Assembly: GCA_017546505.1 (NCBI GenBank)
Contig: JAFYWV010000070.1
Location: forward strand, 1 to 32,391
Origin: Bacteroidaceae bacterium
GTDB taxonomy: Bacteria; Bacteroidota; Bacteroidia; Bacteroidales; Bacteroidaceae
DNA length: 32,391 nt
Reading direction: 5' to 3'
Shown: one piece after another, positions 1 to 32,391 of the stretch
Position numbering within the stretch: position 1 is the stretch's first letter
Layout of the letters: the number at the start of each line of letters is the position of its first letter
Position numbers and translations under genes: made by a program
Notes under the pieces: generated by a model
The model's database searches: none
Told to the model about the DNA's origin: nothing
What the model saw: only the letters and a program-made list of their open reading frames with translations

Positions 1-96
1 AAGAAACAGGGTTGTACTGCTTGTCTGTAATGGAATGTTGTCAAGGATCTATCGTCGCTGTCGCTCAGCGCCGCGTTGCCGCGTTGCTTCCCGAAA

Positions 97-134
97 GCGA
101 GTGCAAAGGTAAGGCAAGTTTTTGAACTGGCAAA
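97..134 (-). promoter_or_regulatory. Outward-facing strong promoter, probably of an rRNA operon beyond the left edge
   Basis: On the minus strand a TTG (133-131) is followed by 19 bases and then TACCTTTG (111-104). This is a full match to the Bacteroidetes -33/-7 consensus (TTG, N19-20, TAnnTTTG). Transcription would start near 97 and leave the window to the left. The roughly 97-base transcribed part is GC-rich at first and has no convincing coding frame. Nearer the edge it holds an ACAGACAAGCAGTACAA-type stretch that resembles 16S rRNA leaders of this group as I remember them. The promoter is seen directly; the rRNA identity is an inference. Confidence 0.6.
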
Positions 135-349
135 ACATTTCGAGAAGAAAAATTACACTTTTTTAAAACTTTTTTTAAACAGCACTAAAATTCAACAACT
201 TACAAAAACAATAAAAAATCAAAAACAACACCCCAAAGTTCTTTGTTTTTATAATCCAAGTTCATCAACTGACAAAAAAATGACACAAGAACCCACGATA
301 CACCCACGCTTTACACTAAAAACATTTTAATAAAAGGCAAGCAATCGCA

Positions 350-367
350 TATTTTTGCGTATTTTTG
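350..367 (+). promoter_or_regulatory. Two tandem -7 elements upstream of the DUF5686 gene
   Basis: TATTTTTG occurs at 350-357 and again at 360-367, exactly 10 bases (about one helical turn) apart. Both match TAnnTTTG. I see no good TTG at the expected -33 position for either copy, so strength is uncertain. The elements lie 47-65 bases before the ATG at 415, which fits a normal 5' leader. Confidence 0.45.
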
Positions 368-414
368 CAAACTCACAACTGAGATTAGCTCAAGTATTTT
401 GCTATAGAGAAAGA

Positions 415-3003
415 ATGACAATAATAAAAAAGCTCATAAACCTACTATATATATCGGCTATCCTCCTCCCCGGCATCCTGCAAGCTCAAGATGCTGTCGA
501 GAAGATTAGGATACACGGTAAGATACTTGACGCTTCCACGCAAAAGGCCATTCCCTATGTCTCTGTAAGGATAAAAAACACTGCGAACGGCAGCAGCAGC
601 GACAGCAAGGGAAAATTCTCATTCTACTCACCCATTGGGCAGGATACATTAATTGTATCGAGCCTTGGATATGCCGAAGAGACTATGGCTATCACGGCAA
701 AAACAGCTATGCCGCTAAAAATAGTACTAAGGTCGGCCGACTATGACCTGCCCGAAGTTGTAGTAAAACCCAAACGTGAACGATACAGGAAAAAGAACAA
801 CCCTGCCGTGGACTTGGCACGAAGCATCATTGAGCGCCGCAACAACAACTCACCACTGAACAAAGATTTCTACAGTTGCGAAAGACACGAGAAGCTCAAC
901 ATTGCCCTGAATGACTTCAACACACAGAAAGAGAACCCGTTCGGCAAGAAATTCAAGTTCATAGAGGAGTACATCGACACCTCTCACATATCGGGCAAAC
1001 CAATACTACATATCTCTGCACGCGAATTAATCGCCACCGACTACTATCGTAAAGCTCCGAAACGCAGCAGACGCCACGTAAAGGCACGCCGTCGAAACGG
1101 AATAGATGACATATTCTCTACTGCTGAAATTGAAGCTCTCTATGAGGAGGTTTTCAAGGATGTAGACATTTTCCAAGACAATATTTCCATCTTCAAAAAC
1201 AAGTTCGTGAGCCCACTCTCAAAGCTAGGCCCCACGTTTTATCGCTATTATATAATGGACACTGTTGTCATAGATGGCGACAGTTGCATAGACCTTGCCT
1301 TCACACCCTTCAACGTAGAGTCATTCGGTTTCACCGGCCACATATATGCCACCAATGACACATCGCGTTTCATAAAGTTGGTAGAGATGAATGTTCCACA
1401 CGAGATTAATATGAACTTTGTGGATAACTTGAACATAAGACAGGAGTTCCAACGCACTCCGGATGGAACACGTCTTCTCGCCAAAGAAAGGCTCACGACA
1501 GAACTTAAAATAACGGATGCCCTTGCCGGTTTCTATGTAAACAGAGAAGTAATCTATCGCGGACACAACTTCCAGAGCAATGAGTTTGCCGAGCGTATAC
1601 TCAGCAACCCTGCATATATTGTAGAGGATGAGAATTCAATGAACAAGAGTGATGAATACTGGAGTCAATACGGTTTTAACAAAGTGAGCCGCAAGGAGCG
1701 CTCCGTTGGAGAGATGATGAAACAGCTACGTGCCAACCCTTTGTACTACTGGACAGAGAAATGCGTATCCTTCCTCTTCACAGGATGGGTTCCCATCAGA
1801 AAAGTAAACCCACCACTCTTTTATGGCCCTGTCAACACCACCATCAGCAACAACGGCCTTGAAGGTTGGCGACTGCGCACCGGTGCAATGACATCGGCCT
1901 ACCTCAACCCTCACCTGTTCGGCCGTTTCTACGTAGCATACGGCATCAGCGACAAAAAATGGAAATATATGGGCGAGATGGAATACTCATTCAAGAAAAA
2001 GAATGAGCATCCCAATGAATTCCCCATCCACTCGCTGCGCCTGCACTATGAGAATGACATCTATCAATATGGCCAGAGCTACCTCTACACAAACAAAGAC
2101 AACCTTTTCATCAGCCTCAAGCGACAAGAGGACAACAAGATTGCCTACATACGCAAAGCAGAACTGACATACACCAAAGAGTTCTATAACCACTTTTCGT
2201 TCAACATAGCCCTGCGACACCGCCAGGACATAGCAAGCCACCTTATCCCATTCGAACGCACGCAAACAACAGACGGTATAACTACAAGCACATTTGTCAA
2301 CGACGTTACCCGCTCCGAGATTGAGATAGGCCTGCGCTACGCCCCAAAAGAAAAATTCATACAAAGCAAGTGGAACCGCCGCTCCGTCACGCCGGAACAT
2401 CCGGTGTTCAAGCTATCGCACCGTGTCGGCATTAAGGGCATCCTGGGCAGCGAATACAATTACCAACACACCGAATTCAGTTTCTACAAGCGTTTCTGGT
2501 TCTCGGCATTCGGATACACAGACTGCATAATAAAGGCCGGAAAAGTGTGGAATCAGGTTCCTTTTCCAATGCTGATAATCCCCAATGCCAACCTCTCATA
2601 CACCATCCAACGCGAGTCATACTCGCTTATGAACGCAATGGAATTCTTCAACGACGAATACGCATCGTGGGACCTGACATACAATATGAATGGGCTGATA
2701 TTCAACCGCTTGCCTCTTATACGGAAACTCAATTGGCGCGAGGTGATATCGTTCCGCGGAATGTTCGGGCACCTGAGCCAGAAAAACCGCCCCAACCCAC
2801 TGAACACCGGCAATCTGTTTAAATTCCCATACGAAAATGATGAATACCACTACCTTGGCTCAATGCCATATATGGAAATTGGAATAGGTATAGAAAACAT
2901 TTTCAAGGTATTGCGCATAGACTATGTGAGACGACTCACATACCGCGACCTACCGGGGATAGAAAAATGGGGCATACGCGCAGAGTTCCACATACAATTC
3001 TAA
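415..3003 (+). CDS. DUF5686 family protein with N-terminal carboxypeptidase-regulatory-like domain
   Basis: 862 aa exported protein. The start is placed at the ATG at 415 because it opens directly on a signal peptide (MTIIKKLINLLYISAILLPG, ending LQAQ); the longer upstream extension would run through the promoter elements. Residues about 30-110 form a CarboxypepD_reg-like beta sandwich (HGKILDASTQKAIPYVSVRIKNT, then DTLIVSSLGY), the module that precedes many Bacteroidetes outer-membrane proteins. The remainder is rich in aromatic beta-strand-like segments and ends in HIQF, as outer-membrane barrels do, and fits DUF5686. The family's function is not established; an outer-membrane role is likely. 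It stands alone, convergent with the peptidase gene 5 bases downstream. Confidence 0.85.
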   Translation: MTIIKKLINLLYISAILLPGILQAQDAVEKIRIHGKILDASTQKAIPYVSVRIKNTANGSSSDSKGKFSFYSPIGQDTLIVSSLGYAEETMAITAKTAMPLKIVLRSADYDLPEVVVKPKRERYRKKNNPAVDLARSIIERRNNNSPLNKDFYSCERHEKLNIALNDFNTQKENPFGKKFKFIEEYIDTSHISGKPILHISARELIATDYYRKAPKRSRRHVKARRRNGIDDIFSTAEIEALYEEVFKDVDIFQDNISIFKNKFVSPLSKLGPTFYRYYIMDTVVIDGDSCIDLAFTPFNVESFGFTGHIYATNDTSRFIKLVEMNVPHEINMNFVDNLNIRQEFQRTPDGTRLLAKERLTTELKITDALAGFYVNREVIYRGHNFQSNEFAERILSNPAYIVEDENSMNKSDEYWSQYGFNKVSRKERSVGEMMKQLRANPLYYWTEKCVSFLFTGWVPIRKVNPPLFYGPVNTTISNNGLEGWRLRTGAMTSAYLNPHLFGRFYVAYGISDKKWKYMGEMEYSFKKKNEHPNEFPIHSLRLHYENDIYQYGQSYLYTNKDNLFISLKRQEDNKIAYIRKAELTYTKEFYNHFSFNIALRHRQDIASHLIPFERTQTTDGITTSTFVNDVTRSEIEIGLRYAPKEKFIQSKWNRRSVTPEHPVFKLSHRVGIKGILGSEYNYQHTEFSFYKRFWFSAFGYTDCIIKAGKVWNQVPFPMLIIPNANLSYTIQRESYSLMNAMEFFNDEYASWDLTYNMNGLIFNRLPLIRKLNWREVISFRGMFGHLSQKNRPNPLNTGNLFKFPYENDEYHYLGSMPYMEIGIGIENIFKVLRIDYVRRLTYRDLPGIEKWGIRAEFHIQF

Positions 3004-3008
3004 AGACA

Positions 3009-4253
3009 TTACCACCCGGCAGTGCTCCACCCGGCAGCACTGTACCACCGGGTTGCTGCAAAATCGACATTCAATGTAGCATAACGGCTCGACGCCTGTG
3101 GCACATACATTGAAATACCGCTATAAACAGATTTATCGACGGGATGTGTATTGTAGGAATAAATTGAAAACCAACTACCTGTAGTCACAGCATAGGGAAC
3201 AGCTGCATCAAGAGCCTCTTTCCACACAGCATATTCAGCCTCGGGAAGGCACGCCTTCATCACAGCATTGGCATCGTAAAAACAGGGCAGGACTCCATTC
3301 ATCCCCCAAGCGCCTCCCGGCAGATAAGAAAAGGCTTCGGCATATTCAGCATTCTCCGAAGAACTGAAATAATTACAAATATTTGAATAGGAGACATCGG
3401 CAAGATGTTGCATAGCAGGCATATACGCAGCAGACAGGACAACCCCCATTGCCTCACCTTCATAAGCGGCATTGTAAGCATCCAAAATGCCTTTCACACC
3501 GTCCGAAGCAAAAAATTCATTGACAACTGTTTCATATGGAGCTCCATCGCCAGGAATCTCGGCAGGAGAAGCAATAACCCACTCCACAGCATTGCGCAAA
3601 GCATAGGCGACCTCCACTCCTTGCATAAAACAGGCATCAAACATAAGCCTGTTTACCTTCACCGGCAAACGCTCGAGCAACGCAGCCAGTTCATCAATTT
3701 CAATAGCTTTTGTAGTGCGGTCATTATATATATTCTTGCCATTGTCTATACCGATTGTACGCATAGGAGCCGTACGGGAATTATCGGGCAACCACCCGTC
3801 GCCGTGCGACCACAATACAATATCCAAAGACTCTGTCGGATAATCATCAAGAATAATATCAAAAACTGTACCTAAAGCAACCGTATCACTGGAGCACACA
3901 TCCTCGGTAAAGACATCAATGTCCGAACAAGAGACATCACCGCTACTCAAACGGGAATAACAACTAAGCAACGGGAATTCACAGTCATCGACATAGACAA
4001 AAAGACGACAATCATCGGGGATAGCAGGTACAGCCTTCAAAATCTCGGCAACATCGGACTTTGCAAAATCATTCAAGGTATTCTCGGCCATCATATACAC
4101 AAGCAAGGTCTTACGCACAGTGTCACCCTCTTGTCCTGTACCGGTAGTGCCGCCGGCTGTCATTGTCTCTTTTTCACACGATACAAGCACAAGAAGCAGA
4201 AACACCCCTACCCTGCATATAAGCAAATCGAGCAAACGTTTCACCCCAATCAA
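3009..4253 (-). CDS. Clostripain-family (C11) cysteine peptidase, lipoprotein
   Basis: 414 aa from a TTG start; a GTG three codons later (4244) would give 411 aa and an equally good signal peptide (MKRLLDLLICRVGVFLLLVL). The lipobox LVSC predicts a lipid-anchored envelope protein. Family C11 cleaves after Arg or Lys using a His-Cys dyad. The His is visible in DIVLWSHGDGW and the Cys in MFDACFMQGVEVAYAL, in the usual order and spacing. The TTG overlaps the TGA of the upstream small gene (TTGA), so the two are probably translationally coupled. Related secreted C11 enzymes occur widely in gut Bacteroidales. The substrate is unknown. Confidence 0.85.
   Translation of the reverse strand: MIGVKRLLDLLICRVGVFLLLVLVSCEKETMTAGGTTGTGQEGDTVRKTLLVYMMAENTLNDFAKSDVAEILKAVPAIPDDCRLFVYVDDCEFPLLSCYSRLSSGDVSCSDIDVFTEDVCSSDTVALGTVFDIILDDYPTESLDIVLWSHGDGWLPDNSRTAPMRTIGIDNGKNIYNDRTTKAIEIDELAALLERLPVKVNRLMFDACFMQGVEVAYALRNAVEWVIASPAEIPGDGAPYETVVNEFFASDGVKGILDAYNAAYEGEAMGVVLSAAYMPAMQHLADVSYSNICNYFSSSENAEYAEAFSYLPGGAWGMNGVLPCFYDANAVMKACLPEAEYAVWKEALDAAVPYAVTTGSWFSIYSYNTHPVDKSVYSGISMYVPQASSRYATLNVDFAATRWYSAAGWSTAGW
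3020..3042. terminator. Hairpin in the overlap zone of two convergent genes
   Basis: CAGTGCT (3020-3026) and AGCACTG (3036-3042) form a 7-bp stem with a 9-base loop. It lies inside the last codons of the minus-strand peptidase gene and just past the stop of the plus-strand DUF5686 gene. No T-run follows on either strand, so terminator activity is only possible. The same stretch carries a duplicated CCACCCGGC, which encodes a repeated Ala-Gly-Trp at the peptidase C-terminus. Confidence 0.35.
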
Positions 4254-4657
4254 TGCTTTGTAAACTTGAACTTGCCACCAAGATAGCGCACAGTCTTATT
4301 TTCACGCTCTATGAGCCTTCTCCTAATCTTCAGTTCCTTCTTCTCAAGTTTAGAACGCTTTGTAGAGAAATATATGAATGAAGTACGCCCTGGCTTACCC
4401 TCTTCAAAACTCATATAATCCTTTAGCTCATACGAGTATAAATGGCGGTTAGGCAACAACTTGTTCTCAAGAACCGCTCCATCAATTGGCTGTATTTCAG
4501 TAAAATACACCACCGAGTCGGGGAATGCAATCGAAACACCCCAAACATACACCGTTTTTTCAGCATTCTTCTTTTCCCCGTTCTTTCCACCACCATTTGC
4601 AAAAGTAGCACACGGCATTAGCAGACACAGCAGCAGTATTGAAATAAATCTATTCAT
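4250..4657 (-). CDS. Small secreted protein of unknown function, cotranscribed with C11 peptidase
   Basis: About 135 aa starting MNRFISILLLCLLMPCATFA (signal peptide, cleavage after TFA); an ATG three codons earlier (4666) is possible. The mature part begins with a Gly/Lys/Asn-rich linker and then an YVWGVSIAFPDSVVYFTEIQPIDG segment, and ends very basic (KLEKKELKIRRRLIERE). I do not recognise a Pfam family with certainty. Small secreted proteins of this look occur in Bacteroidales. Its stop codon overlaps the start of the peptidase gene, so it is the first gene of a two-gene operon and may assist or be processed by the peptidase; that is inference. Confidence 0.75.
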   Translation of the reverse strand: MNRFISILLLCLLMPCATFANGGGKNGEKKNAEKTVYVWGVSIAFPDSVVYFTEIQPIDGAVLENKLLPNRHLYSYELKDYMSFEEGKPGRTSFIYFSTKRSKLEKKELKIRRRLIERENKTVRYLGGKFKFTKH

Positions 4658-4859
4658 ATCAATCAAAAATCATAAATATCTGCAAAAGTACACAAATATT
4701 GACACTTCTAAAAGTTTATTGCAACTTTTAACAAAGAGATAATACACAATAAACTATAAAAAACCAGAATAGCACAACAAAAGCATAGATAGCAAACCCA
4801 CACTTGGTGCGTAATTGAAATTTCACAAACGAAAACATTCCCCATTAATTTATTTTAAC

Positions 4860-4867
4860 TATATTTG
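4860..4867 (+). promoter_or_regulatory. Candidate -7 element for the lipoprotein gene at 4940
   Basis: TATATTTG at 4860-4867 matches TAnnTTTG and lies 72 bases before the ATG. No clear TTG is present at the -33 position. The 4667-4939 interval between the divergent genes is otherwise AT-rich and featureless. Confidence 0.4.
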
Positions 4868-4939
4868 CCAATGTATAAACCCTTGAATACTCAAAAAACT
4901 ATTCATTTTAAAAATATGTTCAATTAATTTTATGCAATT

Positions 4940-5941
4940 ATGAAACAGAAAAAATTATTCAGCTATCTACTTTTAGCTATCAGTTTCACACTGTTTACAG
5001 CGTGTACCAACGAGGATGAAGTACAAGAAGTATCTTTCTCCGCTCCCGAGTATGAAGACATAAGTGCCAAGTATGAAATCACGGACAGCTCTTCCAACAT
5101 AAATTCATTAGAGCTCACAGCCAGTGGAAACTACATTGTAACAAATAATTACTATATATACAATAGCAAAGCATACAGAAACACAGAGAACAACAAAGAA
5201 TTCAGTTTCTTAAACAAGACTGTACTTAAAATAAATGGGCTTTCCACACGTGCATCGGCCTATGGAAATATTATCTATGGCAAGTTCACAGCTCTTGGCG
5301 AAAACAGATACGACCTCGAAGGATATGGCATTGTAACAATCACAACCGACAGCGAAAACGCATACACATTGGACATTGCTCTTGAGAACGGCAACACTGT
5401 CAGCATTGGCGCGCGCAAAGAAAAAACATACGAATCAAGCAATGCAACAAACAACCTATGCCGCAGTTGGAGCATAGAAAAATTCGGTTTTAAAGTACAA
5501 GCCGGTCCATATAAATTCGAGAAGCTTGTTGATGACAACAACATTGAACAGTTGTTCTTAGATTATTTCAATTGGATAATAAAGATAAGTGGAGAAGAGT
5601 ATGATGAAGAGGAGATAGCAGAGATGAAGGCAGAAGCAAAAAACATAGCAGAAACATACAACAGCGCAAAGCCACTTTCTCTCATATTTACAAAGTCTGG
5701 CTCATATATGGTCGATTACAACAATGGCGCAATTGGTATTTCTACTTGGAAGTGGGAAGACGAATCTAAAGGCATCTTGCGTTATTCTTGGAACACTCAA
5801 GATATTGAAGACGAATATATTGGTGGAACTGTGAACATATCTTACCTAGACAATATGTTGATGATTAGCGAAAACGTAGAAAATGATGTAGAAGAAGGTC
5901 TGAATGTCACCATAACATACGGAATGAAAGAGATTAAATAA
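4940..5941 (+). CDS. Hypothetical lipoprotein
   Basis: 333 aa. Signal peptide with lipobox: MKQKKLFSYLLLAISFTLFTAC, followed by TNEDEV, so a lipid-anchored envelope protein. The mature part is acidic. It contains two beta-rich stretches (about 35-155, with GNYIVTNNYYIYNSKAYR and DLEGYGIVTITTDSENAYTLDIALENG) and a later WSIEKFGFKV...TYNSAKPLSLIFTKSGSYMVDYNNG...GTWKW-like segment that resembles the lipocalin-like or DUF4923-like folds common in Bacteroidales lipoproteins. I do not recognise the family. Base composition is AT-rich compared with neighbours. It is monocistronic and ends in a strong hairpin. Confidence 0.8.
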   Translation: MKQKKLFSYLLLAISFTLFTACTNEDEVQEVSFSAPEYEDISAKYEITDSSSNINSLELTASGNYIVTNNYYIYNSKAYRNTENNKEFSFLNKTVLKINGLSTRASAYGNIIYGKFTALGENRYDLEGYGIVTITTDSENAYTLDIALENGNTVSIGARKEKTYESSNATNNLCRSWSIEKFGFKVQAGPYKFEKLVDDNNIEQLFLDYFNWIIKISGEEYDEEEIAEMKAEAKNIAETYNSAKPLSLIFTKSGSYMVDYNNGAIGISTWKWEDESKGILRYSWNTQDIEDEYIGGTVNISYLDNMLMISENVENDVEEGLNVTITYGMKEIK

Positions 5942-5965
5942 TATACAACAAACAAATTCAAATTT

Positions 5966-5996
5966 ACTACGTCGGGTGGCATCCACCCGACGTAGT
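5966..5996. terminator. Perfect 14-bp hairpin after the lipoprotein gene
   Basis: The arms at 5966-5979 and 5983-5996 are perfectly complementary with a 3-base loop (CAT). The hairpin lies 25 bases after the stop codon. No T-run follows, which is common for Bacteroidetes terminators. Confidence 0.7.
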
Positions 5997-6169
5997 GTGT
6001 ATAAAAAGGTATCAGGGTTCAGTGGTAAATTCATTTTTTATCAAACATTCAAAAAAACACAAATGAATAATTAAGGTTGAGAACTACTGAATACACCCCC
6101 TGTTCAAATTTTGTCGCAACCTTATTATTACAAGCATTATCTCAAAGGAAATAATTTGCAAAGTGTTTC

Positions 6170-6200
6170 TTGCTTTACTAAAACCTTTTAATTACATTTG
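6170..6200 (+). promoter_or_regulatory. Promoter with long leader for the fimbrillin locus
   Basis: TTG (6170-6172), 20 bases, then TACATTTG (6193-6200): a full match to the Bacteroidetes consensus. Start of transcription is expected near 6207, leaving a leader of about 300 bases before the small ORF at 6506. That leader contains the inverted repeats at 6297-6453. The 5942-6169 part of this gene-free stretch shows nothing else beyond the terminator hairpin. Confidence 0.6.
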
Positions 6201-6372
6201 CGATGTTCTTGGCTACAGTGGTAGCGAGAGAATGATTTTTTATTATTAAAGGTGTTATTGAAATTATCTTCTTAGATTAAACTTCGCAACTTTAATTTTG
6301 GAATGAAGATAGTAAGCAATAGCACCACATCATTGGTTTGTACAGCCATTATTGGCTCTTTACATAACCTTT

Positions 6373-6453
6373 GGTGTGGGCTATTGTTTTTATCCATTCC
6401 AAAGGCAATGCGAAGGCCTAATCTAGGGATAAAAACAATATAGTTCCCACACC
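6373..6453. repeat. Long bulged inverted repeat in the fimbrillin leader
   Basis: Arm 1 (6373-6395) is GGTGTGGG plus CTATTGTTTTTATCC. Arm 2 (6427-6453) is its reverse complement except for a small asymmetric bulge, giving 8 + 14 paired bases around a 31-base loop. A third, degenerate copy of the motif (TTTGGAATG...CAATAGC...CCACA) lies at about 6297-6330. It could be an RNA regulatory structure or the trace of a small palindromic mobile repeat. Confidence 0.6.
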
Positions 6454-6505
6454 TTATTTTTTATCCGCTTTCATTTGGGAATTGGAAAGAATTAAAAAGA
6501 AAAAT

Positions 6506-6676
6506 ATGAAAAGAGACTGTCTTAAACGACATTACGAAAAGCCACAAATGAAAATTGTGGAAATGGAATTAAAAATATCAATCCTTGCAGGAAGTGGAGA
6601 CCCCACTATAACAAACCCTGATATGGGATGGGGTGTAAATGAAAAAAGAGGATCTTGGGGTAATTTATGGGAATAA
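6506..6676 (+). CDS. Small fimbrillin-locus peptide of the Bacteroidales YEKPxM type
   Basis: 56 aa from the ATG at 6506; a TTG further upstream at 6482 is possible but weaker. The sequence MKRDCLKRHYEKPQMKIVEM is followed by ISILAGSGDP, MGWGVNEKRG and a terminal WGNLWE. Bacteroidales genomes carry many short ORFs with this plan (basic start, YxKP-M-V core, Ala-Gly-Ser, then an aromatic, acidic end), often next to fimbrillin-like lipoproteins. I recognise the pattern but know of no established function. It has no signal peptide. It precedes the lipoprotein start at 6699 by 22 bases, so it is probably cotranscribed. Confidence 0.65.
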   Translation: MKRDCLKRHYEKPQMKIVEMELKISILAGSGDPTITNPDMGWGVNEKRGSWGNLWE

Positions 6677-6698
6677 CACAAATTTAAAGAAATACATA

Positions 6699-8138
6699 AT
6701 GAAAAAGTTTATCACAAAAGTAACAGTTTTGCTTTCCTTGCTTACTGTAGTAGGATGTTCAGAAGAAGCATTGATTGAAAACACTCCTTTTTCTAATAAC
6801 GACGGAACTATAAAGGAAATTTGCATTACAGGTAAGAACTTCCTGATTGACAGCGAAACACGCTCTTCCGTTTCTATCACCGAAAGCGGAGCGTCATTTA
6901 CGTGGGACGAAGACGATGTTATTGGCATCTTCCCAAATGAAGGAGATCAAGTCTCATTTGCAATGAGTGAAGGCGCAGGTACACAGACTGCAACATTCTC
7001 TGGTGGTGGCTGGGCTTTGAAGTCATCAGCAACTTACGCAGCATACTATCCACACGTTTACGAAAACCGTGATATGACCAAGATTCCGGTTAGTTACCTT
7101 GGTCAGACTCAAAATGGCAATAATAACACCGCCCACATTGGTACTTACGACTTTATGGCGGCAAGTGTAGCGACCCCATCTAATGGAGTTGTAGCATTTG
7201 ATATGCAACACTTAGGCTGTTTGGTGCAGTTAAAAATCACTATGCCCGAAAAGAAAACTCTCTCTTCCGTTACTCTTTCAGCCGATGAAGAAATCTTTGT
7301 CGAGAAGGGATATATAGATTTAAGCGTTGCCACTCCCTCCATCGTACCCACTCAAACGACAAGCAGTTTGAAACTTGATTTAAAAAATGTGACTACCACA
7401 GCCGCCAACGAAGATGTAGTGATTAACTTTATGATGGCACCTGTTGATATGTCAGGTAAAACGTTAACGATAAGAAATGGTAATGCTGAAGCAAAAGTGA
7501 ATGCAAAAAACTTTGAAAAAGGAAAAGCTTATCAACTTGTGGCACAACTTGCGCCACTGCCACAAGTATGTGAAGCTATTGATTTAGGCCTCTCTGTCAA
7601 ATGGGCAACCTGCAACGTTGGCGCAACAAAACCCGAGGAGTTTGGTGGTCACTACGCTTGGGGCGAGACCGAGGAAAAAGAAAACTACTCATGGGAAACC
7701 TATAAATGGTGCAATGGTAGTTACTATAAAATGACCAAGTATTGCACAAATAGCAATTATGGCACAGTTGACAATAAAACCACCCTCGACCTCAAGGATG
7801 ATGTTGCCAATGTAAAATGGGGTGGTAGTTGGCGAATGCCCACTTCGTCCGAGCTGAAAGAACTCAGCAACAACTGTATCTGGGAGTGGACAACCCTCTA
7901 TGGCGTAAGCGGTTACAATGTAACCGGTCCTAACGGTAACAGCATCTTCCTCCCGGCTGCGAGACGCAGCGACGATACGGCTCTCGACGGCTGTGACGGC
8001 CTCGGCTACTACTGGTCTAGCTCGTTGCACAATGACTACAACAACAATGCGTACAGCCTGGACTTCGACGGCGAGCGCTACGGCAGGAACTACAACTACC
8101 GCAACTACCGTCAGAGTGTGCGACCAGTCTGTGATTAA
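6699..8138 (+). CDS. Fimbrillin-like lipoprotein with C-terminal TIGR02145 / C-type-lectin-like domain
   Basis: 479 aa from the ATG at 6699, which opens on a lipoprotein signal (MKKFITKVTVLLSLLTVVGC). Residues about 25-285 look like a fimbrillin/Mfa-like domain (SFTWDEDDVIGIFP, ATFSGGGWAL, YAAYYPH, DFMAA, FDMQHLGCLVQLKITMP). From about residue 290 the Fibrobacter major paralogous domain begins (EAIDLGLSVKWATCNVGATKPEEFGGHYAWGE) and runs through GGSWRMPTSSELKEL and YYWSSSL to the end SVRPVCD. That domain has an FGE/C-type-lectin-like fold used for ligand display. It would be a surface adhesin or a tip subunit. Composition shifts: the last 200 bases are clearly richer in G+C and in NNC codons than the rest, as in variable regions of diversity-generating retroelement targets. 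Confidence 0.85.
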   Translation: MKKFITKVTVLLSLLTVVGCSEEALIENTPFSNNDGTIKEICITGKNFLIDSETRSSVSITESGASFTWDEDDVIGIFPNEGDQVSFAMSEGAGTQTATFSGGGWALKSSATYAAYYPHVYENRDMTKIPVSYLGQTQNGNNNTAHIGTYDFMAASVATPSNGVVAFDMQHLGCLVQLKITMPEKKTLSSVTLSADEEIFVEKGYIDLSVATPSIVPTQTTSSLKLDLKNVTTTAANEDVVINFMMAPVDMSGKTLTIRNGNAEAKVNAKNFEKGKAYQLVAQLAPLPQVCEAIDLGLSVKWATCNVGATKPEEFGGHYAWGETEEKENYSWETYKWCNGSYYKMTKYCTNSNYGTVDNKTTLDLKDDVANVKWGGSWRMPTSSELKELSNNCIWEWTTLYGVSGYNVTGPNGNSIFLPAARRSDDTALDGCDGLGYYWSSSLHNDYNNNAYSLDFDGERYGRNYNYRNYRQSVRPVCD

Positions 8139-8180
8139 AGCGAAAAAGCGAGTCAATAAATTGCTAAATACCATCTAATA

Positions 8181-8210
8181 ACAATCCCCAGGCAAATGCA
8201 TGGGGATTGT
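8181..8210 (+). terminator. Hairpin downstream of the fimbrillin-like gene
   Basis: Perfect 10-bp stem (8181-8190 with 8201-8210) and 10-base loop, 42 bases after the stop codon. A T6 run follows at 8226-8231, separated by 15 bases. It is most simply a terminator. If the gene is a retroelement target, a hairpin just downstream would also be expected. The rest of 8211-8396 holds a small GC-rich hairpin (8262-8276) and no gene that I can support. Confidence 0.55.
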
Positions 8211-8396
8211 GTATAATAAGAGGGCTTTTTTACGGTTAACAGTCTGTAAACAGGCTATATCCCCGCTGTTAGCGGGAGGGGGAGTTGTCTGAAATAGAAA
8301 CTTTTGAGTCACCCTTTTTGGTTTGTTTCGTCAAGGGGTGTTCGAGCTCCATTTACAAACGTAAGCGATTGCTCCCCCAAATATGCTATTCAACAA

Positions 8397-8440
8397 AGTA
8401 TGCTCTTACTATTGTTTTTTTGCAATAGTAAGAGCATACT
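8397..8440. terminator. Bidirectional terminator between convergent genes
   Basis: Perfect 18-bp stem, 8397-8414 with 8423-8440, and an 8-base T-rich loop. It sits 18 bases past the stop of rpoD (minus strand) and after the fimbrillin locus (plus strand), so it can serve both. Confidence 0.8.
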
Positions 8441-8458
8441 TCAATTTCAATAAAAGAA

Positions 8459-9319
8459 TTATCCCAGATAAGACTTCAATAATTTACTGCGCTGGTTCTG
8501 TTTCAATCGGCGTATCGCCTTCTCTTTAATCTGGCGTACACGCTCACGTGTAAGCCCAAAGCGGTCACCAATCTCCTCGAGTGTCATCTCTTGCATACCA
8601 ATACCAAAGAACATCTGTATAATCTCCTTCTCACGGTCAGTGAGTGTAGATAGAGCACGGTCAATCTCGCGCGAAAGAGACTCATTCACCAACAGATTGT
8701 CAGCCATAGGAGAATCGTCGTTCACCAACACATCAAGCAAGCTGTTATCCTCACCATCAACAAAGGGCGCATCAACAGAGATGTGTCTACCAGACACCTT
8801 CAAAGAGTCTACCACTTTGTCAACAGGCAAGTCAAGTTGGTCGGCAAGTTCCTCGGCCGACGGACGACGTTCATTCTCCTGTTCAAATTTAGAGAACGCC
8901 TTTGTTATCTTGTTCAATGAACCTACCTGGTTCAATGGCAAACGCACAATACGTGCCTGCTCGGCAAGCGCCTGCAAAATAGACTGTCTAATCCACCAAA
9001 CAGCATAACTGATGAACTTGAAGCCACGTGTTTCATCAAATTTCTCTGCTGCCTTAATCAATCCCAAGTTACCTTCATTAATCAAGTCAGGAAGGCTGAG
9101 TCCCTGGTTCTGATACTGTTTAGCAACAGAAACCACAAAACGCAAATTCGCACGTGTCAACTTCTCAAGCGCGCGGCGGTCCCCCTTTCTTATGCGTTGT
9201 GCCAACTCCACCTCTTCTTCAACGGTAATGAGTTCCTCTCGACCAATTTCCTGCAAGTACTTGTCCAGTGATGCGCTTTCACGATTTGTGATACTTTTGG
9301 TAATTTTTAATTGCCTCAT
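8459..9319 (-). CDS. rpoD: Primary RNA polymerase sigma factor (sigma-70/RpoD, short Bacteroidetes type)
   Basis: 286 aa, the usual length of the housekeeping sigma factor in Bacteroidetes, which lacks the long region 1.1 and the non-conserved insert of E. coli RpoD. Visible in order: region 1.2 ([15 protein letters not shown]), region 2 ([56 protein letters not shown] for -10 melting), region 3 ([22 protein letters not shown]) and region 4 helix-turn-helix ([29 protein letters not shown]). It directs core RNA polymerase to the TTG/TAnnTTTG promoters noted across this window. Monocistronic, with a strong terminator after it. Confidence 0.97.
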
Positions 9320-9733
9320 TTTGTTTCGATACGATTTAAATTCGTAAAAATATAAATTCTTTACACTTAATACAAATCACAGACGTTAAAAAAGATTATA
9401 AAAACAAAACCGGCTCTTGCACAAATACCTTTTTATAATAATCATTGACCAATATAATATCAAAAATCACCACCGTGATATATACAAAACAGGTGAAAGT
9501 AGAAAGCACCTGCCCAAACCCCTGATATCACATTATAGCAAGCCAATAACGGTTAAAGCAGAAAAACGCTACAGGCTGCCGGTCAATGCTACATCCAAGT
9601 AAAAGCACAAAAGCCGGTCATTTATAAACCTTACACCACAATAGAGTGTGAATTGCATAAAATATCACAACAGTTTATTGTTAAAATATGTTAAACAGAA
9701 ATATCTATCTAATACAAGCCTGTTAAAAAGGAC

Positions 9734-9764
9734 TTGCATATTATCCTGCTTTGACTTAACTTTG
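9734..9764 (+). promoter_or_regulatory. Promoter for RNase P RNA
   Basis: TTG (9734-9736), 20 bases, TAACTTTG (9757-9764): full consensus. Predicted start near 9771, about 66 bases before the 5' end of the mature-like RNase P RNA, which suggests a 5' leader that is trimmed, or a second start I cannot see. The stretch 9320-9733 is AT-rich. I find no gene, tRNA or repeat in it; a 61-codon frame there has no supporting features. Confidence 0.65.
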
Positions 9765-9836
9765 CAAAACAATTACGCAAAAGGGGTACATAAAGCAACA
9801 AGTTCTATCATAAAACCCTTTGCAACAGATATAAAC

Positions 9837-10181
9837 GACAGTCGGACGGTCTGTCGCCGTTGCCGAAAGGCAAAGGAGGAAAGTCCGGGCAGCATAGAGC
9901 ACTCCACTTCCTAACAGAAAGCTGCCTGCGAAGGTAGAGTAACGCAGAAGAAAAAAACCGCCCGCAAGGGTAAGGGTGAGAAGGTGGGGTAAGAGCCCAC
10001 CGGCCGTGCAGTGATGTACGGGCCGTGTGTCTTGGAGGCTGCAAGTTCACGTAAACCGGCGCTTGAGGGTTGCTCGCCCAAGCCGGAGGGTAGAACGCTT
10101 TAGCAATGTGGTGACACCTTGCATAGATGAATGACAGACACCCTACAAGGGGTACAGAACCCGGCTTACAGGCCGACTGTC
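9837..10181 (+). ncRNA. rnpB: RNase P RNA, bacterial type A-like
   Basis: About 345 bases. It is the catalytic RNA that removes 5' leaders from pre-tRNAs together with RnpA. Helix P1 is formed by GACAGTCGG (9837-9845) and its complement CCGACTGTC (10173-10181). The hallmark conserved blocks are present in order: GGAGGAAAGTCCGGGC (CR-I), CACTTCCTAACAGAAAGC-like, GGTAAGAGCCCACCG, then AGATGAATGACAG-like, and near the 3' end ACAGAACCCGGCTTA, which closes the P4 pairing with CR-I. It is followed at once by a terminator. Confidence 0.95.
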
Positions 10182-10187
10182 AAAAAC

Positions 10188-10215
10188 GAAAGCGACCGGC
10201 TTGCCGGTCGCTTTC
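10188..10215. terminator. rnpB terminator
   Basis: GAAAGCGACCGGC (10188-10200) and GCCGGTCGCTTTC (10203-10215) are perfect complements, a 13-bp near-continuous palindrome starting 6 bases after the end of RNase P RNA. Confidence 0.85.
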
Positions 10216-10414
10216 AATTATCTTCAGTTTGATATTTCGTTCACCAACAACAGAAGTTAAAACAAGTTTTACACGCGCTCGCTAAACTGAGCAATCAGAC
10301 TACACGAAACTTCCGATTTCCCATTTCAGTTTTAACCGCACTTCGTGCGCTTAACCTGCTATCGCTCGCTGTACAATCTGCAAGTAACTTGCATTGCGCT
10401 CGCTTAACCGCATC

Positions 10415-10442
10415 TTTCATCTTTCCGCTTTCATCTTTCCGC
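10415..10442. repeat. Tandem 14-bp repeat beside the antiporter stop codon
   Basis: TTTCATCTTTCCGC occurs twice in perfect tandem (10415-10428, 10429-10442) directly against the stop codon of the minus-strand antiporter gene. The preceding 200 bases repeat short CGCTCGCT and GCGCTCGCTTAACC-type words with no coding sense. The whole 10216-10442 interval has no gene. Confidence 0.7.
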
Positions 10443-11930
10443 TCATTTCCCCTCCTCTATCTCAGAACTTGCAATTACAAGCAATCTGTCACCAGGCAAC
10501 AATTCCACCGAACCATTGGGGACAATATACTTTTCCGCACGTTTGATAAAAACAACAAGCATACCGCGCGGCAAAGCCAATGCCTGTAAGGTATTTCCCT
10601 TTTCGGCAATCAACTCCTCTGTTATGGCAATCTCACTCTGCTCACCGGCCTCCTCGGGCAGTTCTACATCAAACTGTCCTTCAGCTGCCACAGGTTGCAA
10701 CAAATCCAGTTTTTTTGCTGCAGCAACAATTGTTGTTCCCTGCAACACAAGCGACAACAGCGTTATAAAAAACACGATATTGAAAATAGCATCGCTACCC
10801 GGCACATCCTCTACAACCGGATACATTGCAAAGATAATGGGCACAGCACCTCTGAGCCCCACCCAAGAAGTAAAAATCCTTGATGAAAGAGAAATATTAT
10901 TGAAAGGCAACAGCGACAAAAAGACACTCAACGGACGCGCAATAAACATCATAAACGCCCCGACAAGCAACGCCACCAGTGCAGTCTTCCACATTTCACT
11001 GGGGTTGACAAGCAATCCAAGCAACAAGAACATTCCAATCTGCATAATCCAAGTCATACCGTCAAAGAACGCCACCACCTGCCTGCGGTGCTTAATTTTC
11101 TTATTGCCGACAATTATACCGGTGATATACACAGCCAAATAACCATTACCTCCCAACATATCGGCCACCGAGAAAGTAAAAAACACGATGCTCAACAACA
11201 TTATCGAGTAGAGCGGGATGTTGCTGATGTTAATTCTGTTCATAAACCACGAAGCAGCAAAACCCGCGCCAGCACCAATCATAGCACCCGAGGCAAACTG
11301 TTGCACAAGAACCTTGAGCGAGTCTACCACCAGTTCCGATGTCTCTATCGCGGCAGCACCCTCACCACAAAGAGTCAGTGCCAACTGGATAAGCACGATA
11401 GTAAGAATATACGCCATAGGGTCATTACTACCGCTCTCAAGTTCAAGCATCGGCTGCAGGTTATTCTTCAAATTAATATTTTTTCCACGAAGAATATTGA
11501 ACACCGAAGCCGAGTCGGTTGACGACATAGTAGCCGCAAGCAAGAAACAGACAACCAACGGCAATTCAAAAGAGAGTACCCCCCACAACGACATACCATA
11601 GATGAAAACACCGGTAAAAGCCGTTGTCAACACCACGCCCACTGTCGACAGAGTCAATCCAGGACCAAGCACCGGCTTTATATCGGAGAGTTTAGTCTCC
11701 ACACCACCTGTAAACAGTATCACACACAAAGCCACCATTCCCACAAACTGTGCCTGAGCAATGTCGCTGAACTGAATTCCCAACCCATCGCTGCCAAAAA
11801 GCATTCCGGCAAGCAAGAACAGCAACAAAGTAGGCATTCCGAACTTACCCCCCGCCTTTGTAATGAGAATACTACAAAAAATCAAAATAGAACCTACAAA
11901 AATAACATTCCCCGAAGTCAAAAAATCCAT
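10443..11930 (-). CDS. K+/H+ antiporter of the NhaP2/CvrA type (CPA1) with C-terminal RCK_C domain
   Basis: 495 aa inner-membrane protein. About 12 hydrophobic helices cover residues 5-385, including the CPA signature region (LLLFLLAGMLFGSDGLGI, ALCVILFTGGVETKL, ESGSNDPMAYILT, where the charged residues of the ion site lie). A cytoplasmic regulatory TrkA-C/RCK_C domain occupies about 415-495 (LPRGMLVVFIKRAEKYIVPNGSVELLPGDRLLVIAS). NhaP2-like proteins exchange K+ for H+ and protect against alkaline or high internal K+; related proteins help set cytoplasmic pH. It is the last gene of the amide-catabolism cluster, 24 bases after dcu, which suggests proton or K+ balancing of that pathway. Confidence 0.9.
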   Translation of the reverse strand: MDFLTSGNVIFVGSILIFCSILITKAGGKFGMPTLLLFLLAGMLFGSDGLGIQFSDIAQAQFVGMVALCVILFTGGVETKLSDIKPVLGPGLTLSTVGVVLTTAFTGVFIYGMSLWGVLSFELPLVVCFLLAATMSSTDSASVFNILRGKNINLKNNLQPMLELESGSNDPMAYILTIVLIQLALTLCGEGAAAIETSELVVDSLKVLVQQFASGAMIGAGAGFAASWFMNRINISNIPLYSIMLLSIVFFTFSVADMLGGNGYLAVYITGIIVGNKKIKHRRQVVAFFDGMTWIMQIGMFLLLGLLVNPSEMWKTALVALLVGAFMMFIARPLSVFLSLLPFNNISLSSRIFTSWVGLRGAVPIIFAMYPVVEDVPGSDAIFNIVFFITLLSLVLQGTTIVAAAKKLDLLQPVAAEGQFDVELPEEAGEQSEIAITEELIAEKGNTLQALALPRGMLVVFIKRAEKYIVPNGSVELLPGDRLLVIASSEIEEGK

Positions 11931-11954
11931 ATCTTAAATCAAAAAAAATAGCCC

Positions 11955-13253
11955 CTAATAAATCTGTATCAATAACAGGCCAACGGCAATTGAAACCACC
12001 GTCGCCACCATCCCCGGCAACATAAACGAGTGATTAAGCACCCACTTTCCAATTCGGGTGGTACCGGTACTGTCAAAATTAATTGCCGCCACCAAAGTCG
12101 GATAATTCGGTATAAAGAAATAACCGTTCACAGCCGGGAACAGCGCAATGAGCATCATTGGCGATATTGCCAACGCAATCCCCAACGGCACTATGGCGCG
12201 CACCGTTGCAGCCTGACTGTAAAGCAATATAGACATCACAAACAACGCAACGCCAAATAGCCAAGGCATCTCGGTAACAACTCCCTCAACAGCACCCTTC
12301 AGCTCCACAATATTCCCGTTTATAAAAGTGTCGCCCATCCAGGCAATACCGAATATTGCCACCACAGCCTGCATACCGGCCGAGAACACACTACCCTGCA
12401 CCGCCTTTGCGCCATCAGTCTTTGTGAGCAACAAGATGAGCGCAGCTGTTGCAAGCATAACCATCTCGATTATAAGCGGCATACCCACCGTTACACCGTC
12501 GAACACCGGACGCAACTGTTCAATCGAACCGAACAGTACAATGAGTAATGTTGCAGCAAGGAACAGCGCCACCGACGCCACCGCCCTCTTTTTCGAAAGC
12601 AAACTTTCCGTCCTCAACGCACTCTTCACAACCACTCCTGCCTCTAGGCGTCTTTTGTATTCAGGGTCGTCCACAAGCTCCTTGCCAACCCTCATCGAAG
12701 CAAAAGCACCCACAAGCACACCCACAAGAGTCGCCGGCACACTAATCTTCAGAATATCGAACAGCGTAATATCATACCCCGCCAACAACCCGAGCAGCGC
12801 CACCGTAGCAGCAGAAATAGGCGAAGCGGTAATCGCCTGCTGCGAGGCAATTACAGCAATGCCCAACGGCCTTTCGGGACGTATTTTTGTTTCCCTCGCC
12901 ACCTCGGCAATCACCGGCAGCACCGAATAGGCCACGTGTCCTGTGCCGGCCAGAAAAGTAAATGTATAAGTCACCAACGGAGCAAGCACGGTAATATACT
13001 GCGGGTGCTTGCGGAGCAAACGCTCTGCCACCTTCACCATATAGTCTAAACCGCCGGCAGCCTGCATACAGGCCGCAGCCGAAATCACGGCAGCAATCAT
13101 AAGCATCACATCAACAGGAGGCGACGTCGGCTGCAGCCCGAACACAAACGTGAGCAATGCCACACCCAAACCACCCATCACACCCAGGCCTATACCACCC
13201 AAGCGCGCACCCACTACTATGCAAAGCAGTACAATCAACAGTTGTAACAACAT
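11955..13253 (-). CDS. dcuB: Anaerobic C4-dicarboxylate antiporter, DcuA/DcuB family
   Basis: 432 aa with about 10-12 membrane helices. Family-typical segments: GLQPTSPPVDVMLMIAAVISAAACMQAAGGLDYMV, TFLAGTGHVAYSVLPVI, ASQQAITASPISAATVALLG and FIPNYPTLVAAINFDSTGTTRIGKWVLNHSFMLPG. Dcu carriers exchange aspartate, fumarate or malate for succinate during fumarate respiration. Position 12 bases after the porin gene and in one run with the asparaginase makes aspartate import with succinate export the likely role. DcuA versus DcuB cannot be separated confidently by eye. Confidence 0.92.
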   Translation of the reverse strand: MLLQLLIVLLCIVVGARLGGIGLGVMGGLGVALLTFVFGLQPTSPPVDVMLMIAAVISAAACMQAAGGLDYMVKVAERLLRKHPQYITVLAPLVTYTFTFLAGTGHVAYSVLPVIAEVARETKIRPERPLGIAVIASQQAITASPISAATVALLGLLAGYDITLFDILKISVPATLVGVLVGAFASMRVGKELVDDPEYKRRLEAGVVVKSALRTESLLSKKRAVASVALFLAATLLIVLFGSIEQLRPVFDGVTVGMPLIIEMVMLATAALILLLTKTDGAKAVQGSVFSAGMQAVVAIFGIAWMGDTFINGNIVELKGAVEGVVTEMPWLFGVALFVMSILLYSQAATVRAIVPLGIALAISPMMLIALFPAVNGYFFIPNYPTLVAAINFDSTGTTRIGKWVLNHSFMLPGMVATVVSIAVGLLLIQIY

Positions 13254-13265
13254 ATATGCAGAATA

Positions 13266-14459
13266 TTAGAATGCAGGCAACTGATATATGAAACCAATCG
13301 ACACCCTCTGTGTTGAGAAGTCACTCTGTCCAAGAGCCCTTGCCCTCTCGGTGAACTGGTGTGTCTGCCCAACGAAAGTGAGGAAAAGATGCAGATTTGT
13401 TTCCATTGGGTAATACTCCACACCTGTGAGATATCCAACAGAAGTACGATAGTTTCCATCGGCAACACCCTCTTCGCCACCATATATGGCAGCACTTTCA
13501 AGCATACCCTTCACAAAAAAGTTCCACTTTGGCAGGAAACGCCAGTTCACCTTTGCCACCAATGAGTTGTAAAGGGTGTTCGACATATTGTGACCGTTGA
13601 AGTTGTCTTTCCCGCCAAACATATTTGTCATTATGCCTTTGCGGTCAATCCCCTCGTAGGAACTCATCAAGTCAACAAACATATTGCACTTTGGCGAAAA
13701 GTTGAACTGGTTACCCAACGCCACATAGTACATGTATTTATCCTTTACTTCGTCCATAACCGACACGGACCATCTTGTCTGCCAAGCACCGTCGAACATA
13801 TTCGCATTCCAGTTGAGAGTGTACATTAGCGGCAACTTGTTCGCAACGAGATTCTCGCCGTAGGTATCCTCAATCGAGCCGTTGCGGCTATCGAGAACCT
13901 GGAATGCCAACTGCTGGTTTGGAGTGAAATCATAAGTGAACATCACACCGCTCATAAAGTTGCTCATATTGTTTATCATCTCGCTGTACCGGTAAATCTC
14001 AATCGGGTTCAGGTCATACTCGATACCACCATACGCAGCACACTGCTTTCCGACGCTTATGCTGAACTTTTTGTTTACAGCAAAATTAAGACAAGCGAAG
14101 TCTATTGAATTTGGCAAGTTGTCAATGAAGCCGTCACCGTCATTGCTTCTGTTCAGGCGTTGGCGCCAGCGATATGACAGCCAGTCGGTAACTTTTCCTT
14201 TGGCCTCAATGCGGAACTGGCGCATATTGAAAGCACCCTGATCAAAACCACCGTTGCCGGCTGTGTTGAAGTCGGCATCGAAGGCATAGTGCATATTAAA
14301 GTAGAGATTGAACCTATCGTTTTTCTTCTCAATCTTTGCAACGCGCTCAAAAAGAGTTGCCTCTCTCCCCCCTATTATAGTGCTGTTTGCAGCCACCTGC
14401 GCCGAAGCAGTACCAGCCACCAATGCAAGTAGCGCAAAAGCAATGTTTTTCATTTTCAT
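13266..14459 (-). CDS. Outer-membrane porin-like protein (OprO/OprP-like)
   Basis: 397 aa with signal peptide MKMKNIAFALLALVAGTASAQ. A second ATG two codons in is possible. The mature protein starts with a short helical or coiled region (REATLFERVAKIEKKNDRF) and then a barrel of alternating strands (FNLYFNMHYAFDADF, MRQFRIEAKGKVTDWLSYRWRQRLNRS, KKFSISVGKQCAAYGGIEYDLNP), ending VSIGFIYQLPAF with the C-terminal Phe typical of barrels. It lies between asparaginase and Dcu, so it probably admits amino acids or dicarboxylates to the periplasm. The family assignment is by overall look. Confidence 0.8.
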   Translation of the reverse strand: MKMKNIAFALLALVAGTASAQVAANSTIIGGREATLFERVAKIEKKNDRFNLYFNMHYAFDADFNTAGNGGFDQGAFNMRQFRIEAKGKVTDWLSYRWRQRLNRSNDGDGFIDNLPNSIDFACLNFAVNKKFSISVGKQCAAYGGIEYDLNPIEIYRYSEMINNMSNFMSGVMFTYDFTPNQQLAFQVLDSRNGSIEDTYGENLVANKLPLMYTLNWNANMFDGAWQTRWSVSVMDEVKDKYMYYVALGNQFNFSPKCNMFVDLMSSYEGIDRKGIMTNMFGGKDNFNGHNMSNTLYNSLVAKVNWRFLPKWNFFVKGMLESAAIYGGEEGVADGNYRTSVGYLTGVEYYPMETNLHLFLTFVGQTHQFTERARALGQSDFSTQRVSIGFIYQLPAF

Positions 14460-14470
14460 AAAGCGTAATT

Positions 14471-15583
14471 TTAGAAGTTATTGAAATATTCCTGAACTAT
14501 CTTCCAATCGTGTGTCTTTGTAAGCGCAAGCATCAGCAATATGCGAGCTTTCTGTGGGTTCAAGTCCCACGAAGCCACAAAGCCAAACTTTGCATCATCC
14601 ACCTCGGCGTCAAGCGTTGTAGCACCAGTCGGCACGCGAGACGAGCGCACAACAAGGATTCCCTTCTTGCGAGCCTCTTCAAGCGCCGGGAATACATTCT
14701 TATGAATATTGCCATTGCCGACACCGGCATACACAATACCTTTGTACCCCTTGGCAATCATCGCATCAACCACCTCTCGTCCGGCATCAGCGTAACCGTA
14801 TGCAATACCCACCTTAGGCAATTCTTTCAAACCACTCACATCGAAGTACAGACTGCGTGTATCACTGTACAAAGCACCTTTGTGGACATAGTGCAGACGC
14901 TTTTCGCAATCTACGGCAACTGGCCTATAATAGAAAACCTCGCCATTGTTCACATACCCCTCGGCACCTGCATTCGGAGCCTGGAATGTCTCAACGCTTG
15001 TAGTATTTGTCTTTGTAACGTCAGCTGCGCCATATACCTTGCCGTTCATACAGACAAGCACACCACGGTTCTTTGAAGCAGCCGAAGCCGCCACCACCAC
15101 TGCATTATAAAGATTTGCAGGGCCATCGGCGCTTATGGCGGTCGACGGACGCATAGCACCAACAAGCACTACAGGCTTGTCGCTCTTCACCGTCAAGCTA
15201 AGGAAGAATGCCGTCTCCTCCATAGTATCAGTTCCGTGAGTAATCACCACAGCGTCAACATCATTGCGGCGCAACAACTCATTAACCCTGTCTGTCAATT
15301 TCAGCCATACAGCATTGCTCATATCCTGCGAACCGATGTTCACCACCTGTTCGCCTTCAATGTCTGCCACATTCTTCATTGCCGGCACAGCATCAATCAG
15401 CGTGCCGATGGCAACCTGCCCGGCAGTATAATTTGAATTGGTTGCCGAGCTACCCGAGCCGGCAATGGTGCCGCCCGTAGCAAGAATATACACTTTAGGC
15501 AAATCGCCTGCCTTTGCAAATGCCACCGTTGTCACCACAAACAAAGCAACAACCACTGTTACAAAACGTCTTAACATTGTCAT
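14471..15583 (-). CDS. ansB: Periplasmic type II L-asparaginase
   Basis: 370 aa, slightly longer than E. coli AnsB because of its leader (MTMLRRFVTVVVALFVVTTVAFA; a start at the third codon, 15577, is also possible). It converts L-asparagine to aspartate plus ammonia. Active-site motif 1 is YILATGGTIAGSGS (catalytic Thr39). Motif 2 is VVITHGTDTMEETAFFL, carrying the second Thr and the Asp of the T-D-K triad. The substrate-binding segment NIGSQDMSN and VLVGAMRPSTAISADGPANL are also family-typical. It is 11 bases upstream of the porin gene and 112 bases downstream of the glutaminase. A purine-rich AGGAG precedes the start. Confidence 0.95.
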   Translation of the reverse strand: MTMLRRFVTVVVALFVVTTVAFAKAGDLPKVYILATGGTIAGSGSSATNSNYTAGQVAIGTLIDAVPAMKNVADIEGEQVVNIGSQDMSNAVWLKLTDRVNELLRRNDVDAVVITHGTDTMEETAFFLSLTVKSDKPVVLVGAMRPSTAISADGPANLYNAVVVAASAASKNRGVLVCMNGKVYGAADVTKTNTTSVETFQAPNAGAEGYVNNGEVFYYRPVAVDCEKRLHYVHKGALYSDTRSLYFDVSGLKELPKVGIAYGYADAGREVVDAMIAKGYKGIVYAGVGNGNIHKNVFPALEEARKKGILVVRSSRVPTGATTLDAEVDDAKFGFVASWDLNPQKARILLMLALTKTHDWKIVQEYFNNF

Positions 15584-15695
15584 AATATCTATTTTAGTTA
15601 ATACTTACTCCTTAATAACCATCCGCCACAAAAAAGGTTGCTCAAGAAACACTTTTTCACCATCTGCTCTTGAACTGACAACCATTTCCGGCACA

Positions 15696-16610
15696 TCAGA
15701 ATATCGACTCACTCGTCTCGGTAGTCAAAATCTCCAACGCCTTCATTCCCATCACAGAATTCCCCTTGCTGTTGAGACGCGGACTCCACACTGCTACAGC
15801 ATAGCGCTGCGGATATATCGCGGCAATCCCGCCGCCCACACCACTCTTTCCGGGCAAACCCACAAGATAGGAGAACTCACCGGCCTCATCATAAAAACCA
15901 CAAGTCTGCATAATGGCATTCATACGCTTGATTTGTGAGCGCGACAGCTCTACGCCCGCGTGGCGGAATTCGCCTGAATGGTCGGCAAATGCAAGAAAAG
16001 CCTTGGCCAGCTCCCTGCAACTCATCTCTACCGAGCACATAAGGAAATAAAAGTGTAACACACGCTCCACATCACACTCAATATTCTTGTGGTACTTCAG
16101 CAAATTTACAATCGCAGCGTTCAAGAAACCCGTCTCACGCTCCGAGAGCGCGACTTCTTCGTTGTAGCATACCGTGTCACAGCCACATAGCTCGCGCACA
16201 AAGGCAAGAAACTCCTCCTCGGGGTTCTTCAACGATGTGAGCAGAATGTCGGCAAGTACCAGCGCCCCGGCATTTATGAACGGGTTACGCGGGATACCCT
16301 TCTCCACCTCAAGCTGCACAAGCGAATTGAAGGCTGTGCCCGAAGGTTCCTTACCAACCCTTTTCCACAAGGTCTCACCTTTCAAGGCCAGGCACATTGC
16401 CAAAGCAAAGACCTTTGAAATACTCTGAATGGAAAAGCGGACATCGGCATCCCTCACAGCAAACACCTCACCGCCCACGTTGCTTATACACATACCGAAA
16501 TGGTCGGGGCTCACCTTTGCCAACGCTGGTATATAATCGGCCACCTTCCCTTCATCGGCAAGCGGCAAAACAGAATCATAAATCGTCTCAAGCAAACTCT
16601 GATAATCCAT
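15696..16610 (-). CDS. glsA: Glutaminase A, beta-lactamase-fold (serine-dependent)
   Basis: 304 aa, the usual length. The ATG at 16610 is chosen because MDYQSLLETIYDSVLPLADEGKVADYIPALA is the normal family N-terminus; the 100 codons upstream have no family similarity and overlap the divergent promoter. It hydrolyses glutamine to glutamate and ammonia. The catalytic S-x-x-K is S63-I-S-K66 in FSIQSISKVFALAM; other family segments are NPFINAGAL, SERETGFLNAAI and LPGKSGVGGGI. Cytoplasmic. In many gut bacteria the ammonia released by glutaminase supports acid resistance. It is the first gene of the minus-strand cluster. Confidence 0.95.
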   Translation of the reverse strand: MDYQSLLETIYDSVLPLADEGKVADYIPALAKVSPDHFGMCISNVGGEVFAVRDADVRFSIQSISKVFALAMCLALKGETLWKRVGKEPSGTAFNSLVQLEVEKGIPRNPFINAGALVLADILLTSLKNPEEEFLAFVRELCGCDTVCYNEEVALSERETGFLNAAIVNLLKYHKNIECDVERVLHFYFLMCSVEMSCRELAKAFLAFADHSGEFRHAGVELSRSQIKRMNAIMQTCGFYDEAGEFSYLVGLPGKSGVGGGIAAIYPQRYAVAVWSPRLNSKGNSVMGMKALEILTTETSESIF

Positions 16611-16718
16611 CTTCAACAGTTTTTTGCGCCAATACACAAAGCACACAGTGCAAAACTCATTTACAGCGCGAAGATAGTTTAAAAATGTCATTTTTAGAAA
16701 AAATACAGGAGTATAAAA

Positions 16719-16749
16719 TTGGCTCTCTCGCTGCATAATGATATTTTTG
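16719..16749 (+). promoter_or_regulatory. Promoter of the RNA methyltransferase gene
   Basis: TTG (16719-16721), 20 bases, TATTTTTG (16742-16749), with an expected start near 16756 and the ATG at 16771. This full consensus decides the start codon, because the earlier in-frame ATG at 16738 lies upstream of the -7 box. Confidence 0.7.
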
Positions 16750-16770
16750 TTGCAAAATACAGAAAACACA

Positions 16771-17586
16771 ATGCCAATAATTGAAATAACCACTCTCGAC
16801 CACCCCGGGTGCGAGCTTTTCGGTACACTCACCGAGGCACAGTTGCGCCGCGAATACGAACCCGGCAAAGGCATCTTCATTGCCGAGAGTCCCAAGGTCA
16901 TCAACGTAGCCCTCAACAGCGGTTATACTCCCATTGCACTGCTCTGCGAGCAGAGACACATCACCGGCGACGCAGCCGACATCATCGCACGCTGCGGTGA
17001 TATACCCACCTACACCGGCAGCCGCGAACTGCTTGCCCGCCTCACCGGCTACACACTCACCCGTGGCGTACTCTGCGCGATGCAGCGCCCCATAGAGCCA
17101 TCGGTTGAAGAGGTTTGTCGCAACGCAAGCCGCATAGTCGTCATTGACGGCGTTGTCGACACCACCAACACTGGCGCAATATTCCGCTCGGCAGCAGCAC
17201 TTGGCATCGACGCAGTACTGCTCACCCGCAACTCGTGCGACCCCCTCAACCGCCGCGCAGTCCGCGTGTCAATGGGCAGCGTATTCCTTGTCCCCTGGAG
17301 TTGGCTCGACGACGGCATTGAGCAGTTACACTCAATGGGTTTTGCAACAGCAGCAATGGCACTCACAAACAACTCTATCCCACTTGACCACCCCACGCTG
17401 ACCACCGAACAAAAATTGGCAATCATTATGGGAACCGAGGGTGAAGGCCTACCCGCCGAGACCATTTCAAAAGCCACATATACAGTGCGCATACCAATGT
17501 CACACAACGTCGATTCACTCAATGTCGCAGCTGCCGCAGCTGTAGCTTTTTGGGAACTGAGAGACAAGGGCAAATCACTTTTTTAA
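16771..17586 (+). CDS. TrmH/SpoU-family RNA 2'-O-methyltransferase
   Basis: 271 aa. SPOUT enzymes methylate a ribose 2'-OH in rRNA or tRNA using S-adenosylmethionine bound in a trefoil knot. An N-terminal substrate-binding domain (about 1-105, with KGIFIAESPKVINVALNSGYTPIALL) precedes the SpoU domain (110-270). Motif 1 is VIDGVVDTTNTGAIFRSAAALGIDAVLL (the conserved N-x-G-A-x-x-R), motif 2 is IIMGTEGEGLP, and motif 3 is YTVRIPMSHNVDSLNVAAAAAVAFWEL. All three are intact. The RNA target cannot be read from the sequence. It is transcribed alone and divergently from glsA. Confidence 0.93.
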   Translation: MPIIEITTLDHPGCELFGTLTEAQLRREYEPGKGIFIAESPKVINVALNSGYTPIALLCEQRHITGDAADIIARCGDIPTYTGSRELLARLTGYTLTRGVLCAMQRPIEPSVEEVCRNASRIVVIDGVVDTTNTGAIFRSAAALGIDAVLLTRNSCDPLNRRAVRVSMGSVFLVPWSWLDDGIEQLHSMGFATAAMALTNNSIPLDHPTLTTEQKLAIIMGTEGEGLPAETISKATYTVRIPMSHNVDSLNVAAAAAVAFWELRDKGKSLF

Positions 17587-17617
17587 AACATTCATATGTT
17601 TTATCAGAAAATTTACA

Positions 17618-17625
17618 TATATTTG
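17618..17625 (+). promoter_or_regulatory. Candidate -7 element for the GH20 gene
   Basis: TATATTTG at 17618-17625, 55 bases before the ATG at 17681; the -33 region holds only TGTTTT rather than a clean TTG. Confidence 0.45.
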
Positions 17626-17680
17626 CAAAATATGCATTGTAACACATCGGAACGAACACATTAATTTATAAAAAACCAAT

Positions 17681-19660
17681 ATGAAAAACCGTTTTTCACT
17701 TTTGCTCACAGTTTTATTGCTGTGTTTTACACCGCAGCTCAATGCTCAGGACAAGAATGCAAAGCCTTTCGTTATTCCCGAACTACGTGAATGGGTTGGC
17801 TCAACAGGCGAGTTTGAAATAACAGAAGCGACAAAGGTCGTGTACAGCAAGTCACAGTCTGAGGCTGCAAATGTCGCTCAACAGTTTTTCTTTGACTACA
17901 GAATAATGACCGGAACAGCACTTAAACTTGTAGCAGGCAAGGCCGAGAAAGGCGACATCCAAATTTCACTCAAGAACAACAAGAAGCTTGGCAATGAGGG
18001 TTATAAGATTACCATTGGCAACAATGTGAAGATTGAGGCCACAACAGAACGCGGTGCTATCTGGGCAACACGTACACTGTTGCAGATTGCCGAGCAGAAC
18101 AGCGGCAAACTGCCAAAGGGTACAATCGTCGATTATCCCGACTATGAGATGCGTAGCTTTATGCTCGACTGCGGCCGCAAGTTCATCCCCATCAGCTTCC
18201 TGCACGAGTATGTAGACTTTATGGCATACTACAAGATGAATACATTCCACATCCACCTTAACGACAATGCCTTCAAGCAGTACTTTAACCACGATTGGGC
18301 AAAGACACCATCGGGTTTCCGCCTTGAGAGCGACTTCTTCCCCGGCCTTGCATCACGCGACGGCTACTACACAAAGGAGGAGTTCATCGAGTTGCAGAAG
18401 CACGCCGAACGCGTGGGTGTAGAGATTATCCCCGAGTTCGACGTTCCTGCTCACTCATTGGCATTCGTACACTACCGTCCCGAGCTTGGTAGCAAGGAGT
18501 ACGGTCTTGACCACCTCGACCTCTTCAACCCCGCGACATACACATTCGTCGATTCACTCTTTATGGAGTACCTCGGTGGCGAGGAGCCTGTTTTCCGTGG
18601 CCCACGTTTCCACGTAGGTACCGACGAGTACTCTAACCGCGACACAGCCGTAGTAGAGAAGTTCCGCTATTTCACCGACCACTGCATCCGCGAGGCCGAA
18701 AAGTATGGCAAGCAGGCTTGCGTTTGGGGCGCACTCACACACGCAAAGGGCAACACCCCTGTAAAGGTTGACAACGTATTGATGTACGAGTGGTACAACG
18801 GTTATGCCGACCCCACAGAGATGATGAAGCTCGGTTACGATGTAGTGAGCATCCCCGATGGCTACACATACATCGTTCCTGCTGCAGGTTACTATTACGA
18901 CTACCTCAACTGCAACTTCCTCTACGACAGTTGGACACCGGCACAGATTGGTAACCAGAAGTTCGAAGAGAAGCACCCACAAATCAAGGGCGGCTCGTTC
19001 GCCGTTTGGAACGACCACGCAGGCAACGGAATCAGTTGCAAGGACATCCACTACCGTGTGTTCCCAGCAATGCAGACAATGGCTGTGAAGATGTGGACAG
19101 GTGCTAAACCGGCCATTCCATTCGAAGAGTTCAACAAGGCACGCCTTGCACTTAGCGATGCCCCCGGCCTTAACATTGCCGGCCGTTTCAGTGGCGAGAA
19201 ACGCACAATTCTCGAGGTTGCGAATGTTGCAGCAAACACAAACCTTGTAAAGAATACAGGCATCAGAGAGATTGGTTTCGACTACAGCGTATCATTCGAC
19301 ATCGAGTACAACAACGAGCACAGCGGTACAGTCCTCTTTGAGTCACGCGACGCAGTGTTCTATCTTACCGACCCGGCACAGGGTAAAATAGGTTTCTCAC
19401 GCGACGGCTACCTCAACACCTTCAACTTCCGTTTCTATCCAGGCGAGAAGGCACAGGTAACAATCTGCGGTAACGAGAGAGAAACCAAGTTATATGTAAA
19501 CGGCAAACTCGTAGAGACACTCGACAAGCAAACCATCTACCACAACGAGGGTGGCAAAGACAAGATGTACTATGTTCGCACACTCGTGTTCCCACTTGAG
19601 AAGACCGGTAACTTCAAGAGCAAGGTAACAAATCTAAAGGTTACAAACTACAGCAAGTAA
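17681..19660 (+). CDS. Secreted glycoside hydrolase family 20 (beta-N-acetylhexosaminidase-type)
   Basis: 659 aa with signal peptide ending LNAQ. Residues about 25-145 form the GH20b-type N-terminal domain. The GH20 TIM barrel covers about 150-500 (MLDCGRKFIPISFLHEYVDFMAYYKMNTFHIHLNDN; VEIIPEFDVPAHSLAFV). The Asp-Glu pair used for substrate-assisted catalysis is D315-E316 in HVGTDEYS, where the family usual is HxGGDE. Residues about 525-655 resemble a concanavalin/LamG-like domain (GTVLFESRDAVFYLTD, TKLYVNGKLVETL). It would release terminal GlcNAc or GalNAc, or a disaccharide unit, from mucin or host glycans. Codon use is strongly biased to C-ending codons, suggesting high expression. It ends at a strong terminator. 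Confidence 0.92.
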   Translation: MKNRFSLLLTVLLLCFTPQLNAQDKNAKPFVIPELREWVGSTGEFEITEATKVVYSKSQSEAANVAQQFFFDYRIMTGTALKLVAGKAEKGDIQISLKNNKKLGNEGYKITIGNNVKIEATTERGAIWATRTLLQIAEQNSGKLPKGTIVDYPDYEMRSFMLDCGRKFIPISFLHEYVDFMAYYKMNTFHIHLNDNAFKQYFNHDWAKTPSGFRLESDFFPGLASRDGYYTKEEFIELQKHAERVGVEIIPEFDVPAHSLAFVHYRPELGSKEYGLDHLDLFNPATYTFVDSLFMEYLGGEEPVFRGPRFHVGTDEYSNRDTAVVEKFRYFTDHCIREAEKYGKQACVWGALTHAKGNTPVKVDNVLMYEWYNGYADPTEMMKLGYDVVSIPDGYTYIVPAAGYYYDYLNCNFLYDSWTPAQIGNQKFEEKHPQIKGGSFAVWNDHAGNGISCKDIHYRVFPAMQTMAVKMWTGAKPAIPFEEFNKARLALSDAPGLNIAGRFSGEKRTILEVANVAANTNLVKNTGIREIGFDYSVSFDIEYNNEHSGTVLFESRDAVFYLTDPAQGKIGFSRDGYLNTFNFRFYPGEKAQVTICGNERETKLYVNGKLVETLDKQTIYHNEGGKDKMYYVRTLVFPLEKTGNFKSKVTNLKVTNYSK

Positions 19661-19665
19661 AAGGA

Positions 19666-19710
19666 TTAAGTTGACCCTAAAGTCGAGAAATCACTTTAGG
19701 GTCAACTTAA
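19666..19710. terminator. 18-bp perfect hairpin between GH20 and phosphoethanolamine transferase genes
   Basis: Arms 19666-19683 and 19693-19710 pair perfectly around a 9-base loop. The stem begins 6 bases after the GH20 stop and ends 18 bases before the next start codon. It would terminate GH20 transcription, or act as an attenuator in front of the next gene. Confidence 0.8.
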
Positions 19711-19728
19711 TTTCATACACCCATATAT

Positions 19729-21540
19729 ATGTCAGGAATCAGAATTACCGAATACATTGTCGCAACGATAATTATTTTTGCGGCAAATTATGCAATATAC
19801 CTGCTTTTCAACAAAGGATTAGCAAGAAATGCAAAAAAATTACAGATGCGTCGCTACCTTATAGCATCAATTCTGTCAATGCTTCCATTGGCATTATCAC
19901 AAATACCGGTAACAAGTGCGGCTATGCTGTTCAATGCCGTATTGGCCATTTTTTGCGGAGCGACATTCCCTGTCATCTATCATATCTGCAACCATAAGAA
20001 TTCTCCAGACCACGACCACCGCATAGACCTTGCATACGGCATATACCTCTTCGGATGGTTAACATCATTACGTATCTTCATATCTGCACTCGAGCCCATC
20101 ATCGGCAACATTGCAGCCACCGTTTTTTATTCATTGACAGGCCTGGTAGCATTTGCAGTCACAATGCTTGCCATTGTACAATGGGGGCACTTTTTCATCT
20201 ACCACAGTTGCGTTGATGCAGCCGGAATACAAGCAGCACAAGACACAGACCGAAACGAAGCAAACGAGTTCATAAAATCATTCCCTACATATACCATAGC
20301 ATTAATACTTTTTGTCATACTGATTGCTTTCGCAGGCTGCATTGCAGGAGAGAATATCACAATAAGCAACAGACCCACCATCGTTGGCATTATAGCCTCG
20401 GGCATTTGGGCGATATCAATGTGTAAATATATCTGGATTGGAAAAAGAAGCCTCTTTTCACGTACAGGGCTTGTAAGGACCTATATTGATGTAAAAGAAT
20501 ACAGCCAACAGAGCAAGCTATATATCGACGAAATGAAAACAAGGCTTGCGCATTTGACCGTCACCCCCAAAAACCAAGAAGAGAAGCCACACACCTACAT
20601 AATGGTAATAGGAGAATCGGTTTCAAAAGAATACGTCAGTGCATTCAGCGACATTGAGCATAACAGTTCGCCTTGGTTAAAAGAGTGTAAGGCCGACGAA
20701 GCGCATAACATATTCTTCGCCCACGCCTATTCCTGTGCCAACCAAACCGTACCAACCCTTGAACGCGTTCTCACAGAGCGCAATTTATACAACAATAAAA
20801 AATTCCACGAATCGGTTTCCATAATAGACATTGCACGCAAGGCAGGCTACACCACCCATTGGTACAGCAACCAAGGCTGCATAGGTGTTGCCGACACCTC
20901 CGTAACGCTTGTTGCAAAGACCTGTGATGTTGCCAAATGGACTGAGCAGGAAGTAAACAAAGTGCAGTACGATGGTTCACTACTTGATTTCCTTGATGAA
21001 ATAGACCCTACGAAAAACAACTTTATCGTGTTGCACCTGATGGGCAGTCATTTCAACTTTATAAACAGATATCCCAAGGAAGCAACCCAATGGGGAGAAC
21101 CAGGTATACAAGACAATATGTTGAATTATCTGAACTCTATCCACTACACAGACAGCGTATTGAAAAAAGCCTATGAATATGCAAAGGAGAGGCTCAATCT
21201 CAGCGCAATGCTCTATTTCAGTGACCACGGTTGCATCCCCGACAAGCGACGTGTTCCACAGTTTGACGGGTTCGATTTCTTGCGTATACCAATGAGCCTG
21301 CACTGTACCGATAATTACATAAGCCATCATCGTGAACGTTTCAACACATTCAAGGCAAATAAGAACCTGTATTTTACCAATGACCTTATGTATGAAGTTA
21401 TATGTGGACTTTTGGATGTTGAGAGCTCCAATTTCAACCTTGAGAACTCATTAGCCCATAAAGAGTATGTACACACACGCGACACATTGCTGACAAACAA
21501 TGGACAGACAAGAATTAACGAAGATATGGCTGAAAGATAA
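19729..21540 (+). CDS. Phosphoethanolamine transferase (EptA-like, sulfatase fold)
   Basis: 603 aa. About five N-terminal membrane helices (within residues 8-240) anchor a periplasmic alkaline-phosphatase/sulfatase-like domain (from about 285). Metal-site and catalytic features are visible: IGESVSKEY with E296, the SCANQTVPT segment with T340 as the likely nucleophile that carries phosphoethanolamine, HLMGSH, and YFSDHG with D499 and H500. Enzymes of this type move phosphoethanolamine from phosphatidylethanolamine to lipid A or surface glycans and raise resistance to cationic peptides. The start lies only 18 bases after the hairpin, so its promoter must overlap that hairpin or it depends on read-through. 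Confidence 0.9.
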   Translation: MSGIRITEYIVATIIIFAANYAIYLLFNKGLARNAKKLQMRRYLIASILSMLPLALSQIPVTSAAMLFNAVLAIFCGATFPVIYHICNHKNSPDHDHRIDLAYGIYLFGWLTSLRIFISALEPIIGNIAATVFYSLTGLVAFAVTMLAIVQWGHFFIYHSCVDAAGIQAAQDTDRNEANEFIKSFPTYTIALILFVILIAFAGCIAGENITISNRPTIVGIIASGIWAISMCKYIWIGKRSLFSRTGLVRTYIDVKEYSQQSKLYIDEMKTRLAHLTVTPKNQEEKPHTYIMVIGESVSKEYVSAFSDIEHNSSPWLKECKADEAHNIFFAHAYSCANQTVPTLERVLTERNLYNNKKFHESVSIIDIARKAGYTTHWYSNQGCIGVADTSVTLVAKTCDVAKWTEQEVNKVQYDGSLLDFLDEIDPTKNNFIVLHLMGSHFNFINRYPKEATQWGEPGIQDNMLNYLNSIHYTDSVLKKAYEYAKERLNLSAMLYFSDHGCIPDKRRVPQFDGFDFLRIPMSLHCTDNYISHHRERFNTFKANKNLYFTNDLMYEVICGLLDVESSNFNLENSLAHKEYVHTRDTLLTNNGQTRINEDMAER

Positions 21541-21543
21541 TTT

Positions 21544-21587
21544 AAAATGCGGCCCGGTTCACTTCAAATTGAACCGGGCCGCATTTT
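21544..21587. terminator. Bidirectional intrinsic terminator
   Basis: Perfect 18-bp GC-rich stem (21544-21561 with 21570-21587), 8-base loop, with T6 on the plus strand and a matching A-tract giving T's on the minus strand. It lies between the convergent transferase and permease genes and can serve both. Confidence 0.92.
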
Positions 21588-21606
21588 TTATGAGCAATAG
21601 CATTGC

Positions 21607-22899
21607 TTAGATGAATATATACTTCAAAACAAACAACACTGCCAGAACATACATCACAGGAGTGATTTTGTTGAACTTACCGCAAAGCACATTCAGCATC
21701 ACGTAAGAAATCATTCCAAGCATAATACCATTGGATATTGAATAGGTAAGAGGCATCATTATTATACAGATGAATGCAGGAATAGACTCACAGTAGTCAT
21801 TGAATGGTATCTTTCTCACCGACTCAAGCATCAGCATACCCACAATCACAAGCGCAGCTGTTGTAGCGGCAGCAGGAATTGAAAGGAACAAAGGCGAGAA
21901 AAACAACGAAACGGCAAAACAAACAGCAATCACAAAAGCAGTTAGCCCCGAGCGCCCTCCTTCGGCAACACCGGCTGCACTTTCCACGTATGTTGTGGTT
22001 GTTGAAGTACCAAGCACTGCACCGGCTGTCGTTGCAATGGAATCGGCCATAAAAGCCTGTTTCACTCTGAATATATTACCATTCTTGTCCACCATATTTG
22101 CCTTGCCACACACGCCAATGAGAGTACCTATCGTATCGAATAAGTCAATAAACAGGAATGTAAATACCACAACAAGCATATCAAGCGAAAAGACCTCTTT
22201 GAACTGAAACTGACAGAAGATGGGCTTTATCGATTCGGGATGCGAGATAACTCCCTTAAACTCCGTAATACCACCGGGAATACCTATTAACATCGTAATG
22301 ATAATACCTAGCAAGATTGCAGCCGGCACCCTCTTGGCATACAGAACTCCGGTAATTACAATACCGATAAGAGAAAGAAGTGCCTGCCCCGATGTAATGT
22401 CGGCAAGCGTAACCAGGGTTGCAGGGTCAGCTACTACAAGCCCACCGCTATGTAACCCGATGAAAGCTATAAAAAGTCCTATACCGGCTCCTATGGCATT
22501 CCTCAAATGCAGAGGAATTGCATTCACAAAAGCCTCGCGCACGTTGGTAAGGGTGAGGATAATGAATATCACTCCTTCAATGAGCACAGCCGTCAAAGCA
22601 AATTGCCACGGATACCCCATACCAAGACACACAGAATAAACGAAAAAAGCATTAAGCCCCATACCCGGAGCCAAGCCGAATGGCAATTTTCCGATGAATG
22701 CCATTGCAAGACATCCAACTACAGCCGCCAAGGCTGTCGAAGTGAACACTGCGCCGGCAGGCATTCCATCAAGCGCACTGAACATAGCCGGGTTAACCGC
22801 AAGGATGTACGACATTGTAAGGAATGTTGTGATACCGGCAACAACCTCTGTCCTGACTGTAGTCTGTTCAGGATTGAATCCAAATAATTTCTTTAACAT
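21607..22899 (-). CDS. NCS2 purine permease (AzgA/PbuG-like)
   Basis: 430 aa, about 12-14 membrane helices. AzgA-subfamily landmarks: MLKKLFGFNPEQTTVRTEVVAGITTFLTMSYILAVNPAMF, the FGLAPGMGLNAFFVY signature, LRNAIGAGIGLFIAFIGLHSGGLVV, FLFIDLFDTIGTLIGVCGKANMVDKNG, and TTYVESAAGVAEGGRSGLTA. It imports hypoxanthine, guanine or adenine by H+ symport; the exact base is not readable. It is the second gene of an operon, 49 bases after the DUF5020 gene, which probably supplies the outer-membrane step. It ends at the shared terminator. Confidence 0.93.
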   Translation of the reverse strand: MLKKLFGFNPEQTTVRTEVVAGITTFLTMSYILAVNPAMFSALDGMPAGAVFTSTALAAVVGCLAMAFIGKLPFGLAPGMGLNAFFVYSVCLGMGYPWQFALTAVLIEGVIFIILTLTNVREAFVNAIPLHLRNAIGAGIGLFIAFIGLHSGGLVVADPATLVTLADITSGQALLSLIGIVITGVLYAKRVPAAILLGIIITMLIGIPGGITEFKGVISHPESIKPIFCQFQFKEVFSLDMLVVVFTFLFIDLFDTIGTLIGVCGKANMVDKNGNIFRVKQAFMADSIATTAGAVLGTSTTTTYVESAAGVAEGGRSGLTAFVIAVCFAVSLFFSPLFLSIPAAATTAALVIVGMLMLESVRKIPFNDYCESIPAFICIIMMPLTYSISNGIMLGMISYVMLNVLCGKFNKITPVMYVLAVLFVLKYIFI

Positions 22900-22948
22900 T
22901 ACTCTTTGTTTTTATCTATTGAGACTGATTGATTTACTTATTTTTTAT

Positions 22949-23647
22949 TCAGAAGGTCCATTTTGCAGCCAATGTAGGCATCACGTCAAAACCCTTTGCA
23001 ACAAAGTTGTTCGAGAGTTCCACCTCGGTACCAAGGCTCAGGTTCACCTTTTCCCAACCTCTTATCTTGTTCAGGTTCACCCACAGCTGTGGCTCGGACG
23101 TGAGGATAAACCTTGTACCCGTCTGCACATTCTCCTCGCGCCAGAAATCGATATAACCGTTGAACGACAACCAATGGTCAAGGAAATCAAGGTTCCAAAC
23201 TCCTGTTATCTGAAAGTTGCTGACATTCACGTTGCCGGGGATAGCCTTGTACATTGCCGATAGCGACCACGTTTTGCTCCAGTCCTTTGAGTGGCCCGAG
23301 TAGGTAGCACCCACAAGCCAAGCATTGTCAAACGACATTGCATTGTTCAAACCACCATTGTACTCAATGTGCGCCGACAACCAGTTGAGTTTGCTATCCT
23401 TCCAAAAGCAAAGTTCGCGCGAAATCTCACCATAGGCACCAACGGCCTTTGGAGCAAAATCCATATCAATGAAGAAGAATGTGCTACCATAACTGTCGGC
23501 ACGGAACATCTCCACGGTAGATGTAGCGCAATTACGACGGATATCATAATGCAGCTGAATGTTCTGCGCCTCAACCTTTGCCGCCAGCGCAACAAATAAC
23601 AAAACGGCAACAAAGATTCTTGACTTTAAGAAACCTGTGTTTTTCAT
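22949..23647 (-). CDS. DUF5020 family outer-membrane protein, Tsx-like
   Basis: 232 aa from the ATG at 23647, which opens on MKNTGFLKSRIFVAVLLFVALAAKVEAQ (signal peptide). The mature part is strand-rich with many aromatic residues (IQLHYDIRR, STFFFIDMDF, GAYGEISRELCFW, WLSAHIEYNGGL, TRFILTSEPQLWVNL) and ends AAKWTF, a barrel-type C-terminal Phe. DUF5020 resembles the nucleoside-specific Tsx channel family. Being cotranscribed with a purine permease strengthens the idea that it passes nucleosides or bases; that function is inference. Confidence 0.85.
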   Translation of the reverse strand: MKNTGFLKSRIFVAVLLFVALAAKVEAQNIQLHYDIRRNCATSTVEMFRADSYGSTFFFIDMDFAPKAVGAYGEISRELCFWKDSKLNWLSAHIEYNGGLNNAMSFDNAWLVGATYSGHSKDWSKTWSLSAMYKAIPGNVNVSNFQITGVWNLDFLDHWLSFNGYIDFWREENVQTGTRFILTSEPQLWVNLNKIRGWEKVNLSLGTEVELSNNFVAKGFDVMPTLAAKWTF

Positions 23648-23722
23648 ATAATAATATTGAATGTTTACAGTACCCAAATAGCTGTTCACCTGTACAATAG
23701 CGTGATATAATATAACTCATTG

Positions 23723-23753
23723 CAAAATTATGTTAAATATGTGAACTTACAAA
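23723..23753 (-). promoter_or_regulatory. Promoter of the purine-uptake operon
   Basis: On the minus strand TTTG (23753-23750), 19 bases, TAATTTTG (23730-23723): full consensus. Start expected near 23716, giving a leader of about 70 bases before the ATG at 23647. No known purine riboswitch core is visible in that leader. Confidence 0.7.
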
Positions 23754-23892
23754 GAATCATACCACAAAGAATAAAAACCATATTTTTTACTCCGCCACTC
23801 TATTGTGTGTAGGAACAGGTTTACCGGCAAAAAAGGGGAGGAACGCAATTACTAATAATAAAAGTTAAATCTTCACCAAGAAAGCATTTTTA

Positions 23893-23935
23893 ATTTCTAA
23901 AACTTTAGATTTCTAAAACCTTCGTTATATATTTG
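23893..23935 (+). promoter_or_regulatory. Promoter with candidate BlaI operator
   Basis: The -7 element TATATTTG (23928-23935) lies 21 bases before the blaI-type ATG. Its -33 region is covered by three half-sites in alternating orientation: TCTAAA (23896-23901), TTTAGA (23904-23909) and TCTAAA (23912-23917), each separated by 2 bases. They form two overlapping 14-bp dyads within a repeated ATTTCTAAAAC (23893-23903, 23909-23919). BlaI/MecI repressors bind as dimers to dyads overlapping their own promoter, so this is the best operator candidate. Confidence 0.6.
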
Positions 23936-23955
23936 CACCATCAACAATATATACA

Positions 23956-24336
23956 ATGAAGAAATTCGATACACTTACAAAAGCTGAAATGCAGGTTATG
24001 AATGCACTGTGGGATATGCCTGATGGCGGTTGCATACACGACATCATTGAAAAGTACCCCGAGCCCAAACCAGCCTACACCACCGTTTCAACATTCCTCA
24101 AGATTCTATTGAACAAAGGATTCGTAGAATACCGCAAGCTCAGCGGCAAGACGCACACCTACTACCCCCTCATCAGTCGCGAAGCCTACACCGGCCAGGT
24201 GATGAAGGATGTGAAAGAGTCGTTCTTCGGAGGCTCAGGCTCGTCAATGGTGAAGTTCTTTGCACAGAACGAGAAACTGACCGAGGATGACATCAAGGAA
24301 CTGTTGGAGATAATCAAATCAAGCGAAAACAGATAA
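23956..24336 (+). CDS. BlaI/MecI-family transcriptional repressor
   Basis: 126 aa, the normal family length. The winged helix occupies residues 5-75 (LTKAEMQVMNALWDMPDGGCIHDIIEKYPEPKPAYTTVSTFLKILLNKGFVEYRKLSGKTHTYYPLIS); the recognition helix lies in the AYTTVSTFLKIL segment. The C-terminal half is the dimerisation helix region, where related repressors are cut during induction. It would bind the half-sites across its own promoter and be relieved by the M56 peptidase two genes downstream. First gene of a four-gene operon with 10-, 7- and 11-base gaps. Confidence 0.93.
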   Translation: MKKFDTLTKAEMQVMNALWDMPDGGCIHDIIEKYPEPKPAYTTVSTFLKILLNKGFVEYRKLSGKTHTYYPLISREAYTGQVMKDVKESFFGGSGSSMVKFFAQNEKLTEDDIKELLEIIKSSENR

Positions 24337-24346
24337 TTAAAGAACA

Positions 24347-25495
24347 ATGAACACGGTTTCACGCTTCACTACACTTTTTCTTCTTGTTGCATTGACGCAC
24401 TTTGCAGCCTTTGCACAAAAGGCAACTGTTGCAGACAGAGAAAAACTCATCGAGCTCTCTCTTGGCAATACTGAAGGAGTATATTCCAAGGAACTCGACT
24501 TCAACGAGTTTTTCACCGGCGCCACAATCACAGCAAAGGTGAAGGCAAACAAAGAGGGAGAAGCCACAAGAATCAATATCACAAAGTGCAGACTATCCAC
24601 ATTGGGGAACAGTGACGAGAAATCCTTTAACAGCGCAAAAAAGCTACTGAAAGAGAACTGCAAGAACATCATCGCCGATAAAGAATGGAACCGCGGCAAG
24701 AACAGTTGCCGCATAATTTACAAAGCCGGCAAAACGCAAAAGGCAAAAAAAACGAAGATTTGTGAAGATATCCAATCAATAATCAACGCTCACATTACAG
24801 ACGAAAAAAGGAGAGAGATTTATGGCATAAACGGCAGCGCGTTCATAAATGCGAAAATAGACCACGAAGGTAAAATATACGATACCGAATACATTGGTTG
24901 CATAATTTGGGACACAAGGTGGCAGACTGCCCGCCGCAGCAACATAAACAGCTTGCACATTGCTGTAGGATCAAATTCCATTACAAGCATCAGACTGCGC
25001 CCCGACTATTCAAGCACTGAATACAAAGCGGTGGAGAAAGCAAGAAAACTCCTGAAGAACACAGCCAAAAGCATTGGAAAGGAGTTGGAAAGTAAATATT
25101 TTCCCACAGCATCAAAGGAGAATATATGCATTGAGGTAAACATAAACGGATACGATGTTGACATTGAGCAAAGCGAGCCGGAGTACCCCGACGGTTATAA
25201 GGCTCTAAAGAACATATATGTCGAAGAGTTGAATAATGACAGGACTATTTCACGCAACAACATAAAAGGATACATAGACATCTATCTGAAGATTAAAAAG
25301 AGCGGTAAAGCCATATTCTACTCTGCTAACCCGGAAATCTCAAGCACAAACGGCAAAAACAGCGAAAGTAAAATTATAAAAGAGATTATAGAGTGTTTGA
25401 AAAAGACAACCCAAAAGATACCACGCTGGACACCGGCAACATTCGACGGCAAGGAGATCGAGAAAATTGCCCGCTTGCGTATTGAACTGAAATAA
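24347..25495 (+). CDS. Secreted protein with C-terminal TonB-C-like domain, in BlaI/M56 operon
   Basis: 382 aa with signal peptide MNTVSRFTTLFLLVALTHFAAFAQ and no other membrane segment, so periplasmic or surface. Two or three segments share a beta-alpha-beta plan: TGATITAKVKANKEGEATRINITKC (about 58-80), GSAFINAKIDHEGKIYDTEYIGC (about 165-190) and GYIDIYLKIKKSGKAIFYSANP...KKTTQKIPRWTPATFDGKEI (about 305-375). The last one resembles the TonB C-terminal domain, including the P-x-W-x-PA-x-x-x-GK-x-I ending. It lacks the N-terminal anchor and proline-rich stretch of true TonB. Position between the repressor and the peptidase suggests a partner or sensor subunit; function unknown. Confidence 0.8.
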   Translation: MNTVSRFTTLFLLVALTHFAAFAQKATVADREKLIELSLGNTEGVYSKELDFNEFFTGATITAKVKANKEGEATRINITKCRLSTLGNSDEKSFNSAKKLLKENCKNIIADKEWNRGKNSCRIIYKAGKTQKAKKTKICEDIQSIINAHITDEKRREIYGINGSAFINAKIDHEGKIYDTEYIGCIIWDTRWQTARRSNINSLHIAVGSNSITSIRLRPDYSSTEYKAVEKARKLLKNTAKSIGKELESKYFPTASKENICIEVNINGYDVDIEQSEPEYPDGYKALKNIYVEELNNDRTISRNNIKGYIDIYLKIKKSGKAIFYSANPEISSTNGKNSESKIIKEIIECLKKTTQKIPRWTPATFDGKEIEKIARLRIELK

Positions 25496-25502
25496 AAAAG
25501 CT

Positions 25503-26960
25503 ATGACAAGCATACTCACCTACATACTGAAATGGGCGTTTGGCCTGGCGGTACTCTACTTGCCGTTCGCACTTTTGCTTCGCAAGGAGACATTCGCCAC
25601 GCTCAACCGCAGGCTACTGCTGTGTATAATCATAGCCTCGGCACTGCTACCATTTATCATTGTAAGCTACCCGGTGGAAATAGAACTGCCGGCAGAGATT
25701 GCAGGAACAACTGTTGTAAACGACACAGAAACAACTGTGCCGACAATGCCGGTTGCCACTACAGCAAGTATTGGACGGATTATAACCACACGCAACATAT
25801 TCATATTATACAGCACGGGCGTTATTGTGAGCGCGCTGTTTTTTGCAACAAGCCTCATCGGGGCAATACGCAGCATAAAACGCGGAACATTATGGATTGA
25901 CAGGCAGAGGAGAATGACCATCTATTGCCACGCAGGTGACACAGCGCCATTCAGCCTTTTCAGAAATGTCGTAATCTCCCAACGCGACTACGATGAGTGC
26001 GGAAAGGAGATACTGTTGCACGAAGAGGGGCACATCAAACGTAGGCACTCATACGATATGCTACTCATCAGCATTGTAAAGGCACTGCAATGGTTCAACC
26101 CGTTCATCTATCTTTTGGCAAACGATATCAAGGAGATACACGAATACGAGGCCGACAGATATGTGCTGCAAAGGAGTGGCAACACGCAGGCCTACCAAAT
26201 GCTGATACTCAAGAAAGCCATCGGCAACATTCCGTTCCCATTGGCAAACAGTTTCAGTCAAAGCCACGTACGCAAACGAATAAAGATGATGTCACGCAAA
26301 GAGAGCAGCTACGGCAAACGTTGCAAGTGGCTCTATCTGTTACCTGTTTCGGCAGCCTACATTGGTGCATTTGCACAGCCCGAATACATATATACCACAC
26401 CACCAAAAGCAACATCACCCGAAAGTTTCCTGCCGCAACAAAAAATAGACAGTGAAGAAACAGCTATGCAAGCTGCAATCTGTTTGCCGGCAGCCGGCAA
26501 AGCAACCATAGCCTATGAAAAGACCCCGTACAAACAACTGCCGAAGGAGATTGCAAGAATTGAGCCACCCGAGATTGAAGAGGAAAAGGCAGTCGCCGGC
26601 AAGTACATTGAATATATAGATATAGAAAGTTCAACAATAAACGATGCACTGAAGATGAACGGTATAAAAAAGTGCGATATCATAATATGTTTCACAACAG
26701 GAAAGGCAGGCATAGCAAGTAATATAAACATCATAAGTTGCAATGTCACTGCACCCGGCAACACCACCCCAACCGACATTGAGCAGATAAAGACAACTGC
26801 CACTGCAGCAGCCATCGGAAACATTGCCCGCAAGCATTGGCACGCTGAACACAAAACGCAATACGATGCACACATAATATACCACTACGGCCCATCAATG
26901 GAAATTGCAGGCAACAATGCACTACTGCCGCTGATGGCCGGCGCAACAGCAATCAGATAA
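25503..26960 (+). CDS. M56 (BlaR1/MecR1-like) membrane metallopeptidase with non-penicillin-binding C-terminus
   Basis: 485 aa. Membrane helices at about 5-27, 36-57, 97-120 and 281-298. Between helices 3 and 4 lies the cytosolic zinc peptidase: H173-E-E-G-H177 plus the E214-x-x-A-D motif (HEYEADRYVL), so all three zinc ligands are present. In BlaR1 this domain inactivates BlaI after the sensor binds a beta-lactam. Here the exported C-terminus (about 300-485) has no penicillin-binding S-x-x-K domain; instead it ends in a TonB-C-like stretch (IKKCDIIICFTTGKAGIASNINIISC...ARKHWHAEHKTQYDAHIIYHYGP). The signal it senses is therefore something else. Seven bases after the secreted protein gene. Confidence 0.9.
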   Translation: MTSILTYILKWAFGLAVLYLPFALLLRKETFATLNRRLLLCIIIASALLPFIIVSYPVEIELPAEIAGTTVVNDTETTVPTMPVATTASIGRIITTRNIFILYSTGVIVSALFFATSLIGAIRSIKRGTLWIDRQRRMTIYCHAGDTAPFSLFRNVVISQRDYDECGKEILLHEEGHIKRRHSYDMLLISIVKALQWFNPFIYLLANDIKEIHEYEADRYVLQRSGNTQAYQMLILKKAIGNIPFPLANSFSQSHVRKRIKMMSRKESSYGKRCKWLYLLPVSAAYIGAFAQPEYIYTTPPKATSPESFLPQQKIDSEETAMQAAICLPAAGKATIAYEKTPYKQLPKEIARIEPPEIEEEKAVAGKYIEYIDIESSTINDALKMNGIKKCDIIICFTTGKAGIASNINIISCNVTAPGNTTPTDIEQIKTTATAAAIGNIARKHWHAEHKTQYDAHIIYHYGPSMEIAGNNALLPLMAGATAIR

Positions 26961-26971
26961 CACCATACCCA

Positions 26972-29900
26972 ATGAAACGTACAACCATAATACTTTTATT
27001 GCTCACAACACTGTTGCAAGGTACTCTTGCACAGACGGCAGGCAATGGCGAGGCACCACGCAACACCCTCGACAACATCATCATACGCACAGCCATAAAA
27101 CAGAGCCTCTTCCCCGAGGAACGTGTCTATCTACATTTTGACAACACAGCCTACTACCTTGGCGAGACCATCTGGTTCAAGGCATACGTGATGAGCGGTG
27201 TGAACGACGAACCCACCACAATGAGCCGCGTGCTGTATGTTGAATTGGTATCACCCGAGGGCTACGTTGTAAAGACCGACAAATACAGGATAGGGAACGA
27301 CGGCAGCTGCCACGGTTCATTCGAACTTACTCCGTTGCTGCTGTCGGGCTACTACGAGGTACGCGCCTACACTCGATATATGCTCAACCGCGGCAAGGAG
27401 GCCATCTTCAGCCGTGTATTCCCCATCTTCGACAAGGTCAATGCCGACAATTGGGACTTCAAGAATATGCTGGACCGCCGCAGGGCATTCCTTGTAGACG
27501 TTGAAGAGAACGACAGCCTCACCGGCCTCGACCGCGAAGTCAAGTGGGTGAACAGCGAATTGCCACCGTGCGATCTGCACTTCTACCCCGAAGGTGGACA
27601 CCTTGTAAATGGCATTGAAAGCACCGTGGCATACGAGGTCTTCGGCAACGACGGCATTAACAGCGAGCAGAGTATCACCATCACCGCCGACGGCAAGCCG
27701 TTGCTCACCTCCACCCCGGAGCACCTGGGAAAAGGGACATTCACCATCACCCCACACAAAGATGTAAAGTACAGGGCTATACTGAAACAGGGCAAAAAAG
27801 AGAAGAAATTCGACCTGCCCGACATTGAGGAGGAGGGAGCAACCATTGATGTTACAGAAACAGACGGAACATTCTACATAACCACCCGCAACAACCTGAA
27901 GAGAGAGTGTGAAATGGGGTGTGCCATAGTGCGCCGTGGTAAGGTATTCTTTTATGAACGCTTCTTCTCAAGCGACACCTGCATTCTATTCGCCATTGAC
28001 CGTAACACACTTGGCGAGGGAGTGAACCGCGTGGTGCTGTTTGTGAACGACAGCATTCCGCTTGCCGAACGCCAGTTCTTTGTCACACACCCCGAGCCAC
28101 ATACCGGCGACAACGCAACAGCCAAACTGCTTGTGACAAGCGACGGCGAAGACATCAAGGATTTGGCTCTTGCCCCACACGACAAGATAACGCTCGACAT
28201 TGAGCGCGAGGACGGCAAGCCCATCGGCTACGGTACATTCTCACTCTCTGTGAGCGATGCCGATTACCGTCAGGAGACCTCATATACCTATAATATGTAC
28301 ACATATATGTTGCTGGGCTCCGAGCTCAAGGGCTACATCCCGGATGCCGCACGTTACTTTTCCCCTAAAAATGAAAACCGCAAACGGGAACTGGACCTCA
28401 TAATGCTCACCCACGGCTGGACATCATACGACTGGAGCAAGCTCAGCAGCCGCGATACCAAGCTCGAGCAACCCGTTGAGCGCGGCATAACCATCAAGGG
28501 ACGCTTTGTAAAGAAACGCCCCGACAAACGCTTTGGAAAACTTGACAGGATCATTGTCACCAACAAAGCCGGCGCAAACATAAAGTTCGACATAACATAT
28601 AACGACAGCCTGCTCACCAAATACAAGTTCAACACCGATGCCAACGGCGAGTTCCGCATACAGACACGAGACTTCACCGGCAAGCGCGTGGCAAAGCTGA
28701 TGGGGCCAAGAGTTGCATACGACAGTCGTGACAGCATCTTCGCCTTTGCCCTCGACCGCTACTTCTCGCCCGGGATGCGCCTCTACCACTATTGGGAGCG
28801 CAACACCGGAATGCCCACTACACAGGAACGCCTTGCTGCTTTTAGGGACAGCATCATCAAGGTACACCCCTTCGAGTACCTCATCTCGCAGGTGGAGGTT
28901 GTGTCGAAAAAGAAACGCGAGGCCAACTACCGCCCGCCACGCAGCGAAATGCGCCTTGATTTCCTTGACGAGTGGGAATATGCCCAGGATGTTACTTACC
29001 TGTGCAACGAGAAATCGTCCTACTACAGCGGCAACCAGTGGCAATACGACTTTACAGGCTCAAACGAATTTACGAACTATACCCCCACAGCAACCATCGG
29101 AGGTTCCGAAACCCTTTCGACACTGGATCGTGCCGTGATGGCAGGAAGTGGCATATACAGCAACTCATTCAACGGGTTCAAGCGCGAAATGGGCAGCGGA
29201 TTCCGTACCAACAACGACGGCCGCTACAGCATCAACGACCCTGCATTCTACAACACACTCACCGCAGCCGATATTCTGCGCAGTGCATTCTGGCGCCACA
29301 ACCTCAACTGGTGCTACTGGATACAGTCTATGGTCATCAACGGCGAATACAGTTCACAAAGTACTCCTGTACCCGACATAGAATATCTCAAGGGCATTGA
29401 GCCACGCAAAATGATGAACTTCAAGGAAATCATCATCCGCTCCGACGAGAACACCCGCAAACAGTTTGGTGGAGGAAGACGCATACTCAAGGCAACGCAC
29501 AAGAATAAAGGCAACATCGACTACGGAAGCTACTACGAAGGATTCTATGGACAGATGGGAATAAACTCAAGAAACGGCAGCATTGACGATGCGCCCGATG
29601 CTGCCATACTAAATGACCGCATCAATTCACTATCACACGATGCCATCCCTAACTATGTGGCCTGCTTTATCCCGAACAGCGAAGAAGACGAACAGAATGG
29701 CCTTATACCCGAATACACCCAACGCGGCACCACACGCTATACAATGGTCTATGGTTACACCGAGAGCAAGCAGTTCTACTCGCCCGACTACAGCACCGTC
29801 AAACCAGACGCCACCACTGCCGACTACCGCCGCACACTCCTGTGGTCGCCAAACATCACAGCAAAGAACGGCCGCCTCACCGTCGAACTCTACAACAGCA

Positions 29901-30889
29901 CATCGGCAAAGAGAATTGCTGTCGACGTTGAGGGATACGCTGGCGGCACATTCTACAGCAGCAGCGACATTGCAACACGCGGTGCCGAGAATAAAAATAG
30001 CGGCATTGACCAGCTGACCATATATGAGACACCTGTTGTTGGAATACACAACATTGACATTCTCGCCTTCTGTTTCAAGAAAACCGAGGAAGGCCGCAGT
30101 TTCTTCAAGCACAAAATGTTCGACGAGGCATTCACCTGCTTTAACGAAGCTTCGGCACTTGGCTACCCCGACGCCATCTACAACAGCGCCGTATGCTATA
30201 TGAACGGCTACGGCGTAGAATGCGATACAATCGAGGGATTCAGGCGATTCCGCCGTGCTGCCAACACAGGACACGACAGGGCACTCTACAACCTTGCCAC
30301 CTGTTATCTTGCCGGCATAGGCACAGCAAAGAATGACAGCCTTGCATTCATCTGCTACAAGAGAGCCGGCCAGGCCGGATATGCCAAGGCGCTCACCACC
30401 GTTGCCGACTGCTACCTCACAGGACACGGCACAGCATTGGACAGCACAATGGCCTATGAATACTACAGCCGCGCAGCCGCAAAGAACGAGCCACGCGCCC
30501 TCTACACCATTGCACAGAAAACCGCAAAGTCCGACTCTCTGCGACAGTTAAGTCAAAAGCAGCTACGCAAGCAAAGCACCATCGGCTACTACCAAAAAGC
30601 CGCAAAGCTTGGCAATGCCAATGCACAATACAGGCTCGCCCAATTCTATGAGGATGGCTATTATGTGAGGAAAAGCAAGAAGAAGGCATTTAATTGGTAT
30701 CTGCACGCTGCCAACGGCGGACACCCTGAAGCGGCCGAAAAGGTAGCCCGTATGTACGAAAAAGGCAAAGGGACAAAGCGCGACGACCAAAAAGCCGCCG
30801 CCTGGTACCGTGTAGCACTCGAGCACGGCAGCCAAACAGCAAAGGAAAAAGTCGAATGGTACAATATGTTCAGGTTCTTTAGTGAGTAA
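26972..30889 (+). CDS. Large exported macroglobulin-like (MG2) protein fused to Sel1 repeats
   Basis: 1305 aa with signal peptide MKRTTIILLLLTTLLQGTLAQ. An MG2-like domain lies at about 45-150 (EERVYLHFDNTAYYLGETIWFKAYVMSG, GSFELTPLLLSGYYEVRAYTRYML). A carboxypeptidase-regulatory-like segment occurs near 505-570 (GITIKGRFVKKRPDKRFGKL...DANGEFRIQTRDF), then a long region with several more sandwich-like stretches. At about 1040-1300 there are five Sel1/TPR-type repeats, e.g. ALYNLATCYLAGIGTAKNDSLAFICYKRAGQAGYAK. MG2 proteins of this size are common in Bacteroidetes; a C-terminal Sel1 array is unusual to me. There is no lipobox or membrane anchor. Probably the effector of the BlaI operon, acting in the periplasm or at the surface. 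Confidence 0.88.
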   Translation: MKRTTIILLLLTTLLQGTLAQTAGNGEAPRNTLDNIIIRTAIKQSLFPEERVYLHFDNTAYYLGETIWFKAYVMSGVNDEPTTMSRVLYVELVSPEGYVVKTDKYRIGNDGSCHGSFELTPLLLSGYYEVRAYTRYMLNRGKEAIFSRVFPIFDKVNADNWDFKNMLDRRRAFLVDVEENDSLTGLDREVKWVNSELPPCDLHFYPEGGHLVNGIESTVAYEVFGNDGINSEQSITITADGKPLLTSTPEHLGKGTFTITPHKDVKYRAILKQGKKEKKFDLPDIEEEGATIDVTETDGTFYITTRNNLKRECEMGCAIVRRGKVFFYERFFSSDTCILFAIDRNTLGEGVNRVVLFVNDSIPLAERQFFVTHPEPHTGDNATAKLLVTSDGEDIKDLALAPHDKITLDIEREDGKPIGYGTFSLSVSDADYRQETSYTYNMYTYMLLGSELKGYIPDAARYFSPKNENRKRELDLIMLTHGWTSYDWSKLSSRDTKLEQPVERGITIKGRFVKKRPDKRFGKLDRIIVTNKAGANIKFDITYNDSLLTKYKFNTDANGEFRIQTRDFTGKRVAKLMGPRVAYDSRDSIFAFALDRYFSPGMRLYHYWERNTGMPTTQERLAAFRDSIIKVHPFEYLISQVEVVSKKKREANYRPPRSEMRLDFLDEWEYAQDVTYLCNEKSSYYSGNQWQYDFTGSNEFTNYTPTATIGGSETLSTLDRAVMAGSGIYSNSFNGFKREMGSGFRTNNDGRYSINDPAFYNTLTAADILRSAFWRHNLNWCYWIQSMVINGEYSSQSTPVPDIEYLKGIEPRKMMNFKEIIIRSDENTRKQFGGGRRILKATHKNKGNIDYGSYYEGFYGQMGINSRNGSIDDAPDAAILNDRINSLSHDAIPNYVACFIPNSEEDEQNGLIPEYTQRGTTRYTMVYGYTESKQFYSPDYSTVKPDATTADYRRTLLWSPNITAKNGRLTVELYNSTSAKRIAVDVEGYAGGTFYSSSDIATRGAENKNSGIDQLTIYETPVVGIHNIDILAFCFKKTEEGRSFFKHKMFDEAFTCFNEASALGYPDAIYNSAVCYMNGYGVECDTIEGFRRFRRAANTGHDRALYNLATCYLAGIGTAKNDSLAFICYKRAGQAGYAKALTTVADCYLTGHGTALDSTMAYEYYSRAAAKNEPRALYTIAQKTAKSDSLRQLSQKQLRKQSTIGYYQKAAKLGNANAQYRLAQFYEDGYYVRKSKKKAFNWYLHAANGGHPEAAEKVARMYEKGKGTKRDDQKAAAWYRVALEHGSQTAKEKVEWYNMFRFFSE

Positions 30890-30932
30890 CAAATATAAAT
30901 TTCAAGAGATAATTATTTATGAGAAAATAGTG

Positions 30933-30940
30933 TATTTTTG
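30933..30940 (+). promoter_or_regulatory. Candidate -7 element before the secreted protein gene at 30973
   Basis: TATTTTTG at 30933-30940, 33 bases before the ATG. The -33 region lacks a clear TTG. Its presence suggests that the gene at 30973 can be transcribed apart from the upstream operon. Confidence 0.4.
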
Positions 30941-30972
30941 AAAATCATTGAAAAAATTCACATTAACTAATT

Positions 30973-31716
30973 ATGAATAAACTAAAATTTATTGCATTAT
31001 TGACAATCTTCTCTATGTCGTGTCTGAATTCATCGGCTCAGTCTGAGTACAAGGTTTTTGAAAAGCAGAAAAAGTTGACCGAAGCTCGCAACAGGCATAA
31101 ACCCCAAGGTGTAAGCAGAGGCTTCAAGAAACTATATAAAAAAGAATATGGTTTGAGTAAAGTACAGTTGCCTTTCAACTCTTTTACAAGCATTTATCCA
31201 GGATATGAATTTATTTTGCTACACAGAAATGACTATATAGGAACTATGAATAACCCGATTGCTTTGGCCTCTTCGGACGGTGATTGTATAGTCTATATTC
31301 CGGTTATGAGCAAGTATGCCGATGCTGATGCTTGGATGATACCCAACCTCAAGAAAGGAGTTGCCGTCGATGTCAAATGCAACAAGGATGATATCAACTA
31401 TTGGCAAGTTCGTGTTACCGAGAATGATGTTAACAGAATAATTGATGAGAATGTAACGGTGTACGAAGGTGACTCGCACACCGCACAATGTGAAGCCGAT
31501 GTAATGCTGCTATGCAAATTCCCCAACAGAGAAAAAATCTGCACTTATGGTAAGGGGGGATATATCTCCATTCACGAGGAGTACCCCCATTACTATACAC
31601 TTGATATTTACAAGGAGGGCCACAAACCCATTAAAATGCATTTGTTTGTTAACGACAATGGCTCTGACAAAATAGACAGCTACCTGTCGGATATATGTGG
31701 CTCTTTGAAGTTTTAG
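30973..31716 (+). CDS. Secreted protein of unknown function
   Basis: 247 aa. The N-terminus MNKLKFIALLTIFSMSCLNSSAQ can be read as a signal peptide cut after SSAQ, as usual in this phylum, or as a lipobox (SMSC) giving a lipoprotein. The mature part starts basic (KVFEKQKKLTEARNRHKPQGVSRGFKKLYKKEYG) and then becomes mixed, with IALASSDGDCIVYIPVMSKYADADAWMIPNL and VTVYEGDSHTAQCEADVMLLCKFPN. I recognise no domain or catalytic motif. It lies 83 bases after the MG2-Sel1 gene in the same direction. AT-rich codon use differs from the preceding gene. A truncated insertion sequence follows. Confidence 0.75.
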   Translation: MNKLKFIALLTIFSMSCLNSSAQSEYKVFEKQKKLTEARNRHKPQGVSRGFKKLYKKEYGLSKVQLPFNSFTSIYPGYEFILLHRNDYIGTMNNPIALASSDGDCIVYIPVMSKYADADAWMIPNLKKGVAVDVKCNKDDINYWQVRVTENDVNRIIDENVTVYEGDSHTAQCEADVMLLCKFPNREKICTYGKGGYISIHEEYPHYYTLDIYKEGHKPIKMHLFVNDNGSDKIDSYLSDICGSLKF

Positions 31717-31749
31717 ACAAACTCAAGAGTGTGAACATACAAGAAATGT

Positions 31750-32376
31750 TTATAAAAAACGTGAGTTCGATATAATTTTAGAACAAAGAAAGTTGCACGT
31801 CATTGATAAATTCCGCGTCACTTTCAATGGTTCTCTGTCATCAACACCGCCTGTTGTAAAAACAAAATTCAGTATTTCGCCTTTGTCGTTGATTATCAGG
31901 TGCAGTTTGAACCCAAAGAACCACCCCATAGAGCATTTGCCACGACTTGCAAGTCCTTCAAAGGTTCTGTGGATGAGAATACGTTGGTTGCGGCATACAC
32001 GCAAAGGCGTGCTATCCACAAAGCTTATTCCATTACACTCTCCAAGCAATACCTGTTTGATAAAAGCCGTCATCTGCAACAGCACCTCTTTTTCAAGTTC
32101 AACAAAACGGTTATATGAGACTGTTTGGGGAAACAGATGCTTGCAGTGCTTACAGATGTAGTGCAAGTAGTAATGTTTGAAACAGCGGAACCCTCCAGAA
32201 TGGAAGTGTATGAGGATTACGATTATCTCGGCATCGCTCATACGATTGGGCTTGCGTCGGTGGCGCTTGCCATCAACTGGAGCTTCTGGCATTGATTTTT
32301 CTTGCTGCTCATCAAAAAACTTGCAGAATTCATCTGCCAAACAGAAAATTTCAGTAACCTTATCCTCGGAGAACAT
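31750..32376 (-). pseudogene. IS982-family transposase, 3'-truncated
   Basis: 208 codons of a family whose transposases are about 290-300 aa. The N-terminal two thirds are intact and typical: MFSEDKVTEIFCLADEFCKFF, HRRKPNRMSDAEIIVILIHFHSGGFRCFKHYYLHY, SYNRFVELE, FVDSTPLRVCRNQRI (first catalytic Asp), HRTFEGLASRGKCSMGWFFGFKLHLIINDKGEILNFVFTTGGVDDREPL (second acidic site). After DDREPL, at about position 31830, similarity ends and unrelated residues follow; the segment carrying the D-K-G-Y motif and last catalytic residue is missing. A neighbouring frame continues SDAEFINDV for a few codons, so a frameshift near the break is possible. The element would be inactive. The other end lies beyond the window. 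Confidence 0.85.
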
Positions 32377-32391
32377 AGCGGTAAGGGGTTG

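Follow-up and report, generated by a model that had tools for sequence, protein, structure and literature searches.

The staphylococcal BlaR1-BlaI and MecR1-MecI switches are the closest described systems to the operon analysed here. BlaR1 carries the M56 gluzincin motif HEXXH...ExxxD (PMC9834060), and our operon has in common with these switches a BlaI-family repressor, a gluzincin with that motif, a Phe at the P1' position of the BlaI cut and, judged from hydropathy, a TM2-TM3 loop of some 40 residues in the M56 protein. The operon departs from the switches in having no penicillin-binding sensor, a probably TonB_C-like exported end and a separate secreted TonB_C protein, in an autocleavage Ser-Phe that is not clearly kept, and in its output, a macroglobulin-type protein instead of beta-lactamase or PBP2a. 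We view the locus as a modified form of the staphylococcal penicillin switch, with another kind of sensor and a product that resembles a protease trap. BlaI-M56-TonB_C pairs of Bacteroidota are a further comparison. In these, too, BlaI lies directly 5' of M56, M56 has exported TonB_C modules, and there is sometimes a close third gene. At our locus, however, the probable TonB_C end is much diverged, the third gene encodes the macroglobulin-type protein with Sel1 repeats (MG2-Sel1), about half of the loci add a secreted three-module relative (SEC), and the operator is of a CTAAAA type. The product recalls alpha-2-macroglobulin and complement C3-C5 (PMC4498604) in its multi-MG-domain core and in a disordered insert that precedes the final matched stretch; unlike them, it has neither CxEQ nor the later A2M Pfam domains, and has Sel1 repeats instead.

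The operon lies in a 32,391-nucleotide stretch of DNA (the window) from a MAG; the relatives named below are also MAGs. Its four genes, all on the + strand with intergenic gaps of 10, 7 and 11 bases, encode BlaI, SEC, M56 and MG2-Sel1, the layout given by the sequence-only reading. That reading's calls of a BlaI repressor, an M56 peptidase with a complete zinc site and an exported macroglobulin-like protein with Sel1 repeats also held up, on the family, alignment and fold matches given below. The genes are under purifying selection (dN/dS 0.04-0.29), which, with the conserved gene order, is more than chance would give. The set looks like a switchable operon of a gut bacterium, in which a repressor and a membrane protease are joined by a small secreted partner and an exported macroglobulin-like protein of very large size. 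An anti-phage defence system was rejected, as none of the four proteins matched a PADLOC model at E 0.001. A phage origin of SEC or of a downstream 247-aa gene was also rejected because neither had a PHROGs match; family scans gave no assignment for the downstream gene.

BlaI (126 aa, 23956..24336, + strand) is a BlaI/MecI-type winged-helix repressor (Pfam Penicillinase_R, 2.9e-29) that matches MecI/BlaI structures at 4e-10 to 3e-7 and is encoded together with M56, as a BlaR1-BlaI pair demands. In 17/17 quartet-type rows, the residue at P1' of the known BlaI cut is Phe. Position 23893 is not a gene start; it is the first base of a putative BlaI-type operator (23893..23935, + strand) made of two dyads, TCTAAA-AC-TTTAGA and then TTCTAAAA...TTCG, and leading into TATATTTG (23928-23935, + strand), which we take to be a Bacteroidetes-type -7 promoter box. 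This double-dyad operator would overlie the operon promoter, and a self-regulated switch is predicted. The operator core (23897-23918) is the sole site in its own genome with up to 2 mismatches allowed. Across 44 genomes the pattern occurs at 18 distinct places, 15 of them 5' of a BlaI-M56-MG2-Sel1 operon, and at none in the controls. A PWM trained on 14 operators finds those same operators again; the independent rows are those outside the training set, which include L040, L178, L179, L213, L214 and L120. Other BlaI genes of the genus have AACTA-N7-TAGTT instead of the CTAAAA type. Distant beta-lactamase or PBP2a targets are possible, though the operator occurs once in its own genome.

Two additional operator places, in genomes G163 and G164, precede operons of an LRR_5 gene and MG2-Sel1, and one motif therefore marks two MG2-Sel1 genes. 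The LRR_5 assignment is a Pfam match in G163 and follows from similar size and sequence start in G164. In G183 (by Pfam) and G166 (by similar size), an LRR_5 gene also separates the operator from BlaI. The locus is linked in this way to BspA-type LRR_5 surface proteins, although the window's own locus has none. A conserved element, TTACTAATAATNNANGTTAAA (23849..23869, + strand), lies 27 bases 5' of the operator core and 23 bases 5' of the 43-base motif. It has 27 sites in 22 of the 44 genomes of the genus, against 1 control match, and is also found 5' of two MG2-Sel1 paralogues (G167:C91 and G183:C5), both without a BlaI-type operator. It is possible that a second regulator acts here.

M56 (485 aa, 25503..26960, + strand) is a BlaR1-type membrane metallopeptidase whose Pfam Peptidase_M56 match (1.7e-12) covers residues 167-262 only; the family was found in 15/15 rows. 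Its zinc site comprises HEEGH (residues 173-177; 26019..26033, + strand) and the third ligand E214 in EYEAD, and H173, E174, H177, E214 and D218 are invariant in all 15 rows. Hydropathy gives TM1-TM3 and a re-entrant-type helix, with TM4 under the threshold. Near the place of the BlaR1 autocleavage Ser-Phe and its Arg pair, F251, R257 and R259 are invariant. Ser250 is present in 2/15 rows, and BlaR1 Phe284 is paired with a residue other than F251, in a part where the BLAST-type alignment is unsure; the autocleavage pair is not clearly kept.

The sequence-only reading also proposed TonB-C-like modules in both SEC and the exported end of M56. SEC (382 aa, 24347..25495, + strand) has a signal peptide, judged by eye, and three TonB/TolA-C-type modules at residues about 56-126, 162-267 and 307-381. 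Its predicted model matches TonB C-terminal domains, with the TonB/TolA C-terminal fold present, which supports a TonB-C-type protein by fold. The window's own SEC has no Pfam family above chance, TonB_C included, whereas TonB_C (PF03544) was found in 7 of 10 SEC rows (best 1.4e-6); for SEC, the proposal stands by fold and in relatives but not by Pfam in the window's protein. Neither the SEC nor the M56 alignment gave a match in PDB profile searches. Module 3 is akin to 46 TonB_C modules of out-of-genus M56 proteins (hhalign 99%, 3e-18), in a profile built from those proteins only and so without SEC rows. Module 1 is probably related to the exported end of M56 (hhalign 95%, 2e-8), in line with modules in both proteins. 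For module 2, sequence gave no support for kinship (hhalign 1.6%). The M56 C-terminal end itself has Pfam TonB_C in 0/15 rows and matches TonB_C in hhalign (90%, 1.8e-6); by this profile comparison, the region of about residues 293-485 is probably a divergent TonB_C-like end. Such an end in place of the sensor would not be special to this locus: 34 of 77 out-of-genus M56 proteins carry the 46 modules, and Pfam TonB_C is present in the own genome's second M56 (C63 = L131) and in L132. A TonB_C end instead of a penicillin sensor is common for BlaI-M56 pairs of the family.

MG2-Sel1 (1305 aa, 26972..30889, + strand) is an exported protein with a macroglobulin-type core and C-terminal Sel1 repeats (about residues 1068-1293; 30173..30850, + strand; Pfam Sel1 1.2e-28). 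Its Pfam MG2 match (4.8e-06) is under Pfam's cut-off. The multi-MG-domain core was found by fold, at 10-17% identity to the matched structures, and the model supports a macroglobulin-type protein. A PDB profile search with the MG2 alignment gave mostly Sel1/TPR proteins among 60 of 61 matches listed; the match to macroglobulins therefore comes from the fold, together with weak phmmer rows for complement C3 (best E 0.0068). The CxEQ thioester motif occurs in none of 26 rows and not in the window's full-length protein, and classical covalent trapping is therefore unlikely; Pfam gave no sign of later A2M domains. Behind the weak MG2 match lies a fold of macroglobulin type that lacks the thioester motif. 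Residues 681-760 (29012..29251, + strand), about at the place of a bait region, form a hypervariable segment with pLDDT of 25-36 per block of ten. Identity to 12 orthologues is 36% over residues 670-765 and 67% over residues 31-669 and 766-1000. This segment may have a bait-like function.

The sequence-only reading named as its own test whether the gene set stays together in related genomes. M56 followed by MG2-Sel1 is kept in 18/18 testable loci, and the reading was therefore not refuted. SEC, however, is absent from 9 of 20 loci and therefore has no required role as a co-sensor. The full four-gene set was found in one genus only. In a quick tree, 15 M56 rows form a single clade (SH-aLRT 99); 13 MG2-Sel1 rows also form a single clade (support 100/100). 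BlaI-M56 pairs occur in most genomes of the family: of 151, 118 have BlaI and 119 have M56. A close third gene lies behind BlaI-M56 in 17 of 72 cases; three of these are BlaI in reverse order, and about ten of the rest look exported by eye. A BlaI-M56-MG2 neighbourhood recurs in another genus (L071), whose M56 branches at the other end of the tree. This second MG2 association, 1 of 72 M56 genes, has a chance expectation of 0.055 if gene numbers are as assumed, and chance could be its source.

Three other readings were considered. An ordinary BlaR1-BlaI beta-lactam resistance switch whose beta-lactamase was lost or moved would fit the genuine kinship of both halves, BlaI and M56, to BlaI/BlaR1. 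We consider it highly improbable, and beta-lactam sensing was rejected. BlaR1 structure 8exp aligns with M56 residues 164-279 only, the exported end after residue 293 has neither SxxK nor K[TS]G, and none of the 15 M56 rows has a penicillin-binding family at E 0.01. These comparisons support an M56 without a penicillin-binding (class D-like) exported sensor, as the sequence-only reading held. Its statement that no beta-lactamase is present is borne out for the operon and for the 17 of the window's ORFs that were scanned. It is also unlikely that MG2-Sel1 is a passenger, a paralogue captured by chance into a self-regulated operon for housekeeping surface display. MG2-type genes are abundant (130/151 family genomes, many per genome, most of those examined without BlaI-M56 nearby), few of them have the operator, and restriction of the four-gene set to one genus would suit a passenger. 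Against this, MG2-Sel1 is retained at every testable locus over deep divergence (M56 identity 42-77%) with dN/dS of 0.09, and in two genomes the operator recurs 5' of a further MG2-Sel1 operon.

A possible, if somewhat doubtful, reading is that the system monitors Ton status or outer-membrane assembly. Its TonB_C-type modules would bind TonB boxes or peptides of outer-membrane proteins, and MG2-Sel1 would not trap proteases but act in the periplasm or outer membrane as a scaffold or an assembly factor. The best structural relatives of SEC include receptor-bound TonB CTDs (6i97, 2gsk and 2grx), third genes behind other BlaI-M56 pairs of the family include TlpA-type, TolB-like and TPR proteins, and Sel1 repeats act as scaffolds for protein binding. 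A bait, however, accounts better than an assembly factor for a macroglobulin core that has a hypervariable, disordered segment.

We favor, at odds slightly better than even (about 0.52), a BlaI-M56 switch that regulates itself and has a macroglobulin-type envelope protein as its output, because of the M56-MG2-Sel1 order, the single clades, the operator places, the invariant zinc site, the SEC and MG2 folds and the recurrence at L071. Weighing against it are the lack of Pfam TonB_C in the M56 C-terminal end, the unclear autocleavage pair, the loci that lack SEC, the unsupported SEC module 2, the many MG2-type genes away from BlaI-M56, the missing CxEQ motif and the chance that L071 is a coincidence. 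In such a switch, a periplasmic signal would alter the exported end of M56, either by itself or in a complex with SEC formed by TonB_C-TonB_C contacts. M56 would then cleave BlaI in the cytoplasm, in the manner of BlaR1. This cut would derepress the operon and, in two genomes, also the BspA-LRR and second MG2-Sel1 operon, and the exported protein might bind or trap a protease or other envelope-damaging agent. We speculate further, though we consider it rather unlikely, that this is a protease-sensing, inducible anti-protease circuit. Thioester-less macroglobulins would be a large unrecognised Bacteroidota family, and in this genus one member, carrying a Sel1 scaffold and a bait-like segment, would have come under BlaI-M56 control. 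TonB_C modules, on M56 and on a free secreted partner, would sense damage to the envelope or the condition of the macroglobulin itself, giving a trap-sensor feedback loop.

Our literature search found no paper stating what BlaI-M56 pairs sense, and none tying a thioester-less macroglobulin-type product to a BlaI-M56 switch. The locus gives one BlaI-M56 pair a defined putative operator, a regulon of limited size and an identifiable product, and with these the question of what such a pair senses becomes testable.

The four genes lie on the forward strand exactly where the sequence-only reading had placed them: BlaI at 23956-24336, the secreted protein with TonB/TolA-C-type modules (SEC) at 24347-25495, the BlaR1-type membrane metallopeptidase M56 at 25503-26960, and the macroglobulin-type protein with Sel1 repeats (MG2-Sel1) at 26972-30889. 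The gaps between them are, in order, 10, 7 and 11 bases. Pfam recognizes Penicillinase_R, Peptidase_M56 (residues 167-262) and Sel1 repeats in the operon, with MG2 below threshold, and assigns no family to the window's SEC. The window is one entire contig of 32,391 bases from a 2.6-Mb genome, and the named relatives are Bacteroidaceae/Bacteroidales MAGs, mostly titled as ruminant gut samples. An exported-looking 247-aa protein, for which family scans found no family, is encoded behind the operon (30973-31716) and also follows it in three close relatives, L033, L034 and L035, at a distance of 83 bases in L033 and L035. A piece of an IS982-type transposase occupies the contig end (31750-32376).

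The expectation that the four genes stay together holds for the order M56-MG2-Sel1 and breaks down for SEC. M56 orthologues (42-100% identity over most of the length) occur in 20 of the 44 genomes of the genus, and MG2-Sel1 is immediately 3' of M56 in 18 of these, including G185, where the MG2 frame is split. In the remaining two (G154 contig C117 and G174 contig C172), the contig stops at M56; contig C116 of G154, which begins with an M56 tail followed by MG2-Sel1, was left out of the count. In 10 of the 20 genomes SEC sits immediately between BlaI and M56; it adjoins BlaI on a separate contig in G176 and is missing from nine (G116, G152, G154:C117, G163, G164, G168, G171, G181 and G184), as judged in G152 and G171 by the distance from operator to M56.

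A scan of GTDB genomes for MG2-Sel1 yielded 38 loci. At those with at least 55% identity (L033-L038, L040, L054, L056, L057 and L063), M56 is in front, as is BlaI where the contig is long enough (it is cut at M56 in L034 and L037). The one exception, L067, is a fragment of 173 residues (61%) where a contig ends; its 8 kb of upstream sequence contains neither gene. At 51% identity or less, neither M56 nor BlaI was found in front. Thirteen MG2-Sel1 rows form a single clade (100/100, tree of 34), as do 15 M56 rows (SH-aLRT 99, quick tree of 96). The M56 clade has as its sister another BlaI-M56 system from this genus (L166-L171; support of 94, below the tool's star level), which has no adjoining MG2 gene. 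The dN/dS values, each against one near relative, are 0.04 for BlaI, 0.29 for SEC, 0.17 for M56 and 0.09 for MG2-Sel1. Against the G179 copy, dS of SEC is just 0.28, far lower than that of the adjoining BlaI (0.74) and MG2-Sel1 (0.83), and the SEC stretch may therefore have been exchanged between strains.

Of 151 genomes of the family, 118 have BlaI, 119 have M56 and 130 have a homologue of MG2-Sel1. We examined 80 M56 neighbourhoods, a subset of the places found, and among the 69 outside the genus, M56 is followed directly by an MG2-type gene at L071 alone, after a gap of 38 bases; in L073 such a gene lies some genes beyond. Because the M56 of L071 falls on the far side of the M56 tree, its position there indicates a separate M56-MG2 pairing. 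The chance expectation for such pairing is 0.055 of 72, under assumed gene numbers. A close same-strand third gene accompanies 17 of 72 M56 genes; three of these are BlaI in reverse order, and about 10 of the others look exported by eye, including TlpA-like, TolB-like, TPR and Porph_ging proteins. M56-BlaI in reversed order, with gaps of 4-6 bases, is seen at L074, L079 and L085, all in one other genus. MG2-Sel1-type genes also occur in tandem arrays in related genomes (L039, L192 and L193), with five genes, one of them short, in L039.

A double dyad (23893-23918 in the window), followed by a TATATTTG box, lies 5' of the quartet-type BlaI genes. With up to two mismatches allowed, the pattern CTAAAANTTTAGANTTCTAAAA matched 18 separate places spread over 16 of the 44 genomes (the 19 rows list one palindromic place twice) and gave 0 control matches. 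Fifteen of these places precede the BlaI-M56-MG2-Sel1 operon, two (in G163 and G164) precede an operon of an LRR gene and an MG2-Sel1 paralogue, and the single match in G157 is probably due to chance. The pattern misses more diverged operators at the quartet-type loci of G101, G168, G171, G176 and G185. In G166 and G183, an additional gene (LRR_5 by Pfam in G183) separates the operator from BlaI. The window's own genome has one operator site in all. A similar operator is 5' of BlaI at L120, in another genus. Within the window's genus, most BlaI genes outside the quartet carry AACTA-N7-TAGTT-like boxes, while in the sister system L166-L171 the double dyad is present in diverged form. AACTA-type boxes are also upstream of a second BlaI-M56 pair in the window's own genome (L131, contig C63), whose 885-aa M56 contains three Pfam TonB_C stretches.

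A second element, TTACTAATAATNNANGTTAAA (23849-23869), sits upstream of the operator core at a distance of 27 bases; it likewise precedes MG2-Sel1 paralogues that have no BlaI operator in G167 and G183 (L248 and L243). Its presence at both the operon promoter and these operator-less paralogues is a hint that a second regulator could connect the genes that carry it. The loci pairing an LRR gene with an MG2-Sel1 paralogue are L216, L217 and L218. Those of G163 and G164 have the quartet-type operator, as noted above; in G116 the LRR gene is reduced to a 94-aa remnant and the operator is gone.

The window's BlaI can be aligned to MecI/BlaI from end to end. BlaR1 is reported to have the motif HEXXH...E242XXXD, an autocleavage site at Ser283-Phe284 and the pair Arg293/Arg294, and BlaI to be cut at Asn101-Phe102 (PMC9834060). 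The zinc site of M56, proposed to be complete, is indeed so: H173EEGH and E214YEAD are invariant in 15 rows. The P1' Phe is kept in 17 of 17 BlaI rows. Near the position of the BlaR1 autocleavage site, Phe251 and Arg257/Arg259 of M56 are invariant and Ser250 is present in just 2 of 15 rows; the BlaR1 alignment is uncertain in this stretch and matches Phe284 to a residue four positions beyond Phe251. The exported end of M56 contains no SxxK, no K[TS]G and no penicillin-binding family by Pfam, in agreement with the proposed absence of a penicillin-binding sensor. The sensor and the regulated gene place the system outside BlaR1 proper. The last codons of M56 (26928-26957) encode G-x-T-P-(I/L) in 10 of 14 rows and GATAI in the window and L185. 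Because the codons vary under the kept residues, this tail is conserved as protein.

No paper on such an operon was among the matches listed in literature searches (BlaI/M56/TonB/Bacteroidetes and macroglobulin/Sel1/Bacteroid), which reached mainly openly accessible literature. The sole experimental hint among those matches comes from Porphyromonas gingivalis, for which a BlaI/MecI/CopY-family gene is tabulated with altered expression under hemin, together with an altered methylation site inside the adjoining M56 gene (PMC10470040).

The locus contains an operator motif, a repressor, the parts of a protease, TonB_C-type modules and a macroglobulin-type core. We suspect that BlaI binds the operator motif and that the exported modules receive a signal. 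Cleavage of BlaI and derepression would follow, the same order of events as is known for BlaR1, and the product might then act against a protease or some other threat to the envelope.
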